Shown: in pieces, positions 1-64,000 of the stretch | How the letters are laid out: each line of letters begins with the position of its first letter | Numbering within the stretch: position 1 is the stretch's first letter | NCBI GenBank assembly: GCA_020722705.1 | Contig: DYKI01000005.1 | Coordinates: forward strand, 7,254 to 71,253 | DNA: 64,000 nucleotides | Origin: Chthonomonas calidirosea | GTDB lineage: Bacteria > Armatimonadota > Chthonomonadetes > Chthonomonadales > CAJBBX01 | Reading direction: 5' to 3' | The notes under the pieces: model-generated | What the model saw: the letters and a program-made list of their open reading frames with translations, nothing else | What the model was told of the DNA's origin: nothing | The model's database searches: none | Translations under genes and position numbers: made by a program

Positions 1-1047
1 TTCAGCAGGATCATCTTCGACGGGTCTGACAAGCATCCCTGCATCGCCCGAGGGCGCAGTCTCGACTGGCCTGAGCAGAGTGTCCTCGGGTGAACCGGGG
101 GCGGTGGCCGGGCGCAACAGCCGCGCAGCATCCATCCGCCGTTGCGCACGCTGCGTCAGGATGGGAGCCACTTCGCGTGCGGCTGCTCGGATCATTTCCG
201 GGAAACGCGGCGCCTGGAGCCGATTGGCGATCGGGATCGAAGCAGCTCCGCCGATATGGCCGAGTGCCCGCAGCATCGCGGCACAGAGTGCGGTTTCCGT
301 TTCATCGGTCTCGCAGGCCGGCTTCAACCCACCGGTGGTGACCAGCGGGTCAGTCGCTTCGTACTGCGACAGGACGTTCACAAGATGCTGTTCGGCACCC
401 GCAGGCATCTGACCCTCGTGTTCAGGAGTCACCTGAGGGAGCAGTTCGGTGAGGGCCTTCAGCGCGGCCTGGCGCACTGCCGAGCATCCCGGTCGGTTCC
501 GGTCCCCCAGGGCGCGCGCGAGATCGCCGATGGCCGGAACGCATTTCAGCAGCCCGAGTGCGGTTGCCGCCTGAGACCTGACGGCGTTGAGGCGCGCGTC
601 TTTGATGAGAAGGTAGGCGAAGATGGGCACGGCCACCACTGCGCTGAAGGAGCAGCCGATGGTCAGCGGGGCAGTGCAGCCTGTCAAGGCCCACTTGCGA
701 GTCTGAAGGACGTTCGCCAACGCTCGGATGACATCCGCTGTGCGCTCAGTATCGAACTTGGCGCGTCCCAGAGCCCATGAGGCCGCCACCGCGGCTTTCC
801 ATCTGCTGCAGCCGCACTCGGCCGTGGCCGCGATCAGCGTGTACACATCTTCATTCCGCAGCTCATCGCCCAGCATGACGCGTTCAACGATCGGCCGTAC
901 GGGATCGGCATGGCCCAGTTCATGGAACCTCGGAGGAGGTTCATGACGCAGAACGTCCATCCCCGAGGCGACGGTCGGCTGGCGAGGCGGTCGAAGGACC
1001 CTCGTTAGCTGTTCGGTTCGCTCGCGCAGGGTGGTCAGCAAACGCAT
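1..1047 (-). CDS. HEAT-like repeat protein, truncated at the window edge
   Basis: The minus frame from the ATG at 1047 stays open for 349 codons to the left edge, so the C-terminus is missing. It is alanine/leucine-rich, with repeated helical pairs (for example AATALGLL, AALKALTELL, AAMLRALGHIGG) typical of HEAT or armadillo-like scaffolds. One hydrophobic stretch lies near residues 125-145, encoded around 605-665. The frame also stays open upstream of the ATG, and a GTG two codons earlier (1053) is an alternative start. No strong Shine-Dalgarno (SD) sequence is visible for either. No enzyme motif is seen. By analogy with the family it is probably a protein-binding scaffold. It diverges from the hydrolase gene on its right. 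Confidence 0.6.
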   Translation of the reverse strand, partial: MRLLTTLRERTEQLTRVLRPPRQPTVASGMDVLRHEPPPRFHELGHADPVRPIVERVMLGDELRNEDVYTLIAATAECGCSRWKAAVAASWALGRAKFDTERTADVIRALANVLQTRKWALTGCTAPLTIGCSFSAVVAVPIFAYLLIKDARLNAVRSQAATALGLLKCVPAIGDLARALGDRNRPGCSAVRQAALKALTELLPQVTPEHEGQMPAGAEQHLVNVLSQYEATDPLVTTGGLKPACETDETETALCAAMLRALGHIGGAASIPIANRLQAPRFPEMIRAAAREVAPILTQRAQRRMDAARLLRPATAPGSPEDTLLRPVETAPSGDAGMLVRPVEDDPAE

Positions 1048-1185
1048 GGTCACAATGATACGCCACAGGCGGGCTTGCGCCACCGACTTCGTACTGCGCT
1101 CCAGTTGAAGGCCGACGGTTGAGTGCGACCTGTTCCGCCGATTCGCGTCGCATCCGTCCCATATGTCCCACCGGGAGATGACGCT

Positions 1186-1215
1186 TTGACAGGCCTCGGC
1201 CTGTCGGGGTAGATT
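1186..1215 (+). promoter_or_regulatory. Sigma70-like promoter of the serine hydrolase gene
   Basis: A perfect TTGACA (1186-1191) is followed after 18 nt by TAGATT (1210-1215). The predicted start of transcription is near 1222, about 30 nt upstream of the GTG start at 1252. A GGAGA ribosome site lies at 1241-1245. Confidence 0.65.
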
Positions 1216-1251
1216 GCCGATCGTGCACATCGAACCACATGGAGACGAACG

Positions 1252-2475
1252 GTGCCTAACTTTGCTCACTCGGCGCTGGCCATCGGCGCGAGTGTGGCGT
1301 GTCTGGTCGTGCCTGTGAGTGCGGGATCAGCACGGACCGGACTGGACGCACTTGACGCCATCGTGCGGCGAGGGCTGGAGGAGCAACGGTATCCGGGAGC
1401 GGTGCTCGTTGTCGGCCAGAGTTACCGCACTCTGTACGCGCGTGCTTTCGGGCGGCACACCTATGCCGAGGACAGCCCGCCAATGCGCATGGACACCATC
1501 TTCGATCTGGCATCGCTCTCGAAGGTGGTCGGCGGCACGCCCGCAGCTCTGGCGCTGATTGAGGCGGGCAAGCTCAGCCTGGACGATCCCGTCCAGATGC
1601 ATCTCTTCGGCTTCGGCGTGCGGGGCAAGCACGATGTCACGGTGCGCGATCTGCTCACTCACGTTTCGGGACTGAAGGCGTACGAGAGCTATGCGGTCGT
1701 CGAAAGGACCCGGCGTCCCGGTGAGAGCCATGCGGACGCCCTCTATCGTCACTATGCTGCGCTTCCTCTTGCGTATCCGCCCAGGACCAAGATGGTTTAC
1801 AGTTGCCTGAATCTTCAGACGATGGCCGCTATAGTTCAGCGGATCGCCGGCGAATCGCTTGATGATCTTCTGCGGCGTCGCGTATGGCAGAAGCTGCGCA
1901 TGAAGGACACGACGTACCGCCCCGGCGCAGCACAGATCAAACGATGCGCCCCGACGGCTGTGGGACCCGACGCCGCTCCGGTGCGCGGGATCGTCCATGA
2001 TCCTCTGGCGCGCTACCACGGCTCCGAGAGTCTGTGCCCCGGAAATGCGGGTCTCTACTCGACTGCAGGCGACCTCGAGCGTTATGCCCGGATGATCCTC
2101 CATGACGGCGCATGGTACGGAACGCGAGTCTTCCGGCCGGAAACGATCCGCCTGATGACGACGGTTCATACGCCCGAAGGCGTGAAACCGCTGCGGAGCA
2201 TCGGCTGGGCAGTCTACGGCGAACCGCCCTATGCGGCGCACGCCCGAACGGACCCAACCCGACGCACAATCGGACATACCGGCTACACCGGCACCTGGCT
2301 CTGGCTCGACCCCACCAGCAGGGTCTACATCATCTTCCTGACCAATCGGGTCTTTCCGAGCCCGGCCTTCAAAGGCGGCGAAGGGGGCTCCATTGACGCC
2401 ATTCGATCCGACATTGCGCGGGCCGTGATTGAGTTGCTGATTGCAGGCAAGAGGCAAGAGGCGAGGGGCAAGTGA
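1252..2475 (+). CDS. Beta-lactamase-family serine hydrolase (class C / PBP-like), exported
   Basis: The 407-aa protein has an N-terminal hydrophobic signal-like segment (residues about 5-25). It carries the active-site triad of the beta-lactamase/transpeptidase-like family (PF00144): S88-L-S-K91 for the nucleophile, Y183-S-C in place of YxN, and H342-T-G in place of KTG. Such proteins act outside the cytoplasm as esterases, D-aminopeptidases or carboxypeptidases, and sequence alone does not fix the substrate. The GTG start is chosen because GGAGA sits 6 nt upstream and a good promoter precedes it. The gene appears monocistronic, because a GC-rich hairpin follows at once and the next gene is convergent. 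Confidence 0.9.
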   Translation: MPNFAHSALAIGASVACLVVPVSAGSARTGLDALDAIVRRGLEEQRYPGAVLVVGQSYRTLYARAFGRHTYAEDSPPMRMDTIFDLASLSKVVGGTPAALALIEAGKLSLDDPVQMHLFGFGVRGKHDVTVRDLLTHVSGLKAYESYAVVERTRRPGESHADALYRHYAALPLAYPPRTKMVYSCLNLQTMAAIVQRIAGESLDDLLRRRVWQKLRMKDTTYRPGAAQIKRCAPTAVGPDAAPVRGIVHDPLARYHGSESLCPGNAGLYSTAGDLERYARMILHDGAWYGTRVFRPETIRLMTTVHTPEGVKPLRSIGWAVYGEPPYAAHARTDPTRRTIGHTGYTGTWLWLDPTSRVYIIFLTNRVFPSPAFKGGEGGSIDAIRSDIARAVIELLIAGKRQEARGK

Positions 2476-2497
2476 CGAGCTGCGCCCCCCTTCCCCT

Positions 2498-2528
2498 TGC
2501 CCCCGCCCAGCCAGAGGGGGCGGGGGCA
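2498..2528. terminator. 11-bp perfect GC hairpin between convergent genes
   Basis: The arms 2498-2508 and 2518-2528 are perfect complements around a 9-nt loop. The hairpin lies between the stop of the hydrolase (2475) and the stop of the convergent isomerase-like gene (2542). It has no clear T-tract. Its surroundings are C-rich on one strand and G-rich on the other, resembling dispersed C/G-rich intergenic repeats of GC-rich genomes. Bidirectional termination is inferred. Confidence 0.55.
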
Positions 2529-2541
2529 GCAACTGGCGGAT

Positions 2542-3378
2542 CTACGACGGCGTGACCGCTGCCCGTTCGAAACAGCCTCGCAGAGCATCGGCGGCCCATG
2601 ATGCGGGATTGCCGAACGGTTCGGGCGTGACTGGGCCGTCGTAGCCGATTTGCGCGAGTGTCTGCAGGAACCCGGTGATGTCAATGACGCCTGTCGCCCC
2701 CGGCAGACATCGCTTGTTGTCAATGTGGGCCTCAAGTGGAACGCCTCGCGGAGCGTCATTGACGTGTACATAAACGATGTCGTGGTTGGTCAGCGTGGCC
2801 AGTTCATCGAGCGTGCCGCCTGACGTATACCAGTGCCAGCAGTCGAGCAGCAGACCGACATTCGGGCCGATCTCGCGCCCCAAGGCCACCATGTCGAGCA
2901 TCTTATAGACGAACGGGTACTTCAACCGGTCCCTGATCGTTTTTGGTCCGATGAACTCGAGCCCGAGCCGACACCCATGCCGGTGAAGCGCTTCTGCAAT
3001 CGGACCGAAACGCTCGATATGGAACCGTCTGTTCTTGTCGGTCGGCAGTTCGTCGCTGCCGGGCATGAGCCAGGTCATGGTGCGGCCGCACCCGATGGCC
3101 TCGGCCGCCGCAGCGAGGGATTCAAGCTCCACGAGCCCGGCCTTCCACTCGTCCTCGGGCGCATTCCAGCGCATCGGCAGTCCGAATCCGGCCGGTTTCA
3201 GACCGGTGTCGGCGAACATGGCTTTCACATGGTCCGGGCCGTGTTCTTGAAGAAGCCGGGCCACCTCATGGACGCCGAACTCGACGCCCCCGTATCCGTT
3301 TGACCGAGCGGCGTCAATGGCCTCCTGCAATGTGCTGACTTTCAAGCCCATCGCGCCAGGGCTCAGCGCCATGTACAT
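2542..3378 (-). CDS. Sugar phosphate isomerase/epimerase (xylose isomerase-like TIM barrel)
   Basis: The 278-aa protein belongs to the AP-endonuclease-2/xylose-isomerase-like TIM-barrel family. It has the family's alternating beta-strand pattern and candidate metal ligands in segments such as LEFIGPK, LLLDCWHWY and YVHVNDAPRG. Members isomerise or epimerise sugars, inositols or hydroxypyruvate, and the substrate is not readable here. The ORF can be extended to 3546, but the start at 3378 is preferred because GGGG lies 8 nt upstream and the family begins near MALSPGAMG. It diverges from the M50 protease gene. Confidence 0.85.
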   Translation of the reverse strand: MYMALSPGAMGLKVSTLQEAIDAARSNGYGGVEFGVHEVARLLQEHGPDHVKAMFADTGLKPAGFGLPMRWNAPEDEWKAGLVELESLAAAAEAIGCGRTMTWLMPGSDELPTDKNRRFHIERFGPIAEALHRHGCRLGLEFIGPKTIRDRLKYPFVYKMLDMVALGREIGPNVGLLLDCWHWYTSGGTLDELATLTNHDIVYVHVNDAPRGVPLEAHIDNKRCLPGATGVIDITGFLQTLAQIGYDGPVTPEPFGNPASWAADALRGCFERAAVTPS

Positions 3379-3547
3379 GCTTGTTTCCCCTTTATGCGCC
3401 GGTTGGTGCCGACGTTGCTTTCGACTTGGTTCGAGATTTGCAGTGGCGCGTCCTTCCTGGCGGGCGTGCAACCTTCTGCAATACTGACCGTATGAGAATG
3501 CGGAGGAACGCTGTCGGCGGCACCTCCATGTGGGAGGTATGGGCACA

Positions 3548-4654
3548 TTGAAGTGGGCTTGGAAGATCGGTGAGTACTCGGGGATCGCCGTCTACATCCA
3601 TGCGACGTTCTTGCTCCTGCTCGCGTGGGTGGGCATCAGCCATCTGGTTGGCGGTGAGCCCCTCAGCGCGGCAATGGGCGGGGTGGTGTTCATGCTGGCG
3701 CTCTTCGGCTGCGTCTTGCTCCATGAGTTCGGCCATGCGCTTGCCGCTCGACGCTTTGGCATTCGAACGCGGGACATCACGCTCCTTCCCATAGGCGGCA
3801 TGGCCCGGCTGGAGCGAATGCCCGAAGACCCGCGTCAGGAGCTCTGGGTCGCCGTTGCCGGTCCGATGGTCAATGTTGCCATCGCCGCAACCCTGTTTGT
3901 CTGGTTGGCGGCCAGCCGGGCGCTTGTGCCGCTCGAGACCCTGAGCGTTGCCGCGGGGCCGTTCCTTGAGAGACTTCTCATTGTCAACGTCATCCTGGTG
4001 GTGTTCAACATGATCCCTGCCTTTCCGATGGATGGCGGCAGGGTGCTTCGGGCTCTTCTGGCGATGCGCATGGAGTATACGCGCGCGACGCAGACGGCGG
4101 CCAATCTCGGCCAGGGCCTCGCGATGCTCTTCGGATTGTTCGGTCTGCTGAGCGGACAGTATATGCTCCTGTTCATCGCCCTCTTTGTATGGATCGGCGC
4201 AGCCCAGGAAGCCAGCTTGGTGCACATGAAATCCGCTCTGGGAGGCATCCCTGTCAGTCGCGCCATGCTCACCAACTTCGAGACGGTTGCGCCGACCGAC
4301 CCGCTGCAGAAGCCGGTGGATCTTCTGCTCAAGGGCTTTCAGCAGGACTTCCCTGTGCTCTGGGGCACCGAACTGATCGGTGTTCTGACGCGCGCCGACC
4401 TGATCGGCGGACTCAGTCAGCGAGGGGCCGACGCCACGGTGCAGGAGGTCATGCGGCGTGATTTCCAAGTGGCGGATCCCCATGACATGCTGGAGAGCGT
4501 CTTCATGGAGCTGCAAGAGTGCCAATGCCACACGCTGCCCGTTGTAAGGAACGGAGAGGTGGTCGGGCTGGTGACGAGCGACAACATCGGTGAGTTCATG
4601 ATGGTTCAGGCCGCACTCGCCGAGCAGCGCGGGTCGCAAGTGGCGAAAGGCTGA
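3548..4654 (+). CDS. Site-2-type zinc metalloprotease (M50) with C-terminal CBS domains
   Basis: This is a polytopic membrane protein with the HEFGH zinc motif encoded at 3722-3736 and a second-ligand segment MIPAFPMDGGR near 4015-4035. A cytoplasmic tail of about 140 residues contains paired CBS-like sequence (for example VSRAMLTNF and LPVVRNGEVVGLV). It matches the Rip/SpoIVFB group of intramembrane proteases, where CBS domains sense nucleotides. The TTG at 3548 is preferred because GGAGG (3533-3537) is 10 nt upstream and the protein then starts MKWAWKIG, as in homologues. GTG 3530 and ATG 3539 are alternatives. The substrate is unknown. Confidence 0.88.
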   Translation: MKWAWKIGEYSGIAVYIHATFLLLLAWVGISHLVGGEPLSAAMGGVVFMLALFGCVLLHEFGHALAARRFGIRTRDITLLPIGGMARLERMPEDPRQELWVAVAGPMVNVAIAATLFVWLAASRALVPLETLSVAAGPFLERLLIVNVILVVFNMIPAFPMDGGRVLRALLAMRMEYTRATQTAANLGQGLAMLFGLFGLLSGQYMLLFIALFVWIGAAQEASLVHMKSALGGIPVSRAMLTNFETVAPTDPLQKPVDLLLKGFQQDFPVLWGTELIGVLTRADLIGGLSQRGADATVQEVMRRDFQVADPHDMLESVFMELQECQCHTLPVVRNGEVVGLVTSDNIGEFMMVQAALAEQRGSQVAKG

Positions 4655-4739
4655 CGATCCCCGGCGGGTGGGTGCGGCCCGCGTCCATCCGGTCCATCGC
4701 CGGTGGTTGGGTCCGAAGCGTATCGAAACCCCGGCGGCA

Positions 4740-5357
4740 TCATCGGCCGCCGGACAGAAGGTTGAGGGCCTCGCGGATCAGCCGGGGGACATCGGCTGAC
4801 CCGCCTGATTCGGTCATCACTCTCTCGGCAGCCTTGCGGGCATCGGTCCGGCTGTACTGCAGATTCACGAGAGCCTCGACGATATCCTCAAATACCTCCC
4901 GGTTCACACCCGATGTCCGATCGGTCAGGCGCTGGACCCTCTGATCGAAGGCAAACTGCGCCATTCGGTCGCTCAGTTCGAGCACGATGCGCTGGGCCAG
5001 CTTCGGCCCGACTCCCGGCACCCGAGTCAGCGCCTTGGTGTCGCCAGAAGCAATGGCGCTCGCCAAAGCGCTACCGTCGAGAACACTCAGCAACGACAGG
5101 GCAACCTTCGGGCCGACACCCGCCACGCCGATCAATGCTTCGAAGACCTGCCGCTCGTCGGCCGTACGGAACCCGTACAGGGCGATGTCGTCTTCGCGCA
5201 CGATCATCGAGGTAAAGAGCATGACCTTCTCGCCTTCGGGCGGGAGCGTCGTCAGGACGCCGAGCGGCACCAGCGCCCGGTAACCGACGCCGTTCACGTC
5301 CAGTGTGACGCTGGTCGCATCGGTTCGGGCCACGAGCCCCGACAGGTGCGCGATCAT
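4740..5357 (-). CDS. ruvA: Holliday junction branch-migration protein RuvA
   Basis: The 205-aa protein has the normal RuvA length and architecture. An N-terminal OB-fold begins MIAHLSGLV and includes NGVGYRALVP. Tandem helix-hairpin-helix motifs follow (IGVAGVGPKVAL near residue 76 and VPGVGPKLAQRI near residue 114). The flexible C-terminal domain that contacts RuvB runs from about residue 155. RuvA tetramers bind four-way junctions and load the RuvB motor. The gene start overlaps the hisG stop as ATGA, so the two are translationally coupled. No ruvB or ruvC is in the window. Confidence 0.96.
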   Translation of the reverse strand: MIAHLSGLVARTDATSVTLDVNGVGYRALVPLGVLTTLPPEGEKVMLFTSMIVREDDIALYGFRTADERQVFEALIGVAGVGPKVALSLLSVLDGSALASAIASGDTKALTRVPGVGPKLAQRIVLELSDRMAQFAFDQRVQRLTDRTSGVNREVFEDIVEALVNLQYSRTDARKAAERVMTESGGSADVPRLIREALNLLSGGR

Positions 5358-6241
5358 GGAATGACCTTGTTGACTCGATACTCGACGAGACCCTCGGCAC
5401 CCGCCCGCTTAAGCGATGGCAGCAAGTCCCGCACGGTCCGCTCCTCGACGACAATCTCGAGCGCCACCCAGTCCGGATCGGACAGCGTCGAGACGGTAGG
5501 CTTCCTCATGGCCGGCAGAAGCGCTTCAATCGCCTTCAGATCACTGCGGCGCACGTTCATCTTGAGCCCTGCCATCTGTTCGGCTTCGAGGGCGCCTCGG
5601 AGAAGCATCGCAATGTTCTCGGTTTTCTCGCGCTTCCATGAGTCGTTCCAGGCGTCGCGGTTGGCCACCAATCGTGTTGTTGAAAGGAGCAGGGTCTCGA
5701 CGATTCGAAGGTTGTGTGCTCGGAGCGAGCTTCCGGTCTCGGTGTTGACAACAATGGCGTCAACGAGGTCAGGCGCCTTTACCTCGCATGCCCCCCATGA
5801 GAACTCCACGGCAGCATGGACGCCGCGTTCGGCAAGGTATCGTTCGGTCAGCCGCACATACTCGGTCGCGATGCGCTTGCCCTCGAGGTGACTGACTTCT
5901 TTGATGTCCGAGTCGTTGGGCACCGCAAGGACAACGCGTATGGGGCCGCGGGTGACCTTGCTGTAGTTGAGCTCGGCCACCTCGACGACGGAAGAGCCGT
6001 TGTCCTCGATCCAGTCCTTGCCGGTAAGGCCAACATCCAGAATGCCGCTTTCAACGTAGCGGGGGATCTCCTGAGGTCGGATCAGCAGCAGGGCGATCTC
6101 GGGGTCATCCACCTCGGGATGATATGATCGTCCGCTGCTCAGTCGGAAGTCGTATCCGGCTTTGCGGAAGAGAGCGAAGGTGGCCTCCTGAAGGCTGCCC
6201 TTCGGGAGGCCGATCCTGAGTTTTGTGTCCAATGGCGTCAC
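5354..6241 (-). CDS. hisG: ATP phosphoribosyltransferase, long form
   Basis: HisG joins ATP and PRPP in the first step of histidine synthesis. The 295-aa protein begins KLRIGLPKGSL, contains the PRPP-binding-type segment VDAIVVNTETGSSL, and ends with an ACT-like regulatory domain (GLVEYRVNKVIP). That makes it the long, HisZ-independent and normally histidine-inhibited form. The ORF opens at a TTG at 6301. The GTG at 6241 is preferred because it puts the family's N-terminus at the start and leaves room for a leader after the -10-like box at 6310-6315. The stop overlaps ruvA. Confidence 0.95.
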   Translation of the reverse strand: MTPLDTKLRIGLPKGSLQEATFALFRKAGYDFRLSSGRSYHPEVDDPEIALLLIRPQEIPRYVESGILDVGLTGKDWIEDNGSSVVEVAELNYSKVTRGPIRVVLAVPNDSDIKEVSHLEGKRIATEYVRLTERYLAERGVHAAVEFSWGACEVKAPDLVDAIVVNTETGSSLRAHNLRIVETLLLSTTRLVANRDAWNDSWKREKTENIAMLLRGALEAEQMAGLKMNVRRSDLKAIEALLPAMRKPTVSTLSDPDWVALEIVVEERTVRDLLPSLKRAGAEGLVEYRVNKVIP

Positions 6242-6309
6242 TTTCTGAGCTATGAGTGGGCGGATAAGATGGGCGGTGGTCCGGAGCGCATGACGGGCCA
6301 ACCGACCTC

Positions 6310-6315
6310 ATTATA
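6310..6315 (-). promoter_or_regulatory. Possible -10 box for hisG-ruvA
   Basis: The minus strand reads a perfect TATAAT here, about 70 nt upstream of the GTG chosen for hisG. No convincing -35 hexamer is found at 16-18 nt, so this is a weak call based on the -10 alone. Confidence 0.3.
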
Positions 6316-6363
6316 GTCGCCATCGGGCTGATGGATGATGAAAGCAGGGCAGATCCGGTCGGA

Positions 6364-7803
6364 TCAGTCCTTGCCCAGCCAGGGCGGATTGGCCAGCGTG
6401 TGTGCTTTCTCTTTTAGCCGGAACAGGCGGTGCGCGTTGCCGCGCATAATGGGGTCGGTCAGCTCGATAGCCTGCGCATGGGAAAGCCAGCCGTCGCGCA
6501 CAAGTCCGGTGAGAGCCAGGGCGATGCCCCGCCGAGCCACCATAGCGTGTCCAACAACGGGTTCTACCGGGATGAAGTCGCCGCCGAAGGTCAGCACCTT
6601 GTTGCTGGGAGCAGTCACGAGCATGGACTGCAGGAACCGGACCGACGACACCGGATCAATGATCCAGGCCCAGCACATGTCTATGAACGCGTTATGCCAG
6701 TGCTTCGCAATGGCCACCATCTGGTCCCAGAATGGGTACCCGATATGCATGAGCACGAACCTGGCTTCCGGCGCGCGCCTCAGTATCTCGGTCACGTCGC
6801 CCGGATTGGTCGCCACACGCGCCATGGGCATGCCGTTATGGCCTGCATAGTAGCCTGTATGAAGCTTGATCGGCAGGTCCATGGAGGCCGCCTTGCGCAC
6901 GCCGTACCAGAACAGATGGTCCTCGATGGTCTTGCGGTCGGCTGCAGTGAGGCGATCACCGTTGATTAGGCGAGAGAACGGCGCTTCAGCTTCTTCCGGC
7001 GGCACGTCGGCGAAGTCCAGACGGCGGGAGTAGGCGATCTGCGACTTTGCAGCCACGGCATACGGGCCATATGTGGTGAACCACCAGTCTACGACCCTAT
7101 GGTAGTCGGCAAGGCCTGTAACGCGGATGTCGGCGGCCTCGGCGTGCTCGCGCCACAGGTCAGGAAGCTGCAGATTCATCAGCGAAATGTCCTGCATGAG
7201 CAGAGTCGGAAGCTTCGTTTCCATGAAGGTGCGCTCGAGCGAGTTGACCTGGCAAGACTCGATGCCCGCGATGGTTACCAGCAAACGCTTGTAGAAGCCC
7301 GGCTTGACGGTGGCTCGATAGCGGTCCGCGATGAGCTTGACGGTCGTGCCATTGAGGTCGCGCACTCCGTAGATAGCCTCAGCGGACAGTCGCACTGCCT
7401 GGCCGTAGCCGGTGTTTCTCACCATGGGCCACCAAGGCTCGATGGCTGCCCACTTACGCCTGGTGTCAGCATCGGGCGAGGATAGAATGCTGCGGTCTTC
7501 GGGCGACATGCCTGCCACCTGCAGGTCCGAATCGATGTAGTGCATGAACAAGACCGACCAGTCGTCGCACGGAATCCTGCCGCCGGGTTTCCACTCCGTT
7601 CGCGTTGTCTCTTCGACGAGGTGCTCGTGGGTATCTACGAAGAGCGTTCGGCGAACACGTGCTGCGATCTCGGTATCGAGGCCTTCGTCGGGGATGACCG
7701 CGTTCATTGGTGACACTCCTTGCATTGCGCCGGCAGCCGCGGACCCGGCCAGGACCTGCCTGCGAGTCACGGGTACCGAACGGTTGTGAGCCCGAGGTTT
7801 CAT
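6364..7803 (-). CDS. Exported amidohydrolase-family protein with Tat-like signal
   Basis: The 479-aa protein begins with a twin-arginine-type leader (VTRRQVLAGSAAAGA), predicting export in the folded state. The body is an amidohydrolase_2/TIM-barrel hydrolase. An early metal-binding HxH segment FVDTHEHL lies near residue 55, later histidines are in LHTGYY and MHIGYPFW, and a C-terminal aspartate is in FGGDFIPVEP. Relatives include glucuronate isomerase-like and 2-pyrone/ACMS-type hydrolases and lyases, so the reaction is not assigned. No good SD precedes the ATG. Its start lies beside the divergent promoter at 7856. Confidence 0.82.
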   Translation of the reverse strand: MKPRAHNRSVPVTRRQVLAGSAAAGAMQGVSPMNAVIPDEGLDTEIAARVRRTLFVDTHEHLVEETTRTEWKPGGRIPCDDWSVLFMHYIDSDLQVAGMSPEDRSILSSPDADTRRKWAAIEPWWPMVRNTGYGQAVRLSAEAIYGVRDLNGTTVKLIADRYRATVKPGFYKRLLVTIAGIESCQVNSLERTFMETKLPTLLMQDISLMNLQLPDLWREHAEAADIRVTGLADYHRVVDWWFTTYGPYAVAAKSQIAYSRRLDFADVPPEEAEAPFSRLINGDRLTAADRKTIEDHLFWYGVRKAASMDLPIKLHTGYYAGHNGMPMARVATNPGDVTEILRRAPEARFVLMHIGYPFWDQMVAIAKHWHNAFIDMCWAWIIDPVSSVRFLQSMLVTAPSNKVLTFGGDFIPVEPVVGHAMVARRGIALALTGLVRDGWLSHAQAIELTDPIMRGNAHRLFRLKEKAHTLANPPWLGKD

Positions 7804-7855
7804 GCTGATGACAGCTTCATACTTCGTGGCCGAACCCGGGTCTACCTTTTTTCGC

Positions 7856-7885
7856 TTGACGGTGTGCGCGGCGGCATGCTACGAT
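7856..7885 (+). promoter_or_regulatory. Sigma70-like promoter before the phosphatase genes
   Basis: TTGACG (7856-7861) is followed after 18 nt by TACGAT (7880-7885). Transcription would start near 7892, only about 6 nt before the ATG of the small membrane ORF at 7898. It probably drives that ORF together with the PP2C and HEAT genes downstream. Confidence 0.55.
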
Positions 7886-7897
7886 GCGCTCGATCCG

Positions 7898-8002
7898 ATG
7901 AACGTCGTCATGGGCGTGTTGCGTTTCGGCTTTCTTGCGCTGATCGTGGCGTTCGCCCTTTATATCGCGTGGCTCATCAAGCGCGATCTGGATCGTCGCT
8001 GA
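7898..8002 (+). CDS. Small single-span membrane peptide (34 aa), tentative
   Basis: The 34-codon ORF encodes one hydrophobic helix (residues about 8-26, FGFLALIVAFALYIAWL) followed by a basic tail ending KRDLDRR. The ATG lies just after the predicted transcription start, so it would be read almost leaderless. The same frame also opens further upstream, at 7802, but that extension precedes the promoter. It sits directly before a membrane-anchored PP2C phosphatase. No homologue is recognised, and it could be a chance ORF. Confidence 0.35.
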   Translation: MNVVMGVLRFGFLALIVAFALYIAWLIKRDLDRR

Positions 8003-8059
8003 TCGGGAGCGTCGGGTCTCGTCGGGAGAGAGCACATCAGCGAAACTGACCAAATCAGC

Positions 8060-9073
8060 GTGGCAGCGGGGCGCAGGGCGTGCGACATCGCATGCTCGAC
8101 GCATCCCGGCCAGGTGCGAACCATCAACTGCGACCGTTGCCGAGTCGCCGACGCTCAGGCGCTGGGCGGCAAGGCTGACGCGTTTCTCATGGTCGTTGAT
8201 GGTATGGGCGTAACTCGGCGGGGGGATACGGCCAGCAGAGTGGCCGCCGAGGTGGTGCCTGAGGTTCTGCACTCCGCCATCGCCGCGCTCCCGGCACAGC
8301 CGACCTGCGACCAGTTGGCCGATGCGCTCCGAGAGGCCGTATCCGCAGCCAACCTGGCCGTCTGGAAGCGTGCTCAGGAAGACCCCGAGCTCAAAGGCAT
8401 GGGCACGACATGCGTTGCCGCGCTGGTTACCGGCGGAACCGCGCTCGTCTGTCATGCCGGCGATTCCAGGGCTTACAAGCTGAGCGGCGACGACCTCATC
8501 CAGATAACCGCCGATCATTCGCTCATCCAGGAAGTGGTTCCTTCGGATGACTTTGGCGTGTCCGTCGAGGATCGGTTCGGCGCAGTGATCACTCGGGGCA
8601 TCGGCCTATCGCGGTCGGTCGAAACCGATCTCGAAGTTGTGAAGCTGGAAGCCCAGGATGCGCTGCTTCTTTGCACCGACGGACTCTCCAATATGCTGGA
8701 TGATCGCCGCATCGCGGCCACGCTTGCTCAGGCGTCCAGCGCGGGCGAAGCATGCGAGAAGCTCATCGGCGTGGCCAACGAGGCGGGCGGGCTCGACAAC
8801 ATCGGCGTCGCTGTGTTTCGAGGTCCGGAGTATGAGCCCTACGCCATAACCGCGGAGGCTGCCGACCGGGCCGTGGCACGGGCGAGGGGATCGCGCACCC
8901 GCCGGCGCAGGTCGCGTTCGCCCTGGACTCAGCCGATGGTCATTGTATTGTTGGTCATCTGTGTCGTGCTCAGCGCCGCGTTGGCGCTGACTCTGGCCGA
9001 CAGAGCGCGCCTGCTTTCGGATCTGAATCGCGCAAGAAGCGCTTCGATGGAGTCGGCATCACCCGGAAGGTGA
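8060..9073 (+). CDS. PP2C-family Ser/Thr protein phosphatase with C-terminal membrane anchor
   Basis: The 337-aa protein (counted from GTG 8060) carries the PPM/PP2C metal-binding motifs: DGMG at residue 47, GDSRAYKL in the middle, CTDGLSNMLDD, and LDNIGVAVF near residue 255. These coordinate the dinuclear Mn/Mg centre that dephosphorylates Ser/Thr. A basic linker and one transmembrane helix (about 292-314) follow, placing the catalytic domain in the cytoplasm. The start is uncertain. The best purine-rich ribosome site (GGGAGAG, about 8020-8026) is too far from GTG 8060, and homology extends slightly upstream. It is coupled to the HEAT gene downstream. No partner kinase lies in the window. 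Confidence 0.88.
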   Translation: MAAGRRACDIACSTHPGQVRTINCDRCRVADAQALGGKADAFLMVVDGMGVTRRGDTASRVAAEVVPEVLHSAIAALPAQPTCDQLADALREAVSAANLAVWKRAQEDPELKGMGTTCVAALVTGGTALVCHAGDSRAYKLSGDDLIQITADHSLIQEVVPSDDFGVSVEDRFGAVITRGIGLSRSVETDLEVVKLEAQDALLLCTDGLSNMLDDRRIAATLAQASSAGEACEKLIGVANEAGGLDNIGVAVFRGPEYEPYAITAEAADRAVARARGSRTRRRRSRSPWTQPMVIVLLVICVVLSAALALTLADRARLLSDLNRARSASMESASPGR

Positions 9074-9114
9074 GAGCCGCCGACACGGCGAAACGCTCAA
9101 CGGAGGACATCCGC

Positions 9115-10674
9115 ATGAATCGTAAGTTCCTGAACTACGGCATCTTCTTCGCGATTGTCGCGATCGTTGTGGGCCTGGCCGTCCGGCATAGCCGCCACAT
9201 GGCCTACCTGGTCAACTCCATGGCCGGCTCCGACAGGGCCGCCCGTGTGTCCGCGGCCAAGGAACTGGTGAAGATGGAGCAGTTCATGGACGCAATCACC
9301 GGCGAGAGCATCGCGCGCCGGGTGCGGATTGTCCAGGCGCTGGAGGACTGGGGGGAGGCTGACGCGGTAACTCAGGCGGTTGCATTCCTGAAAGATCCTG
9401 ATCGGCCCGTCCGCGACCGCATCGCGCTGGCGCTGGCGCGCATCGGTACGAAAACCGCCGACAACCTGCAGGGCGTCGTTACCGGGTCGAAGGACGGCGA
9501 CAGCAACGTTCGCAAGGTGTGTATTTCGTTGCTGCAGGTGTTCGGTCAGGACGATCCCGAGCGTGCGTTCGCGCTGCTTCAGCGCCTGTTGCCCGACACC
9601 GATGCGGGTGTCTTGCGCGCGGCGCTGGAGATGCGCAACGCGTCTGTCGCCGGCCAGCTCATTACGAAGGTCGTCGAGGCGATGAAGGCGGATGCAGCGG
9701 CTCGGGCTCCGGGCGCGGATGTGCTGGGGGCGCTCACTCAGCGTCGGGAAGAATGCGTCAAGGCGCTGCTTCCGCAAGTCGCCGACAAGGACGACGGAGT
9801 CTGTTCGGGGGCCATTGCCGCCCTCGGGAGTGTGGGAAGTCCGACGCCGGTGCCGCAGTTGATCGCTGCGATGAAAGAGCGAAGCCCGCAGGTGAGGCGG
9901 GTTGCCATCGGCGCCATTGCGCTGATCGCCCACCCATCGTGCGAGGCGCCGCTGACTGAGGCAATCCGGAACCCGGATGACGACAACGAGGCACGAGCCC
10001 AGGCCGCAGTGGGCCTGGGCCGCATCGGAACCCCGACGGCGATTGCGACCCTGGTATCCGCGTTGAGCGACGACGACCTGAAGGTCCAGATCGCGGCTGT
10101 TGATGGCCTGTCGGATGTCGGCGTTCCGGCAGTGTCGGCTCTGGCCGTTGCCGTTCGGGCCCCCGATGCTCGCACGCGGTTGCGGGCTGCTCAGGCTCTG
10201 GGAGGCATCGCGACACCCTCGATCAATGGAGCCCTTGCCCCTGCCTTACGTGACCGGTCGCCGGAAGTGCGCGTGGAAGCGGCCAAGGCTCTCGGCTTCG
10301 AGGGCAATGGAGCGGCCGTAGCCTTGCTTTCCCCTGGTCTCACCGACAGCGATGGAGCGGTTGCCGCGGCCTGTGCCGACGCCCTGGCCAGGATCGGCGC
10401 TCCGGCACGCCCTGCGTTGACGCGCGCCCTGGCCGGTCCCAGCGGTCCCGCATTCCTTGCGGCGGCCGCACTGGCGAAACAGGGAGCTGCGTCGGTGGCT
10501 GATGTGGCTGCGGCCGCGCAGTCCGGTGCCGCATCGGGCCGATGGGCCGTCGAGTCCCTTGCTCGCAACCGTTCTCAGGCTGCGCTAGAGGCTCTCAAGC
10601 AACTGACGTCATCTGGCGACCCTGAGACTCGCAATGTCGCCTCGGCGGCGCTTCAGCGTCTATCACTACAGTAG
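9115..10674 (+). CDS. Membrane-anchored HEAT-repeat protein
   Basis: The 519-aa protein starts with an N-terminal hydrophobic anchor (residues about 7-24). The rest is almost entirely HEAT/PBS-lyase-type repeats of about 30 residues, with recurrent ARIG, ALGxIG and AVxALA patterns. The fold makes an alpha-solenoid for protein binding, probably on the outer face of the inner membrane. The ATG at 9115 is chosen over the upstream in-frame start at 9070 because GGAGG lies about 9 nt before it. It follows the PP2C gene closely and is probably co-transcribed. The function is unknown. Confidence 0.85.
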   Translation: MNRKFLNYGIFFAIVAIVVGLAVRHSRHMAYLVNSMAGSDRAARVSAAKELVKMEQFMDAITGESIARRVRIVQALEDWGEADAVTQAVAFLKDPDRPVRDRIALALARIGTKTADNLQGVVTGSKDGDSNVRKVCISLLQVFGQDDPERAFALLQRLLPDTDAGVLRAALEMRNASVAGQLITKVVEAMKADAAARAPGADVLGALTQRREECVKALLPQVADKDDGVCSGAIAALGSVGSPTPVPQLIAAMKERSPQVRRVAIGAIALIAHPSCEAPLTEAIRNPDDDNEARAQAAVGLGRIGTPTAIATLVSALSDDDLKVQIAAVDGLSDVGVPAVSALAVAVRAPDARTRLRAAQALGGIATPSINGALAPALRDRSPEVRVEAAKALGFEGNGAAVALLSPGLTDSDGAVAAACADALARIGAPARPALTRALAGPSGPAFLAAAALAKQGAASVADVAAAAQSGAASGRWAVESLARNRSQAALEALKQLTSSGDPETRNVASAALQRLSLQ

Positions 10675-10791
10675 GCGGTTGCCCGCCGCATGCATTGGTC
10701 ACCGGGGAACGCACTCTGGTTCCTTTCCGGTATCAGGATGAGTGCGGCGCCTCCGGCATACTCTGACAGCGCCGCCGGTCGAGGAGGCTCC

Positions 10792-12573
10792 ATGCATTCG
10801 GTATCAAGGCGGAGTGCGTCCGCACGATGGTGCGCTGTCGCGGCATGCTGTGTCGCGTCACTCCTGGTTGGGTGCGGCGGCGGAGGCTCCGGCGCGCGGA
10901 CCTTCAAGGGGCGTTCATTCGCGTTCTCGAACGGCTCACGTGCGCTCAGTATCGCGGTCGATTCCGCCGGCCGCTGCACCGTTGTCGCGTATGACGCTGT
11001 CCTGTTGCCCACGGCGGCCGGCGCCCAGGGCGCGTTCGCGGCCGGTGATGCCTTCTATGCGCAGACGGCGGACGGTCAGGTTCAGTTCGAAGGGCAAGCC
11101 GCGGCGTCAGGCGAGACGGTCTCATGCACAGTCAAGCGTAACGGAGCCACCCTGTTCACCACGGTCGCGACGGTGGTAGCCGCCGGGGCGGCGCCTCCAG
11201 CCGATCTCCTCGGTACCTTCTCGCGAATCGGCGGCGACGAGATCGGATACCTGACTGCGGACAGCAGCGGCCATGCGGCGCTCTGGGTCAGCACCGTGGG
11301 AGCGACAGGAGGGGATCTCCTATCGGTCGGTTCTGATGGGGCGCTGGCGTCCGCGGACGGCAGCACCCTCGGGCAGTTGACTGCCGATTCGGGTAACGTG
11401 GTCCTCGTGCTCACGCGGCTCAACGGCGTGCCGGTTGGCCTCTCACTCGACCTTCTTCGATCCTCGCGCGCCAAATGGACGTTCATGGTCTTCATCAACG
11501 GGGCAAACGACCTTCAGACCTATGGGCCACTCAACGTCAACCAGATGGAGAAGATCGGTTCGACGGCCGACGTCAACATCGTGGTCCAATGGAAGCAGGC
11601 CGATTGCGCCACTTGCGGCAATCCGGCGTGGGTCTCAACACGGCGCTACTTCGTGACGCGCGACCAGAACACAAACACGATCAGTTCGCAGCTTGTAGAA
11701 GACATGGGACCGAACGTGGACATGGGCGACTGGAGGGAACTGAACGCGTTCATCCGCTGGAGTCAGCAGCGCTATCCCGCCGATCGCTATGCTCTGGTGG
11801 TGTGGGATCATGGCGCGGGTTGGCGAAGCACTCGGGCCGGCGAACCGGCGCGCCTGCGGTCAGTCTCCATTGACGATTCGACAGGCAGTGAGATTCAGAC
11901 CTGGGAGCTGCCGCAAGCGCTGAATGTGTCGCCGAAACTCGACATGCTCATCTTCGATGCCTCGTTGATGCAGATGACCGAGGTTGCCTACGAGGTGCGC
12001 GACATGGCGGGGCTTATGGTCGGATCGGAAGAGAGCCCTCCCGGCGAGGGGTACGTGTATGACGCGTTCCTGCAGGACCTTGCCGCCAATCCGGACATGA
12101 CGCCTGCGCAGTTTGCGTCGAGTATCGTCAGTCGGACCCTCGAGAGCTACGGCACGGACACCAACATCACGCAGTCGGCGGTGGATCTGTCGAAGATGCA
12201 GGTTCTGGCCGATCGGCTCAACACCTTCGCCGGTCTGCTTTCGTTCCATGCATCGGCCGAAGCCGCGGCGCTCGTCGGAGCGCGCAAGAACGCGGAGTCC
12301 TATCTCTACCGCGACAACAAGGACCTTTGGCACTACGCTGAGCTCGTCCGCGTGAATGCCGGCGCCCCTGCGCTCAAGACGGCCGCGACGAACGTTCAGC
12401 AGGCTCTCGACGCAGCGGTCATTGCCGAGGCATCGGGCACGCTCCACCCGAACTCACACGGACTCGCCATCTACGTGCCCGATCCGTCGGGCTACCTGGT
12501 TTCCTACACAAACCTTGCCATTTCGCGAGTCACCGAGTGGGATTCGTGGCTGGTAAACCAGCCGCCCGGATAG
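10792..12573 (+). CDS. Clostripain-family (C11) lipoprotein with catalytic Cys replaced by Ser
   Basis: The 593-aa protein has a lipoprotein signal ending LVGC28, so it should be lipid-anchored outside the cytoplasm. Residues 30-220 are a non-recognised N-terminal domain. From about residue 222 (KWTFMVFINGANDL) it follows the peptidase C11 domain. The catalytic histidine is H340 in VWDHGAGW. The position of the catalytic cysteine (normally DACLM) reads DASLM with Ser391 (codon 11962-11964). The start is set by GGAGG 5 nt upstream of the ATG at 10792. It may be an inactive, binding-only or serine-dependent variant. C11 enzymes usually cleave after basic residues. Confidence 0.85.
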   Translation: MHSVSRRSASARWCAVAACCVASLLVGCGGGGSGARTFKGRSFAFSNGSRALSIAVDSAGRCTVVAYDAVLLPTAAGAQGAFAAGDAFYAQTADGQVQFEGQAAASGETVSCTVKRNGATLFTTVATVVAAGAAPPADLLGTFSRIGGDEIGYLTADSSGHAALWVSTVGATGGDLLSVGSDGALASADGSTLGQLTADSGNVVLVLTRLNGVPVGLSLDLLRSSRAKWTFMVFINGANDLQTYGPLNVNQMEKIGSTADVNIVVQWKQADCATCGNPAWVSTRRYFVTRDQNTNTISSQLVEDMGPNVDMGDWRELNAFIRWSQQRYPADRYALVVWDHGAGWRSTRAGEPARLRSVSIDDSTGSEIQTWELPQALNVSPKLDMLIFDASLMQMTEVAYEVRDMAGLMVGSEESPPGEGYVYDAFLQDLAANPDMTPAQFASSIVSRTLESYGTDTNITQSAVDLSKMQVLADRLNTFAGLLSFHASAEAAALVGARKNAESYLYRDNKDLWHYAELVRVNAGAPALKTAATNVQQALDAAVIAEASGTLHPNSHGLAIYVPDPSGYLVSYTNLAISRVTEWDSWLVNQPPG

Positions 12574-12584
12574 AGCGCGACCCG

Positions 12585-13058
12585 GTGAGCGATCTCGACG
12601 AGTATCGGCGTGCGCAGCGCTCGCTTCGGCGCGTGTTCGACGGTCTTACCGCGACACTGTGCCCTGACTGTGAGGACCCCTGCTGCAGGGTACCGGCGCG
12701 CGTTGCGGCCCTCGATGTGATGATCGCTCTGGCAGGTGGCTGGAACCGCGAGACGGTGGACGCTGATCCGGTCGTCATGGCCCTGGATCAGGCCTCATAC
12801 GCCCTCAAGCCCGGCGAGGAAGCGGCGGCTCTGCCTTGCCCGTTTCTGAAGGCAGACGGGTGCGTGTTTCCGGGCGATCTGCGTCCCCTGGAGTGCTCAG
12901 CGTATGTGTGCAAGTACATGCTTGCGGCCATGGATGCCCGGCAGCGCGCTCATGTGCGGCGGCTTGTTGCGGACATGAGGCGGGCACATGGGCGCATCTT
13001 CTCGACGTTCGAAGCCAGACTCAGGCGGCGATCACGCGAGTCCAAAGACATCGCCTGA
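12585..13058 (+). CDS. YkgJ-family cysteine-cluster protein
   Basis: The 157-aa protein has the cysteine pattern of the YkgJ / zinc- or iron-chelating family (PF03692): CPDCEDPCC near the N-terminus, then PCPFL, GCVFP, and ECSAYVCKY. These cysteines are expected to bind Fe-S or Zn. GTG 12585 is preferred because it avoids a 37-nt overlap with the protease gene that GTG 12537 would require, though neither has a good SD. Neighbouring genes give no clue to a substrate. It is convergent with the VanX-like gene. Confidence 0.75.
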   Translation: MSDLDEYRRAQRSLRRVFDGLTATLCPDCEDPCCRVPARVAALDVMIALAGGWNRETVDADPVVMALDQASYALKPGEEAAALPCPFLKADGCVFPGDLRPLECSAYVCKYMLAAMDARQRAHVRRLVADMRRAHGRIFSTFEARLRRRSRESKDIA

Positions 13059-13147
13059 AGCGGACCGAACCACCTCGGATCGGCAGGAATCTCGCTCTTC
13101 CACGGCGGCCGGGTGAGGAGCGCAATGGAACGGCGGCCATTCGGGGC

Positions 13148-13843
13148 TCAGCACGGGCGGTCGTGTCGGTCCATCGGCGGCGCAGGCACCAACCCGTAGG
13201 GGCATTCGGATGCGCCGGTACGCACGGCCCAGGCGGAGTCCCCATAGGAGTAGTGCCAGTATTCATCCTTGCAGTTGGAGAACCCGGCCTCGAGCATGGC
13301 ATGGACCAAGAGCCTGCGGTTCGCTTCGGCCTCGGGCGCCAAGCCCCGTACCCATGTCGGGGCCGCATCCCATCCGGCAAGCGGCGAGACCATGTCCAGT
13401 ATCTCGCCATCTGCCCGCATGAGCTGCACATCTACGGCGCCTCCTGTGCAGTGTCCCGGCGGGGCGGGCTGGTCATACGGCGCGAAAAACCGGTTGGCTG
13501 CCCGGTGCACGGCAGCGAGCGACCATTCCGGGTGCTCCAGTCTCATCTGTGCAAAGTAGCTGTCCCAATGTCGGCGCTGATCGTCTATGGTACGGAGTGC
13601 CGTGCTCACCCTCAGGCGCAACCCGGCGGGCAGGCTCGATGCTGCGCTGTTGAGCATCTTGGCGACCGAGATGCGGGCGAACGGCCTTGCCCGTCGGAGC
13701 ACGATCAGGCCCGGGCACGCGAGCCTGAGGTCCACCAAAGGCTCATCGTTCTCGCAGATATGGACGCGGTTGAGTGCAGCGATGGGCTCAGGCACTCCGG
13801 TCGGGCGGCTGATCGCGGGGCGCGTTGAGGCTCGGGGACGCAT
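13148..13843 (-). CDS. D-alanyl-D-alanine dipeptidase, VanX/DdpX-like (M15D)
   Basis: The 231-aa protein carries the M15 metallopeptidase zinc motifs HxxGxAxD (HCTGGAVD) and ExxH (EYWHY), separated as in VanX. Such enzymes hydrolyse D-Ala-D-Ala or related dipeptides in peptidoglycan turnover. No export signal is evident, so it is probably cytoplasmic and recycles wall dipeptides. There is no vanH/vanA neighbour, so glycopeptide resistance is not implied. Its ATG shares a base with the stop of the upstream gene (TGATG), showing translational coupling. Confidence 0.88.
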   Translation of the reverse strand: MRPRASTRPAISRPTGVPEPIAALNRVHICENDEPLVDLRLACPGLIVLRRARPFARISVAKMLNSAASSLPAGLRLRVSTALRTIDDQRRHWDSYFAQMRLEHPEWSLAAVHRAANRFFAPYDQPAPPGHCTGGAVDVQLMRADGEILDMVSPLAGWDAAPTWVRGLAPEAEANRRLLVHAMLEAGFSNCKDEYWHYSYGDSAWAVRTGASECPYGLVPAPPMDRHDRPC

Positions 13844-14226
13844 CAGTTGTCGCTGAACGGGTCGAAATCGTCGTCCATGTCGTCGCCGCCGAAGTCCCCG
13901 GGATCGCGAGGCATGTCGTCAACGTCTTCGATCACGCCCGATGCGTCCGTATAGCGGTTGATCTGCTCCGCGCGGAACACGTGCGCGACGAAGTCGTCCC
14001 TCTCAAACCTGGGGAGGTAACTGACAACAATCTCGTCGTCTATCTGCGCGATCAGTTGTTCTTCGTCGCCTACGGTGAGGTCCGCTTCCAGGATGATGGT
14101 GGCGTGGATGGTGTCGTGGGAAAAGTGCACATCCACCTGGCCGATACGGCGGTCGTGATCCCAGATCAGGTGAACCTCGGAGCTCAGAGTCCGGACGAGG
14201 CGGCTCAGGCGGAATTGGTAGTCCAC
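13843..14226 (-). CDS. Small acidic-tailed protein of unknown function
   Basis: The 127-aa protein has an alpha/beta N-terminal part (for example IWDHDRRIGQVDVHF and ATIILEADL) and a highly acidic disordered tail (DDMDDDFDPFSDN). The GTG start is preceded by GGAGGTG at 6 nt. It lies between the HAD phosphatase and the dipeptidase genes in one minus-strand operon. I do not recognise a family. Confidence 0.75.
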   Translation of the reverse strand: MDYQFRLSRLVRTLSSEVHLIWDHDRRIGQVDVHFSHDTIHATIILEADLTVGDEEQLIAQIDDEIVVSYLPRFERDDFVAHVFRAEQINRYTDASGVIEDVDDMPRDPGDFGGDDMDDDFDPFSDN

Positions 14227-14262
14227 TACACACCTCCAGGTTTGGATGGGACGAACGTCAGC

Positions 14263-15075
14263 CTAACCGATGCGGCCAGAAAGCAGTGCCGCAACGGCTT
14301 CCGCGAAGCCGTCCTGTTCGAACGCGGGCGCTACCCATGAGGCCGCATTGCGCACGGCTTCCTTCCCCGATCCCATGGCGATCGAGAAGCCGGCGGCGCG
14401 CATCATGGGCAGGTCGTTCCCGCCATCGCCGAACGCGAGCGTTTCCTCACGTGAGACGCCAAGCCGCGCGGCAAGGACCCGCAACGCCTCGCCCTTGTCG
14501 CAGCCGGGCGCCATGAACTCGAGGTACTCGGGATTGGTCCGCGTCAGGTACAGAGAGTCAGCATACCGGTAGGACATCACCCCAAACAACCGATCGGCCA
14601 CTTCCGGTTCGTCAATCAGGATCATCTTGGTGGGGTGCGTGCCGTCAAGCGTTGTCAGGTCGCCGATGGCCTCCATCCGAGAGCCTGTATGGTTCTGATA
14701 GAAGCGGGCCCAATGGCCGATTTCAGCGACATACAGGTGGTCGTCCAGGTAGTAGTTGAGGTGATGGCCGTTGTCGGCACAGAAGCGGACGATCTCCGCA
14801 GCCGGCTCTGCGGGAACCGTGACATGCCGCCAGGTATCGCCTGTCGTGCGGTCACGGATCATGGCGCCGTTGTAGGATATGACGGGTCCGTCGAGGTCGA
14901 GAGCCTCAGCAAAGCGCAGTGTGGCTTCGTGCATCCGCCCGCTTGCTATCACGCACATGACGCCGGCCTCGCGCAAATCCCGCACTGCCTGGACATTGCG
15001 GGGCGAAATGGACCCGTCATGCGCCACAAGGGTCTCGTCGAGATCAATGGCCGCCAACCGATACCTGGTCTGCAT
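14263..15075 (-). CDS. HAD-superfamily hydrolase, Cof/YkrA type
   Basis: The 270-aa protein shows the HAD motifs in order: AIDLDETL (nucleophile aspartate, near residue 10), ASGR (motif II), a lysine in CDKGEAL, and FGDGGNDLPM (motif IV). The C2-type cap and length fit Cof-like sugar-phosphate or FMN/PLP phosphatases. The ATG at 15075 is preferred over an upstream extension because AGGGA lies about 8 nt before it and the family starts near this point. It heads the HAD-hypothetical-dipeptidase operon. A TATACT box on the minus strand at 15165-15170 may be its -10. Confidence 0.9.
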   Translation of the reverse strand: MQTRYRLAAIDLDETLVAHDGSISPRNVQAVRDLREAGVMCVIASGRMHEATLRFAEALDLDGPVISYNGAMIRDRTTGDTWRHVTVPAEPAAEIVRFCADNGHHLNYYLDDHLYVAEIGHWARFYQNHTGSRMEAIGDLTTLDGTHPTKMILIDEPEVADRLFGVMSYRYADSLYLTRTNPEYLEFMAPGCDKGEALRVLAARLGVSREETLAFGDGGNDLPMMRAAGFSIAMGSGKEAVRNAASWVAPAFEQDGFAEAVAALLSGRIG

Positions 15076-15319
15076 CTGAATGTCCCTATGCCTTGCCTTG
15101 ACGCCGTACCGCGCCGAGATCAGCGGAAGGCCGGATCGCCGGCGTCCCGCTTTGGTCACCGATTAGTATAACCGCCGACGGCATCGGGAGGGTGGAACGC
15201 AGCCGAATCCGTTGGCGATGACGCAACGCACGGTTCAGTCTGGAGTGTACGGTAAACTCTCTGAGTCGCGGAGTGCCGGAGCCGGCAGCCCGCAAGGAAC
15301 GAAGATCGAGGAACCGACC

Positions 15320-16282
15320 ATGAGTGTGTGGAGCCTGTACACCGAGGACGCATTGCGCTTGAGGGGTCGGAGCCTGCTCTCCATGGCCGATCTCACACCC
15401 GATCAGGTGAGCGGGATACTCGATCTCGCTTCCGCTCTCAAGAGCGCTCGGGGCGGCGTTTGTCCTGTCAACTGGTCGGGATCGAGATCGCTGGCCATGA
15501 TCTTCGAGAAGGCGAGCCTTCGCACCAGGGTAACCTTCGAGCTTGGCATGCGCGAGCTTGGGGGCGTTCCGATCGTGCTCGGACCCGCGGAGATCGGTCT
15601 CGGCAAGCGAGAGAGCGTTGGCGATGTGGCCCGCAATCTGGAGCGGTGGGTGAGCGCCGTTATGGCCCGAGTGTTCGATCACAGAGTGCTTGTCGAGATG
15701 CGGGACAGCGCAGGAATACCGGTGATCAACGGCTTGAGCGACCTGGAGCATCCGTGTCAGATTCTGGCCGACCTTCTCACGTTACGGGAGCGATTGGGCC
15801 GCCTGGAGGGCGCTCGCATAGCCTGGGTCGGCGATGGCAACAACGTGGCGCACTCGCTCATGATAGGGTGCGCGTTGGTGGGCGCTTCGTTCATTGCCGC
15901 GTGTCCTCGCGGATACGAGCCGCGACCGGAGACGGTGGCGCTTGCGCGGTCCGTCAGCGCTGCAGAAGCTTCGGTCGAAGTGGTGACCGATCCGATTGAG
16001 GCCGTCCGGGCATCGGATGCGGTGTACACCGACGTATGGGCGAGTATGGGCCAGGAGCACGAGGCGTCGGAGCGACGACGCGTATTCATGCCGTATCAGG
16101 TCAACTCCGCTCTCATGGCGCACGCATCCGAGCATGCGGTCTTCCTGCATTGCCTGCCGGCCCATCGCGGCGATGAGGTGACCGACGAGGTGCTCGACGG
16201 CCCGCAGTCGGCGGCTCTCGATCAGGCGGAGAACCGCCTGCACGCGCAGAAGGCGGTCCTGGCGCTCCTCATCGGGGCTTAG
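15320..16282 (+). CDS. argF: Ornithine carbamoyltransferase
   Basis: ArgF condenses carbamoyl phosphate with ornithine to give citrulline. The 320-aa protein has the carbamoyl-phosphate motif SLRTR, the HPCQ motif, and the ornithine-binding HCLPAHRG near the C-terminus. The ATG at 15320 has GAGG 8 nt upstream and gives the standard N-terminus. The in-frame start at 15212 lacks a site. It is followed by argG after 39 nt and then argH. No carbamoyl-phosphate synthase is in the window. Confidence 0.96.
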   Translation: MSVWSLYTEDALRLRGRSLLSMADLTPDQVSGILDLASALKSARGGVCPVNWSGSRSLAMIFEKASLRTRVTFELGMRELGGVPIVLGPAEIGLGKRESVGDVARNLERWVSAVMARVFDHRVLVEMRDSAGIPVINGLSDLEHPCQILADLLTLRERLGRLEGARIAWVGDGNNVAHSLMIGCALVGASFIAACPRGYEPRPETVALARSVSAAEASVEVVTDPIEAVRASDAVYTDVWASMGQEHEASERRRVFMPYQVNSALMAHASEHAVFLHCLPAHRGDEVTDEVLDGPQSAALDQAENRLHAQKAVLALLIGA

Positions 16283-16321
16283 TGCCGCAGGTCGGGGCGG
16301 CGAACGGAAAGGGACGAAACA

Positions 16322-17545
16322 ATGGCAACGGTAGTCTTGGTTTACTCCGGAGGGCTCGATACCTCCGTGTGCATTCCCTTGATGCGGGAGGAATACGGGT
16401 TCGACCGCGTCGTCACGGTGACGGTGGACGTCGGCCAGCCACGCGAGGATATCGAGCAGGCTGAGGATCGCGCCGCGGCCCTCGGCACCGAGCACTACAC
16501 GGTGGATGCTCGGGCCGAGTTCGTGACCGATTACTGCTGGCCGGCGGTGCGCGCCAATGGGGACTATCAGGGCTACCCGATCTCGACGTCCATCGCAAGG
16601 CCGCTCATCGCGCTTAAGGCGGTCGAGGTTGCCCGCAGGATCGGAGCCGATGCGTATGCGCATGGCTGCACCGGCAAGGGCAACGACCAGTTCCGCATCG
16701 AGTACGTCATGCGGACCCTCACGCCGGAAATACGGATCATCGCCCCGATGCGCGAAGGCAAGCGCCTGCCCGACGGAAGCCGTGAGCCGTGGACACGTTC
16801 CGAGGAGATTGAGTATGCGAAGGCTCACGGGCTGAACGTCGCTCAGACGCACGACCGAATCTGGAGCATTGACGAAAACCTCTGGGGCCGCAGCATCGAG
16901 GGAGGACGGCTTGAGGAGCCGGACTTCGCGCCGCCCGAGGAGATCTTCCAATGGACGAGGGGCATCGCCGATACGCCTGACGATCCTGCATTGGTCACGA
17001 TCGGGTTTGACAACGGCGCGCCGGTAAGTCTGAACGGTGAGACGATGGAGCCCCTCGATCTTGTGATGCGCGTCAATGCGCTTGCAGGCGAGCACGGCGT
17101 CGGGCGCGTGGACATCATGGAAGACCGTATGCTGGGCCTCAAGGTTCGCGAGAACTATGAGTGCCCGGGAGCGGTCGTGTTGCTGGCTGCCCATCGCGCT
17201 CTCGAAGCGCTAGTCTCGACGCAAGGCGAGCTCAAGTTCAAAGCGGCGGTGGACCGCGAGTGGGGCGAGCTGGCGTACCGTGGGCTGTGGTTCGATCCGC
17301 TGAAACATGCGCTGGAGGCCTTCATCGACTCCATTCAGGAGCGAGTGGTCGGTGAGGTGATCGTTCGGCTGCACAAGGGCTCCGCCACTGTGGTCGGTCG
17401 CCGCAGTCCATGGGCGCTCTACAGCGAGGACCTGGCTTCGTTCGACAGCAAGACCTTCAATCAGGCCGAAAGCGAGGGCATGGTGAAGCTCCACGGGATG
17501 CAGGGGCGCATGTACTGGTCTCTGCGCGAACACCTCGCACAATGA
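16322..17545 (+). CDS. argG: Argininosuccinate synthase
   Basis: The 407-aa enzyme activates citrulline with ATP and adds aspartate. The N-terminal P-loop-like ATP motif VYSGGLDTS is intact, and family segments such as AHGCTGKGNDQ and DNGAPVSLNGE are visible. The length is normal. Its stop overlaps the argH start as ATGA, so synthesis of the two enzymes is coupled. The mid-length ORFs on the opposite strand are shadows. Confidence 0.97.
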   Translation: MATVVLVYSGGLDTSVCIPLMREEYGFDRVVTVTVDVGQPREDIEQAEDRAAALGTEHYTVDARAEFVTDYCWPAVRANGDYQGYPISTSIARPLIALKAVEVARRIGADAYAHGCTGKGNDQFRIEYVMRTLTPEIRIIAPMREGKRLPDGSREPWTRSEEIEYAKAHGLNVAQTHDRIWSIDENLWGRSIEGGRLEEPDFAPPEEIFQWTRGIADTPDDPALVTIGFDNGAPVSLNGETMEPLDLVMRVNALAGEHGVGRVDIMEDRMLGLKVRENYECPGAVVLLAAHRALEALVSTQGELKFKAAVDREWGELAYRGLWFDPLKHALEAFIDSIQERVVGEVIVRLHKGSATVVGRRSPWALYSEDLASFDSKTFNQAESEGMVKLHGMQGRMYWSLREHLAQ

Positions 17546-18933
17546 CGTCGCCGCGGGCCGCCAGGCTCTGGGGAGGTCGTTTCGGGGCGGAAACCGCCGC
17601 CGTCATCGAGCGCCTGAACAACTCGCTGAGCTTCGATGCTCGGCTCTGGCGCGAGGACATCGAGGGCAGCATCGCGCACGCCAGGATGCTAGGCGCATCC
17701 GGCATCATTCCCGGAGACGAGGCGGAGAAGATCGTCGAAGGACTGCAGGGCGTCCTTGCCGGACTGGAAAGCGGTTCCCAGTCGCTGGATCCGTCCGCTG
17801 AGGATATCCATACGGCCGTTGAGGCGCTCTTGCGCGATCGCGTTGGTCCCGTCGCGGGAAAGCTCCATACCGCGCGGTCCCGCAACGATCAGGTGGCCAC
17901 CGATCTGCGCCTGTACCTCCGTCGAGCGATTGCTGCGATACAAGGGGCCATCGCCGATCTGCAGGCAGCGCTCATTGAACGGGCCGACGGCGAGATGGGC
18001 GTCGTGATGCCCGGGTACACGCATCTCCAGCACGCGCAGCCGGTCCTGCTGTCCCACCATTTGCTGGCCTATTTCTGGATGCTTCAGAGGGATCGCGAAC
18101 GGCTTCGGGATGGGCTCGCCCGTGTTGATGTCTTGCCTCTGGGCTCAGGGGCGCTGGCCGGCACGACGTTTTCCATTGATCGCGATGCTGTCGCAAGCGA
18201 GCTCGGATTCGCAGGAGTCAGCGAGAACAGCCTCGATGCCGTGTCGGACCGCGACTTTGTGCTGGAGTTCCTGGCCGATGCGGCGATTCTGATGGTTCAC
18301 TGCTCGCGCCTCGGCGAGGAGCTGGTGCTCTGGAGCAGCCAGGAGTTCGGCTTCGTTCGGCTGGATGATGCGGTCACCACGGGCAGCAGCATCATGCCGC
18401 AGAAGAAGAACCCCGACGGAGCCGAACTGGCTCGCGGAAAGGCGGGTCGAGTGATCGGCAGCCTCATGGCGCTGCTGACCGTCATGAAGGGCCTGCCCCT
18501 CGCATACAACAAGGACATGCAGGAGGATAAGGAGGGGCTGTTCGACGCGGTCGAGACCGTCCTGCTGGTCCTGCCCGCGTTAAGCCTGATGATACGCACG
18601 GCGGCATTCGATGGGAATGCCATGTGCCGCTCGATGCAGGGCGACTTCTCTACGGCGACCGACCTGGCCGATGCGTTGGTGCGCTCCGGCATGCCGTTTC
18701 GCGAGGCCCATGCCGTCGTCGGTCGGCTGGTCCGCGCGTGTTTGGACCGGGGCATCGGCCTTGAGGACCTGACACCGACGGAGATCGCGGCGATTGCCCC
18801 CGAGACGGCCGTCCTTGACTGGGTGGACCTGAGTGTGTCCGCTTCCGTGGCCGCCCGCGCAACCCACGGAGGCACGGCGCTCGATGCGGTCGCATCGCAG
18901 TTGGCTCGCGCCCGCGAGGTCCTCAAACGCTAG
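17542..18933 (+). CDS. argH: Argininosuccinate lyase
   Basis: ArgH splits argininosuccinate into arginine and fumarate. The 463-aa protein carries the fumarase/aspartase superfamily signature GSSIMPQKKNPD near residue 285 and begins ARLWGGRFG as usual for ArgH. The frame is open further upstream inside argG, but the ATG at 17542 overlapping the argG stop is the natural start. It is the last gene of the arginine operon. Confidence 0.97.
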   Translation: MTSPRAARLWGGRFGAETAAVIERLNNSLSFDARLWREDIEGSIAHARMLGASGIIPGDEAEKIVEGLQGVLAGLESGSQSLDPSAEDIHTAVEALLRDRVGPVAGKLHTARSRNDQVATDLRLYLRRAIAAIQGAIADLQAALIERADGEMGVVMPGYTHLQHAQPVLLSHHLLAYFWMLQRDRERLRDGLARVDVLPLGSGALAGTTFSIDRDAVASELGFAGVSENSLDAVSDRDFVLEFLADAAILMVHCSRLGEELVLWSSQEFGFVRLDDAVTTGSSIMPQKKNPDGAELARGKAGRVIGSLMALLTVMKGLPLAYNKDMQEDKEGLFDAVETVLLVLPALSLMIRTAAFDGNAMCRSMQGDFSTATDLADALVRSGMPFREAHAVVGRLVRACLDRGIGLEDLTPTEIAAIAPETAVLDWVDLSVSASVAARATHGGTALDAVASQLARAREVLKR

Positions 18934-19283
18934 AGCGGAGCTGCGAAGAAAACGGACCGAATATGTCCGGCAGGGGTAGCATCCGAGCAGTTTGGCTAGG
19001 GTAGACTCCCTGCATCATTCAGGCGGCGATCTGCTATCTGTGAACGAGAGAGAGGCGCACGCTCGATTGTGCGCATGCGCGATGCTCGCCATGGTCTGCC
19101 AAGCAGGCGGCGTTCCGTCAAGTCGCCACCTTCCCCTCCACCGCATAGCCGGACCTTTTGGGCCGTCCATGAGGCTGCTCGCGTGGCTCTCGCTGTCGGG
19201 GCACGGGCTCGAACGCAGCGCCGGTATGGCGGGCGGCTCCATGCCGATTCGCGGAGTTTCAGCAATCCGCACAGGTGGCGGCT
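18934..19283 (+). other. Intergenic stretch of about 350 nt, no gene recognised
   Basis: Open frames exist here but none has a ribosome site, recognisable motif or plausible composition. A short inverted repeat (19055-19060 with 19069-19074) overlaps the palindrome at 19071-19080. No clear terminator for argH and no complete promoter for the exporter genes could be read. Confidence 0.4.
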
Positions 19284-21074
19284 ATGCGTAACCTGATCCG
19301 TCTGTTCAACGAGGTCAAGCGCTACTGGCGAGTGCTGACGCTCATTGTCTTCCTCACTGCCTGCACCGCCGGCCTCGGACTGCCGGGGCCGCTGATCGTT
19401 CGATATCTGGTGGACCACCTCGTCGCCCGTCAGCCGTTCCCGGTACATCTCTTCTTCTTGGCCTATGTGGGCGTATCGCTGGCCAGTTCCATCGTTGGGG
19501 CGGCGCTGTCGCTGACCGTTACGTACCTCGGTCAGCGGTTCAAGTACGACATGCGCCGCAAGCTCTACGCTCACATGCAGACTCTGTCGCTGGGCTTCTT
19601 TGAGAAGAGCCAGACGGGCAAGCTCATGTCCAACATCACCAACGATGTCGCGACGCTTGATCAGCTCATCAGCGGCGGCTTCGTGACGCTGGTGTCCGAT
19701 CTGGTCACCCTGTGCGCGGTTCTGGTGATTGTGTTCAACATGAACTGGTACCTCGCGCTGTGGTCCCTTTCGGTGTTCCCGCTGTACATCATCAACTACA
19801 TGATGCACATCGGCAAGATCAAGCAGCGTGCCGATGAGATCCGCGAGGAGCGCGACGTGATGCTGGGCGACCTGCAGGAACGCCTGGCAGGAGCGCTGGT
19901 GGTCAAGTCCTACGCCAAGGAGCGCTACGAGGTTCGCCAGTTCGTAGGGCAGACTCGGAACCTTCTCGAGCTCAATGTCAATCAGGGCATGCTCGGAACA
20001 CGCCTGTGGACCCTTGCCGAGTTCATCGGCAGCGGCCTCGGCATCGCCATTATCATGCTGGTGGGCGGCCGGCAGGTGATGGCCGGAAACCTGTCACCGG
20101 GTTCGCTGATCGCGTTCGTCTCATTCATCACCGGCTATCTCTACGGGCCGATTCTGCGGTTAATCCAGATCAACGATCAGATCGCCCGGACCAACGCGGC
20201 GCTGACCCGCATCTTCGGGACGCTCGACACGGAGCCCAACATCAAGGACAGGCCCGATGCGCTCGACCTGCCGCCGATCAAGGGGGCAGTCGAATACCGG
20301 CGCGTGTGGTTCGAATACGAACCCGGCCAGCCTGTCATCAAGGGTGTGTCTCTAGACGTAAAGCCGGGCCAGATGGTGGCCTTTGTCGGTCAATCCGGTT
20401 CGGGCAAGACCACGATGATCAACCTGCTGTCGCGCCACTACGATGTTACCGACGGAGCGATCCTCGTTGACGGGCATGACATCCGCGATGTGAAGCTGTC
20501 GTCGCTGCGCCGGCAAGTGGGCGTGGTCATACAAGAGACGATCCTCTTCAACACCACGATCCGCGAGAACATTCGCTATGGACGCCTCGAGGCCAGTGAT
20601 GAAGAGGTGGAAGAGGCTGCCCGTGCTGCCAATATCGCCCACGTCATCGAGGCGCTGCCGAAAGGGTACGACACGCGGATCGGCGAGGAGGGCGTCAAGC
20701 TCTCGGGCGGCGAGAAGCAGCGCATCGCAATCGCCCGAGCCATCCTTTCCGATCCCAGAATACTGGTGCTCGACGAGGCGACATCCGCGCTTGACTCGGA
20801 GACCGAGACGCTGATCCAGAGCGCGCTGGATCGGCTGATGGAGGGCCGTACCTCGTTCGTGATCGCCCACCGGCTTTCCACCATCGTGAAGGCCGACATG
20901 ATCGTCGTCATGGAGAAGGGCGTGATCAAAGAGGCCGGAAGCCATCTGGAGCTTCTCGAACAGGGCGGGGTATATGCGGGCCTCTACACCCAGCAGTTCA
21001 AGGTCGCCCTCGATCAGCAGCGGGCAGAAGCTGAAGCGCAGCTTGGATCGGCGGAGGCTGCGGCGACGGCATGA
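19284..21074 (+). CDS. ABC exporter half-transporter, catalytically canonical subunit
   Basis: The 596-aa protein fuses a six-helix ABC_membrane domain (residues about 15-310) to a nucleotide-binding domain. The Walker A is GQSGSGKTT, the signature is LSGGEKQR, and the Walker B LVLDEATSALD keeps the catalytic glutamate. The switch histidine is in IAHRLST. It pairs with the next gene, whose start overlaps this stop (ATGA). The ATG at 19284 is preferred over GTG 19275 because a purine-rich AGGTGG precedes it. The exported substrate (lipid, peptide or drug) is not readable. Confidence 0.93.
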   Translation: MRNLIRLFNEVKRYWRVLTLIVFLTACTAGLGLPGPLIVRYLVDHLVARQPFPVHLFFLAYVGVSLASSIVGAALSLTVTYLGQRFKYDMRRKLYAHMQTLSLGFFEKSQTGKLMSNITNDVATLDQLISGGFVTLVSDLVTLCAVLVIVFNMNWYLALWSLSVFPLYIINYMMHIGKIKQRADEIREERDVMLGDLQERLAGALVVKSYAKERYEVRQFVGQTRNLLELNVNQGMLGTRLWTLAEFIGSGLGIAIIMLVGGRQVMAGNLSPGSLIAFVSFITGYLYGPILRLIQINDQIARTNAALTRIFGTLDTEPNIKDRPDALDLPPIKGAVEYRRVWFEYEPGQPVIKGVSLDVKPGQMVAFVGQSGSGKTTMINLLSRHYDVTDGAILVDGHDIRDVKLSSLRRQVGVVIQETILFNTTIRENIRYGRLEASDEEVEEAARAANIAHVIEALPKGYDTRIGEEGVKLSGGEKQRIAIARAILSDPRILVLDEATSALDSETETLIQSALDRLMEGRTSFVIAHRLSTIVKADMIVVMEKGVIKEAGSHLELLEQGGVYAGLYTQQFKVALDQQRAEAEAQLGSAEAAATA

Positions 21075-22825
21075 ACAATCTCGGACGCCTCCTGGGGTAC
21101 TTGAAACCGTATCGTGCGCGTGTCGCGCTGGCTGTGCTGCTCATGGCGCTCGTGACCCTGTCTACCCTGCCCATGCCTCGCATCACCCAGTACGTCCTCG
21201 ATGTCGTGCTGCCGGGCAAGCTCTACCGGATGCTTGTCGTTGTGTTCTGGCTCATCCTTGGCCTGTACCTCTTCCGAGGCATCGTCAGCTTTGGCCTGAA
21301 CTACCTGCTCGGATGGCTCGGGCAGCGTATCGTGTTTGACCTGCGATTCCAGTCCTACCGCCACCTGAACCGCCTGTCGCTCAGCTACTACGACAAGCGC
21401 CAGACCGGCAAGATCATGGCGCGTGTCATAGACGACATCAATGTGATCCAATACATGATCACGGGCGGGTTCGTCACGCTGATCACGGATATCCTGACGC
21501 TGTTCGTCGTCGTGCCGGTGGTGTTCTACATGGAGTGGCGTCTGGCGTGGATCGCCGTCGTCATCGTTCCGACTTACGTGGTGATCTATAAGCTGTTCTT
21601 GAAGCGTATCCGGAGCCTGAGCGTTCAGCTCCGCGAGAAATGGGATGCCCTGATCGGCGCACTGCAGGAGAAGATCGCCGGGATCACCGTCGTCAAGGCG
21701 TTCAACCGCGAGGACTACGAGGTCGAGCGGTTCATGACGACCGTCAAGGACAACTTTACGCTCGGCATGACGCAGGCCAAGCTGAACCGCATCCTTGGCC
21801 TGTTCGTAACCATAATCAGCGCGGGCGGAACGGGACTGATCTACTGGTATGGCGCCGGCTTGGTGCTCGACCGAGCCCTCCAGCCTGGAGAGCTGATCGC
21901 CTTCGTCGGGTACATCGGCTACCTCTACGGCCCTGCGCTGCGCCTCGTGGACTTCAACATTCAGGCGCAGTGGGCGGGAGCGGCCATTGACCGCGTTTTC
22001 GAAACGCTCGACACGCGTCCGGAGATCATGGATGCACCCGACGCGGTGCCCCTGACTGAGATGCGTGGTGCCGTTGAGTTTCGTGACGTCAGCTTTGGAT
22101 ACGATCCCGAAAAACCGGTTCTGCACCATGTAGACTTCGCCGTCGAGCCAGGCGAAATGATTGCCATCGTGGGTCCATCGGGGGCAGGCAAGACCACGCT
22201 GGTCAACCTGATCGCCCGGTTCTACGACGTGACCGAGGGGGCGGTGCTGATAGACGGTCTGGATGTGCGGCAGATCCGACTCGAAGCGATCCGGCGGCAG
22301 ATCGGCTACGTCAGCCAGGAGTCACTCCTGTTCTCGGTTACCCTGCGCGAAAACATAGCATACGGTCACCACGATGCTACCGACGACGAGATCGTTATGG
22401 CGGCGCGCAATGCAGACCTGCACGATTACATCATGAGCCTTCCCGACGGCTACGCAACCAAGATCGGCGAAGATGGCGTGAAGCTCTCGGTGGGGCAGAA
22501 GCAGCGGCTCGCCATTGCGCGCGCGACTCTCACCAATCCTCGCATCCTCATCCTCGATGATGCCACATCGGCCCTCGACTCCGAGACCGAGGCCAATGTG
22601 CAGGCCGCTCTGGAAGAGGTGATGAAGGGACGGACCAACTTCGTCATCGCGCACCGGCTGTCCACCATTATGCACGCCGATCGGATCATCGTCATGGATG
22701 GCGGGCGTATCGTGGACATTGGGCGGCACGACGACCTGGTGCAACGACCGGGCGTCTACAAAAACCTCTATGACGAGCAGTTCCGCAGCGCACAGGATAA
22801 GGCCCTGGCGTCCATACTGGGTTAA
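21071..22825 (+). CDS. ABC exporter half-transporter, degenerate-site subunit
   Basis: The 584-aa protein has the same TMD-NBD layout. Walker A is GPSGAGKTT and the signature is LSVGQKQR. Its Walker B reads LILDDATSALD, with aspartate (codon 22559-22561) replacing the catalytic glutamate, while the switch histidine is kept. In known heterodimeric exporters (TM287/288, BmrCD) exactly this change marks the non-hydrolysing site. The overlap with the preceding gene supports an obligate heterodimer. Confidence 0.93.
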   Translation: MNNLGRLLGYLKPYRARVALAVLLMALVTLSTLPMPRITQYVLDVVLPGKLYRMLVVVFWLILGLYLFRGIVSFGLNYLLGWLGQRIVFDLRFQSYRHLNRLSLSYYDKRQTGKIMARVIDDINVIQYMITGGFVTLITDILTLFVVVPVVFYMEWRLAWIAVVIVPTYVVIYKLFLKRIRSLSVQLREKWDALIGALQEKIAGITVVKAFNREDYEVERFMTTVKDNFTLGMTQAKLNRILGLFVTIISAGGTGLIYWYGAGLVLDRALQPGELIAFVGYIGYLYGPALRLVDFNIQAQWAGAAIDRVFETLDTRPEIMDAPDAVPLTEMRGAVEFRDVSFGYDPEKPVLHHVDFAVEPGEMIAIVGPSGAGKTTLVNLIARFYDVTEGAVLIDGLDVRQIRLEAIRRQIGYVSQESLLFSVTLRENIAYGHHDATDDEIVMAARNADLHDYIMSLPDGYATKIGEDGVKLSVGQKQRLAIARATLTNPRILILDDATSALDSETEANVQAALEEVMKGRTNFVIAHRLSTIMHADRIIVMDGGRIVDIGRHDDLVQRPGVYKNLYDEQFRSAQDKALASILG

Positions 22826-22860
22826 CCGGCGAAAAATCTGCGGCAATGGCCGGAATCCGC

Positions 22861-22889
22861 TTGACTATCGGTACGCCCGGCCTTACAAT
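22861..22889 (+). promoter_or_regulatory. Sigma70-like promoter of the GntR/LacI regulator gene
   Basis: TTGACT (22861-22866), a 17-nt spacer and TACAAT (22884-22889) give one of the best promoter matches in the window. Transcription should start near 22896, about 70 nt before the ATG at 22966. Confidence 0.7.
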
Positions 22890-22891
22890 GT

Positions 22892-22937
22892 AACCGGTTG
22901 GGCGCCTGTGGGTTGACCAATCTCGCTCGGGTCAACC
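22892..22937 (+). promoter_or_regulatory. Candidate operator region of the regulator gene
   Basis: Just downstream of the -10 is the palindrome AACCGGTT (22892-22899). It is followed by a perfect 8-bp inverted repeat GGTTGACC (22911-22918) / GGTCAACC (22930-22937) with an 11-nt spacer. The position after the transcription start fits autorepression by the GntR-type protein. Binding itself is inference. Confidence 0.45.
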
Positions 22938-22965
22938 AGGAAGCATAGCCCGACAGCCTTGGGCA

Positions 22966-24168
22966 ATGACGACCGGACAGCCGCTGTACTTGCGCATACG
23001 CGACCGCATCCGCGCCGAGATCCTGTACCAGCAGGGGCTCGGGCCGGGTTCGCGGCTGCCGACCGAGCGCGAGCTTCAGTTGCGCTTTGGAGTCAGCCGG
23101 CCCACCATTGCCAAGGCGCTTGCCGCTCTGGCCTCGGAGGGGGAACTGGTCGCATCACAAGGTCGTGGACGATTTGCCGCGGCGCGCAACGGAGTGATGC
23201 AGAGCACGGAGGCTCGCCGGCGCATCGGCTACGTGGCCACGATCGCCACCGAGACGCTCACCCAGCGGGCGTTCTCGGGCATCGAGCGTGTTGCCAGACG
23301 CTCCGGCTATGGGGTCGTCATGGCGAGCGCCAACGACCGCGTGGATCAGGAGCGCGAGGCGGTGCACGATCTCATTGCGTCCGGCACATGTGGGATCATC
23401 GTCTATCCGGTGCCGCGTCCGGTCCAGATGGACGGGCCCGACTACCTGTCCGCCGAGACCTTCAACGTACCGATCGTCCTGTTCGACACGGGCATGCCCC
23501 ATCAAGGGCACACCCAGTTCCTGTTCGACAATGAGAGGGCCTGCTATGGCCTGACCACATGGCTGATCGAGCGCGGACACACCTCCATCGCCTATGCGGT
23601 CGGAGACGCCGGCATTCGGCACGGGCCGTTGCTGGCGCGTGTGCGCGGGTATGTCAATGCGCTGGCCGACAAGGGACTCGGCTGCCGTGAGGACCTCGTG
23701 GCCCACTATCAGTACAACGACCGTGGTGTCATCGGGGAACTGGCCGCTCGCTTTGCCGGGATGGAGAATCCCCCCACCGCGTTGATAGCCACCGACGACA
23801 TGGCGGCCGTGGAGTTCATTGAACGATTCGACGCACTGGGTCTTCGCGTGCCGGACGACATACAGGTTGTTGGGTTTGACGACCGCGAAGAGGCTCGGCG
23901 GCTCCGACATCAGTTTTCGACCACGCGGCCGGATTTCGAGCGGCTCGGGGAGCTGGCTTGCGAGGAGCTGATTCGGCTCGTTAGCGGTGATGTGCCATCG
24001 GGCAGGAGCTTTGTTCTTGAAGTGCCCCTGGTGATTCGGCGACATCCTTCAGTCAGAGTGACCGAAGATGCAGCACACCTGCCTGTGCATGCCAGAATAT
24101 CCGATGAAACTTTCACCAGAGTCGGGCCCTCCGAAGGCAGGAATGCGCTTTCCGACGTCGTACTATGA
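22966..24168 (+). CDS. GntR-type winged-helix regulator with LacI-type ligand-binding domain
   Basis: The 400-aa protein has an N-terminal GntR winged helix (residues about 6-72: PLYLRIRDRIRAEIL, then LPTERELQLRFGVSRPT). It is joined to a periplasmic-binding-protein-like sensor of the LacI/AraR type (residues about 85-350), including ALIATDDMAA and VVGFDDREE. Such hybrids (AraR-like) sense sugars. The nearest sugar-related genes are the glycosidases at 27-32 kb, but no linkage is proven. The SD is weak. The promoter and an inverted repeat lie upstream. Confidence 0.9.
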   Translation: MTTGQPLYLRIRDRIRAEILYQQGLGPGSRLPTERELQLRFGVSRPTIAKALAALASEGELVASQGRGRFAAARNGVMQSTEARRRIGYVATIATETLTQRAFSGIERVARRSGYGVVMASANDRVDQEREAVHDLIASGTCGIIVYPVPRPVQMDGPDYLSAETFNVPIVLFDTGMPHQGHTQFLFDNERACYGLTTWLIERGHTSIAYAVGDAGIRHGPLLARVRGYVNALADKGLGCREDLVAHYQYNDRGVIGELAARFAGMENPPTALIATDDMAAVEFIERFDALGLRVPDDIQVVGFDDREEARRLRHQFSTTRPDFERLGELACEELIRLVSGDVPSGRSFVLEVPLVIRRHPSVRVTEDAAHLPVHARISDETFTRVGPSEGRNALSDVVL

Positions 24169-24195
24169 GATTATCGAGGGAGGGAGAAGGCAACC

Positions 24196-24477
24196 ATGAA
24201 ACAGAACATTTCGCCTGTGGTCGCCGTCGTGATCGTCGTTCTGGTGCTCGTGGTGATTGGCGGGTTCTTCTATATGCGGACCAGCAGGACGGCGCCGGCC
24301 GGGCCGGGCGGCGGACCGCCGCCGTTGCCCACCGAGACAATGAAGAACCTGTCGGATGCCATGTCGAAAGCCGGGCAGCAGCAGGGTGCTTCCGCACCCT
24401 CTGTACCCAGCGGTCCGGGGGCGGGTCCTATGCTTCCTCAGGGGGGCACGCCCATGCCTCCGCCTCCGCCGAAATAG
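24196..24477 (+). CDS. Small single-span, proline/glycine-rich protein
   Basis: The 93-aa protein consists of one N-terminal hydrophobic helix (residues about 7-27, rich in Val) and a low-complexity Pro/Gly/Ala/Gln tail ending in a run of prolines. A strong purine tract (AGGGAG) precedes the ATG by about 9 nt. It lies between the regulator and the prepilin-like gene. It is probably a membrane-anchored periplasmic protein, with no recognised family. Confidence 0.7.
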   Translation: MKQNISPVVAVVIVVLVLVVIGGFFYMRTSRTAPAGPGGGPPPLPTETMKNLSDAMSKAGQQQGASAPSVPSGPGAGPMLPQGGTPMPPPPPK

Positions 24478-24505
24478 GCCGGGGCGTCCGGCTTTGGAGC
24501 GCTGT

Positions 24506-24534
24506 GGGGACGGGTCGTCGGGCACCCGTTCCCC
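24506..24534 (+). terminator. Imperfect hairpin after the small membrane protein gene
   Basis: GGGGACGGGT (24506-24515) can pair with the tract at 24524-24534 with one bulged base. There is no T-tract, so terminator function is only suggested. Confidence 0.3.
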
Positions 24535-24659
24535 AGGCCGTATGAGGCTGCCCGACATGACTTGATCTGTCGTACGTATGCCCGGGGCGCGGGGCGGGTA
24601 GCCGCGCCACAAACTAGACGAAGCGCACAGCTTCAGTGCGCAAGGGAGGAGCTACAGCA

Positions 24660-25463
24660 ATGCGAAGAGGCTTCACACTGATCGAGCTGCTCGTCGTGAT
24701 CGCGATCATTGCGATTCTGGCTGCCATCCTGTTCCCTGTCTTCGCACAGGCCAGGGAGCAGGCACGCGCGACCTCCTGCTTGAGCAACACCAAGCAGATC
24801 GGTCTCAGCGTCAAGATGTATGCCCAGGACTACGACGAGGAGTACCCCAACGGGACCTATCCTGGTCCCCGCAACTGGGAAGTCAACCTGGATGTGGACC
24901 CGTACGGGGCTGGCCCTATGCTGGACTGCTTCCGCATTCTGGAGGGCTGGAACCCCGGCGACGGCGGCCCCAACTACACGGGCTGCGCCTATGGCGGCGA
25001 GTTCTATCGCCATCTGATGCATGTCCAGCTTGGACCCTACCAGAAGAACAAGAACATCTGGTACTGCCCATCCGACCCGTATCGCCGACCCGACGCCACC
25101 AATATCGGCCGGGGCATGCAGTCGTATCAGTGGTTCCCGAACTGGATCTACAACGGCTGCTGCGGCATTGACGTGCGCTACCCCGACGGCACGTTCAAGA
25201 ACCTCTGGAACCAGAACCCGAGCGAGAGGTCCGAGTGGATCTCGGAGCGGATTCTGTTCGCCGAGCGCGGTATCTTCGGCTGGGACGGCGCCGATGCGAC
25301 CACCGATGCGTGCACGCCGTGGACCGATCGCCGCACGATCTACAACCATTCTCGCGGCTACAATGTGACCTTCTTCGACGGCCACTCCAAACTGGTCACC
25401 TACGGCCAGAAGTGGCGGACGATCCCCGCTACCGGCTGGGGCATCGGATGCCGACCCATGTAG
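24660..25463 (+). CDS. Prepilin-like pseudopilin, DUF1559 / H-X9-DG type
   Basis: The 267-aa protein starts with a type IV prepilin leader ([23 protein letters not shown], cleaved after G with F at +1). The hydrophobic pilin helix is followed by [14 protein letters not shown]. Near the C-terminus it has H-X9-DG (histidine in YNHSRG, DG in FFDG), the hallmark of the DUF1559 family abundant in Planctomycetota and Armatimonadota. It should be processed by a PilD-type peptidase, which is not in the window. The ATG at 24660 has AGGGAGGAG about 9 nt upstream. Confidence 0.92.
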
Positions 25464-25513
25464 TCGCCTGACCGACGAGCGTCCGCGTGTGCGGACATGA
25501 CCGGTCAACTCCG

Positions 25514-25546
25514 TCGGGGCGTCCTCGTGGCGCCCCGATTGCTTCT
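25514..25546 (+). terminator. Terminator after the prepilin-like gene
   Basis: TCGGGGCG (25514-25521) pairs perfectly with 25531-25538 around a 9-nt loop and is followed by TTGCTTCT. A smaller perfect hairpin, GTCCGC/GCGGAC (25481-25486 / 25491-25496), lies just before it. Confidence 0.65.
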
Positions 25547-25626
25547 GTAGGGTCATTCCGCCGGGCGTTCGTAGTGCAGCGCCGCTCGTTCGAATGCCGG
25601 CGGGCGGTCCAACCTCGCGGTCTCGC

Positions 25627-25655
25627 TTGACATCCTGTCAGATTGCCGATATCAT
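25627..25655 (+). promoter_or_regulatory. Near-consensus promoter giving a near-leaderless mRNA
   Basis: TTGACA (25627-25632), 17 nt, TATCAT (25650-25655). The predicted start of transcription (about 25662-25663) is only 3-4 nt before the ATG at 25666, and no ribosome site fits between. Confidence 0.65.
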
Positions 25656-25665
25656 AGCGCTGATT

Positions 25666-26880
25666 ATGACAGCCTATCACTCGAGAGAGCTGGCGGGGCG
25701 CGTCGAACGAGCGCTGCGGCGTCTCCCTGTCGTCGTCATATCCGGACTGAGGCAGAGCGGGAAGAGCACGATGCTCCAGAGCGAGGACCGTCTTGCCCGA
25801 GGGCGATCCTACCGGACCCTTGACGACTTCGCTACCCTTGCGGCGTCGAGAGCGAACCCGGAGGCCTTGCTCGAGCAACCTTGTGTCCTCGATGAGGTGC
25901 AGCGGAGTCCGGACCTCTTGATCGCGATCAAACGGGTCGTGGATCGTGGGCGAGAACCGGGCCGGTTTCTCCTGTCCGGTTCGGCGAACCTTGCCCTTCT
26001 CGGCAGTGTTTCGGAGACGCTGGCCGGTCGGGCCGTATACATGAACCTCCATCCGATGACCAGGCGTGAGATCCGTCGTGAGACGCATAGCGCGCCGTTG
26101 CTGGTCTCCTGGCTGAACGAACGGACTCTGCCGGTGGGTGAGAGGCCTCCCGTGGCCGACGCTGAGGTGGCCCGTGGCGGTCTCCCCCCCGCGTGCCTCG
26201 GCTCGGCTGATGGTGTGGACGAGTGGTTCCGAGGCTATGTCCAGACCTACGTTGAACGCGATGTTCGTCAGCTTTCACAGGTCGGTGACCTGGTGTCGTT
26301 CCAGACATTCACGGCGCTGGCTGCTCTGCGCACTGCACAGGTCCTGGTCATCGCCTCGCTCGCGCGCGACGCGCGAGTGAGCGCGGCCGTGGCTGCGCGC
26401 TACCTCAACCTGCTTGAGGCATCTTTCCTTGTGCGCCGCCTGCCGCCCTTCCTCGGAAACGAGTCGAAGCGGCTTGTCAGGTCGCCCAAGCTCTACTTTA
26501 CGGATTCCGGTTTGGCCACACACCTGATGGGTGGATCGGCGACCAGCCTTCCGCCGGCATTCCGCGGCGCGCTCTTCGAGACGTACACGGCGGCGAATCT
26601 CTCGGCGATCATTGAAGCGCATCTGCCCGATGCCCGGCTGAGCTACTGGCATGAGCAGGGACGGCACGAGGTGGACTTCGTGATCGAGCGCGCCGGCCAG
26701 GTGGTCGCCGTGGAGATCAAGGCCGCATCGAGATGGGACACGGGTGACCTGTCAGGCCTTCGCGCGTTCATGCGCCACACGCCTGCTTGCAGCGGCGCGA
26801 TCCTTGCGTACAATGGGATGCAGGCTGTGGCTCTCGACGGCGGCATCCAGGCCATTCCGTTGGCCTCGCTGATCGCTTAA
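25666..26880 (+). CDS. AAA-type ATPase with DUF4143 domain
   Basis: The 404-aa protein belongs to the AAA_14/DUF4143 family. Walker A is GLRQSGKST (near residue 28), Walker B is CVLDEVQR, and a sensor-like LLSGSANL follows. The C-terminal DUF4143 part ends with a nuclease-like segment, EVDFVIERAGQVVAVEIKAA. Family members are widespread in mobile and variable regions, but their role is poorly defined. Upstream in-frame starts to 25594 are rejected because the promoter overlaps them. The flanking terminator and own promoter mark it as an independent unit. Confidence 0.88.
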   Translation: MTAYHSRELAGRVERALRRLPVVVISGLRQSGKSTMLQSEDRLARGRSYRTLDDFATLAASRANPEALLEQPCVLDEVQRSPDLLIAIKRVVDRGREPGRFLLSGSANLALLGSVSETLAGRAVYMNLHPMTRREIRRETHSAPLLVSWLNERTLPVGERPPVADAEVARGGLPPACLGSADGVDEWFRGYVQTYVERDVRQLSQVGDLVSFQTFTALAALRTAQVLVIASLARDARVSAAVAARYLNLLEASFLVRRLPPFLGNESKRLVRSPKLYFTDSGLATHLMGGSATSLPPAFRGALFETYTAANLSAIIEAHLPDARLSYWHEQGRHEVDFVIERAGQVVAVEIKAASRWDTGDLSGLRAFMRHTPACSGAILAYNGMQAVALDGGIQAIPLASLIA

Positions 26881-27009
26881 CGATGAGTCCTGAGACGCAG
26901 GGGCATGTCGGGTGGTCGAATCCGGCCGACATGGGCAATGCAGTCGCGCACAGCTTTGCCCTCAGCAGGGCAGGCCAATGAGGATGTGGAAGGTAGGGCT
27001 ATGTGAGCA

Positions 27010-29619
27010 ATGAGTGTCATTTGCTGTCTTGGAGGCGTGGCTGCCATGGTGGTCGCCCATTCGGAGCCGCTGACGGTCCGCGTCAAGGTGACCAGGGGCG
27101 CTCCTGCTCTGCTCGTCAACGGGAAGCCCGTTCGACCCCGCATGTTCTTCGGCGGGCCGGGGACCAATCCCATCAGGGTCGGTCCCGAAGGCAGGCGCAT
27201 AGCATTCGAGTTCACGGCCAACAGCGAGGCGCCCGGCGACGGCACCATGCACTTCCGGTTCGGCCGGAAGGCTGGACAGGTCTGGCTCGACGACGTGTCG
27301 GTCGTGGATGTCGAGACCGCACGTGCGGTGATGCCCCGGGCGGCTTTCGAGGCAGGCGAGCTGCCATGGTCCGAGCAGTGGATCGTCTGGCCGAGGGACG
27401 AAAAGAACACCGTCGGGAAGGTGGAAGGAGCTGCCGGAGAGGGTGCCGAAGGCACGGCCGGGCTCAAGGTAACCCTGACCGATCCTCCGGGTGGGAGGTG
27501 GCCCGACTTCCACATCTACCATGTGCCGAACATGCGGATCGAGCGGGGCAAGACCTATCGGGTGTCGCTGTGGTGCCGCGCCGATCCGGCGCGCGATGTG
27601 GCGATCAACTTCTATCGGCCTGGCGCCACGTTTGTACACCTGGGCGGGCCTCCGAGCCGCTTCGAGAGCCAGATCAAACTTGCCGCGGATGCGGGGGTGG
27701 ACTTCGTGTCTTTCATCATTCCCACGCCATGGCCCGAGCCGGGGCATGAGCCGGATTGGACCGGCGTGGATGCCGAGTGCGACCGGGTGCTCAAGGCCAA
27801 CCCCCGGGCGCTGCTGCTGCCCCGTTTCGGCCTCGATCCTCCGGGCTGGTGGGCGCGGGCGCATCCCGACGATATGATGCAGTGGGAGAACGGGTCGCGG
27901 CGACACACCGCGGTGCCGGCATCCCCGCGCTATCGCAAGGATGCCGCCGAGCGAACCGCGGCGCTCATCCGGCACCTGGAGGAGCGATACCCCGACAACA
28001 TGGCAGGCTACCATCCATGCGGCCAGAACACTGGAGAGTGGTTCTACGAAGAGACCTGGGGCGCTCTGCTCAACGGCTACGCCAAAGCCGATCTGGAGGG
28101 CTGGCGTGCCTGGCTCCTGGCGGCGTACGCCGATGACGCGGCGCTGCGCAAGGCGTGGCGCGATCCCACGGTGACGCGGGCCGAAGCCACGCTCCCGACG
28201 ACGGCCGAGCGTCGCGGCAATCCGAACGGCACCCTGCGCGATCCTGCGACCGAGCGCAAACTGCTCGATTTCGCGCAATACCAGCAGGACGCCATGGCGG
28301 AGTTCGTGTGCGAGACGGCTCGCGCCGCCCGACAAGCATCCGAAGGCCGCAAACTGATCGTGTACTTCTACGGGTACGCCTACGAGTTCGGCGGCGTCGC
28401 GCTGGGTCCGTCCACATCGGGCCACTATGCCATGCGGCGCGTGCTCGAGTGCCCGGACATTGACATTCTGTGTTCCCCCATCTCGTACGGCGACCGCGGG
28501 CTGGGCGGGACCGGCCCCGTCATGTCCGCCGCCGAAAGCGTTGCATTGACGGGCAGCAAGATGTGGCTTCAGGAGGACGACACCCGCACCCATGAGAGCC
28601 CTGATGTGCCCGATGCCATTGCCCGCCTCAAGACACCCGGTGAGACAGAGCGGGCGCTGACGAGGAATCTGATCAACGAGGCGACTCGCAACCTGGCCAC
28701 ATGGTGGATGGACCTCGGGATGACCGGCTGGTTCGACGATCCTGGCATCTGGGGCCTCATGAAGAGGTTCGAACCCATTGACCGCTACTTTATGGAACAT
28801 CCGACTCCGTTTCTTCCTGAGGTGGCCAGCGTTATGGATGAGAGGTCCATGCTGCTCATCGGGCCGAACGTCTACCCCGAAACGTTTCCGCTGACGTACG
28901 GGGCGCGGCATCAACTTGGCCGGATGGGCGCGCCTTACGGGCAGTACTTGCAGGACGATGTCGTGGCCGGGCGGGTCAAGGCGCGGATGTATGTGTTCCA
29001 CAGCGCATTCCGGATGAGCGCAGGCGACCGTGCCAGGTTATTGCGGGCGACGCGTGGCTCGATGCGCGTTTGGCTGTATGCGCCCGGCGCGTTCGACGAT
29101 GCCGGCCCCTCACCCGAGGGCATGCGGGAGCTGACTGGATTCCGGATCGAACCTGTGAAACTGACTTCAGCCCGGGCGACGCCGACACCGGCGGGGATTG
29201 CATTGGGACTGATGGGACCCGTCGGACTGGACAGACCGGTCCGGCCTCTCTACGCAGCGATGGACGCTGCGCCCGAGGAGACTCTGGCCACATATGCGGA
29301 CGGTTCGGCCGCTGTCGCGCTCCGCAAGACCTCCGACGGATGGTCCATGTTCGTTGGGACGCCTGGACTGACGCCTGAGATGTTGCGGATCGCAGCCGAC
29401 AAGGCGAACGTCCATGTATACTCCCGCGACAATGCGGCCGTGTGGTCCAACGGCCCCTATGTCGCCGTGCAGGCTACGCGTGACGGACCCGTGGCGGTTC
29501 GGCTGAAGAGCCGCAACGTCGTTTCGGACGCCATTACCGGTGAACGGATCGGCTCCGGACCCCATCTGACGTTCAACATGCGCAAGGGCGACATACGAGT
29601 GCTGAAGGCCGGGCGTTGA
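27010..29619 (+). CDS. Large GH-A clan (GH42-like) glycoside hydrolase, putative
   Basis: The 869-aa protein begins with about 200 residues that look like a carbohydrate-binding beta-sandwich (VWLDDVSVVD and GKTYRVSLWCRAD). A TIM-barrel domain resembling beta-galactosidase family 42 follows. Candidate catalytic acids are the glutamate in QNTGEWFYEE (near residue 342) and the glutamate in MWLQEDDTRTH (near residue 522). The remainder resembles the trimerisation/beta domains of GH42. The substrate is unknown. Export is uncertain because the N-terminal hydrophobic stretch is short. GH2 follows after 31 nt, suggesting co-transcription. Confidence 0.7.
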   Translation: MSVICCLGGVAAMVVAHSEPLTVRVKVTRGAPALLVNGKPVRPRMFFGGPGTNPIRVGPEGRRIAFEFTANSEAPGDGTMHFRFGRKAGQVWLDDVSVVDVETARAVMPRAAFEAGELPWSEQWIVWPRDEKNTVGKVEGAAGEGAEGTAGLKVTLTDPPGGRWPDFHIYHVPNMRIERGKTYRVSLWCRADPARDVAINFYRPGATFVHLGGPPSRFESQIKLAADAGVDFVSFIIPTPWPEPGHEPDWTGVDAECDRVLKANPRALLLPRFGLDPPGWWARAHPDDMMQWENGSRRHTAVPASPRYRKDAAERTAALIRHLEERYPDNMAGYHPCGQNTGEWFYEETWGALLNGYAKADLEGWRAWLLAAYADDAALRKAWRDPTVTRAEATLPTTAERRGNPNGTLRDPATERKLLDFAQYQQDAMAEFVCETARAARQASEGRKLIVYFYGYAYEFGGVALGPSTSGHYAMRRVLECPDIDILCSPISYGDRGLGGTGPVMSAAESVALTGSKMWLQEDDTRTHESPDVPDAIARLKTPGETERALTRNLINEATRNLATWWMDLGMTGWFDDPGIWGLMKRFEPIDRYFMEHPTPFLPEVASVMDERSMLLIGPNVYPETFPLTYGARHQLGRMGAPYGQYLQDDVVAGRVKARMYVFHSAFRMSAGDRARLLRATRGSMRVWLYAPGAFDDAGPSPEGMRELTGFRIEPVKLTSARATPTPAGIALGLMGPVGLDRPVRPLYAAMDAAPEETLATYADGSAAVALRKTSDGWSMFVGTPGLTPEMLRIAADKANVHVYSRDNAAVWSNGPYVAVQATRDGPVAVRLKSRNVVSDAITGERIGSGPHLTFNMRKGDIRVLKAGR

Positions 29620-29650
29620 GCCGAACGAGACGCGAGACAAGAACGAGGAG

Positions 29651-32179
29651 ATGCTCTTGGCCGACGGATTTCTGTCGCTGAATGGCGATTGGCAACTGAC
29701 CTGGTCCGAAGACTGCCCGGATGTTCCGGCGGCACCCGATGCCCCCGGCCAGATGTGGATACCTGCAAGGGTGCCCGCTCCCGTCCACGAGGTCTTGATG
29801 GAAGCGGGGCTGCTCGACGACCCGAATGTGGGACTCAACAGCCTTCGGGCCCGATGGGTGGAGGAGCAGTACTGGGTCTGCCGACTGGCCTTTGACGCAC
29901 CGGACGGCGCGCTCGCGGGGTCCCAGTGGCTCGTATTCGAGTGGCTGGAGCTCGACGCTTCTGTTCGCCTGAACGGTCACGAGGTCGGTCGGCACAGGAA
30001 TGCGCACCGAAAGGCCCGCTTCGACGTCACGGGGCATCTGCATCCAGGCCGAAATGTGCTTGTGGTCGTTGTTGAGAGCGGCCTTCATGCGGTGAACGAC
30101 TTGCCGGTCGCCGGCTATGGGCTCGACCCCTATGCCCGGCAAACGCGCAGACCTCTGCTGCGCAAGGCCCAGTATCAGTGCGGCTGGGACTGGAACCCGC
30201 GCATGATGAACGTCGGCATCCTCGGAAATGTCCGGCTCGAGTGGGCTGCCGCGCCTATGCTGGAATCTGCATGGCTTGTGGCGGTGGCGTCCGACGATCT
30301 GAAGTCGGCGCGCCTGTCTGCGAAGGTCCGGATCCTGTGGCCCGAAGGATGTGAGGAACCCTGCACCTTGCGGGCTGTGATTGCCGATACGGGTCAGTCG
30401 GTGGCGGCGCCGGTAACGCGTCCCGATGCCGGTGCGCGGTCTTCCGAGCACGAGGTTCAGTTCACGATTGCTGAACCGTTGCTGTGGTGGCCGATCGGCC
30501 ATGGGCCTCAGAACCTGTACACCGTCGAGGTGACCGTCGAGTCGAAGTCCGGCCGGCAGGTGCGTTCGCTGAGGACCGGCATCCGCAAGGTGCAGATAGA
30601 CCAAACGCCGCACCCCGAGGCAGGCAGACACTTCATCATCCGCGTCAATGACCGTCCGATCTTCTGCAAGGGGGGCAACTGGGTGCCGCCCGACCTCATG
30701 CCGTCCCGCGTGCCGCCCGAACGTTACCGCGAGCTTGTGCGTCATGCCGTTGACGCCAACTTCACCATGCTGCGCGTCTGGGGCGGAGCGGTCTTCATCC
30801 CGGATGAGCTTGCCGACGCGTGCGACGATGCGGGGATTCTGTTGTGGCACGACTTCCTGTTTGCGTGCGCCAAGTATCCCGGGGACGATCCGGACTTCGT
30901 GACCGAGGTCGAACTGGAAGTGACGGAGGCGGTCCGCAGGCTTTCCCGCCACCCGTCTCTGGTGGTCTGGTGCGGCAACAACGAGGTGGAATGGGGTGAT
31001 CGCGAATGGGGCTACCGCGAGAAGCGTCCCGTTACACCCCATCACGCCCTTTTTTACCTGTACATCCCGCGCATTCTGCGCGCCGAGGATCCGTCGAAGG
31101 TGTACTGGCCGAGCTCGCCGTGGTCGCCCGACTTTGGCGCGCCGAACGACCCGACGGTAGGCGATCAGCACCCGTGGGGCGTCTCGATACTGGAGCCTGG
31201 CCCGGCGGACTTCTGGAAGTACCGCGGGTACGTAGACAGGTTCCCAAACGAGGGTGGGGTTCTCGGGGCATCTCTGCCGGTTACGTTGGACAGCTTCCTC
31301 CCCGAACATGAAAGGCGTTTGCTGACACCGTCATGGGTACACCACGACAATCCCATTGCGTTTCGAGGGGCGAAGCCGGGCGATCTCGGCAGGGCCTACG
31401 ACACCTTCAAGCTGTGGACCGGACTCGATCCTCTGGCGATGGACTATCGTGACTACTCACTGCTGAGCGGCCTGGTTCAGGCCGAAGGGCTTCGGGAGTA
31501 CATCGCCAACTACCGTCGGCGAATGTATAGCAGCTCGTCAGCCATCTTCTGGATGTACAACGATTCGTGGCCGGTCACGCACGGGTGGACGATTGTGGAC
31601 TACTACCTGCGCCGCAAGCTCAGCTACCATCCGGTTCGCCGGGCGTTTCAGCCGGTGACCGCAGTCGTCGCCGATGAGGGCGAGCAAATCGGGTTCTACG
31701 GTGTCAACGACAGCCCCGGCGAGTGGCGCGGCCTGCTCAGCTTCGGCCTGTTCAGCTTGGCCGGCGGGTACCCCTCCAGGGAGGAACGCGACGTGGTTAT
31801 ACCACCGCTGTCCTCGGTTCGACTGGCCTCGCTTCCACGTGGAGCATGGGAACGTGCAGGCCTTGAAAGCACAGGAGCGTTTGCTCGCCTGATTGACCGA
31901 GGAACCGAGGCAGCGATGCATCGCCTGTTCGTGAGGCGATTCGGAGACCTTGAGTTTGTGGATCGCCCGGTGAAGGTAGAGTGCGCCGAAGGACGCGCAA
32001 CATTCACATGCGAGGCGTTTGCCTGGGGCGTGTGCCTGGATCTGGCGGGTCGCGACGATCTGGCCGACAACTGCTTCGACCTGCTTCCCGGCGTTGGGTA
32101 TACTTTGCCCTGTCTGAACGACCGCGAGCCTCCGCAGGTGGCATTCGTCGGCAGTCGGGCCCTAATGTCGGCGCGATGA
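29651..32179 (+). CDS. GH2-family beta-mannosidase-like glycosidase
   Basis: The 842-aa protein has the GH2 order: a jelly-roll domain (NGDWQLTW; LEWLELDASVRLNGHEVG-type region), an Ig-like domain and a TIM barrel. The acid/base motif WCGNNE lies near residue 440, and the region expected to hold the nucleophile reads FPNEGG near residue 533. Beta-mannosidases release mannose from beta-mannosides. There is no signal peptide, so it is cytoplasmic and acts on imported oligosaccharides. The ATG at 29651 directly abuts GAGGAG. A TTG two codons later has proper spacing and may be the real start. Confidence 0.85.
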   Translation: MLLADGFLSLNGDWQLTWSEDCPDVPAAPDAPGQMWIPARVPAPVHEVLMEAGLLDDPNVGLNSLRARWVEEQYWVCRLAFDAPDGALAGSQWLVFEWLELDASVRLNGHEVGRHRNAHRKARFDVTGHLHPGRNVLVVVVESGLHAVNDLPVAGYGLDPYARQTRRPLLRKAQYQCGWDWNPRMMNVGILGNVRLEWAAAPMLESAWLVAVASDDLKSARLSAKVRILWPEGCEEPCTLRAVIADTGQSVAAPVTRPDAGARSSEHEVQFTIAEPLLWWPIGHGPQNLYTVEVTVESKSGRQVRSLRTGIRKVQIDQTPHPEAGRHFIIRVNDRPIFCKGGNWVPPDLMPSRVPPERYRELVRHAVDANFTMLRVWGGAVFIPDELADACDDAGILLWHDFLFACAKYPGDDPDFVTEVELEVTEAVRRLSRHPSLVVWCGNNEVEWGDREWGYREKRPVTPHHALFYLYIPRILRAEDPSKVYWPSSPWSPDFGAPNDPTVGDQHPWGVSILEPGPADFWKYRGYVDRFPNEGGVLGASLPVTLDSFLPEHERRLLTPSWVHHDNPIAFRGAKPGDLGRAYDTFKLWTGLDPLAMDYRDYSLLSGLVQAEGLREYIANYRRRMYSSSSAIFWMYNDSWPVTHGWTIVDYYLRRKLSYHPVRRAFQPVTAVVADEGEQIGFYGVNDSPGEWRGLLSFGLFSLAGGYPSREERDVVIPPLSSVRLASLPRGAWERAGLESTGAFARLIDRGTEAAMHRLFVRRFGDLEFVDRPVKVECAEGRATFTCEAFAWGVCLDLAGRDDLADNCFDLLPGVGYTLPCLNDREPPQVAFVGSRALMSAR

Positions 32180-32198
32180 CACTTCGAGTCGCCCTCTG

Positions 32199-32241
32199 CG
32201 TTGGTCTTGTCGCAAGAACCCCCCGGCAAGTGCGCCAACGC
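32199..32241 (+). terminator. Structured element after the GH2 gene
   Basis: GCGTTGG (32199-32205) pairs perfectly with CCAACGC (32235-32241) and encloses a small hairpin (TCTTG-TCG-CAAGA). A short TTTT follows some 8 nt later. It may end the glycosidase transcript before the ferredoxin gene. The remaining 100 nt to the ferredoxin start hold no recognisable gene or cobalamin-riboswitch signature. Confidence 0.35.
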
Positions 32242-32354
32242 TGCCCCTTTTGCGGTATATGGGACATGGCGAAACCATGGAGCAAGAAGGTTGTTCTCTC
32301 GCCGCGAATGACGTGCTCAAGCACCGCATGCGTTTGGCAACAGGAGACTAGTGA

Positions 32355-32621
32355 ATGGCGAAGCGCATCAACCAGGATCGGTGCATACAGTGCGGTGTGT
32401 GCCTGGAAGAATGTCCCAACAACGGGATTTCCGAAGTGGACGGCGAATACCGAATCGATTCCGGCCTGTGCACGGAGTGCTTTGGTTTCTACAAGACCTC
32501 GCACTGCGTTGACATATGCCCCGTTGAAGCGATCGAGACCGATCCGGACCAGGAGGTCGAAGAGGACCTGCTCATCGGCAGGTCAGCGGACCTGCATCCG
32601 GAGCGTTTTCCGCGAAGCTAG
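32355..32621 (+). CDS. 2[4Fe-4S] ferredoxin, Alvin/YfhL-like
   Basis: The 88-aa protein carries two cluster motifs: CIQCGVCLEECP and a second with a longer gap, CTECFGFYKTSHCVDICP. The insertion between the second and third cysteines of the second motif is characteristic of Alvin-type low-potential ferredoxins. AGGAGA precedes the ATG by about 8 nt. Its position at the head of the corrinoid gene cluster suggests that it delivers low-potential electrons, perhaps to re-reduce inactive Co(II) corrinoid. A dedicated activase is not present here. Confidence 0.9.
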   Translation: MAKRINQDRCIQCGVCLEECPNNGISEVDGEYRIDSGLCTECFGFYKTSHCVDICPVEAIETDPDQEVEEDLLIGRSADLHPERFPRS

Positions 32622-32664
32622 CCACATTTGGCTCTAGTAAACACCAATCCGAGAGGATCCAACC

Positions 32665-33300
32665 ATGTCCGACTTGCAGGCGTTGTACACTGCCGTGCTC
32701 GAAGGCAACGCGCCGGCTGCCAAAGAGGTCGTCAAGCAGGCCCTCGATGAGGGGGTCAACCCTGAGGACCTGCTTCAGAAGTACATGATCCCGGCCATGG
32801 ACGAAGTGGGACGTCTATTCGAGGCCAATGAGTACTTCGTGCCGGAGTTGCTCATCTCGGCGCGCGCGATGAAAGGCGCCCTTGAGCTCATCCGTCCCAA
32901 ACTGGTCGAGACAGGCGCCAAGCCAGTCGGTAAGGTCGTGATCGGCACGGTGCGCGGTGACCTGCATGACATCGGCAAGAACCTTGTTGCGGCCATGCTC
33001 GAGGGCGGCGGATTCGAGATCATTGATCTTGGCGTTGATGTGTCGCCCGAGAAGTTCATCGAAGCTGCCAAAGAGAAGGGCGCCAACATCATCGCAATGT
33101 CCGCTCTTCTGACCACGACAATGCCGGGCATGAAGACGACTGTCGAAGCCATCGAGGCGGCCGGCCTGAAGGGCAAGGTCAAGACGATGATCGGCGGCGC
33201 GCCGGTGACTCAGCGTTACGCAGACGAAATCCGCGCCGACGGTTTCAGCGACAACGCCAGCGGCGCTGTACGCATTGCACGGGAACTCGTGGCAAAGTAA
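32665..33300 (+). CDS. Corrinoid (methyl-B12) shuttle protein, MtaC/MtbC-type
   Basis: The 211-aa protein has an N-terminal helical cap of the B12-binding_2 type (residues about 5-85). A Rossmann B12 domain follows with DLHDIG (histidine as lower cobalt ligand, near residue 104), MSALLTTT and IGGAPV. It holds the cobalamin that is methylated by one methyltransferase and demethylated by another. GAGAGGA precedes the ATG. It lies immediately upstream of the MtaB-like gene, the usual partner arrangement, but a 13-bp hairpin separates the two. Confidence 0.94.
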   Translation: MSDLQALYTAVLEGNAPAAKEVVKQALDEGVNPEDLLQKYMIPAMDEVGRLFEANEYFVPELLISARAMKGALELIRPKLVETGAKPVGKVVIGTVRGDLHDIGKNLVAAMLEGGGFEIIDLGVDVSPEKFIEAAKEKGANIIAMSALLTTTMPGMKTTVEAIEAAGLKGKVKTMIGGAPVTQRYADEIRADGFSDNASGAVRIARELVAK

Positions 33301-33357
33301 ACCCCCGGCATCGGCGCAAGATCGGCGCACACAGCACTCCTGCGGCCGTAGAGGATG

Positions 33358-33389
33358 GTGGACGCTCCGCGCGTGCGCGGTGCGTCCAC
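33358..33389 (+). other. Strong intra-operon hairpin between corrinoid protein and mtaB
   Basis: GTGGACGC (33358-33365) pairs with GCGTCCAC (33382-33389). After a T-T mismatch, CCGCG pairs with CGCGG around the loop CGTG. This 13-bp stem lacks a T-tract, so it fits RNA processing, 3'-end stabilisation or partial attenuation better than full termination. Confidence 0.6.
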
Positions 33390-33431
33390 GTCGGTTGCGC
33401 AAGCAGCCGCCACTCCCTACGGAGGCTCCCC

Positions 33432-34817
33432 ATGTCAGATGCGCTCTCAGTTGCGCCTGTCATACGGTCGCTGGATGAGTTCGTCTACGGTCGTGCGCCG
33501 AAGCCGATCACTTGCGGTCACGGTGTCGTCATCGGCGACGGCACGGTCATCCCCGAAGTGAACTTCACGCTTCCCGCCACTGACGTCAACCCCGACACCT
33601 GGGATTTCGTTCGAGCCCAGTACACCGAGATGATAGAAGGCGTCTGCAAACGCGCTGTCGAGCTCAATGTGCCGGGCCTGCTGGTCGAGTTCGAGACCCT
33701 TCCGCCGATGACGGTCAATCCTGAGTGGGGCGCGGAGATCACGGCCATCCTCGCCGAGACAATGGCCAGGTACCACGAACGCCATGGCCTGCGGTCGGCC
33801 CTCAGGCTGACGCCGAACGACACACGTGACCATGTGCGTCCCCCCGTCATGCGAAGCGGGATGTACTGGGAAGGCATGGTTCGGCTGTTCAGGATCGCCG
33901 GTTCATCCGGCGCCCACCTGCTGGCCATCGAGAGCACGGGCGGCAAGGAAATCCACGATGAAGGCTTGATGAACGCCGACCTTGAGACCATGGTCTTCGG
34001 CATTGGCGTGCTGGCTCCGCGGGATATGCGTTTCCTCTGGACCGAGATTGTTGCCGCCTGTCGCGACACGAACGTCCTCCCATCGGGTGACACCGCCTGC
34101 GGCTTTGCCAACACGGCGATGGTGCTCGCCGAGCAGCGCATGATCCCGCGGGTGCTTGCGGCGGTAGCTCGTGTTGCGGCTGTGCCCAGGTCGCTCGTCG
34201 CCTACGAAGTCGGCGCCGTCGGTCCCAGCAAGGACTGCGCCTACGAAGGCCCGTACATGAAGGCCATCATGGGCGTGCCGATCTCCATGGAGGGCCGCTC
34301 CGCGGCGTGCGCCCATTTGAGTCCCGTCGGCAACATCGCCCAGGCCGTCTGCGACTGCTGGTCCAACGAATCCGTTCAGAACGTGCGCCTGCTGAGCGCG
34401 AATGCACCGACGGTCAGCCTCGAGCAGCTCGCCTATGACTGCCGCTTGATGAATGTTGCCGCGAGCACGTCAAACGGGGCATCCCAGATGCGTGACTGGC
34501 TCACAGAGAGCGATGCGGGCCTCGATCCCCAGGCATTTGTCCTGCGGCCCGATGTGGCTCTTCGGCTTTCGGCGACGATCGCGGCTGAACCGACCCCTTA
34601 CCTGCGCACGAGGAAAGCCGTCCAAGCAACGCTGCAGGAGCTTGCCGACGCTGCAGCGAAGCATGAGGTCAGGATCGCGGACAACGAGGTGCGCTGGATG
34701 GATCGGTTCCGGCGAGTTGCCGACGGATTGCCTGAAAACGAAGAGGAGTTTGTGGCGAACATGCGAACGCGGCTGACCGATGCGCCGTACCTTCCGCAGG
34801 AGTATGGCCTCGCCTGA
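33432..34817 (+). CDS. mtaB: Methanol:corrinoid methyltransferase-like protein (MtaB family)
   Basis: The 461-aa protein matches the MtaB family over its length. It has glutamate in IESTGGKEIHDE, cysteine in SGDTACGFANT and cysteine in GPSKDCAYEGP at the places of the three zinc ligands of the Methanosarcina enzyme. MtaB activates a methyl donor (methanol in the type enzyme) on zinc and methylates its corrinoid partner. Family members in bacteria may use other donors, so the substrate is open. Its stop shares a base with the next start (TGATG). Confidence 0.9.
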   Translation: MSDALSVAPVIRSLDEFVYGRAPKPITCGHGVVIGDGTVIPEVNFTLPATDVNPDTWDFVRAQYTEMIEGVCKRAVELNVPGLLVEFETLPPMTVNPEWGAEITAILAETMARYHERHGLRSALRLTPNDTRDHVRPPVMRSGMYWEGMVRLFRIAGSSGAHLLAIESTGGKEIHDEGLMNADLETMVFGIGVLAPRDMRFLWTEIVAACRDTNVLPSGDTACGFANTAMVLAEQRMIPRVLAAVARVAAVPRSLVAYEVGAVGPSKDCAYEGPYMKAIMGVPISMEGRSAACAHLSPVGNIAQAVCDCWSNESVQNVRLLSANAPTVSLEQLAYDCRLMNVAASTSNGASQMRDWLTESDAGLDPQAFVLRPDVALRLSATIAAEPTPYLRTRKAVQATLQELADAAAKHEVRIADNEVRWMDRFRRVADGLPENEEEFVANMRTRLTDAPYLPQEYGLA

Positions 34818-35905
34818 TGGGCAACGAGCGCGCCGCCACGCCGGCGGGGAAGCCTGACTGGCCGGAGGCCCGCCGGGCATGGGAGGAATGGTGGCGCCGG
34901 AAAGGGCTTGCGCTCTATGTCACCGCTCCCCGTGAAACGCCGCTCTTCGCATCCAATCCGCCCGAACCCACCGATCTTCGGACCCGATGGCTCGACCCCG
35001 ACCATCGGGTCCGATCGTTCCTGCACACGGCGGCGCGCACTTTCTATGGCGGTGTCGCCTTCCCGATGTTCGATTCCCATATCGGCCCTGGCAGCCTCGG
35101 CCTCTTCCTCGGATGCGGTGGAGAGCTGGCCGAGACCACCGTCTGGTATGATCCCGTCATCACCGATCCCGAACATTGTCCGGTTCTGGTATTCCGGCCT
35201 GAAGGCTACTGGTGGGAGCGGCACCTCGCGATCGTCGAGGAGGCGGTAGGACGCTCCGAGGGGCGTTACCTCGTATCCATGCCGGACCTGATCGAGAATC
35301 TCGACACGCTGGCGCAGCTTCGGGGGGCCCAGCAAGCGCTGTACGATATGGCAGATCATCCTGATTGGGTCGAGCGCGCCATCTGGGAAATCAACGACGC
35401 GTTCAAAGAGAGCTATGAGCTCCTGTGGGAGCGCGTTCGCGATGCGTGGGGAGGCAGTTGCTGGTCGGCGTTCCAGATTTGGGGCTCCGGCAAAGTGGCC
35501 AAAGTGCAGTGCGATATCTGCTGCGTAATCAGTCCGGCCGACTTTCGGCGCTTTGTCCAGCCGGCGTTGACCGACCAATGTGCGTGGCTTGACCGGTCCA
35601 TGTTCCACCTGGACGGAACTCAGGCCCTGCCGCAACTGGACAATCTGCTTTCGATCGAACCTCTGGACGCCATTGAATGGACCCCGCAAGCGGGACTGCC
35701 GGGCGGCGGATCACCCGAGTGGTACGACCTCTACCGACGCATCCTCGCTGCCGGCAAGAGCGTGCAGGCCATCGGTGTCGCGTTTGACGAGGTGCTTCCC
35801 TTGCTCGATGCCGCGGGACCCGATGGAATGCTGATCATGACGCAGGCTCCCTCCGAGCAGGCCGCTCGGGAGCTGCTCGACAAAGTTGGATGGAATGGGA
35901 ACTGA
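34817..35905 (+). CDS. UroD-superfamily protein 1 (HxD variant)
   Basis: The 362-aa protein has the uroporphyrinogen-decarboxylase/MtaA fold pattern (LGLFLGCG, VSMPDLIENLD, FHLDGTQALPQLD, IEWTPQAG). Where MtaA-type corrinoid:thiol methyltransferases have H-x-C, it has H-L-D (near 35605-35620), and no downstream cysteine ligand is evident. It is unlikely to be a heme-pathway UroD because the substrate-binding arginine-rich N-terminus is not seen. It is coupled at both ends by TGATG junctions. It probably acts on the methyl donor or acceptor side of the corrinoid pathway, or binds a non-thiol substrate. Confidence 0.8.
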   Translation: MGNERAATPAGKPDWPEARRAWEEWWRRKGLALYVTAPRETPLFASNPPEPTDLRTRWLDPDHRVRSFLHTAARTFYGGVAFPMFDSHIGPGSLGLFLGCGGELAETTVWYDPVITDPEHCPVLVFRPEGYWWERHLAIVEEAVGRSEGRYLVSMPDLIENLDTLAQLRGAQQALYDMADHPDWVERAIWEINDAFKESYELLWERVRDAWGGSCWSAFQIWGSGKVAKVQCDICCVISPADFRRFVQPALTDQCAWLDRSMFHLDGTQALPQLDNLLSIEPLDAIEWTPQAGLPGGGSPEWYDLYRRILAAGKSVQAIGVAFDEVLPLLDAAGPDGMLIMTQAPSEQAARELLDKVGWNGN

Positions 35906-37089
35906 TGGGCGATCTCACGGACACATTTGATGTCGCGGCGCACAATGCCGAAGTGCAGCAGGTCTGGGAAGCCTACTACGCTCGACGGCCCCTCCGTGTA
36001 CCCATGGTGCTGGGGATCAACCCGCGGTACCTGCTGCTCGAGCCGGAGGCCAACACGCTCGGATACGACTTCGAGACCTATTCGGAGAACCCCGAGGCGA
36101 TGTTCCAGGCTCAGCTTGAGTTCCAGCGGTGGATACGGCACAACCTGATGCAGGATGCCGAGATGGGTCTGCCGAAGGCCTGGAGCGTAACCGTGGACTT
36201 CCAGAACTACTACGAGGCGGCCTGGTTCGGCTGTCCCATCGCATACCGTGACGGTCAGGTGCCGGACGCGATACCTGTCTATAGTGAGCGGCCCGAAGCC
36301 GTGTTGGATCGGGGCATGCCGGAACCGTTCTCGGGGATCATGGCGCGGGCGCTGGAATATCACGAGATCATGACCGCACTCGCCGCAAACCGGGACTATC
36401 TGGGCCGACCCATTGAGGTGGCCCCGCCGGCAACCGGAATCGGTACGGATGGTCCCATGACCGTGGCCTGCAATCTCTTCGGAGCGACGTTCGTATGCGA
36501 GACGCTGGCCTCCGATCCGGAGCGCATCGGTCGGCTCCTCGACTTCATTACCGAGGCAACAGTGGCGCGCGTGGCCGCCTGGAAGCGTCGGGCCAACATT
36601 GCCTTCCCGCACGACGGGTACTGGATAGCGGACGACAGCATCGCCCTCCTGTCGGTCAGGAGCTATCGCAGCAGCATCATGCCGCTGCATCGCTGCCTGT
36701 TCGATCATTTCGGCACCGGCGAGGGACGCGGTATCCACCTGTGCGGCGATGCCACCCGCCACTTCCGCACACTCCGAGATGAACTGAACGTGACGACGTT
36801 CGACACCGGCTATCCCGTGGATTTCGGTTGGCTCAGAAGGGAGCTCGGCCCGGACGTGCAGTTCTACGGCGGTCCGCCGGCTCCATTCCTTGCAACGGCG
36901 AAGCCCGACGAAGTCCGCGTTGCCGTGCGCGACGTGCTGCAGTCGGGCGTGATGACCGGCGGCCGCTTTGTCCTGCGCGAGGGCAACAACCTTTCGCCCG
37001 GTACGCCACGCGAGAATGTGGCAGCCATGTACGAGGCCGTTCATGCGTTCGGGCGTTACGATGGAGGCGATTTACCATGCACGAACTGA
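35905..37089 (+). CDS. UroD-superfamily protein 2 (HxC retained, distal Cys lost)
   Basis: The 394-aa protein is a second divergent UroD/MtaA-like barrel. It has IHLCGDATRHF (H-x-C, about 36733-36741). In the C-terminal family motif, normally GCxLxxxTPxEN, it reads EGNNLSPGTPRENV, so the last cysteine is replaced. The ATG at 35905 overlaps the previous stop (TGATG). A start at 35890 is possible but would lie inside the upstream gene. It overlaps the homocysteine methyltransferase gene by 13 nt. Confidence 0.8.
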   Translation: MGDLTDTFDVAAHNAEVQQVWEAYYARRPLRVPMVLGINPRYLLLEPEANTLGYDFETYSENPEAMFQAQLEFQRWIRHNLMQDAEMGLPKAWSVTVDFQNYYEAAWFGCPIAYRDGQVPDAIPVYSERPEAVLDRGMPEPFSGIMARALEYHEIMTALAANRDYLGRPIEVAPPATGIGTDGPMTVACNLFGATFVCETLASDPERIGRLLDFITEATVARVAAWKRRANIAFPHDGYWIADDSIALLSVRSYRSSIMPLHRCLFDHFGTGEGRGIHLCGDATRHFRTLRDELNVTTFDTGYPVDFGWLRRELGPDVQFYGGPPAPFLATAKPDEVRVAVRDVLQSGVMTGGRFVLREGNNLSPGTPRENVAAMYEAVHAFGRYDGGDLPCTN

Positions 37090-37946
37090 TCAGGAGACTC
37101 CTTGAGAAGGCGCCAGTGATCACAGATGGCGCGTGGGGCACTCAACTCCAGCAGCGTGGGCTGCCGGTCGGAGCCGCTCCGGACCCGTGGAACCTCGAAC
37201 GCCCTGAGGTTGTCGCGGAGGTCGCGCGCGGATACGTGGACGCTGGAAGCCGCATCATACTGACCAACACGTTCGGCGCCAGCCGCATCCGTCTCGAACG
37301 CCATGGTATGGCGGAGGCCGCGGCCGACATCAACAGGGCAGGTGCGCGCATATCGGTCGAGGCGGCGGCGGGCAAGGCACACGTGTTCGCATCGGTGGGA
37401 CCGACCGGGAAGATGCTGTCCATGGGTGAGGTGGACGAACGGGAGCTCCGCGCCGCCTATACGGAGCAGGCCCTGGCGCTGGCGGAGGGGGGAGTTGACG
37501 GCTTCGTTGTGGAGACCATGAGCGACCTCGCTGAGGCCGTCATTGCTGTGGCCGCTGCTGCGGCAACCGGGCTGCCGGTTGTTGCCTGCATGACCTATGG
37601 TGCGGGCAAGGCAGGCGATCGGACGATGATGGGTGTCACGCCGGAGCAGGCCGCAAAGGAGCTGATCGAAGCGGGCTCCGCCATCGTCGGGGCCAACTGC
37701 GGCCAGGGGCCTGAAGGCATGGTCACCGTCGTCGAGCGGCTGCACGCCGCGGTCGGTCAGCCCGTGTGGGCAAAGCCGAACGCCGGGCTGCCCCGCATAG
37801 CGGACGGTGTGGCAGTCTACGATCAGACGCCGGAAGTGTTTGCCGACGGTGCGCGCGCCCTGGTGCAGGCAGGGGCGGGCTTCATCGGCGGCTGCTGCGG
37901 CACCCACCCCGGGTTCATCCGTGCTCTGATCGCTCTTGGCGGATGA
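37077..37946 (+). CDS. Stand-alone homocysteine S-methyltransferase domain
   Basis: The 289-aa protein corresponds to the N-terminal homocysteine-binding barrel of MetH (also BHMT/MmuM). It has DGAWGTQLQQRG at the N-terminus, and the zinc-binding cysteines are in GANCGQGPEG and GGCCGTHP. The folate, B12 and activation domains of MetH are absent, so methyl groups must come from a separate donor. The free-standing corrinoid protein upstream is the obvious candidate. GGAGG lies 9 nt before the ATG. Upstream in-frame extension to 36828 lies inside another gene and is rejected. Confidence 0.9.
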   Translation: MHELIRRLLEKAPVITDGAWGTQLQQRGLPVGAAPDPWNLERPEVVAEVARGYVDAGSRIILTNTFGASRIRLERHGMAEAAADINRAGARISVEAAAGKAHVFASVGPTGKMLSMGEVDERELRAAYTEQALALAEGGVDGFVVETMSDLAEAVIAVAAAAATGLPVVACMTYGAGKAGDRTMMGVTPEQAAKELIEAGSAIVGANCGQGPEGMVTVVERLHAAVGQPVWAKPNAGLPRIADGVAVYDQTPEVFADGARALVQAGAGFIGGCCGTHPGFIRALIALGG

Positions 37947-37983
37947 GCGCGAGCCACGGACGGGATTGGAGGTCCTCCGCTTC

Positions 37984-38733
37984 TTGCGTTACAAGCTGAT
38001 CGCGTGTGAGGTGATGTACAGGGAGTTCTGCCACGCAGTCGCATCGGCTCCCCATACGGTTGACGTTGAATCTGTGGCCAAGGGGCTTCATGACCTGGGC
38101 GACCGGCCCATGCGTGAGCAGCTCCAGGGGATCGTGGACCGCGTGCCTGCCGGTCAGTATGATGCGGTGCTGCTCGGCTATGCCCGATGCAACAACGGAC
38201 TGGTCGGGTTGGTGGCGCGCGACGCGCCCCTTGTGATCCCGCGCGCGCATGATTGCATCACCCTCTTCCTGGGCAGCCGACAGCGCTACGAGCAGTACTT
38301 CTATGACAACCCGGGCGTCTATTTCACGACATCGGGGTGGATCGAGCGCGGGGCCGTTGCCGGTGAGCTTGCCACCCAGACGGTTCAACGGCGGACCGGC
38401 ATGGACAGCTCCTATGATGAGCTCTTGGCCAAGTACGGCGAAGAGAACGCTCAGTACCTGTGGGAAACGCTGTGCAACACTCTGCGCAACTACTCGCAGT
38501 ACACCTACATCGAGATGGGCATCGAGCCGGACGACCGTTTCGAGCGTCAGACGCGCGAAGATGCCGAACGTCGCGGGTGGCGGTTTGCGAAGCTGCCAGG
38601 CGACATGCGACTGATTGATGGCCTGGTTCGCGGCGACTGGGACGAAAGCGAATACCTGGTGGTGCCGCCGGGCTGCCGCATCGCAGCTCGTGAAGACAAC
38701 AATATCCTCGCCTACGAAAGATGCAGCGAATGA
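37984..38733 (+). CDS. DUF1638 protein
   Basis: The 249-aa protein matches DUF1638 (PF07796), recognisable by YKLIACEVMYREF at the N-terminus, LLGYARCNNGLVGL and PRAHDCITLFLGS. The conserved cysteines suggest metal or Fe-S binding. The family often occurs beside corrinoid methyltransferases and UroD-like genes, but its activity is undefined. The TTG at 37984 is chosen because it gives the family N-terminus and GGAGG lies 11 nt upstream. TTG 37936 is an alternative that overlaps the preceding gene. Confidence 0.82.
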   Translation: MRYKLIACEVMYREFCHAVASAPHTVDVESVAKGLHDLGDRPMREQLQGIVDRVPAGQYDAVLLGYARCNNGLVGLVARDAPLVIPRAHDCITLFLGSRQRYEQYFYDNPGVYFTTSGWIERGAVAGELATQTVQRRTGMDSSYDELLAKYGEENAQYLWETLCNTLRNYSQYTYIEMGIEPDDRFERQTREDAERRGWRFAKLPGDMRLIDGLVRGDWDESEYLVVPPGCRIAAREDNNILAYERCSE

Positions 38734-39473
38734 AGAAAGAATACCGGGCGGCCGACTGGGACCGCTACAGGATGGACATGCGCGATCCGCATCGCGAGCT
38801 GGAGCCTCAGGAGGATGAGATTGCAGTCGTGCATGCGGCCCTTGACATGCTCGTCAGTGAGGGCATCCTGCCCCACAGCACGTACGACCATCAGAAGTTC
38901 CTGGCCCATCGTGCGGCTGTGGCGGAGAAGTTCGAGATCCCCTGGACGGCCATCACGCCGCGCCAGCAACGGCTGATCTACGCCATCAACGCCATCGCTC
39001 AGCCTCGCCATATGCTTGCGGCGGGGGTGTTCTGCGGCAACACATTCATCTCGAATGCCGGTGCCGCCGTCGGACCGGGGGCGGTCTACACGGCGCAATC
39101 GCTGGTTGGCGTCGAGATCAAGCCCGAAGAGGCCGAGCGTGCCGAGCGGAATGTGCGCCGGGTGGATCCGACCGGCGTTGCCCGAGTGGTCGCTGCAGAT
39201 GCGGTGGACGTGGCCGGCGATCTGGACCACGACCTTCATTTGCTCTACCTTGATGCCGATGGCGACGCGGCTCGGGGCAAGGGCATCTACTTCGACATCC
39301 TGCAGGCATGTTATCGTCGGCTCGTGCCCGGCGGCATCGTCCTCGCGCACAACAGCGTCAACTGCGCCGAACGGCTTGCGAGCTATCTGGCATGGGTCCG
39401 TGACTCGGCGAACATGCGCGTGAGCGTCAATGTCATCCTGGACGGCGAAGGATTGGAGGTGTCGGCCAAATGA
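38730..39473 (+). CDS. Class I SAM-dependent methyltransferase
   Basis: The 247-aa protein has a Rossmann methyltransferase core. Motif I is AAGVFCGNTF, the acidic end of strand 2 is in VGVEIKPEEAERAERN, an aspartate lies in LLYLDADGD, and PGGIVLAHN is at the motif-III position. It resembles caffeoyl-CoA/catechol O-methyltransferase-type folds, with a 75-residue N-terminal extension. The ATG overlaps the DUF1638 stop (ATGA), and its own stop overlaps the next gene. The substrate is unknown. Confidence 0.78.
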   Translation: MKKEYRAADWDRYRMDMRDPHRELEPQEDEIAVVHAALDMLVSEGILPHSTYDHQKFLAHRAAVAEKFEIPWTAITPRQQRLIYAINAIAQPRHMLAAGVFCGNTFISNAGAAVGPGAVYTAQSLVGVEIKPEEAERAERNVRRVDPTGVARVVAADAVDVAGDLDHDLHLLYLDADGDAARGKGIYFDILQACYRRLVPGGIVLAHNSVNCAERLASYLAWVRDSANMRVSVNVILDGEGLEVSAK

Positions 39474-40531
39474 CGTCGCATGACAGATTCGCCCGCATGT
39501 TCGAGCATCGGGAGGCCGATCGTATCCCGATCATAGACGGGCCGTGGCAGGCGACCATCGAGCGTTGGCAAAACGAAGGAATGCCCAAGGACGCCGACTA
39601 CGTGGAGTTCTTCGGGCTCGACCGCGTTGCCGGCATCTCGGTGGATATCAGCCCAAGGTATCCCGTGAGAACCCTGGAGGAGACGGACGAATACATCGTT
39701 CACACGTCCTCCTACGGGGTCACGATGCGCAACTGGAAGCATGCAGGAGGCGTGCCCGAGTTCCTGGACTTCACCATCAAGGATCCCGAGACGTGGGCCG
39801 ACGCCAAAGCGAGGATGCAGCCTGCTGACGATCGGATACCGTGGGATCACCTGAAGACCAACTATCCCAGGTGGCGCGATGAGGGCGCATGGATCCAGGG
39901 GCACCTGTGGTTCGGGTTCGACATAACCCATTCCTGGACGATCGGCACCGAACGAGTCCTAACGGCCATCGTCGAACAGCCGGAATGGATGGCCGATGTG
40001 TTCGGCCACTTCCTTGACGTCAACCTGGCGCTGCTCGAACGGGTCTGGGACGCCGGCTACACGTTCGACAGCGTCACCTGGCCCGACGATATGGGATACA
40101 AGCACAGCCAGTTCTTTTCCGTGAGGACCTACCGGCAGTTGCTGAAGCCGCTGCACAAACGCGTTGTGGACTGGGCGCATAGCCGGGGCGTCAAGGTGGC
40201 TCTCCACTCCTGCGGGGACGTCAATCCGTTCATTCCCGAGTTTGTGGACGTGGGCATTGACTGCCTGAACCCGCTTGAGGTGAAGGCAGGCATGGACCCC
40301 GTCGCGATCAAGCGGCGCTACGGCGACCGGCTCGTGCTTCACGGAGGCATCAACGCTGTCCTCTGGGACGATCTCGACGCGATCAGCGCCGAGATGCGCC
40401 GGACCATCCCTGAGCTGAAGCGCAATGGCGGCTACATCTTTTCGTCGGACCATTCGGTCCCATCGTCCGTGAGCCTCGAGGGCTTTCGGTACATCGTGAA
40501 CCTCGCCAGGGAACTGGGAAGCTACGAGTAG
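39470..40531 (+). CDS. UroD-superfamily protein 3 (HxC, CmuA/MtaA-like)
   Basis: The 353-aa protein is the most MtaA/CmuA-like of the three paralogues. It has [16 protein letters not shown] at the start, WPDDMGYK, and ALHSCGDV with the H-x-C ligands (about 40202-40213), then ECN-like and GGIN segments. The second cysteine of the thiol-activating site is replaced: the C-terminal motif reads [11 protein letters not shown]. It may transfer a methyl group from, or to, the corrinoid protein. The start overlaps the previous stop as ATGA. Confidence 0.82.
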
Positions 40532-40568
40532 ACAACACACAGACCACTCACATAAGGAGGAATGGGGA

Positions 40569-41669
40569 ATGGACCCCGTGCGCATCGGTGTGATCGGCGT
40601 CGGCCAGATCGCCAAACATCACCTTGAGGCATATAGCCACATTGAGGGCGCGCAGGTGGTTGCTGCGGCCGATATCAACGGTGAAGAGCTTGCACGCGTC
40701 GCTGAGCGATTCGGCATTGAGCGAACCTACAACAGTTTCCGCGATCTGCTCGCTCAGGAAGACATCCAGGCCGTAGACGTGTGCCTGCACAACAACCTTC
40801 ATGCTCCCGTGACCATAGCGGCGCTGGAGGCTGGCAAGCATGTCTATTGCGAGAAGCCCATGGCAGGCGCTTATGTGGATGCAGTTCGCATGCTTGAGAC
40901 TGCCCGGAAATGCGACCGCAAGCTCAGTATCCAGTTGAACACGCTCTTCTCAAAGGAGACGAAGGCGGCCAAACGGCTGATTGATGAGGGAAAGCTGGGC
41001 AGGCTCTATCATGCCAGATCCACGGGGTTCCGGCGACGGGGACGTCCGTTTGTGGATGGGTATGGCACGGCATCGTTCGTGAAGAAGGAGGTCGCTGCGG
41101 GCGGCGCTCTGTATGATATGGGCGTGTACCACATTGCCCGCATGCTGTACCTGCTCGGCATGCCGGCCGTCGAGCGCATCTCCGGTAAGGTGTATCAGGA
41201 GACCGGCATGGATCAGGGACGCCGGGAATCGAGCGGCTACAACGTTGAAGAGCTAGGGGTCGGCTTCGTCAAGTTCGCCGGAGGCGTCACTCTCGATCTG
41301 ATCGAATCCTGGGCCATTCATCTGGGAGGTTTCGAAGGCAGCAGCGTCGTCGGATCGCTTGGCGGCGTCAGGCTGGAGCCGTTCTCGTTCCATTCCACCG
41401 TGTGCGATATGGAGATGAACGCGTCGTTCGAACTGGACAGCGCCGATTGGCGCTGGCATCAGCTCTACCCGGAGGTTGGAGCCTACGACTCGCCGCAGCA
41501 CCATTGGGTCGCTGCGCTTCAGGGGCGGGTCCCCCTGCTTCCGACTGCCGACCTTGCGCTGGCCACGATGCTCATCAGCGAGGGCATATACCAATCCGAT
41601 CGCCTTGGGAGGGAGGTGACTGCCGACGAGGTCTTGACCCTGTCGGTTTCGACGGCCCTGACCGTTTAG
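40569..41669 (+). CDS. Gfo/Idh/MocA-family NAD(P)-dependent oxidoreductase
   Basis: The 366-aa protein has an N-terminal Rossmann fold ([13 protein letters not shown]) and the family's catalytic-lysine motif CEKPMA near residue 98. A C-terminal alpha/beta domain follows with a [12 protein letters not shown] helix. Such enzymes oxidise or reduce sugars, inositols and sugar derivatives. It follows the corrinoid genes after 37 nt with a strong AAGGAGG site and may be in the same transcript. A link to oxidising a demethylated sugar is speculative. A weak 6-bp hairpin follows (41674-41693). Confidence 0.9.
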
Positions 41670-41742
41670 CGACTCGGACGGTAGCAGGTCCGAACGGCGC
41701 GCATCGGATGAGTTGACAGCTCGGTCGGTGTGCGATCGCTCG

Positions 41743-41772
41743 TTGACTTGGATTCCGGCGAGGTGCTAGAAT
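41743..41772 (+). promoter_or_regulatory. Sigma70-like promoter of gap
   Basis: TTGACT (41743-41748), 18 nt, TAGAAT (41767-41772). Transcription should start near 41779, about 60 nt before the gap ATG. An additional TTGACA at 41713 has no matching -10. Confidence 0.65.
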
Positions 41773-41780
41773 CTGAATAA

Positions 41781-42854
<1,074 letters not shown>

Positions 42855-42935
42855 TCGTCGGCCAGTGTCATGATCCGTTCCGTCCCCGCTGCACGCTCCG
42901 ATGGTGCGAGGGTCGGGATCGCAGGTGCACTGACT

Positions 42936-42963
42936 GGGGGCACGGTCTTCCGTGCCCCCTTCT
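42936..42963 (+). terminator. Terminator between gap and pgk
   Basis: A perfect 10-bp stem (42936-42945 with 42950-42959) with a TCTT loop is followed by TTCT. It lies only 35 nt before the pgk ATG. Confidence 0.7.
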
Positions 42964-42997
42964 GCCCATGGATGAGCATACCGCAGGGAGTATCCGC

Positions 42998-44197
42998 ATG
43001 CTAAGAAAGAAGACCGTTGAAGACCTTGACGTAGCCGGCCGCCGAGTGCTGGTCCGAGTGGACTTCAATGTCCCTCAGCACGAAGACGGCAGGGTTAAGG
43101 ACGACCGGCGCATCCGCGCGGCGCTGCGCACGATTCAGTACCTCCGCGATCAGGGAGCGCGGGTCATATTGGTGTCGCACCTGGGACGCCCCAAGGGCAA
43201 ACCCGAAGATCAGGTGAAGTTCACTCTGCGTCCCGTGGCCGATAGGCTGAGCGAGCTGTTGGGCGTTATGGTGCCTCTCGTTCCGGACTGCATCGGCCCG
43301 CAGGCAGATGCGGCCGTTGCCCAGATGAAGGATGGCGATGTCGTTCTGCTGGAGAATGTCCGGTTCCATCCTGAGGAAACCAAGAACGATCCGGACTTTG
43401 CTTCGAGACTGGCGGCGCTTGCCGAGGTCTATGTCAACGATGCCTTCGGCACCGCCCATCGAGCCAATGCTTCCACTGAAGGCGTGGCGCACCACCTGCA
43501 ATCCGGTGCCGGGTTCCTGATGCAGAAGGAGATCGAGTACCTTGGCTCGGTGCTGACTGCCCCCAAACGGCCCTTCGTTGCGGTTCTGGGCGGAGCCAAG
43601 GTGGCAGGCAAGATCGGCGTCGTGAACAATCTGCTGACGAAGGTGGACCGCCTGATCATCGGCGGCGGCATGGCGTACACGTTCCTGAAGGCCCAGGGCC
43701 TGGAGATCGGCAAGTCGCTTCTGGACGGCGAGTCGCTCGACTATTGCCGCGAGGTTCTTAGGGTGTCGGACTCGAAGATACTCCTCCCGGTTGATGTGGT
43801 GGTGGCCGACGGAAACCCGTTTGAGAAGGGCGCAGCCGGTTTGGCTGCGAAGATCGTGCCGGTTGATTCGATTCCGCCCGACTGGGAAGGCCTTGACATC
43901 GGACCGAAGACACGTGAGCTCTTTGCATCGGCCGTTGCCGGTGCGGGTACGGTGGTCTGGAATGGTCCGATGGGGGTGTTCGAGTTCCCGGAGTTTGCCG
44001 TCGGCACGCGCGCCATGGCGGAAGCGCTCGCCCAGTCCGGTGCGGTAACGATCGTCGGCGGGGGCGACTCGGCGGCTGCCGTTGATGAGCTCGGGTATGC
44101 CGACAAGATCACCCATATCTCGACAGGTGGGGGAGCGTCACTCGAGTTTCTTGAAGGCAAGCAGCTTCCAGGAGTGGTCGCTCTCTCTGACAAGTAG
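42998..44197 (+). CDS. pgk: Phosphoglycerate kinase
   Basis: The 399-aa enzyme transfers phosphate from 1,3-bisphosphoglycerate to ADP. RVDFNVPQ and SHLGRPKG mark the N-terminal substrate domain, and WNGPMGVFE and GGGDSAAAV mark the nucleotide domain. The ATG at 42998 is preferred over 42968 because AGGGAG lies 7 nt before it. The leader is short and follows a terminator, so expression probably depends on read-through or an unrecognised promoter. Confidence 0.97.
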   Translation: MLRKKTVEDLDVAGRRVLVRVDFNVPQHEDGRVKDDRRIRAALRTIQYLRDQGARVILVSHLGRPKGKPEDQVKFTLRPVADRLSELLGVMVPLVPDCIGPQADAAVAQMKDGDVVLLENVRFHPEETKNDPDFASRLAALAEVYVNDAFGTAHRANASTEGVAHHLQSGAGFLMQKEIEYLGSVLTAPKRPFVAVLGGAKVAGKIGVVNNLLTKVDRLIIGGGMAYTFLKAQGLEIGKSLLDGESLDYCREVLRVSDSKILLPVDVVVADGNPFEKGAAGLAAKIVPVDSIPPDWEGLDIGPKTRELFASAVAGAGTVVWNGPMGVFEFPEFAVGTRAMAEALAQSGAVTIVGGGDSAAAVDELGYADKITHISTGGGASLEFLEGKQLPGVVALSDK

Positions 44198-44235
44198 GTG
44201 GGCATGGGCGGGTTGCCGACTCATCGGAGGATACC

Positions 44236-45075
44236 GTGAAACTTGGTGTGCTGCTTGCGGCGCGGTCGGTGGACGAGGCCGACAAACGCCTCGCCCAGGC
44301 GCGCGAGGCCGGTTTCTCGCTGTGCCAGTTGGACCTGAAGAAGGGCGGCTGCACTCGTAGTGACCTGTTGGCGATCGCGGATCGGATGCTTGAGCACGGC
44401 GTTCGACCCGTCGCCGTAGGATGTCATGTGAACCCCTTGAGGCCCGACGATCCAGGCCCGATTGGCGTCTCACGTGATGACCTGGTTCACCTGCTGCAGC
44501 AGTTGGATATCATCGGCGCACGGCGGATTGTGTTCTCCAGTGGAACCTATGCGGAGTCGCCGTTTGATGCGCACCCGGACAACCGATCCGATGAGGCGCT
44601 CGATGCCCTCGTGGATTTCGTTCGCGGTGTTGTGGCCGCGACAAAGGCCCGGCACTATCACCTGGTGATCGAGCCGTGGTTCGGCCATGTTCTGTACAAC
44701 GAGGATCGCATCATAGCGTTCCATGAGCGCTTGGAGCCCGCCGTCTCCGAGCACGTTCGCTATGTCATAGATGCATGCAGCCTGATTGGACCGGATCGGT
44801 ATCCGAAACGTGACACCGAGACGCGTCGAGCGCTTCGCGCAGTCGGTCGGGCGGCGGGGGTTGTCCATCTGCGCGACTGCATCATGCCGCCGGACGGTGA
44901 AGCCGATCTGACGGCACCGGGGCAGGGCAAGCTCGATTACGGGGCGTACGTCGCGTCGCTCATGGAGTATGTTCCCGACGATACGCCTGCCGTGATCCGA
45001 AATCTGACGCCCGAGGAGTTCGGGCAAGTGCGAGACTACCTGCTGCGCCTGGCGGATGGCTGGCAGTTGGTGTGA
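44236..45075 (+). CDS. Xylose isomerase-like TIM-barrel protein in the glycolytic operon
   Basis: The 279-aa protein is a sugar phosphate isomerase/epimerase-type TIM barrel. Candidate metal ligands lie in VIEPWFGH, VIDACSLIG and VVHLRDCIMP. The GTG start is preceded by CGGAGGA. It is wedged between pgk and tpiA with short gaps, so it is made with the triose-phosphate enzymes. I do not know the substrate. Sequence differs clearly from the isomerase-like gene at 2542-3378. Confidence 0.8.
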   Translation: MKLGVLLAARSVDEADKRLAQAREAGFSLCQLDLKKGGCTRSDLLAIADRMLEHGVRPVAVGCHVNPLRPDDPGPIGVSRDDLVHLLQQLDIIGARRIVFSSGTYAESPFDAHPDNRSDEALDALVDFVRGVVAATKARHYHLVIEPWFGHVLYNEDRIIAFHERLEPAVSEHVRYVIDACSLIGPDRYPKRDTETRRALRAVGRAAGVVHLRDCIMPPDGEADLTAPGQGKLDYGAYVASLMEYVPDDTPAVIRNLTPEEFGQVRDYLLRLADGWQLV

Positions 45076-45095
45076 AAAAGGAGTTAGAAACAACA

Positions 45096-45905
45096 ATGCG
45101 ACGACAGATCATCGCCGGCAACTGGAAGATGCACATGCTGACGGACGAGGGCCGAGAGCTCGCTGAGGCGCTGGTCGGGCTTGGGGCAGAGGTACCGAAT
45201 GTGGATGTGGCGCTCTGCCCTCCCTATACGGCTCTCACAGCGGTCGGCGCCGTCCTGGCGGGTTCAAAGGTCCGACTCGGAGCGCAGGATGTGTTCTGGA
45301 AGGAGAAGGGAGCGTACACGGGGCAGGTTGCTCCATCAATGCTGGTAGACATCGGCGTGAGCGTCGTGATCGTGGGGCATTCGGAGTCGCGCGGACGCTT
45401 CGGTGTTCCGGAACCTGACATGGATGACGTCGTGCTGGCCCATTTCGGTGATAGCGACCGCACCGTCAATCTGAAGCTCAAGGCCGCGCGTCGTGCCGGT
45501 CTGACTGTGATCTGCTGCGTCGGCGAAACGCTGGCAGAGCGAGAGGCCGGGGATACCGATCGGGTCGTCACCAGGCAAGTCGAGGGGGCGCTCGCGGGAC
45601 TGGACGCCTCGACACTCGATGAAGTGGTCCTGGCCTATGAGCCGGTCTGGGCTATCGGAACCGGCAAGACGTGCCAGACCGTTGAGGCGGATCGGGTGTG
45701 CGGGGTGATCAGACAGGCCGTGGGCGTGCTCTTCGGATCCGATTGCGCTGAGGCGATGCGCATCCAGTACGGAGGCAGCGTGAAGCCGGCCAATGCCGCC
45801 GAGCTCCTGGCCTGCCCCAACATAGATGGTGCCCTGGTCGGCGGCGCAAGCCTGGTTGCTGCCGACTTTGCGGCGATTGTCAAGGCCGGCCCTACCGCTG
45901 CGTGA
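45096..45905 (+). CDS. tpiA: Triosephosphate isomerase with an internal insertion
   Basis: The 269-aa enzyme interconverts dihydroxyacetone phosphate and glyceraldehyde-3-phosphate. AGNWKMH holds the substrate-binding Asn and Lys, VGHSESR the catalytic histidine, YEPVWAIGTG the catalytic glutamate and loop 6, and QYGGSVK the phosphate loop. After GHSES there is an insertion of about 15 residues (RFGVPEPDMDDVVLAHFG) compared with the usual enzyme, which explains the extra length. AAGGAG lies 11 nt before the ATG. Confidence 0.96.
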   Translation: MRRQIIAGNWKMHMLTDEGRELAEALVGLGAEVPNVDVALCPPYTALTAVGAVLAGSKVRLGAQDVFWKEKGAYTGQVAPSMLVDIGVSVVIVGHSESRGRFGVPEPDMDDVVLAHFGDSDRTVNLKLKAARRAGLTVICCVGETLAEREAGDTDRVVTRQVEGALAGLDASTLDEVVLAYEPVWAIGTGKTCQTVEADRVCGVIRQAVGVLFGSDCAEAMRIQYGGSVKPANAAELLACPNIDGALVGGASLVAADFAAIVKAGPTAA

Positions 45906-45963
45906 ATGGCACGAGGCTCGGGTCGGACCTGACGGTACCGGACGGGCAGGTGTGAGCCGGAGC

Positions 45964-47025
45964 ATGGGAGCTCTTATCGGCAAGGCGCAAGACGAACTTG
46001 CCGCTTTGCTTGCCGGCTATGGGGAGCCTGCGTTTCGCTCACGCCAGTTGGCGGAGTGGATATACCGCAAGCGCGCCAGATCCTTCGACGAGATGACCAA
46101 CCTGCCGCAAGCGCTGCGGCAGAGGCTGACGGAAGGGCACGCAGTTCGCTCAATGACGCCGGAAGCCGAACGGACCTCCGGCGATGGGGCGACCAAGCAC
46201 ACGATGCGCCTCGGGGATGACCGCGTGATCGAGTGCGTCCACCTGCCTTATCCGGAGCGCGTCTCGGTCTGTTTGAGCTCACAGGTCGGCTGCCCGGTGG
46301 GATGTGCCTTCTGCGCCACTGGTCTGGGCGGCTTCGAGCGGAACCTGACGGCAGGCGAGATGGTTGAGCAGTTCCTATGGATGCAGGACCTTCATTCGAA
46401 CCGACGTATCAGCCATGCCGTCTTCATGGGTATGGGGGAGCCTCTGCTCAACGTGGCCAATGTCATCAAAGCGGCGAATATCCTGAGATCTGAAGTACAG
46501 GTTTCGGCGAGAAACCTTACCATTTCGACTGTAGGTATCGTTCCCGGCATCTACGAGCTGGCGGCCGCTCGGTTGCCCGTAGGCCTGGCCATCTCCCTGC
46601 ATGCGCCGGATGACGCAGTTCGGTCTGCGCTCATACCGACCGCGCGCAGATGGCCGATCTCGGAGATTCTGTCAGCGGCCCGTCACTATCGCAGCGAAAC
46701 CGGCAGGGATGTTACGTACGAGTACATATTGCTCAGTGGCGTCAACGATACGGTAGACCATGCCCGGAGGTTGGCCGACCTTCTTCACGGTGAACGCGGC
46801 TCTGTGAACCTCATTCCCTACAATCCGGTGGCAGGCCTTTCGTCGTTCTCGACCTCGTCGGCTGAGCAGGTTGCGGCATTCCGAGGCGAACTCCAGCGCC
46901 GCGGACTCGCCGTGACCCAGCGTATGCGGCGTGGCAGGGGCGCAGCCGGCGCCTGCGGTCAGCTTGCCGGAAGAACCACGGGCCGGCGCAGCACGCGGAT
47001 GCCCGGAGCGGCGCGGAGAGCGTGA
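45964..47025 (+). CDS. rlmN: 23S rRNA/tRNA adenine C2-methyltransferase
   Basis: RlmN is a radical-SAM enzyme that methylates A2503 of 23S rRNA and A37 of some tRNAs. The 353-aa protein has the CxxxCxxC cluster motif in CPVGCAFCATG and the GMGEPL motif. The conserved C-terminal cysteine that forms the methyl-protein intermediate is in AAGACGQLA. The C-terminal tail is Arg-rich. GTG 45952 is an alternative start. Its stop overlaps the next gene as GTGA. Confidence 0.94.
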   Translation: MGALIGKAQDELAALLAGYGEPAFRSRQLAEWIYRKRARSFDEMTNLPQALRQRLTEGHAVRSMTPEAERTSGDGATKHTMRLGDDRVIECVHLPYPERVSVCLSSQVGCPVGCAFCATGLGGFERNLTAGEMVEQFLWMQDLHSNRRISHAVFMGMGEPLLNVANVIKAANILRSEVQVSARNLTISTVGIVPGIYELAAARLPVGLAISLHAPDDAVRSALIPTARRWPISEILSAARHYRSETGRDVTYEYILLSGVNDTVDHARRLADLLHGERGSVNLIPYNPVAGLSSFSTSSAEQVAAFRGELQRRGLAVTQRMRRGRGAAGACGQLAGRTTGRRSTRMPGAARRA

Positions 47026-47576
47026 GCCGAACATCCTTGCCTGTACGCGTCTGTCTCGCTGCCGTCATAGTCGTGGGCGTTGCGGGATGCGGAGCTGCGA
47101 AACAGGCGGCAAAGCCGGATCCGACACCGCCGGTGCGGACCGTTTCGGCGGGCAAGCTGTTGATCGCATGGACAGAGCCAGGGCTCGATGGCAGGGTGAA
47201 CCCTGTGCTGGAGGTGGAAGCCGGCGGCGGCGTTGTCGAGCAATCCAAGCAGTCAGGGATTCTGAAAAACGCAGCCGGCCGCATCTACCGCAAGGGTATC
47301 CTGCAAGCACGGTTCATGGCGCCGACCGTCGAGGCCGACATGACGGCTCGTAAGCTGCTGGCGACCGGCGGCGTGAAGATCGTCGGAGTTGCTGCAAAGG
47401 GCCTTACGCTGAAGGCGCAACGAATAGAATGGCGGACCGACCTGAACCGGATCGTCGCATTAGGCTCGGTGACGTTCGTGAAGCGAGACCTGCAGACAGG
47501 CCGCATCGAAGCCGAAGGCGGTCCGTTCGCTCGGGTGACCATCAACACCGAGCTTCAGCGGCTGACGATTCCGTGA
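47022..47576 (+). CDS. LptC-like lipoprotein of LPS transport
   Basis: The 184-aa protein has a signal peptide with a lipobox (VAGC, Cys near residue 23). A beta-rich OstA/LptC-like body follows, with repeating strand patterns (FMAPTVEADMTARKLLATGGVKI; LKAQRIEWRTDLNRIVALG). In the Lpt system LptC links the inner-membrane ABC transporter to periplasmic LptA. Here it lies before the LptA-like, LptB and LptF/G-like genes, which supports the assignment. The GTG start overlaps the rlmN stop. Confidence 0.75.
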   Translation: MSRTSLPVRVCLAAVIVVGVAGCGAAKQAAKPDPTPPVRTVSAGKLLIAWTEPGLDGRVNPVLEVEAGGGVVEQSKQSGILKNAAGRIYRKGILQARFMAPTVEADMTARKLLATGGVKIVGVAAKGLTLKAQRIEWRTDLNRIVALGSVTFVKRDLQTGRIEAEGGPFARVTINTELQRLTIP

Positions 47577-47628
47577 CCTGGTGGGCGATGGCGGCTGCAG
47601 CATGCCGCGAGAGACAGTGAGGATGAGT

Positions 47629-48381
47629 ATGCGAAAGCGATTCGGCCTGACAGCGCTATGGTTAGTCTCCTGCAGTCTGTTGGCGATGGGGTCGGCCGTC
47701 GGACAGAAGACGCCAACCGACAAGGGCATCCGCTTCGGCGACATTGTGCTCTCGGGATTCGAGAAGGCGCAGCTCGACCTGGGAGTGAGCGCGCGCGCGA
47801 CCGGTCCCGGCACCGTGGTGGATGCAGTTGATCCGCTTCGCAAGACGACTGCTCAGCTCAGGGCTTTGGAGATCGTGGCCCAGATGACGCCCAGCGGCGG
47901 GAAGAATGGATCGGACCGTGGTGTGGGGCGTGTTGAAACTATCACGGCGAAAGGCAACGTGCGCTTCAGCGCTGTTCGCAAGCCGGATACTGGAACAGGA
48001 GATCAGATCGTCAGGGCCACGGGCACACGCGCAGTCTACGAGCGACTGAAGCAGTACCTGACTCTGACGGGTCCGGTTACATTCAGCGCAGAGCAGCCGG
48101 ATGCCGGAGGAAAGGGCTCGGACCGCGTTACAGGGAAGGCCGATCGGGCCACCTATGACGAAGGCAAACGGGTCCTCCAGTTGTTCGGCAACGTCGAGGC
48201 GACTGTGGTGACGCCGGACACGCCGCCTGAGGGTTCGACGGTCACGGGTGACGAAGTCAAGATCGAGATGGCAGCACAGCCCTACCGTGTCACGATCGCC
48301 AATCCATCACTGAAGGGGGCAGTGAATCTGCGGATCATCGTCCCTGAATCAGGCAAAGGGAAGGACAACAGGAAGCCGTAG
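47629..48381 (+). CDS. LptA/OstA-like periplasmic protein
   Basis: The 250-aa protein has a cleavable signal (residues 1-23, ending MGSAVGQ). Repeated beta-strand motifs of the OstA/LptA type follow (ITAKGNVRFSA; DRATYDEGKRVLQLFGNVEAT). LptA forms the periplasmic beta-jellyroll bridge carrying lipopolysaccharide. Several upstream starts are open, and the ATG at 47629 is chosen because GAGG lies 6 nt before it and it gives a proper signal peptide. It is located within the lpt operon. Confidence 0.78.
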   Translation: MRKRFGLTALWLVSCSLLAMGSAVGQKTPTDKGIRFGDIVLSGFEKAQLDLGVSARATGPGTVVDAVDPLRKTTAQLRALEIVAQMTPSGGKNGSDRGVGRVETITAKGNVRFSAVRKPDTGTGDQIVRATGTRAVYERLKQYLTLTGPVTFSAEQPDAGGKGSDRVTGKADRATYDEGKRVLQLFGNVEATVVTPDTPPEGSTVTGDEVKIEMAAQPYRVTIANPSLKGAVNLRIIVPESGKGKDNRKP

Positions 48382-48447
48382 TCCCTGCGTCATGGCCAAG
48401 CGGCAGTGCCGCGCGCCGTCAGGGTTCGGTCCACTGAAGGAAGCTCA

Positions 48448-49167
48448 TTGGAAATCGCAGCCGAGGAACTCGTCAAGGTTTACCGTGGCCGTCGCGTGGT
48501 CAACAGCGTAAGCCTTGAGATGCATCAGGGGGAAGTGGTTGGCTTGCTGGGCCCCAACGGGGCCGGCAAGACCACGACTTTCTATATGATCGTGGGCTTA
48601 GTGCGGCCCAACTCCGGTCGTGTCCTCCTGGATGGCTGTGACATTACCCACATGCCGATGTATCGCAGGGCTCGCGCGGGCATTGGGTACCTGGCGCAGG
48701 AGCCGTCCGTGTTTCGCGAGCTGTCTGTCGAGCAGAACCTGCGGTTGGTCCTGGAGCACACTGCGCTTTCGCGCGACGAGCAAGCGGCACGCGTGGAGCA
48801 GCTCCTCGCCGACATGAACATAGCGCATCTGCGGCGCAACAAGGGCAAGACACTCTCGGGAGGAGAGAGGAGACGAGTCGAGATTGCCAGGGCGCTGGCA
48901 ACGTCTCCGGCGTTCATCCTTCTGGACGAGCCCTTCACCGGTGTGGATCCGATCGCGATCCAGGACATCCAGCACATCATCGCGGAACTCAGGGAACGCA
49001 ACATCGGCATCCTGATCACCGATCATAACGTTCAGGCTACCCTGAAGATCACCGAGCGCGCGTACATCATTGCCGACGGGCAGATCAAGGCAGCCGGCGT
49101 CTCCGATACGTTGCCGAACGATCCGATTGCCCGCCGGTACTACTTTGGCGAAGGGTTCACGGGCTAG
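48448..49167 (+). CDS. lptB: LPS export ABC transporter ATP-binding protein
   Basis: The 239-aa protein has the LptB length and motifs. Walker A is GPNGAGKTT, the Q-loop is in LAQEPSVF, the signature is LSGGERRR, and Walker B is ILLDEPFTGVDP, with the LptB-specific ITDHNVQATL. The TTG at 48448 gives the standard N-terminus and has AAGGAAG upstream. The frame is open to GTG 48406, which lacks a site. It abuts the permease gene. It powers LPS extraction from the inner membrane. Confidence 0.94.
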   Translation: MEIAAEELVKVYRGRRVVNSVSLEMHQGEVVGLLGPNGAGKTTTFYMIVGLVRPNSGRVLLDGCDITHMPMYRRARAGIGYLAQEPSVFRELSVEQNLRLVLEHTALSRDEQAARVEQLLADMNIAHLRRNKGKTLSGGERRRVEIARALATSPAFILLDEPFTGVDPIAIQDIQHIIAELRERNIGILITDHNVQATLKITERAYIIADGQIKAAGVSDTLPNDPIARRYYFGEGFTG

Positions 49168-50322
49168 ATGTTCAAGCAGGTTGACCGTCTGATCCTGCGC
49201 GAACTGGCCGGGCCGGTCGCAAACAGCTTCATGCTGTTTCTGGCGCTGCTCTTCAACTCGGTCTACCTGCCCAAGATCACCGACCTGATGGTCAAGGGGG
49301 CGACGCTTCCGCAGATCACGAAGATCGCCATCCTCGGGATACCGGTTCTCATCACCCAGTGCATACCGATGGCCATGCTGCTCGGGGCCTTGCTGGCATT
49401 TGGACGGCTATCGGGCGACAGCGAGCACGTAGCGCTGCTGGCGAGCGGCGTCAGCTTCTACCGGGCAACACGACCGGTCATCTGGGTGGGGATACTGTTG
49501 AGCATCGTCGCGTTCGGATGGAACGAGTTGGTCGTGCCGGAGTCCATGCGTGCATTCTACGCGGCCTCATTCGAAGCGGCTGAGGCCACCATGCTGCCGA
49601 CAAAGACGCAGCCGATCCACTATGCCGTCAAGCGCGAGGGCACCGATTACATCGAAGAGGTGATCACGATCACCGGCGGCTACGATCCCAAGGCGTGCGA
49701 GTTGCGGCAAGTCAGCATCCTGCTGATGAACAATGACGGGAGTCAGCAGGGACAACCGGAAGCTCTCATCTATGCAGAGCGCGTCGTGGCCCATGACGAA
49801 AAGGGCTACAACGCGGATATGTACAACGTTTACGTGCGATACTTTGACACTGATCGGACTCTGCGCCGCCAGAGCGACGCCTGGTATGCCACTGCGAAAA
49901 TGCGCTCGTTCGGGCCCGGCGTCAGGTTCGACAGGGACTTCCGCGGAGTACCAAAGCCCCAGTTGACCGATAACCGTATCCGCTCATTTGCCGACCTGCG
50001 CGCGGCCATAGATGAGAAGCGGCGAGAGGGCAAGACCGATCTCGGGGGCGACGAAGTGAACCTCTGGGAGAAGGTGGCATTCCCGGTCGCAGCCGTCATC
50101 TTTGGGATGGTGGGCGCCCCGCTGGGTGTGAGACCGCAGCGAGGGTCCAAGGCCATGGGTTTCGGCGTCGCGATCGCCATCATCTTCGGCTACTGGCTCG
50201 TGCATAACGGCATGTTCCAGTTGGGACGAGGCGGCACGATTCCGCCGATGCTGGCTGCGTTCTCGGCGAACGCCCTGGGCTTGGTGGCGGCGACCATTCT
50301 CGTAGCCCGGACGCGGCAGTAA
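49168..50322 (+). CDS. LptF/LptG-type permease (YjgP/YjgQ family)
   Basis: The 384-aa membrane protein has the family layout. Three helices near the N-terminus (MFKQVDRLILRELAGP; VYLPKITDLMV; QCIPMAMLLGAL), a periplasmic jellyroll of about 160 residues and three C-terminal helices (PVAAVIFGMVGAPLGVRPQR) are all visible. It forms the channel with LptB. Only one permease gene is present here, so it either homodimerises or has a partner encoded elsewhere. It starts directly after the lptB stop. Confidence 0.92.
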   Translation: MFKQVDRLILRELAGPVANSFMLFLALLFNSVYLPKITDLMVKGATLPQITKIAILGIPVLITQCIPMAMLLGALLAFGRLSGDSEHVALLASGVSFYRATRPVIWVGILLSIVAFGWNELVVPESMRAFYAASFEAAEATMLPTKTQPIHYAVKREGTDYIEEVITITGGYDPKACELRQVSILLMNNDGSQQGQPEALIYAERVVAHDEKGYNADMYNVYVRYFDTDRTLRRQSDAWYATAKMRSFGPGVRFDRDFRGVPKPQLTDNRIRSFADLRAAIDEKRREGKTDLGGDEVNLWEKVAFPVAAVIFGMVGAPLGVRPQRGSKAMGFGVAIAIIFGYWLVHNGMFQLGRGGTIPPMLAAFSANALGLVAATILVARTRQ

Positions 50323-50402
50323 CCAGGGTCGCCCACCCAACCGTATTCTGGTACAGAAACGCCGGACCGGTCCGACGTCTCAGAGTTTGGGAGGTGATGC
50401 CT

Positions 50403-51953
50403 GTGTGGACTGCAGCGGCGCTTGTCGCCACGGTCTTGATGGGAGGCTTGATCGCCTATGCCGGCGACCTGATCGGTCGTCGGTACGGCAAACGGCGCGC
50501 TTCCATCTTCGGCCTGCGCCCGAGGCATACGGCAGCTCTGGTCACGAGTGTCACGGGTGTCATCATCTCCCTTCTCACCACCGCTGTCCTGTTTCTTGCG
50601 GTCGGGCCGGTGCGGCGCGTTATCCTCGAGGGCGAGGCTGCTATCCGGGCAAATGTGCGTCTGCGCAACGAAAACGGCCGCCTGACCCGTGACGTCCAGA
50701 GCGAGCGCGAAGCCATGCGGATGGCACAGCGCGAGAGGGCTCAAGCGTTCAGCGACAGGGATGCTGCCATCGCCGCCCGCCTGAATGCGACCCGCTCGCT
50801 GGCCGAAGTGCGGAAGGCGCTGGGGCGCGCACGCACCGAGTTGCGCACCGCCCTTGCGGCCAGCCGCAGCGCCAGGCGAGAAGTTGCCGTCGCCCAGGCG
50901 CGCGTTCGGGAGGAGCGACGATCGGCCCGGATGCTTGCCGATAAGAACGAATGGTACCGCCGGGCCAATGCAGAGCTCGATGCCCGCAATGCGGAACTGA
51001 CGAAATCCAACGACGCCCTCCGGCAGACGAACTCATCACTGAGCGTGACGAATGCGACGTATTCTCAGACCAATGATGAAGTCTCCAAGCAGAACATCGC
51101 TTTGGTGCGCGAACGGGATGCTCTCAACGCGGCTCTCGGGGAGTTGCGCGCCGAGCGCGAGCGGCTCGAAGAAGAGACCCGTCTGGTGGAGGTCCGCTAC
51201 GAGGAGCTGCGTGCGGGCTATGCGACGGCATACGGAGCCCACCGGAACCTGTGGGAGATATTCGAAGCGCTTCGCACTCGGCGGATCGTGGCGCACGGCG
51301 GCGAGGACATCGCCAGAACGGTCGTTCCTGCGGGAACGCCGCCTGACGAGGTCCGGGCGATCATTGGACGCCTGCTCAGTGACGCGCACCGGGTCGCTCT
51401 CGGGAAGGGCGCAGCTCCGGGCGAGCGATCGCTCGCGGTCGAGATCGTTGACAAGCGGTTTTCCACACCCACACCGACAGGCGTGTCAACCACCCGTGTC
51501 ACCGAGCAAGACCGCATTGACGCCGTAGTGAACCGGTTGTCGAGGGCTTCCGAACCCGCATGCCTCCTCGCCGTTGTGGTCGCCAACAGCGTGGCAGGCG
51601 AACCGGTCGCCATAGACCTGCAGCCGCTGGGCAACCCGCTTATCTATCGGAAGGGGCAGGCGGTTGCGAGCCGAAAGATGGATGCGTCTCGGCCTGCCGA
51701 CCAGGTGTTCGGCGAACTCGTGCTGCTGCTCAAGGGGCTCGGCCAGAACGCGCTCGATCGGGGGCTGATTCCCCGCTACGATCCTGTGACCGGGCAGCCG
51801 CAGACTGGATCGCTGAGCGCGGACGCCCTGGTTAGCTTGACCGAGAGGGTCAAGGCGTATCGCCGCCGCGTCGAGGTGACCGCCTATGCGGCCCGGGATA
51901 CCAATGCCGGCGACAGCCTGCAGCTCGAGTTCAAGATCAGGCCGTCCATCTGA
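50403..51953 (+). CDS. DUF3084 membrane protein with long coiled coil
   Basis: The 516-aa protein matches DUF3084 of Cyanobacteria, Deinococcota and relatives. Two N-terminal membrane helices flank GDLIGRRYGKRRASIFGLRPRH, then comes an alanine/arginine/glutamate-rich coiled coil (residues about 80-270). A globular C-terminal domain follows. The function is unknown, but it follows the LPS-export genes and may belong to envelope biogenesis. GTG 50403 is preferred since GGGAGG ends 8 nt before it. ATG 50397 and GTG 50394 overlap that site. Confidence 0.85.
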   Translation: MWTAAALVATVLMGGLIAYAGDLIGRRYGKRRASIFGLRPRHTAALVTSVTGVIISLLTTAVLFLAVGPVRRVILEGEAAIRANVRLRNENGRLTRDVQSEREAMRMAQRERAQAFSDRDAAIAARLNATRSLAEVRKALGRARTELRTALAASRSARREVAVAQARVREERRSARMLADKNEWYRRANAELDARNAELTKSNDALRQTNSSLSVTNATYSQTNDEVSKQNIALVRERDALNAALGELRAERERLEEETRLVEVRYEELRAGYATAYGAHRNLWEIFEALRTRRIVAHGGEDIARTVVPAGTPPDEVRAIIGRLLSDAHRVALGKGAAPGERSLAVEIVDKRFSTPTPTGVSTTRVTEQDRIDAVVNRLSRASEPACLLAVVVANSVAGEPVAIDLQPLGNPLIYRKGQAVASRKMDASRPADQVFGELVLLLKGLGQNALDRGLIPRYDPVTGQPQTGSLSADALVSLTERVKAYRRRVEVTAYAARDTNAGDSLQLEFKIRPSI

Positions 51954-51974
51954 GATGGGGCCGAGGTCGGCGGC

Positions 51975-52391
51975 ATGGCTAACGGTTCTGATGGCCCTTT
52001 GAGCGACGTAATAGGCATAGACCCGGGCCGCGACAAATGCGGCCTTGCCCATCTGCGCGCCGACGGCTCGGTAGCCGCGCGAGCCATCCTGGCCCCGGAC
52101 GCTGTGGTCGGCTGGGTACGGCGCGTTCAGGTCGAGAACCGCGCCCGCGTTCTCTTGGGCAGCGGCACCGGACATCGGGCACTGGGGGCGCGCCTGACCG
52201 AAGCCGGTATCGCGTGGCAGTCCGTGGACGAGACAGGCACGTCGGCCGAGGCTCGAAGGCGTTATCTCGCCGATCATCCCGCACGGGGATTGGGGCGACT
52301 TGTCCCTGCGGGTCTGCGGGTGCCCGACGAGCCGTATGACGACTATGTGGCGCTGATATTGGCGGAACGTGCTCTTGCTGACGATTCTTGA
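51975..52391 (+). CDS. YqgF/RNase H-fold resolvase-like protein
   Basis: The 138-aa protein has IGIDPGRDKCGLAHL (first acidic residue of the RNase H-like fold, near residue 16), VDETGTSAEARRRY, and a C-terminal PYDDYVALILAER. This is the order of acidic residues found in YqgF/RuvX-type nucleases. YqgF processes 16S rRNA ends in E. coli. This divergent branch may act on RNA or on DNA junctions. It follows the DUF3084 gene by 21 nt. Its stop overlaps the -35 box of the next promoter. Confidence 0.78.
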   Translation: MANGSDGPLSDVIGIDPGRDKCGLAHLRADGSVAARAILAPDAVVGWVRRVQVENRARVLLGSGTGHRALGARLTEAGIAWQSVDETGTSAEARRRYLADHPARGLGRLVPAGLRVPDEPYDDYVALILAERALADDS

Positions 52392-52417
52392 CAAACGTGC
52401 GTACAGTATGGTAGTGT
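52388..52417 (+). promoter_or_regulatory. Promoter of the SLH-porin gene
   Basis: A perfect TTGACA (52388-52393) is followed after 18 nt by TAGTGT (52412-52417, fitting TANNNT). Transcription should begin near 52424, leaving a leader of about 285 nt. Confidence 0.55.
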
Positions 52418-52423
52418 TCGCAC

Positions 52424-52707
52424 CAGCAGGCCTGCGGCGTTGAGTGCGTAGCCTAGAGTTAGGCGTATGACTCGGCGGGGCAGGTTTGGAGCAGGGGGAT
52501 GCGAGGTCCGAGCGTTCGGGCTCTCCGGCCGCCAAGCGAGTGACCCGGTAGCCGTTCAATGTGGTGGGGGCGATGAAGAAGGAAACAGGGACTACTTCCT
52601 CACCTCCTCCGAAGGACAGCGACCGAGTGCGCAAGCCGTGCCGTCGGACCGTTCGGATGCCAGGATATCGCGGAGCCTCTGCAGCCACGTACTTAGGAGG
52701 AGGCAAA
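52424..52707 (+). other. Long 5' leader of the SLH-porin mRNA
   Basis: About 285 nt lie between the predicted transcription start and the ATG at 52708. The porin frame stays open back to 52561, but no ribosome site supports an earlier start. The leader ends with a very strong AGGAGGAGG. Long leaders are common on abundant S-layer and porin mRNAs and often stabilise them. Confidence 0.45.
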
Positions 52708-54630
52708 ATGCGAAAGGTACTCACCTTTCTAGGCGCTTCCGTCTGTTTGGCGTGGGTGTTGCCCGTTATGGCGCAGGTTGCGCCGCCCGAGTTCAGTGAC
52801 GTTCCAACCGATCACTGGGCATACGATGCGGTCGAATCACTGCGCGCCAAGAACATCCTCGTCGGATACCCGGATGGATACTTCCGGGGGAAGCGCACGC
52901 TCAGCCGGTACGAGTTCGCAGTCGCGCTGAAGCGCGCCCTTGACAGCATCCAGTTGACAACCGGCCCGAAGGGCGATCCAGGCCCCCAGGGTCCCAAGGG
53001 CGACAAGGGCGAGAAGGGCGAAGCCGGTCCGCAGGGCCCATCGGGTGTTGCACCGGAAGAGCTCGCCACGCTCAAGAAGCTGGCTGACGAGTTCAAGGCA
53101 GAGCTTGCCAACCAGGGCGTCAACATTAACGCCCTGAACGCCAAGTTCGATAAGCTCGCTCAGGACGTTGCCGCCGTCAAGGCGGAGATCGCCAAGATGC
53201 CGAAGATCAGCGGCAACGTATTCGCCGGCATTCGTGCAGACCGCGCTCGCGTTCCGTATGCGGACGCGGACGGCCGACCGTCCGACAGCGACCTGAAGAA
53301 CGAAGCGACGGTTGTCCATGCTCTCGAACTGGGTGTCACCGCAAATGCGGGCGACACTGTCATCAAGGGCTCCTTGGTCGCGGACAACTACAAGAACTAC
53401 CTGAACGGGTCGTTCAGCCAAGTCAGTTCCTTGAACACCAGTCCGAGTGGGGACGTGTGGATCAACCGACTGACCCTGGAATCTCCATTCGAGGGCGTCG
53501 GTCGCGAAGGCGCGTTGACCATCGGTCGCTTGCCCTTCCAGGTCAGCCCGCTTACTCTCTGGAAACCGGACGTGGATACGTACTTCGACAACCCCATAGT
53601 TGACGATGGCATGTATCGCATGGACGGCTTTACTCTTGGCACTAAGCTCGGCAGCGTGGGAGTTCAGGCGTTTGCCGGCTCGTTCAAGAGTGTGACCGGT
53701 TCGGTATCGGGGGGTGGCGTTTACAACTCGCCGCTCGCCGGCCTGGGCGGCCCCAGCGTCTTTCGTTCGGCGAAGCCCGTAGGTATCGCAGTGGATAGCC
53801 CCCTGGTCTTGGATCAGGTCGGTGGGGTTGCCGTGAAGCTGCCGCTCAAGATCGGACCAGAAGATGGCAGCTACCTGCGCGCCGTTAGTCTGCTGGGCAC
53901 GGGTAACGCAGGGTATGGGGCGTCCAATCCTGCCACCAATGTGGCAGTTCTCGGTGCCGACACGAAGCTCAACCTGAGTGAGGCCGTTTCCTTCGAGGGC
54001 GCTTGGTCCAAGACCGTCACGGGCGGCGGAAGCGGACAGGGCCGAGACATCGGCAACGTGGTGCACTCGTACAACAACGCCTTCTTGGGCAAGGTGGGCT
54101 ACACCAGCGGCAATCTCGGTCTGACTGCAGGATACAAGTACATTGATCCGATGTTCTACGCTCCCGGATACTGGGGCCGCGTGGGCAACTGGATCAATCC
54201 GACGAACATTCAAGGGCCGATGGTCACGCTGAACTACAAGGTCTCGCCAACGTTCGCTATGAGCGCCGGCGGTGACTACCTGACGTCCGCTCGCAACTGG
54301 CGCTCCGCCGGTACCCTCGGCGAGGACGACGAAATCTATCGCGTTCAAGTCGGGCTCCGGTGGGCGATCTCCGACGCATTTGAGACCGCCGTTGATTGGG
54401 AAGGCGTCTACTGGAAGCTGGCCACTGGCATTAGCACGAGCCCAAGCGTTCATCCGGTCGAGCATTACATCACTCTCGGCACCGGATACGAACTGAATGA
54501 CACCACCAAGATCAAGCTGGGATACCAGATTGGTCAGTGGAACGGCAAGGGCTTCCTTACCGGTGGTGCGGGCTCCGGCTCCGGCTACAACTACAACGCC
54601 TTTACGACCCAGGTCTCGGTCAAGTTCTAG
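52708..54630 (+). CDS. SLH-domain outer-membrane porin with collagen-like spacer
   Basis: The 640-aa protein has a signal peptide (residues 1-22, ending VMAQ). One SLH domain follows (about 26-80: FSDVPTDHWAYDAVESL, GYPDGYFRGKRTLSRYEFA), then nine Gly-X-Y triplets (86-112, 52963-53043), a short coiled coil (about 115-165) and a beta-barrel-like region ending in VSVKF. In Deinococcus/Thermus, cyanobacterial and Thermotoga relatives, the SLH domain binds pyruvylated wall polymer and ties the outer membrane to the wall. The strong promoter, the strong SD and a perfect terminator suggest an abundant protein. Confidence 0.9.
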   Translation: MRKVLTFLGASVCLAWVLPVMAQVAPPEFSDVPTDHWAYDAVESLRAKNILVGYPDGYFRGKRTLSRYEFAVALKRALDSIQLTTGPKGDPGPQGPKGDKGEKGEAGPQGPSGVAPEELATLKKLADEFKAELANQGVNINALNAKFDKLAQDVAAVKAEIAKMPKISGNVFAGIRADRARVPYADADGRPSDSDLKNEATVVHALELGVTANAGDTVIKGSLVADNYKNYLNGSFSQVSSLNTSPSGDVWINRLTLESPFEGVGREGALTIGRLPFQVSPLTLWKPDVDTYFDNPIVDDGMYRMDGFTLGTKLGSVGVQAFAGSFKSVTGSVSGGGVYNSPLAGLGGPSVFRSAKPVGIAVDSPLVLDQVGGVAVKLPLKIGPEDGSYLRAVSLLGTGNAGYGASNPATNVAVLGADTKLNLSEAVSFEGAWSKTVTGGGSGQGRDIGNVVHSYNNAFLGKVGYTSGNLGLTAGYKYIDPMFYAPGYWGRVGNWINPTNIQGPMVTLNYKVSPTFAMSAGGDYLTSARNWRSAGTLGEDDEIYRVQVGLRWAISDAFETAVDWEGVYWKLATGISTSPSVHPVEHYITLGTGYELNDTTKIKLGYQIGQWNGKGFLTGGAGSGSGYNYNAFTTQVSVKF

Positions 54631-54663
54631 GACCCGGCCCCGTCGTTAGGGCGTTTTCGCTCA

Positions 54664-54702
54664 GGCTCCTGCCGCGGTCCTTTGCGGCAGGAGCCTTTTG
54701 TT
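54664..54702 (+). terminator. Intrinsic terminator of the porin gene
   Basis: A perfect 12-bp stem (54664-54675 with 54684-54695) with an 8-nt loop is followed by TTTTGTT. It is the clearest terminator in the window. Confidence 0.9.
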
Positions 54703-54748
54703 CAACAAAGAACCTCGCCATTATGGCGGGGGGAAGGAGTTTCAGACA

Positions 54749-55180
54749 ATGCGAAGCAGATCCATGCGCATCGTCGCAATCGCTTGTGGTTGTCTTGTCC
54801 TGGGTGGGGTGGCCGGAGCGCAGCTCGGAAGCCTTGTAAAGGGCGGAGCCATTGCCCTGGCCGTCAGCAAGTTCGGGAAGGACATTGACAAGGCGATAAA
54901 CACGCTGACCGGGCAGAAGAACGTCGGCCATACTCAGGCCACCAAGGTTGTGCCTATACTGTCGCTTGGCGATGGCGGGCACATTGGCGCGGTTCAGGTG
55001 ACCGGACCTGAGCGCCTCGTCAAGAGGGTAGAGGCAGTGGCGCAGCTTGAGGGGCGGTTCAGGGCCATCGGTGGTGTCCGCCTTCGAGCGCTGGTTCCGA
55101 TCAGCACCAAGACGCCGCAGAAGGGCCTGAATCGTGTCGAAGGTGTTGGCGTCAGCGCCATCATTGACTTCAAGCTCTAA
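54749..55180 (+). CDS. Small secreted protein of unknown function
   Basis: The 143-aa protein has a signal peptide (about residues 1-27, ending GVAGAQ). A compact body follows with a hydrophobic LGSLVKGGAIALAVSKFG segment, then a predicted alpha/beta region (VVPILSLGDGGHIGAVQVTG). AAGGAG lies about 11 nt before the ATG. It follows the porin terminator, so it may be transcribed only by read-through or from an unseen promoter. I do not recognise a family. Confidence 0.75.
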   Translation: MRSRSMRIVAIACGCLVLGGVAGAQLGSLVKGGAIALAVSKFGKDIDKAINTLTGQKNVGHTQATKVVPILSLGDGGHIGAVQVTGPERLVKRVEAVAQLEGRFRAIGGVRLRALVPISTKTPQKGLNRVEGVGVSAIIDFKL

Positions 55181-55231
55181 ATCCGACGGCGTATGCCCAT
55201 ATGCTGTCCGAACGAACGGCCTGTGCGGGGT

Positions 55232-55292
55232 GTATAGGAATGCGGCGCAATCCTATACTCAGGCACTGGGCCACGACCGACGCAGTGCCTGA
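55232..55292 (+). other. Two adjoining hairpins before the phosphoesterase gene
   Basis: Hairpin A: GTATAGGA (55232-55239) with TCCTATAC (55251-55258), extended by TGC/GCA across one A-A mismatch, loop GGC. Hairpin B: TCAGGCACTG (55259-55268) with CAGTGCCTGA (55283-55292), loop 14 nt. They abut exactly. Neither has a T-tract. A terminator, mRNA-stability or regulatory role is possible. Confidence 0.55.
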
Positions 55293-55339
55293 ATGCCATG
55301 TGTGCGTGGGTGTCGGTTGGCCAGATGAAGGAGCGCACC

Positions 55340-57781
55340 TTGGGTAACCGGAAGATGTTGCGGGCAGTTGCGGAGACTGCTGTGGTTGTGGCGGCCCTGG
55401 TGACGGTCGCGCCGGCTTCTCCGGCCGTCGGCCGAATGATGGAGACGGGACAGCGCGGACGAGCGCCCGGGGCGGAGGGCGATGCTGCAGTGCTCCACAC
55501 GGGATGGCGTATCCATCCTGCCGGCGAACACGTGCCAAGCGGCGATCTTCCGCTTGGCGGCGTTCTCAGCCCCGACGGCAGGCATGTCCTCATCGCGAAC
55601 TGCGGGTTCGGAGCTCACGCTATCCACATCCTCGACATGACGACGAAGGAGCGCGTGGCTCGATTGCCTGTGGCGCGCGCATGGCACGGTGGGGCGTGGA
55701 TGCCCGATGGCCAGGGTTTCTTCGTGTCGGGCGGCATCGCCAACCCGCTGAACGACATCTACCGGTACGAGATGCGCGACGGCTCCTGGGTGCGGGGACA
55801 GGGCCTGCGTCTTGAAGGGCCGAAGGTCTCAACGGCGTGTGTATCGTGGATCGCGCTGTCAGGCGACGGTCGGACGCTCTACGCGACGAATCTGGCCGAC
55901 AACCGCCTGCATGTTCTCGATACTGTGACCGGCGACACCCACGCACGCCTCGAAGTTGGGATGCGTCCGGTCGCCGGTGCGGTGTCGAGGGACGGCAAGC
56001 GGATGTTCATTGCCAACTGGGGCGGGTCGGAGGTGGTCTCGATTGGCCTGACCGACCCGCGCAGACCCGTCCTGAAGGCGCGCTGGAAGGTGGGCCCACA
56101 CCCGAATGCGGTGGCGCTTGTTGATGATGCCCGGCTCTTCGTCAGTTGCGGCAACGACGATACGGTGTACGCTCTGGACGCGGGGGATGGCAGGCAAGTT
56201 GAGCGCATTCGTACCTCGCTCAAGCCGCATGCGGCGCTTGGAAGCACTCCGAACGCGCTTGCTTATGCGGCCGGGCGTCTGTATGTGGCCAACGCCGACA
56301 ACAACAACGTGTGCGTTGTAAACGTATCGCGACCCGGCAGATCGCGCGTTCTCGGCTTCATACCGACGGGATGGTATCCGAGCGCTGTCGTCGCGTCACG
56401 CGACGGCCACCGGCTTCTGATCGGATCCGGGAAGGGCACGGGCACCCGCCCGAACCGGGCCCGTTTGCCCATCAACCCGATCGTGCCGGCCGGCTTCGAG
56501 TACATAGGCGCGCAGCTCAACGGATTGCTCTCATTCGTGGACGCCCCCGACAATGGTCGGCTTGCTCGATACACGCGCGAGGTGCTGGCCCTCACGCCTG
56601 ATGGCGCCAGAACGATGCGTGATGCGGCGTCAGGCCGCCGATCGCCCATTCCCACACGTGTTGGAGGGCGCAGCCCGATCCGGTACGTGTTGTATGTGAT
56701 CAAAGAGAACCGAACCTATGATCAGGTGTTCGGCGACATCGAACGGGGAAACGGCGATCCGTCGCTGTGCCTCTTCGGTCGTGAGGTGACGCCCAATCAG
56801 CATGCCCTTGCGGAGGAGTTCGTTCTGCTCGACAATCTCTACTGCACGGGCGAAGTCTCGGCTGATGGGCACCCGTGGAGCACGATGGCATATGCCACCG
56901 ACCATACGCAGCGCTCATGGGTGCTGCGGTATTCGGGGAAGGGCAGCCTGCCCGATGCAGCTTCAATGGGGGATTCGGCCTCCGGCTTCATCTGGGACGC
57001 CTGCAAAGCGAAGGGCATTTCGTATCGTTCGTACGGGGAGTACGCGGGTCATCCCAGCCTCGCCGGGCACCATAGCCTGGCCTATGTCGGCAAGGAGGGA
57101 CCGGGATCGGCGCCTCCGGGCCGGGACACCGATCGGGCGGACATCTTCATCCGCGAGTTCAAGGAGTTTGAGCGGACCGGTACGATGCCGCGCTTCATGG
57201 TGATGTCGCTGGGCGAGAACCACACGAACGGCACGAAGCCGGGCTCGTATACGCCCAAGGCGATGGTCGCGTCAAACGACCTGGCGCTGGGCCGGATCGT
57301 CGAAGCGGTCACCCACAGCAGTCTCTGGCCGCAGTTCGCAATCTTCGTGATCGAGGACGACGCTCAGAACGGACCCGATCACGTCGATTCCCACCGAACG
57401 ACCGGCCTTGTGATCAGTCCCTATGTGCGCCGGGGGTACGTTGACAGCACGATGTACTCGACCAGTTCGATGCTCCGGACGATGGAGCTGATTCTGGGCT
57501 TACCGCCCCTGACGCAACATGACGCATCGGCAACGCCAATGCACAGGTGCTTCACCCGCACCGCGGATGTTCGGCCGTACCGAGCTCTGCCCGCCCGAAT
57601 CAACCTGGAGGAGCGGAATGCGTCGAATGCGTATGGCGCGGTCCAATCGGCCCGGATGGACTGGAGCGAGTACGACCGCATCAACGAGGACGAACTGAAC
57701 CGCATTCTGTGGCACAGCATCAAAGGTCCGAACGTGCCGTATCCTGCGCCCGTCCGAACAGCTCTGGTTGGGGTCAAATAG
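55340..57781 (+). CDS. Secreted YncE-like beta-propeller fused to a phosphoesterase domain
   Basis: The 813-aa protein has a signal peptide (about residues 1-29, ending APASPA). A seven-bladed-type propeller covers about residues 55-360 (LSPDGRHVLIAN; GDGRTLYATNLADN; VSRDGKRMFIANWG). A PF04185-type phosphoesterase domain follows from about residue 450, with the metal/nucleophile region VIKENRTYDQVFGD, then SLGENHTNG and VIEDDAQNGPDHVDSHR. This domain cleaves phospholipids or phosphate esters outside the cell. The TTG at 55340 is chosen because AAGGAG lies 6 nt upstream and it gives a clean signal peptide. ATG 55298 and 55325 are alternatives. Confidence 0.87.
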   Translation: MGNRKMLRAVAETAVVVAALVTVAPASPAVGRMMETGQRGRAPGAEGDAAVLHTGWRIHPAGEHVPSGDLPLGGVLSPDGRHVLIANCGFGAHAIHILDMTTKERVARLPVARAWHGGAWMPDGQGFFVSGGIANPLNDIYRYEMRDGSWVRGQGLRLEGPKVSTACVSWIALSGDGRTLYATNLADNRLHVLDTVTGDTHARLEVGMRPVAGAVSRDGKRMFIANWGGSEVVSIGLTDPRRPVLKARWKVGPHPNAVALVDDARLFVSCGNDDTVYALDAGDGRQVERIRTSLKPHAALGSTPNALAYAAGRLYVANADNNNVCVVNVSRPGRSRVLGFIPTGWYPSAVVASRDGHRLLIGSGKGTGTRPNRARLPINPIVPAGFEYIGAQLNGLLSFVDAPDNGRLARYTREVLALTPDGARTMRDAASGRRSPIPTRVGGRSPIRYVLYVIKENRTYDQVFGDIERGNGDPSLCLFGREVTPNQHALAEEFVLLDNLYCTGEVSADGHPWSTMAYATDHTQRSWVLRYSGKGSLPDAASMGDSASGFIWDACKAKGISYRSYGEYAGHPSLAGHHSLAYVGKEGPGSAPPGRDTDRADIFIREFKEFERTGTMPRFMVMSLGENHTNGTKPGSYTPKAMVASNDLALGRIVEAVTHSSLWPQFAIFVIEDDAQNGPDHVDSHRTTGLVISPYVRRGYVDSTMYSTSSMLRTMELILGLPPLTQHDASATPMHRCFTRTADVRPYRALPARINLEERNASNAYGAVQSARMDWSEYDRINEDELNRILWHSIKGPNVPYPAPVRTALVGVK

Positions 57782-57785
57782 ACAT

Positions 57786-57806
57786 GGGGCCGCTGTGCGC
57801 GGCCCC
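57786..57806. terminator. Hairpin between the phosphoesterase and the convergent tRNA
   Basis: GGGGCCGC (57786-57793) pairs perfectly with GCGGCCCC (57799-57806) around TGTGC. On the minus strand a weakly T-rich tract follows. It probably serves both converging transcripts. Confidence 0.5.
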
Positions 57807-57813
57807 GAGCGGA

Positions 57814-57886
57814 TGGGCCCGGTAGGATTCGAACCTACGATCAATCAGTTATGAGCCGACTGCCTTGACCACTAGGCTACGGGCCC
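57814..57886 (-). tRNA. tRNA with CAU anticodon (elongator Met or Ile2)
   Basis: On the minus strand the 73-nt sequence folds into a full cloverleaf. The acceptor GGGCCCG/CGGGCCC pairs perfectly, the D-arm lies in GCCTAGTGGTCAAGGC, and the anticodon stem GTCGG/CTGAT holds the loop CTCATAA (anticodon CAU). The T-arm is GTAGG-TTCGAAT-CCTAC and the discriminator is A. CCA is not encoded. The paired first base (G1-C72) excludes initiator tRNA. Elongator Met and lysidine-modified Ile2 cannot be separated with certainty by eye. Confidence 0.93.
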
Positions 57887-57896
57887 TGTTGCGCCT

Positions 57897-57902
57897 ATTT
57901 TA
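57897..57902 (-). promoter_or_regulatory. Likely -10 box of the tRNA gene
   Basis: The minus strand reads TAAAAT, ending 10 nt before the mature 5' end of the tRNA at 57886. The best -35 candidate 17 nt upstream is weak (TCAACG). Confidence 0.45.
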
Positions 57903-57954
57903 CCTCACCTGGTACGGGCCGTTGACTGTGAAGCGTGCCGCAGCGCTGGTTCTG

Positions 57955-58800
57955 TCACCTGACTCCGGTCAGCCGGTCGAGGGCACGGAGCAGAGGATGA
58001 GCCTCAATGATCGCCGATATTGACCAACGCTCGGCAACAACGTGGACGCCCACGAGCCCTGCAAGGAGGACATACTGTGCAGCCTCGGTTTGGGCTGCGA
58101 GAAGCGCCGATACGCCGACACAGGCGCCGAGCGCATTGCTCCCTGTGTCTCCGAGCATCAGCGCTCCAAGCGCGTCCCTGCGGTAGGTGGCCGCTGCCGC
58201 CAGCGCGATGCACAGGACGCACGATTGCTCGAGCGTCGTCGCACGACCTCCCAGCGCCGCGATGGCGGCTGCGAGCAGCGCTAGAGAGGCAGCCGTCGCT
58301 CGGCCCGGCCTCAGATCGAGCAGGTTCACCAGGTTGGCGCTGAGGGCGATGACCGCTCCTTTGAGGACGATAGCCCATTCGCTTGCGCCCAGGAGCGGTC
58401 CGGCGATCAGGAGCCCAAGCACGATGCCTCCGGCCGCTTTGCCAAGGCCGGATGTGAATCGCCGCTCCAGGATGAGTCTGCGTACGTGGCCCCTCAGCCC
58501 TTTCGCGCCAGGACCGCCCCAACGATCATCGGCCAGTCCCAGAGCGCCGAAGCCGATCAACGCCGTCAGCATGGCGAGGACGGAGCCGCTGAAGGTTGCC
58601 GTTGACGCACCCAGGACAGCGAGCCCGAGGCCTGCACCGCCGATGATGGCCAATCCGCACGCCGTCGGGATCATGTGACCGCGAAAGTTGCTGCGGACCA
58701 TCCCGGAGGCGGCCAGCCTCTCAGGAAGCGCCCTGATGAGGAAAGCGGACGCAAGCGCGGCCGTTAGGCCGCTTGCGACCGTCGGCCAGTATGACGGCAT
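57955..58800 (-). CDS. Polyprenyl-phosphate sugar-phosphate transferase-like membrane protein (MraY/WecA family)
   Basis: The 281-aa polytopic protein shows the PNPT-superfamily motifs: an aspartate pair in GLADDRWGG, NLVNLLDLRPGRA, and LMLGDTGSNALGA. It is shorter than typical MraY, and the C-terminal histidine motif is not clear. Such enzymes load a phospho-sugar onto undecaprenyl phosphate. It overlaps the end of the GT2 gene. The ATG at 58800 is chosen over GTG 58806 because AAGTGG is about 5 nt upstream. It is the last gene of the steA-mctB operon. Confidence 0.82.
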   Translation of the reverse strand: MPSYWPTVASGLTAALASAFLIRALPERLAASGMVRSNFRGHMIPTACGLAIIGGAGLGLAVLGASTATFSGSVLAMLTALIGFGALGLADDRWGGPGAKGLRGHVRRLILERRFTSGLGKAAGGIVLGLLIAGPLLGASEWAIVLKGAVIALSANLVNLLDLRPGRATAASLALLAAAIAALGGRATTLEQSCVLCIALAAAATYRRDALGALMLGDTGSNALGACVGVSALLAAQTEAAQYVLLAGLVGVHVVAERWSISAIIEAHPLLRALDRLTGVR

Positions 58801-59465
58801 AGCCACTTACGGCGCACCCATAGCGCCAGCGCAACATCGCGAAACTGCCGGGCACGATGGAGGAAACCGGGCAAGTCGTTGCCCGTTACCCTGTGCGCCA
58901 TCTCAACAGGCACCTCGATCACCGTGTAGCCGGCGCATATGGCGTCAATGGTCAAAGCGACCTCGCTTCCGAAGCCCCGAGCCAGTCCGCGGGCGTGTGA
59001 CCAGACCGCACGGCGGAGTGCCCGTTGACCCGACAGCGGCGCCTCCATGGTGCGGCCCGTCATGCGGAATATCCCATAGCGGGCGAGGCCTACCACCAAG
59101 CCGAAGCCGCCTCCCTTTCCGGGCTGCGAGGGAAGCGCCCCGATGGTCATGTCGCACTCGCCGTTGAGGACCGGCTCGATGAGAGGCCGGACGTTGGCGG
59201 CGGTAGCGCCAAGGTCAGCGTCGAGGAACAGCAGGAAGTTGCCATGAGCGGCGCGACACCCGGCGTCCTGAGCGCCTCGTTTGCCGCGGTGATGGCGAAG
59301 GCGCAGCACCTTGGCGCCCGTGGCGGATGCCACTCTGTACGTATGGTCGGTGGAGCCGTCGTCAACGACGATGATCTCCTCGACCTGTCCCGAATCCCTG
59401 AGGGCCAGGATGGTCTCTTCGATGCAGTGCTCCTCGTTGTATGCGGGGATCACCGCTGAGATCAT
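58764..59465 (-). CDS. Family 2 glycosyltransferase (DPM/Alg5-like)
   Basis: The 233-aa protein has the GT-A fold motifs of GT2: VIPAYNEEHCIEETI at the start, VVDDGSTDHTYRVA, and LFLDADLGAT with the metal-binding DxD. A SGQRALRR-type acceptor-loop segment follows. It lacks membrane helices and probably transfers a sugar to a polyprenyl or lipid acceptor made by the adjacent PNPT enzyme. GGGAGG precedes the ATG, which overlaps the mctB-like stop (ATGA). Confidence 0.88.
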   Translation of the reverse strand: MISAVIPAYNEEHCIEETILALRDSGQVEEIIVVDDGSTDHTYRVASATGAKVLRLRHHRGKRGAQDAGCRAAHGNFLLFLDADLGATAANVRPLIEPVLNGECDMTIGALPSQPGKGGGFGLVVGLARYGIFRMTGRTMEAPLSGQRALRRAVWSHARGLARGFGSEVALTIDAICAGYTVIEVPVEMAHRVTGNDLPGFLHRARQFRDVALALWVRRKWLCRHTGRRSQAA

Positions 59466-60319
59466 GGTTCCGAGCCTCCCGCAGGGAGGATGCCGTCGCG
59501 GGCGGTGTCCTTCACGCCATATGATCCTCTCTCACCGGCAAGCAGGAGTATGAGCGCCGTCCGCCCGATGTCCGTGTCAATGTTGTCCACAGTGCTCATG
59601 TTCCGTGCCTGGTATGCGGGTATGTACGATTGAACACTGTCATGCGGCTCCGAACCAACGAGCATGATGCCATACTCGCTCATCGCTTCGATCAGAGGGT
59701 GGTCTATTCTCAGCCACCGCTTGTCGCCTTCGTCGCGTCCGCCGCCAATCAGGACGGCAGCACTCACGGGTGTGCGGTAGTCGCCCTGCATCTCCACGAG
59801 ACCCGTGGCTGCAATGGCGCGTTCATCGGCCTGTGAGCCGCCGCGGACGATGACCGAGGCCAGCGTTTCGAAGACGCCCTTGCGATCGTCGGGAATGGCA
59901 GGACGCCATCGGCGCATGGCGGCGACTATTCGGGCAAGGTCGGTTTCCAGCCTGAGCGACATCGTCGGCGATATGCGGGTCACGGATGCGACGGTACCTC
60001 CAGCCGCCTTGATGGCATCGGCTGTCTGCGGCACTGCGTCGGCGTAGTCGCCGGTCACGACGATCGCGGTACGCGACTTTTCGAGCGCCTTACGCGTGAC
60101 GATTGAGGAGAGCGCCACGATCGCGCGCGACCGGCTCTCATTCTCTTCGCGGAGCGGCTGAATCTCGTTGCTGAAGCGCTCGTTCAACTGCGTAAGCTGC
60201 AGCCTTAGCCTGTCAACGAGAGCCTCCTGAAGATAGGAGCTGCCAATCACCATGCCGACGCCGAGGGCCATGAACACGGCCACAATGGTGGCGACATGGT
60301 AACGAAAGCCCGGGCCCAT
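59462..60319 (-). CDS. MctB-like envelope protein (copper transporter family, DUF3186)
   Basis: The 285-aa protein has one N-terminal membrane helix (YHVATIVAVFMALGVGMVIGSS, residues about 6-27), a coiled coil (about 30-65: LRLQLTQLNERF) and a periplasmic alpha/beta domain. This is the layout of MctB/Rv1698 and its Firmicutes relatives. MctB was linked to copper export in mycobacteria, but no metal-binding motif is visible here. The ATG lies 2 nt after the steA-like stop with AGGGGGA upstream. Confidence 0.8.
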   Translation of the reverse strand: MGPGFRYHVATIVAVFMALGVGMVIGSSYLQEALVDRLRLQLTQLNERFSNEIQPLREENESRSRAIVALSSIVTRKALEKSRTAIVVTGDYADAVPQTADAIKAAGGTVASVTRISPTMSLRLETDLARIVAAMRRWRPAIPDDRKGVFETLASVIVRGGSQADERAIAATGLVEMQGDYRTPVSAAVLIGGGRDEGDKRWLRIDHPLIEAMSEYGIMLVGSEPHDSVQSYIPAYQARNMSTVDNIDTDIGRTALILLLAGERGSYGVKDTARDGILPAGGSEP

Positions 60320-60321
60320 GC

Positions 60322-61467
60322 TCAGCGTCCCCCTGTCGCCGACTGGAACCACAGTCTGGCGGCGTTCAGCAGCGTTTGGAGGAAGGGGGAGTACTGCGCG
60401 ATGACAATCACCGGGAACAGTGCGGCGACGACGATGGCGGCAATCTCGATGCCGGCGGGTCTGCGCCGCTGAGCCCAGAGCCTGCCGATGCCCTTGGCGT
60501 CAACCAGCTTGGACCCGATGCGGAGTCGAACCAGAAACGTGCTGGCCATGCCGCCGCGGCCCTTATCGAGAAAGTCGAAGAGCGAGAAGTGCGTGCCCAC
60601 GGCGACGATGACTGAGGCGTCGTATCCGTCGGCCAGAAGCAGTGCAGCATCCTCACTGGTGCCCGGGACATGGAAGACCTTGCCTGCTAGGTTGAGCGCG
60701 CGCAGCCGCTCAAGCCCCGGCGCGTCACGGGTTCCTCGAGCGTAGCCATGGACGATCAGCTCGGCACCGCACCGCAGGGCAGCGTCACTCACGCTGTCCA
60801 TATCGCCAAGGATGATGTCGGGACGCACGCCGGCTTCGAGCAGGGCGTCGGCGCCGCCGTCAACGCCGATCAGGGCAGGCCTGACGTCACGCAGGTACTC
60901 CTGGATCGCCCGCAAGTCCTCTCGATAGCCTTCGCCGCGTACCACAACCAGCACATGGCGGTCGCGTATCGGCGTGGCAACGCTGGGCAGGTCCACAGGG
61001 TCGAGCAGGAGAGCCTTTTCTTCGGCCAGGTAGGAGAGGGTATTGCGTGCAAATGCGTCCAGTTCGGCGCCAAGATTGGCTCGGGCGGCATCCAGACGCT
61101 CGGCGACCTCCGCGCGGGTCATGATCCGGCCGACGCCGATCGTTCCGTCGGAAAGGACCGCTTTCTCGCCGTCAACAAAGGCCGTCCGTCCGTCGTTCCG
61201 TACTGCCGAAGCAAAGAAGTTGTCGCCAAGATTGTCGAGCAAAGGGATGCCGGCGTCTACGAGCAGAGCCGGACCCTGATTCGGGTAGCGACCGGTTATG
61301 GACATGGCAGCGTTCACCACTGCGGCAACCTTCGCGTCGGCCAGGGATCGTGCGGCCATACCATCGAGGTCAGCGTGATGAATAACAGCGATATCGCCGG
61401 GCCGGAGTCGCTTGATGAGGTTCTTGGTGCGCCGGTCGGCGCGAAGCGTACCCTGTACCCTCGACAT
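60322..61467 (-). CDS. steA: SteA-like protein (thiamin pyrophosphokinase-like fold)
   Basis: The 381-aa protein matches the SteA/Rv1697 family. An N-terminal domain begins TLRADRRTKNLIKRLRPGDIAVI, and a central domain resembling the catalytic part of thiamin pyrophosphokinase contains IGVDGGADALLEAGV and DIILGDMDSVSD. A C-terminal membrane helix (EIAAIVVAALFPVIVIAQ) completes it. In Corynebacterineae SteA works with SteB at the septum. The frame is open far upstream, but the promoter (-10 at 61487-61492) forces a start downstream of it, so the ATG at 61467 is chosen. Confidence 0.87.
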   Translation of the reverse strand: MSRVQGTLRADRRTKNLIKRLRPGDIAVIHHADLDGMAARSLADAKVAAVVNAAMSITGRYPNQGPALLVDAGIPLLDNLGDNFFASAVRNDGRTAFVDGEKAVLSDGTIGVGRIMTRAEVAERLDAARANLGAELDAFARNTLSYLAEEKALLLDPVDLPSVATPIRDRHVLVVVRGEGYREDLRAIQEYLRDVRPALIGVDGGADALLEAGVRPDIILGDMDSVSDAALRCGAELIVHGYARGTRDAPGLERLRALNLAGKVFHVPGTSEDAALLLADGYDASVIVAVGTHFSLFDFLDKGRGGMASTFLVRLRIGSKLVDAKGIGRLWAQRRRPAGIEIAAIVVAALFPVIVIAQYSPFLQTLLNAARLWFQSATGGR

Positions 61468-61486
61468 AGGGTGTTGATCCGTGCAC

Positions 61487-61515
61487 ATTATGGGGGAAAC
61501 GAGCGCACTTGTCAA
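61487..61515 (-). promoter_or_regulatory. Promoter of the steA-mctB-glycosyltransferase operon
   Basis: On the minus strand TTGACA (61515-61510) is followed after 17 nt by CATAAT (61492-61487). The predicted transcription start is about 61480, roughly 13 nt before the ATG at 61467, so the leader is short. Confidence 0.7.
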
Positions 61516-61596
61516 CGCAAAGCAGGCAACCATATCCGAACGCTGAGTGGCGATTGGCCGGGCAAAGCGGCTAGAATAACCGGAGACTGATCCGCC

Positions 61597-62916
61597 ATGC
61601 GAATGCCCAGAGTTCTGCCATATCTGATCGCCCTGTGCCTGCCTGGCCTGTTTGCTTGGGGATGCGGCCGGCAGAGGCCTTCGGGGCGCGAGATGCGCTG
61701 GGTTGTTGATCCGAACCCGATACGCGCGGAACAGATCAGGCTGTTCAACGTCAAGCGCCCTGATGTCCGGGTCATCAATGATCCTGATGCCGGTCCGCAA
61801 CGGATCCTGACCCAGCTTGCGGGCGGGGTCGCCCCTGATGTGTTCGCCATCTATTCGCCCCAGAGCGCTGCACTGTTCGCACGCAAGGACGTGCTTGAGG
61901 ACCTCCGGCCATGGGTGGCCAGGCACGGCATTGACATGGGCATGTTCTGGCCGCAGTTGGACGGGTTCATCTACGAGAACGGCGACCGGGCCAAGGGCAG
62001 GATTCTGGGGTTCCCCGACAACTGCGGGACGTACATGCTGTTCTACAACCGCAGGATGTTCCGAGAAGCGGGTGTGCCGGAGCCTGAAACGGCATGGACA
62101 TGGCAGCAGTTCACGGCGGCGGCGCGGAAGCTGACGAAGAAGAATGCGGCAGGCAGGATCGTCCAGTTCGGCGCAGTCCTGCCGCCGGCCTATCTGCTGG
62201 AAATGTTCGTCTGGCAGATGGGGGGAAGCTGGTTCAACTCCGATGGGACTCTCTGTATGGTCAACAGCCCCGAGGCCAAGGCGGCATTCGAGTGGTGGGC
62301 GTCCTTGCGGCGGACCCACCATGTCGCTCCGAGCGCGACGGAAGAGCAGGGGCTTGCGCCACTGGGCGGCTGGGGAGGCTCGCAGAACCTGTTCAAGGCC
62401 GAGAAGGCTGCGATGATCGTAACCGGCCGATGGCTGAGTATCGAGTGGCGTCAGAACAAGCAGCTTGACTGGGACATTGCTCCTGTCCCGTACGGCCGAC
62501 ATCGAGTCGGGATGCTTGAGAGCAAGATCTACGCCATCCCGCGATCAGCGCCGAACAAGGAGCTCTCGTTTGACTTCCTGAAACATCTGGTAAGCGAGGA
62601 CGACGAGATGCTCGTTGCCGACTATGGCGACGGTATGCCCAGCGTCGAAGCATACTGCCGCACGGATCGCTTCCTCTATAATCCTGCATACCCGAAGGAG
62701 CGCCGCAACCACCTCTACCTGTCCGAGATGAAGTACGCTCGCGTGAAGCAGCAGTCGCCCTGGGTCCAGCAGCTCGATGCCGACACGATCCGCGAGGAGG
62801 AGTGCGACAGGATCTGGCAGGGGGAAGTCACACCCTCTCAGGCGGCAGACAACATCGCGCGCCGCGTGAACGCGATCATCCGCCGGAACAGGGCCAATCC
62901 CAACCTGATGGACTGA
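61597..62916 (+). CDS. ABC transporter sugar-binding lipoprotein (family 1 SBP)
   Basis: The 439-aa protein has a lipoprotein signal (lipobox FAWGC, Cys near residue 23). The extracellular solute-binding family 1 layout follows: FNVKRPDVRV, PDVFAIYSPQSA, YNRRMFREAGVPEPETAWTWQQF, and FKAEKAAMIVTGRW. It should capture a carbohydrate for an ABC importer, but no permease or ATPase gene is adjacent. A TAGAAT -10-like box lies at 61572-61577 without a clear -35. The start is ATG 61597, or 61603, with GGAG upstream. Confidence 0.9.
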   Translation: MRMPRVLPYLIALCLPGLFAWGCGRQRPSGREMRWVVDPNPIRAEQIRLFNVKRPDVRVINDPDAGPQRILTQLAGGVAPDVFAIYSPQSAALFARKDVLEDLRPWVARHGIDMGMFWPQLDGFIYENGDRAKGRILGFPDNCGTYMLFYNRRMFREAGVPEPETAWTWQQFTAAARKLTKKNAAGRIVQFGAVLPPAYLLEMFVWQMGGSWFNSDGTLCMVNSPEAKAAFEWWASLRRTHHVAPSATEEQGLAPLGGWGGSQNLFKAEKAAMIVTGRWLSIEWRQNKQLDWDIAPVPYGRHRVGMLESKIYAIPRSAPNKELSFDFLKHLVSEDDEMLVADYGDGMPSVEAYCRTDRFLYNPAYPKERRNHLYLSEMKYARVKQQSPWVQQLDADTIREEECDRIWQGEVTPSQAADNIARRVNAIIRRNRANPNLMD

Positions 62917-62939
62917 TCTCGCGCTTGCCGAGGCAGTCT

Positions 62940-63980
62940 TTAGAGGATGTCCACCTCATGGACGCCGCGGTGTACTTCACCGATCAGTGACGGCGTCTCG
63001 CCTGCGTTCGCAAGTTCCGCCATTACCTCGATGGTCTCGTCCCGCTCGACGATAAGTACGAGCCCGATACCCATGTTGAAGGTCCGATACATCTCGGCAT
63101 CGGGGACGTTGCCAAGCTCCTGGATGTAGGTGAAGATCGGCGGAGATGTCCAGAGCCGCCGATCCACAGTAACGCTGCAGTCGGCGGGCAGGATACGCGG
63201 GATGTTCTCGTATAGCCCGCCGCCGGTTATGTGCGCGATGCCCTTGACCCGGAACCGATCGAGCAGAGGCAGCACCGACTGTGCGTACGAGCGATGCGGA
63301 GCAAGCAGCACCTCGCCCACCGAGCGTCCGGCCAGTTGCGGCGGTGTGCTCTCAGGCGACAGCCCTGCCGAGTCGAAGAGCACGTGTCTCGCGAGGGAGT
63401 AACCGTTGGTGTGGAGGCCGGCGGAGGCCAAACCGATGACCGCGTCGCCGGGTTCGATGGAGCGGCCATCTATGATCCTGGAGCGGTCAACGATGCCGAC
63501 GATGCATCCGGCAAGATCGTATTCGCCATCCTGATACACGCCGGGCATCTCCGCCGTCTCGCCGCCGATGAGGGCGCATCCGGCGGTTCTGCATCCTGCG
63601 GCAAGCCCCTTGACGACTTCGACGACGATCTCCTGAACAAGTTTGCCTGTCGCAAAGTAGTCGAGGAAGAAGAGCGGTCTGGCTCCCTGAACGAGAATAT
63701 CGTTGACGCAGTGCGCAACGAGGTCGGCGCCAATGGTGTCGTGTACGCCCATGGCGGCCGCCACGCGCACTTTGGTGCCCACTCCGTCTATGCTGCCGAC
63801 CAGAACGGGCTCGGACACTCCATCGAGGCCGAGGCCGAACATGCCGCCGAAACTGCCCACATCCGTCAGCACCTGCGGTGTGAACGTCGAGCGGACGTGC
63901 TCCCGCATGCGGAGGACGGCAGTGTTCATCTCGTCTATGTCTACGCCCGCGTCGCGGTATGTGATTGGATCGTTCGCCAT
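62940..63980 (-). CDS. purM: Phosphoribosylformylglycinamidine cyclo-ligase
   Basis: PurM (AIR synthetase) closes the imidazole ring in purine synthesis using ATP. The 346-aa protein has the family's N-terminus (TYRDAGVDIDE), SIDGVGTKVRVA, ADLVAHCVNDILVQGARPLFFLDY, GGETAEMPGVY and ITGGGLYENIPRILP. The length is normal. It is convergent with the sugar-binding protein gene, separated by 23 nt. The sequence upstream runs off the window, so its operon partners are not visible. Confidence 0.97.
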   Translation of the reverse strand: MANDPITYRDAGVDIDEMNTAVLRMREHVRSTFTPQVLTDVGSFGGMFGLGLDGVSEPVLVGSIDGVGTKVRVAAAMGVHDTIGADLVAHCVNDILVQGARPLFFLDYFATGKLVQEIVVEVVKGLAAGCRTAGCALIGGETAEMPGVYQDGEYDLAGCIVGIVDRSRIIDGRSIEPGDAVIGLASAGLHTNGYSLARHVLFDSAGLSPESTPPQLAGRSVGEVLLAPHRSYAQSVLPLLDRFRVKGIAHITGGGLYENIPRILPADCSVTVDRRLWTSPPIFTYIQELGNVPDAEMYRTFNMGIGLVLIVERDETIEVMAELANAGETPSLIGEVHRGVHEVDIL

Positions 63981-64000
63981 GATGGGCCGCCCGCCATGCC

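Follow-up and report, generated by a model that had tools for sequence, protein, structure and literature searches.

To our knowledge, the fold shared by caspases, legumain and clostripain (clan CD) has so far been found only with a catalytic cysteine. The available part of a review on these enzymes treats clan CD as a clan of cysteine peptidases (PMC12445089). For the C11 enzymes within this clan, the accessible text of two papers identifies Arg190 of clostripain and Lys147 of PmC11 as the residues of self-cleavage (PMC11296011, PMC4850288), Asp177 as the S1 aspartate of PmC11, and Thr204 as a residue lining the S1 pocket of the same enzyme (PMC4850288). In the solved C11 enzymes, the Cys–His distance is given in the part seen of one of these papers as 5–6 Å (PMC11296011), which would be long for a direct hydrogen bond between serine and histidine. 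According to the portion available of PMC6642262, hydrolases in which serine was exchanged to cysteine in the laboratory mostly lost their activity unless additional changes accompanied the exchange. In the literature searched, with most subscription journals outside its scope, we found neither a described C11 or clan CD peptidase with a serine nucleophile nor a paper dealing with Armatimonadota together with clostripain.

The 64,000-nucleotide stretch of Chthonomonas calidirosea DNA analysed in this study (the window) contains a gene for a C11 homologue in which serine stands at the position of the catalytic cysteine (Table 1).

Table 1. Features of the Ser-type C11 gene and its product; positions are those of the window and residues are counted from the ATG at 10792.
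Feature	Positions	Strand	Basis or remark
Likely ribosome-binding site, GAGGAGG	10781..10787	+	four bases 5′ of ATG 10792
Ser-type C11 (clostripain-like) lipoprotein gene	10792..12573	+	593 aa, stop included in coordinates
Signal peptide ending in putative lipobox LVGC	10792..10875	+	Cys28 likely lipidated residue
N-terminal region, predicted small all-beta domains	10876..11469	+	AlphaFold2 secondary structure; weak fold matches
C11 domain, residues about 229–588	11476..12555	+	Pfam profile, alignment, fold matches
His340, predicted general base of dyad	11809..11811	+	sequence; conservation
Arg356-Ser357	11857..11862	+	aligned with clostripain autocleavage site Arg190; PmC11 has Lys147
Asp389, S1-pocket aspartate by alignment	11956..11958	+	aligned with PmC11 Asp177, clostripain Asp229
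Ser391 (TCG), nucleophile position	11962..11964	+	sequence, alignment
Ser415-Pro416, loop pair accompanying Ser391	12034..12039	+	aligned with PmC11 Glu203-Thr204

Gene, predicted fold and neighbourhood

The reading frame is open from an upstream ATG at 10690 (a long frame of 627 aa), and the start at 10792 was preferred because the ribosome-binding site and the signal peptide fit it. LVGC, located at 10864–10875 after a basic and hydrophobic N-terminus, is the presumed lipobox. The signal peptide with its lipobox cysteine supports the product being a bacterial lipoprotein, as had been proposed in a sequence-only reading of this DNA, which described it as anchored outside the cytoplasm. A simple regular expression detected a lipoprotein signal in 80 of 122 related domains with serine at the nucleophile position (Ser domains), and 22 more were cut short by the stretch fetched. 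The all-beta part that follows the signal peptide showed weak similarity to beta-barrel lipoproteins in the fold comparison, and the N-termini of more distant Ser-type C11 proteins were found to vary in length.

The C11 domain matched Pfam PF03415 (Peptidase_C11) with E = 4.2e-44 (152 bits against a cut-off of 25.8), and this match was the sole one in the 4.57-Mb genome assembly. The AlphaFold2 model (mean pLDDT 85.8, pTM 0.77) placed a C11 domain, with the predicted caspase-like alpha/beta/alpha fold of the family, after an N-terminal part built of beta structure throughout. Clostripain was the best solved match (Foldseek E 4.2e-18; Z 37.0, rmsd 2.3 over 342 residues). Model confidence was low for the stretch directly after His340, as might be expected of a flexible activation loop.

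The intact C11 histidine, the spacing of 51 residues and the serine at the nucleophile position, all reported in the sequence-only reading, were confirmed: His340 is part of a DHG motif starting at 11806, and Ser391 is part of DASLM. A catalytic cysteine nucleophile is the defining residue of the C11 cysteine peptidases. The protein thus belongs with C11 by sequence and fold, but its catalytic residue places it outside the C11 cysteine peptidases, and for this reason it was named a Ser-type C11 homologue.

Between 8060 and 13055, the + strand carries four consecutive genes, coding for a PP2C-type phosphatase, a HEAT-repeat protein, the Ser-type C11 protein and a small Cys-rich protein. This run was kept in six other genomes of the same family (20 stretches fetched), and no substrate of the Ser-type C11 protein was readable from the four conserved genes. 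The Cys-rich protein (12582–13055, about 158 aa) contains CPDCEDPCC and further Cys motifs and is without a Pfam match; we take it to resemble YkgJ-type metal-binding proteins. A Peptidase_M15 gene (D-Ala-D-Ala dipeptidase-type) was located downstream of the Ser-type C11 gene on the opposite strand (13148–13843).

Distribution and exchange of serine and cysteine

PF03415 was found to be present in 219 of 291 Armatimonadota genomes, usually with one or two C11 matches per genome. All matches listed by a search of 101 genomes were fetched, together with some, though not all, of the additional matches from the 291-genome search, and rows without either dyad column, identical domains and same-contig duplicates were dropped before counting (for the column conservation counts, also rows under 250 residues). 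The 164 distinct Armatimonadota domains obtained in this way comprised 122 with His and Ser, 37 with His and Cys, and five in which the His was lost. Ser forms spanned 20 family-level groups of the phylum. With an intact His, only Ser or Cys was present at the nucleophile position, and in all four domains where this position had changed to Asp, Pro or Gly the His was lost as well. The five His-less paralogues (L117, L102, L115, L116, and L122), among which Leu-Ser, Pro-Gly, Arg-Asp, Thr-Gly and Thr-Pro were seen at the two columns, all came from one family-level group. The only one retaining serine was L116, so that His was kept in 122 of the 123 Ser domains read within Armatimonadota; the other four were also without Ser or Cys. 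L117 (genome G079) was located directly after an intact Ser copy.

Outside Armatimonadota, all 107 domains read carried His and Cys: 60/60 from the phylum of Candidatus Riflebacteria, 44/44 from the phylum of Elusimicrobia, and 3/3 from Acidilobaceae. These domains were taken from the best-scoring loci first and from neighbours at the same locus, and represent a sample rather than a census of the many more matches that exist. Cysteine was also present at the site in seven out of seven further cases (Nostoc, Ammonifex, Nonomuraea, Gemmatirosa, Deinococcus, and two more genomes of the archaeal phylum to which Acidilobaceae belong). Genomes of the Riflebacteria phylum contained many C11 genes, with up to 24 matches in one genome (G299). 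Among viral sequences, 51 stretches in the viral_contigs collection matched a peptide pattern and none was confirmed as a relative; one weak relative was found in a phage collection.

A maximum-likelihood tree was built from 87 of 188 rows with the nucleophile column omitted; the rows set aside were the Cys rows of greatest divergence, the dead paralogues and some of the Ser rows. On this tree at least seven exchanges between Ser and Cys are required, or 14 changes when the codon classes TCN, AGY and Cys are followed; the number of Ser/Cys exchanges was nine once another 21 columns around the two active-site loops had been omitted. The main Ser clade enclosed five nested Cys groups, namely L235, L079 with L094, L048 with L050 (in the family of the window genome itself), L232 with L167 and L237, and L234, whose direct neighbour in genome G137 is a second C11 copy. 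In the second tree, with the 21 columns omitted, all five groups remained inside Ser clades, and the enclosing branches had bootstrap/SH-aLRT values of 100/99, 100/99, 100/100, 100/95, and 99/97. A topology uniting all Ser rows of the main clade to the exclusion of the nested Cys rows was rejected by the AU test (p 1.6e-30), a value not to be taken at face value as the group was picked after the tree had been seen.

A second Ser clade stood apart beside a Cys protein (L087, L085, L107, L077, and L065 in the 87-row tree, with L100 added in the larger row set). Support for the node that joins the main Ser clade was 83/83 in the first tree and 50/51 in the second, where this node included the Cys row L159. 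Since this node is weak and takes in a Cys row, and the deeper branches are weaker, we make no claim on how many times serine arose. Irrespective of its direction, the exchange between Ser and Cys has recurred with the His retained. The sequence-only reading had proposed an alignment of C11 homologues from Armatimonadota to see whether Ser is fixed; it holds in most lineages of the phylum but not in all, the exchange with Cys being repeated.

Among the Ser rows of the main clade, TCN and AGY serine codons switched at least five times. A change between TCN and AGY by single-base steps passes through Cys or Thr, and Thr was present at the nucleophile position in none of the domains read. The two adjacent C11 genes of genome G137 (C6, 1910000–1914600), one with Ser (AGC) and one with Cys (TGC, L234), form a natural matched pair.

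Conservation of the active site and the loop at residues 415 and 416

His340, Gly341, Asp389, Pro417, Gly420, Tyr423, Thr460 and Asp511 were invariant in all 122 Ser domains. The S1 aspartate stands two residues before the nucleophile position, as in C11. Residue 356 was Arg in 117 and residue 357 was Gly, Ala or Ser in 119 of the 122 Ser domains, and in the Cys forms outside Armatimonadota residue 356 was Lys (65/101) or Arg (34/101). The residues at 356 and 357 agree with the self-cleavage sites known from C11 enzymes. A basic residue is thus present at the self-cleavage position in the loop after the His, and cleavage at this site is predicted. Taken together, the features that a basic-specific, self-activating peptidase would need appear to be kept in the Ser domains. 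No acidic residue that could complete a Ser-His-Asp triad had been gained by the Ser group among the conserved columns. A newly gained triad of this kind was rejected on these columns, whose conserved acids also occur in the Cys forms.

Columns 416 and 415 showed the strongest association with the nucleophile among the columns ranked. Their equivalence to PmC11 residues was derived from the alignment, counted from Cys179. Ser415-Pro416 was present in 116 of 116 Ser rows of the main clade versus none of the nine nested Cys rows. Of 38 positions with conservation of ≥95% in the main clade, 22 were unchanged in every one of these nine. Glu414 and Leu392 also loosened in the nested Cys rows, and Cys forms outside Armatimonadota mostly had Thr-Glu at 415–416. 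In the second Ser clade (six rows), Ser415 was found in five and Glu416 in all six. Overall, Ser391 was accompanied by Ser415 in 121 of 122 Ser domains, and Ser415 also occurred in 5 of 35 Armatimonadota Cys rows. The dependence is therefore one-sided: Ser391 comes with Ser415, and Ser415 also occurs with Cys. When the coupling between loop and nucleophile was examined by independent pairs (seven pairs), Pro416 gave 6:1 (p 0.125) and Ser415 about 5:0 (median p 0.0625); with neither position at p < 0.05, this test is suggestive only.

Catalytic interpretation and comparison with known systems

The presence of serine across the phylum with the His retained suggests a protease with swapped chemistry and not a dead copy. 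On balance, we consider it somewhat more likely than not that the window protein is an active serine peptidase on a caspase-like fold, with predicted specificity for Arg/Lys. The broader claim, that these proteins form a natural serine peptidase lineage of clan CD in which Ser and Cys switched repeatedly within one phylum with a pocket loop changing in step, we regard as evenly poised. The sequence-only reading had left two options, a pseudo-peptidase and a serine-dependent variant. The evidence leans to the latter, since His340, the S1 aspartate and the activation-site Arg are kept and another loop varies together with the nucleophile; the former is the less probable of the two.

Residue identities, conservation, the predicted fold, the tree and the coupling of loop and nucleophile are what the analysis shows, and from these we infer how the protein may work. 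As a member of the large Armatimonadota clade of Ser-type C11 proteins, it would be exported and lipid-anchored in the membrane, the signal sequence being what indicates its location. It would be made first as a zymogen and open by a self-cut after Arg356. His340 would then activate Ser391 as the nucleophile, and Asp389 would hold the basic P1 residue of the substrate, with cleavage after basic residues. Ser415-Pro416, placed in the substrate pocket, may be the adjustment by which serine can function in an active site shaped for cysteine, and in the Cys lineages the loop would be free to vary. Two observations speak against serine catalysis: the long Cys–His distance of the solved enzymes and the absence of a gained acid.

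The main rival is a conserved pseudopeptidase comparable to SERA5, which we hold to be a real possibility though short of probable. The C11 pocket would in this case hold basic peptides, or basic tails of proteins, in the extracytoplasmic space and leave them uncut, Ser391 would be non-catalytic, and the nested Cys lineages would be reactivated enzymes. According to the part available of PMC4671257, the papain-like SERA5 has no activity with its Ser, gains activity with Cys, and has a non-enzymatic role. In the C11 protein PNT1, as far as the source seen goes, the single change C136S abolishes function, and the missing acidic partner in the Ser group points the same way. The pseudo-orthocaspases, of which the Ser-bearing ones are presumed inactive, also include a His-Ala form that keeps the His, whereas the Ser-bearing forms named in the accessible text have Tyr or Phe in its place (PMC6426788). 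Against a loss of catalysis stand the His and the activation-site Arg, whose conservation in the Ser domains would have no obvious purpose without it, and the dead paralogues of the same phylum, four of which have lost both His and nucleophile and the fifth the His alone.

Alternatively, Ser391 may serve an enzyme that transfers acyl groups or cleaves esters, for example one that joins or trims exported proteins at basic residues. Clan CD ligases and a transamidase were among the lower fold matches, and serine acyl-enzymes might partition differently from thiol ones; the retained zymogen-type site favours a peptidase, and we consider this alternative improbable. A sequencing error, a pseudogene or a misalignment hiding a nearby cysteine as the true nucleophile, to which the 34 of 122 Ser domains with Cys one residue before Ser could point, is so unlikely that we regard it as refuted: the window protein has Ala before Ser391, the eight cysteines of the 627-aa frame are all N-terminal of His340 (none after residue 309 of that frame), and the same Ser and His recur in 122 of the 164 phylum domains. 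Both circumstances that the sequence-only reading had named as fatal to its claim, an error at this codon and another cysteine as nucleophile, are thereby ruled out.

If the active serine peptidase reading is true, these proteins would document, in nature, the passage of a protease from one catalytic class to another; if they are inactive, they would constitute a conserved family of pseudopeptidases outside the cytoplasm to which databases would give the name of peptidases. With a Ser form that is spread across a phylum, keeps the other parts of the active site, alternates with Cys and has a loop varying in concert, it becomes testable what else must change when a protease trades thiol for hydroxyl chemistry, and nature supplies matched Ser/Cys pairs, including the adjacent copies in genome G137.

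We know of no nucleophile switching or coupled loop in SERA5 of Plasmodium. It shares with the window protein a natural Ser at the position of the catalytic Cys, and differs in having a papain-like instead of a caspase-like fold and in being inactive as Ser in the account available. The pseudo-orthocaspases and TbMCA4 (clan CD, C14-like) share the replacement of the catalytic Cys by Ser in many members, as described in the part of the source seen (PMC6426788); their named Ser forms (YS, FS) have the His replaced, whereas His340 is present here and the 122 Ser domains all have the His. PmC11 of Parabacteroides merdae (PDB 3uws, PMC4850288) shows the same fold and pocket positions, with Asp177 corresponding to Asp389, and differs by its nucleophile Cys179, by Lys147 at the self-cleavage place, and by Glu203-Thr204 in place of Ser-Pro. 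Clostripain (C11, clan CD, PDB 9cip) shares the fold, the place of the His, the S1 Asp and an Arg at the self-cleavage position. Compared to clostripain, the window protein has Ser in place of Cys231 and, in addition, a lipoprotein anchor, N-terminal beta domains and the loop pair Ser415-Pro416.

Follow-up and report, generated by a model that had tools for sequence, protein, structure and literature searches.

A collagen-like spacer as a candidate triple-helical rod in an OmpM/SlpA-type outer-membrane tether of Chthonomonas calidirosea

The 64,000-nucleotide stretch of Chthonomonas calidirosea DNA analysed here, hereafter the window, encodes an OmpM/SlpA-type outer-membrane tether in which a run of Gly-X-Y triplets lies between the SLH domain and the coiled coil. 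The domain order, the insertion site, the conservation of and selection on the glycines, the variation by whole triplets and the recurrent exchange with non-collagen stalks were computed; a triple helix and a mechanical role for the spacer are what we infer. The best explanation, which we consider likely, is a trimeric tether of this type with a periplasmic triple-helical rod. As far as the literature searched goes, OmpM/SlpA-like tethers in Armatimonadetes are known and their collagen-like insert is new.

The porin gene (52708..54630, + strand, as are all features given below) encodes 640 residues plus a stop codon and has full-length orthologues at 68–34% identity. Among named relatives the closest, at 80% identity, belongs to a Chthonomonadales MAG of Armatimonadota (L004), and a genome of the same genus returned this match as well. 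A start at an upstream GTG (52561) was rejected in favour of ATG 52708, because the ribosome-binding sequence GGAGGAGG (52696..52703), 4 bases 5′ of that ATG, and the signal peptide that follows both fit the latter. The signal peptide spans residues 1–22 (52708..52773), with predicted cleavage after VMA and with A22 and Q23 nearly invariant. Long antisense open reading frames across the gene were set aside as mechanical products of high GC. An LPS-export group upstream comprises an LptA-like protein (47581), an LptB-like ABC protein (48406) and LptF/LptG (49168), followed by a DUF3084 protein (50394); these export genes lie just upstream of the porin, so the cell must have an outer membrane. 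The gene immediately before the porin (51975–52388) encodes a small protein without a Pfam match, RuvX/YqgF-like by eye, and just downstream is a short ORF whose product seems to carry a secretion signal (54698–55180). In an 827-residue protein (55298–57781), the N-terminal part resembles a beta-propeller and Pfam assigns a phosphoesterase domain (PF04185). Elsewhere in the window, a gene cluster that by eye resembles one for corrinoid-dependent methyl transfer (33432–40531; methyltransferase-like, several uroporphyrinogen-decarboxylase-like and homocysteine methyltransferase-like) is followed by the glycolytic genes GAPDH, PGK and TIM (41841–45905).

From the N to the C terminus, Pfam and AF2 place the signal peptide, an SLH domain at residues 29–71 (52792..52920), the triplets, a helical stalk at 116–163 and a beta-barrel at 166–639. 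The SLH domain is recognized by Pfam (PF00395, E 3.3e-9) and matches the SLH domains in the PDB entries for OmpM1 and SlpA; Pfam finds it in 39 of 39 aligned relatives, and its residues are conserved among orthologues. The coiled-coil stalk (residues about 116–164, 53053..53199) consists in AF2 of helices 116–128, 130–135 and 140–163, matches the OmpM1 coil by profile and bears the OmpM motif LADEFKxELxxxGVxV. The barrel (53203..54627) has about 20 strands and a C-terminal Phe. The AF2 single-chain model runs from the SLH helices through a spacer left unresolved (pLDDT about 38) to the stalk helices and the barrel strands, and Foldseek matches the model to trimeric porins, among them maltoporins and OmpM1 (8bym, E 1.4e-9; E values range from about 1e-11 to 1e-9), the likeness to the OmpM1 barrel being one of fold only, at 13% identity. 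A profile of the 39 relatives retrieves OmpM1 (8bys, E 2e-28; also 8bz2) and SlpA (7zgx, E 2.5e-26). In the OmpM1 alignment, the SLH domain covers profile positions 1–80 and the coil 112–148, with the spacer skipped; the two OmpM1 matches directly adjoin, so the alignment places the triplets as an insert exactly at the SLH–coil junction of an otherwise canonical OmpM/SlpA tether. The signal peptide and N-terminal SLH domain, the coiled-coil stalk and the C-terminal outer-membrane beta-barrel of such tethers were all found, and we class the porin as an outer-membrane tether of the OmpM/SlpA type. Its SLH domain is expected to bind the wall, to which the porin probably anchors the outer membrane. 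By analogy with OmpM1 and SlpA, which are homotrimers (PMC10628300, PMC9388160), it would be a trimer. The preliminary description had named it an SLH outer-membrane porin of a trimeric class: Pfam for the SLH domain and AF2 and Foldseek for the barrel bear out the first point and assign it to the OmpM/SlpA class, and the solved members of that class are indeed trimeric (PMC10628300, PMC9388160).

The collagen-like spacer, GPKGDPGPQGPKGDKGEKGEAGPQGPS, occupies residues 86–112 (52963..53043), exactly where nine consecutive triplets had been described, and the domain order confirms its position between SLH domain and coiled coil. The triplets (GPK, GDP, GPQ, GPK, GDK, GEK, GEA, GPQ, GPS) are uninterrupted, and a tenth in-register glycine, G113 (53044..53046), opens a junction into the coil that is conserved in the alignment as G-[VMI]-[TA]-P-E-E. 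The Pfam Collagen model (PF01391) scores 20.8 bits on residues 86–113. Its curated cut-off is 27.2, and a lower score is no surprise when the run has 9 triplets and the model is 20 triplets long. The model matches 19 of 39 relatives at E < 0.01; as the window protein does not reach the cut-off, we term the spacer collagen-like rather than a member of PF01391. The period-3 glycine run in the porin covers 10 positions including G113, the longest elsewhere in the protein being 3, whereas in 20,000 shuffles of the protein it never exceeds 8 and is usually 2–4, which excludes a chance origin. The insert is real and selected, and its conservation in relatives confirms this independently. Across seven same-length ortholog pairs, some of which share members so that the count uses related sequences, none of 69 glycine codons changes its residue while 15 change silently; X and Y residues differ at 30 of 138 positions in the same pairs. 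Most spacers (82 of 89) are uninterrupted, Pro takes 53% of X positions, aromatic residues are absent from 914 triplets, and acids favour X and bases Y. Lys or Arg in Y followed by Asp or Glu in the next X forms an ion pair that stabilizes triple helices. Such K/R-G-D/E pairs number 71 against 22 ± 3.5 in triplet shuffles, a three-fold enrichment that is inflated by kinship of the sequences but clear in direction; the window protein has four. The conservation and charge-pair pattern are thus of the triple-helix type, in keeping with the earlier suggestion that a collagen-like triple helix could form.

The sample comprised 138 distinct sequences of SLH proteins, taken from genomes of Armatimonadota. 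Every type-I porin recovered from the order Chthonomonadales (33 in all) carries the insert, with 7–12 triplets (script count, junction triplet included), and it occurs in 20 of 32 sampled families of the phylum, with 6 to 53 triplets; these phylum-wide proportions are not unbiased, because later loci were picked for a good match to a spacer-bearing query. Triplet numbers by family are 8–12 in f1, 6–7 in f21 and f33, 11–16 in f22, f42, f43 and f45 (12–16 in the last two), 16–20 in f12 and f23, and 44 and 53 in f11. Near-pure GPA repeats make up the spacer in some families. In the remaining 12 families this site is occupied by plain coil or by a stretch that is beta-layer-like or rich in Pro. 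On a quick tree built without the spacer, presence and absence of the insert interchange at least 7 times, so it has been gained or lost repeatedly. The comparison also covered 119 Selenomonas-phylum genomes and 4 genomes from one small phylum, where SLH matches end before the spacer; as far as these genomes go, the insert appears specific to Armatimonadota.

Several loci in this sample stand apart. The longest spacers, in L093 and L175 (G038 and G255, f11), have 44 and 53 triplets with one interruption each and predicted stalks of about 46–55 nm. The genome that contains the window encodes a second SLH protein, type II (L208, G000:C87:15700-17900), with counterparts in related genomes (L197–L207); in place of collagen and coil these type-II proteins have a Pro/Ala linker with a ~95-residue helix, and Pfam finds only the SLH domain. 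One type-II porin, L212 (G040:C143), has its own 7-triplet spacer inside an otherwise collagen-free clade, and its type-I co-resident has 8 triplets. A full-length type-I porin was not found in G003 (same family as the genome of the window, 94% complete), through either loss or an assembly gap. Genomes G051 and G208–G214 (f21) contain 10 to 35 SLH matches each, far above the rest of the phylum.

In the proposed mechanism, three porin chains would assemble with their N-terminal SLH domains bound to the wall and their C-terminal barrels in the outer membrane. In the interval between SLH domain and coil, the chains would wind into a short collagen triple helix of 9–10 triplets, about 8 nm long, continuing as a coiled coil of about 50–54 residues and about 8 nm. 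With textbook rises per residue of 0.286 nm (collagen) and 0.1485 nm (helix), the whole stalk comes to about 16 nm. The triple helix would be a stiff, length-adjustable stalk piece, exchangeable with coiled coil. Nine triplets without hydroxyproline are short for a self-stable triple helix, which counts against the proposal; stability could come from Pro in X, inter-chain K-G-D/E ion pairs and clamping by two trimeric neighbours.

The main competitor at the level of the fold is a flexible, unpaired linker rich in Gly, Pro and charge that gives reach and solubility, its chains forming no triple helix. The shortness of the run, its lack of hydroxyproline, the disorder of the spacer in the AF2 monomer and the different linkers, Pro/Ala-rich ones among them, that other families have in this place all fit such a linker, but it would have no need of strict Gly at every third residue, and the invariant glycine codons, the uninterrupted spacers, the absence of aromatics and the enrichment of inter-chain charge pairs make it unlikely. 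Recruitment of another envelope protein or wall polymer by the collagen segment, acting as a binding site rather than a spacer, is less probable still. Other bacterial collagen-like domains do bind ligands, that of Bucl8 binding fibrinogen (PMC7682875), and spacer charges differ between species; unlike a conserved site, however, the X and Y residues drift fast, whole triplets come and go, and Gly alone is kept. We give very little credence to an ordinary, functionless low-complexity repeat made by slippage: although tandem DNA can expand and some families have near-pure GPA spacers, retention by all 33 of the order's type-I porins despite diverged DNA, silent changes at Gly codons and the mixed X/Y residues of the window protein all argue against it.

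A triple-helical rod could in addition fix a length, and here the preliminary description went too far in proposing that the spacer sets periplasm width. Because the protein links the outer membrane to the wall, the most that it could set is the gap between them, not the whole periplasm. Whether triplet number strictly fixes this outer-membrane-to-wall distance, and is hence under length selection, is unproven and in our view doubtful. Within families the number is narrow (8–12 in f1; 12–16 in f43/f45), and stalks of one cell are alike in predicted reach: across 11 genomes of the order, collagen-type stalks of 16.6–18.3 nm reside with type-II stalks of 14.1–16.3 nm (helix only) or 17–19 nm (all residues). 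In the genome of the window the values are 16.6 nm and 14.1–17.4 nm, the type-II stalk (G000:C87) consisting of a 14.1-nm helix and a linker of about 20 residues, and in G040, with collagen in both porin types, 14.7 and 15.4 nm are predicted. Like lengths in one cell may, however, stem from common descent of the stalks, and collagen-type paralogues of one genome can be as many as 2 triplets apart. Comparison of spacer lengths among relatives also speaks against strict width-setting: among 30 proteins of the order, triplets run from 7 to 12 but most coils have the same 54 residues, giving predicted stalks of 14.3–18.3 nm, and across the phylum these span 13–55 nm. By rank, collagen and coil lengths correlate weakly and negatively, at −0.34 in the order (p 0.06) and −0.51 in a second group of families (p 0.002); length compensation was nevertheless rejected, because a coil with an SD of only 1.4 residues cannot offset 3–6 triplets. 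Homologues lacking any triplet repeat at this site had been named as evidence against the proposal, and such homologues occur in 12 of the 32 sampled families and as a paralogue in the same genome. In one sister pair (L098/L099, 56% barrel identity), one member has 16 triplets with short helices (26.4 nm) and the other a stalk of 190 residues that is all coil (28.2 nm); in f7 a sister pair (L094/L103) is unmatched, at 15.9 and 10.4 nm. What survives of the length role is thus a loose spacer, in that co-resident stalks match in reach, and not a strict ruler, as triplet number goes uncompensated. We conclude, from sequence comparison, that collagen and coil would be interchangeable stalk pieces under loose length control. 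More tentatively, and with no more confidence than in the strict ruler, the rod could be modular, the main outer-membrane-to-wall tether being tuned by gain and loss of triplets in 0.86-nm steps from about 13 to about 50 nm in much of Armatimonadota; the outer-membrane-to-wall distance would then be readable from the gene.

Bacterial collagen-like domains have been described on surfaces, in spores and in phage fibres. Full-text literature searches, subscription papers aside, returned no text that joins SLH domains or Armatimonadota with collagen-like sequence, and no periplasmic collagen segment within an outer-membrane-to-wall tether was found in the literature searched. If the spacer folds as proposed, these porins would form a natural series of tethers differing in triplet number, with all-coil sisters as controls, and what sets the outer-membrane-to-wall distance would become testable outside the Lpp system. 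They would also be a source of short triple helices that lack hydroxyproline and are clamped at either end by a trimeric domain. The f11 genomes with L093 and L175 would be the best species for the outer-membrane-to-wall gap.

Among known systems, OmpM of Negativicutes (Veillonella parvula OmpM1; PDB 8bym, 8bys, 8byt, 8bz2) has in common with the window porin a signal peptide, a single SLH domain, a coil, whose motif LADEFxxELxxLGVxV is shared, and a porin barrel. In OmpM1 the coil directly follows the SLH domain, whereas about 30 collagen-like residues intervene in the window porin, and its barrel has 16 strands (PMC10628300) as opposed to about 20 in the AF2 model. SlpA of Deinococcus radiodurans (PDB 7zgx), matched over SLH domain and coil, is likewise an SLH–stalk–barrel tether, with a 30-stranded barrel and a stalk made entirely of coiled coil with beta-layers. 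It is a trimer whose 28 nm coiled-coil stalk reaches the wall, in agreement with a measured gap of 30 ± 3 nm, and SlpA-like proteins have already been reported in Armatimonadetes (PMC9388160); neither that paper nor the one on OmpM1 (PMC10628300) mentions collagen. Burkholderia Bucl8, an outer-membrane efflux protein, also combines a trimeric outer-membrane channel with collagen, for which CD shows a triple helix, but its collagen part is extracellular and built of GAS repeats, and Bucl8 has no SLH domain and is not a wall tether (PMC7682875). Cyanobacterial SomB-type SLH porins (NCBIfam NF033921) match over the SLH and coil region (E 1.5e-17), the window porin scoring 63 bits, under the curated cut-off of 100 bits. 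The Braun lipoprotein Lpp of E. coli, an unrelated lipoprotein that is covalently attached to the wall and contains no collagen, is a trimeric helical outer-membrane-to-wall spacer whose length affects periplasm size.
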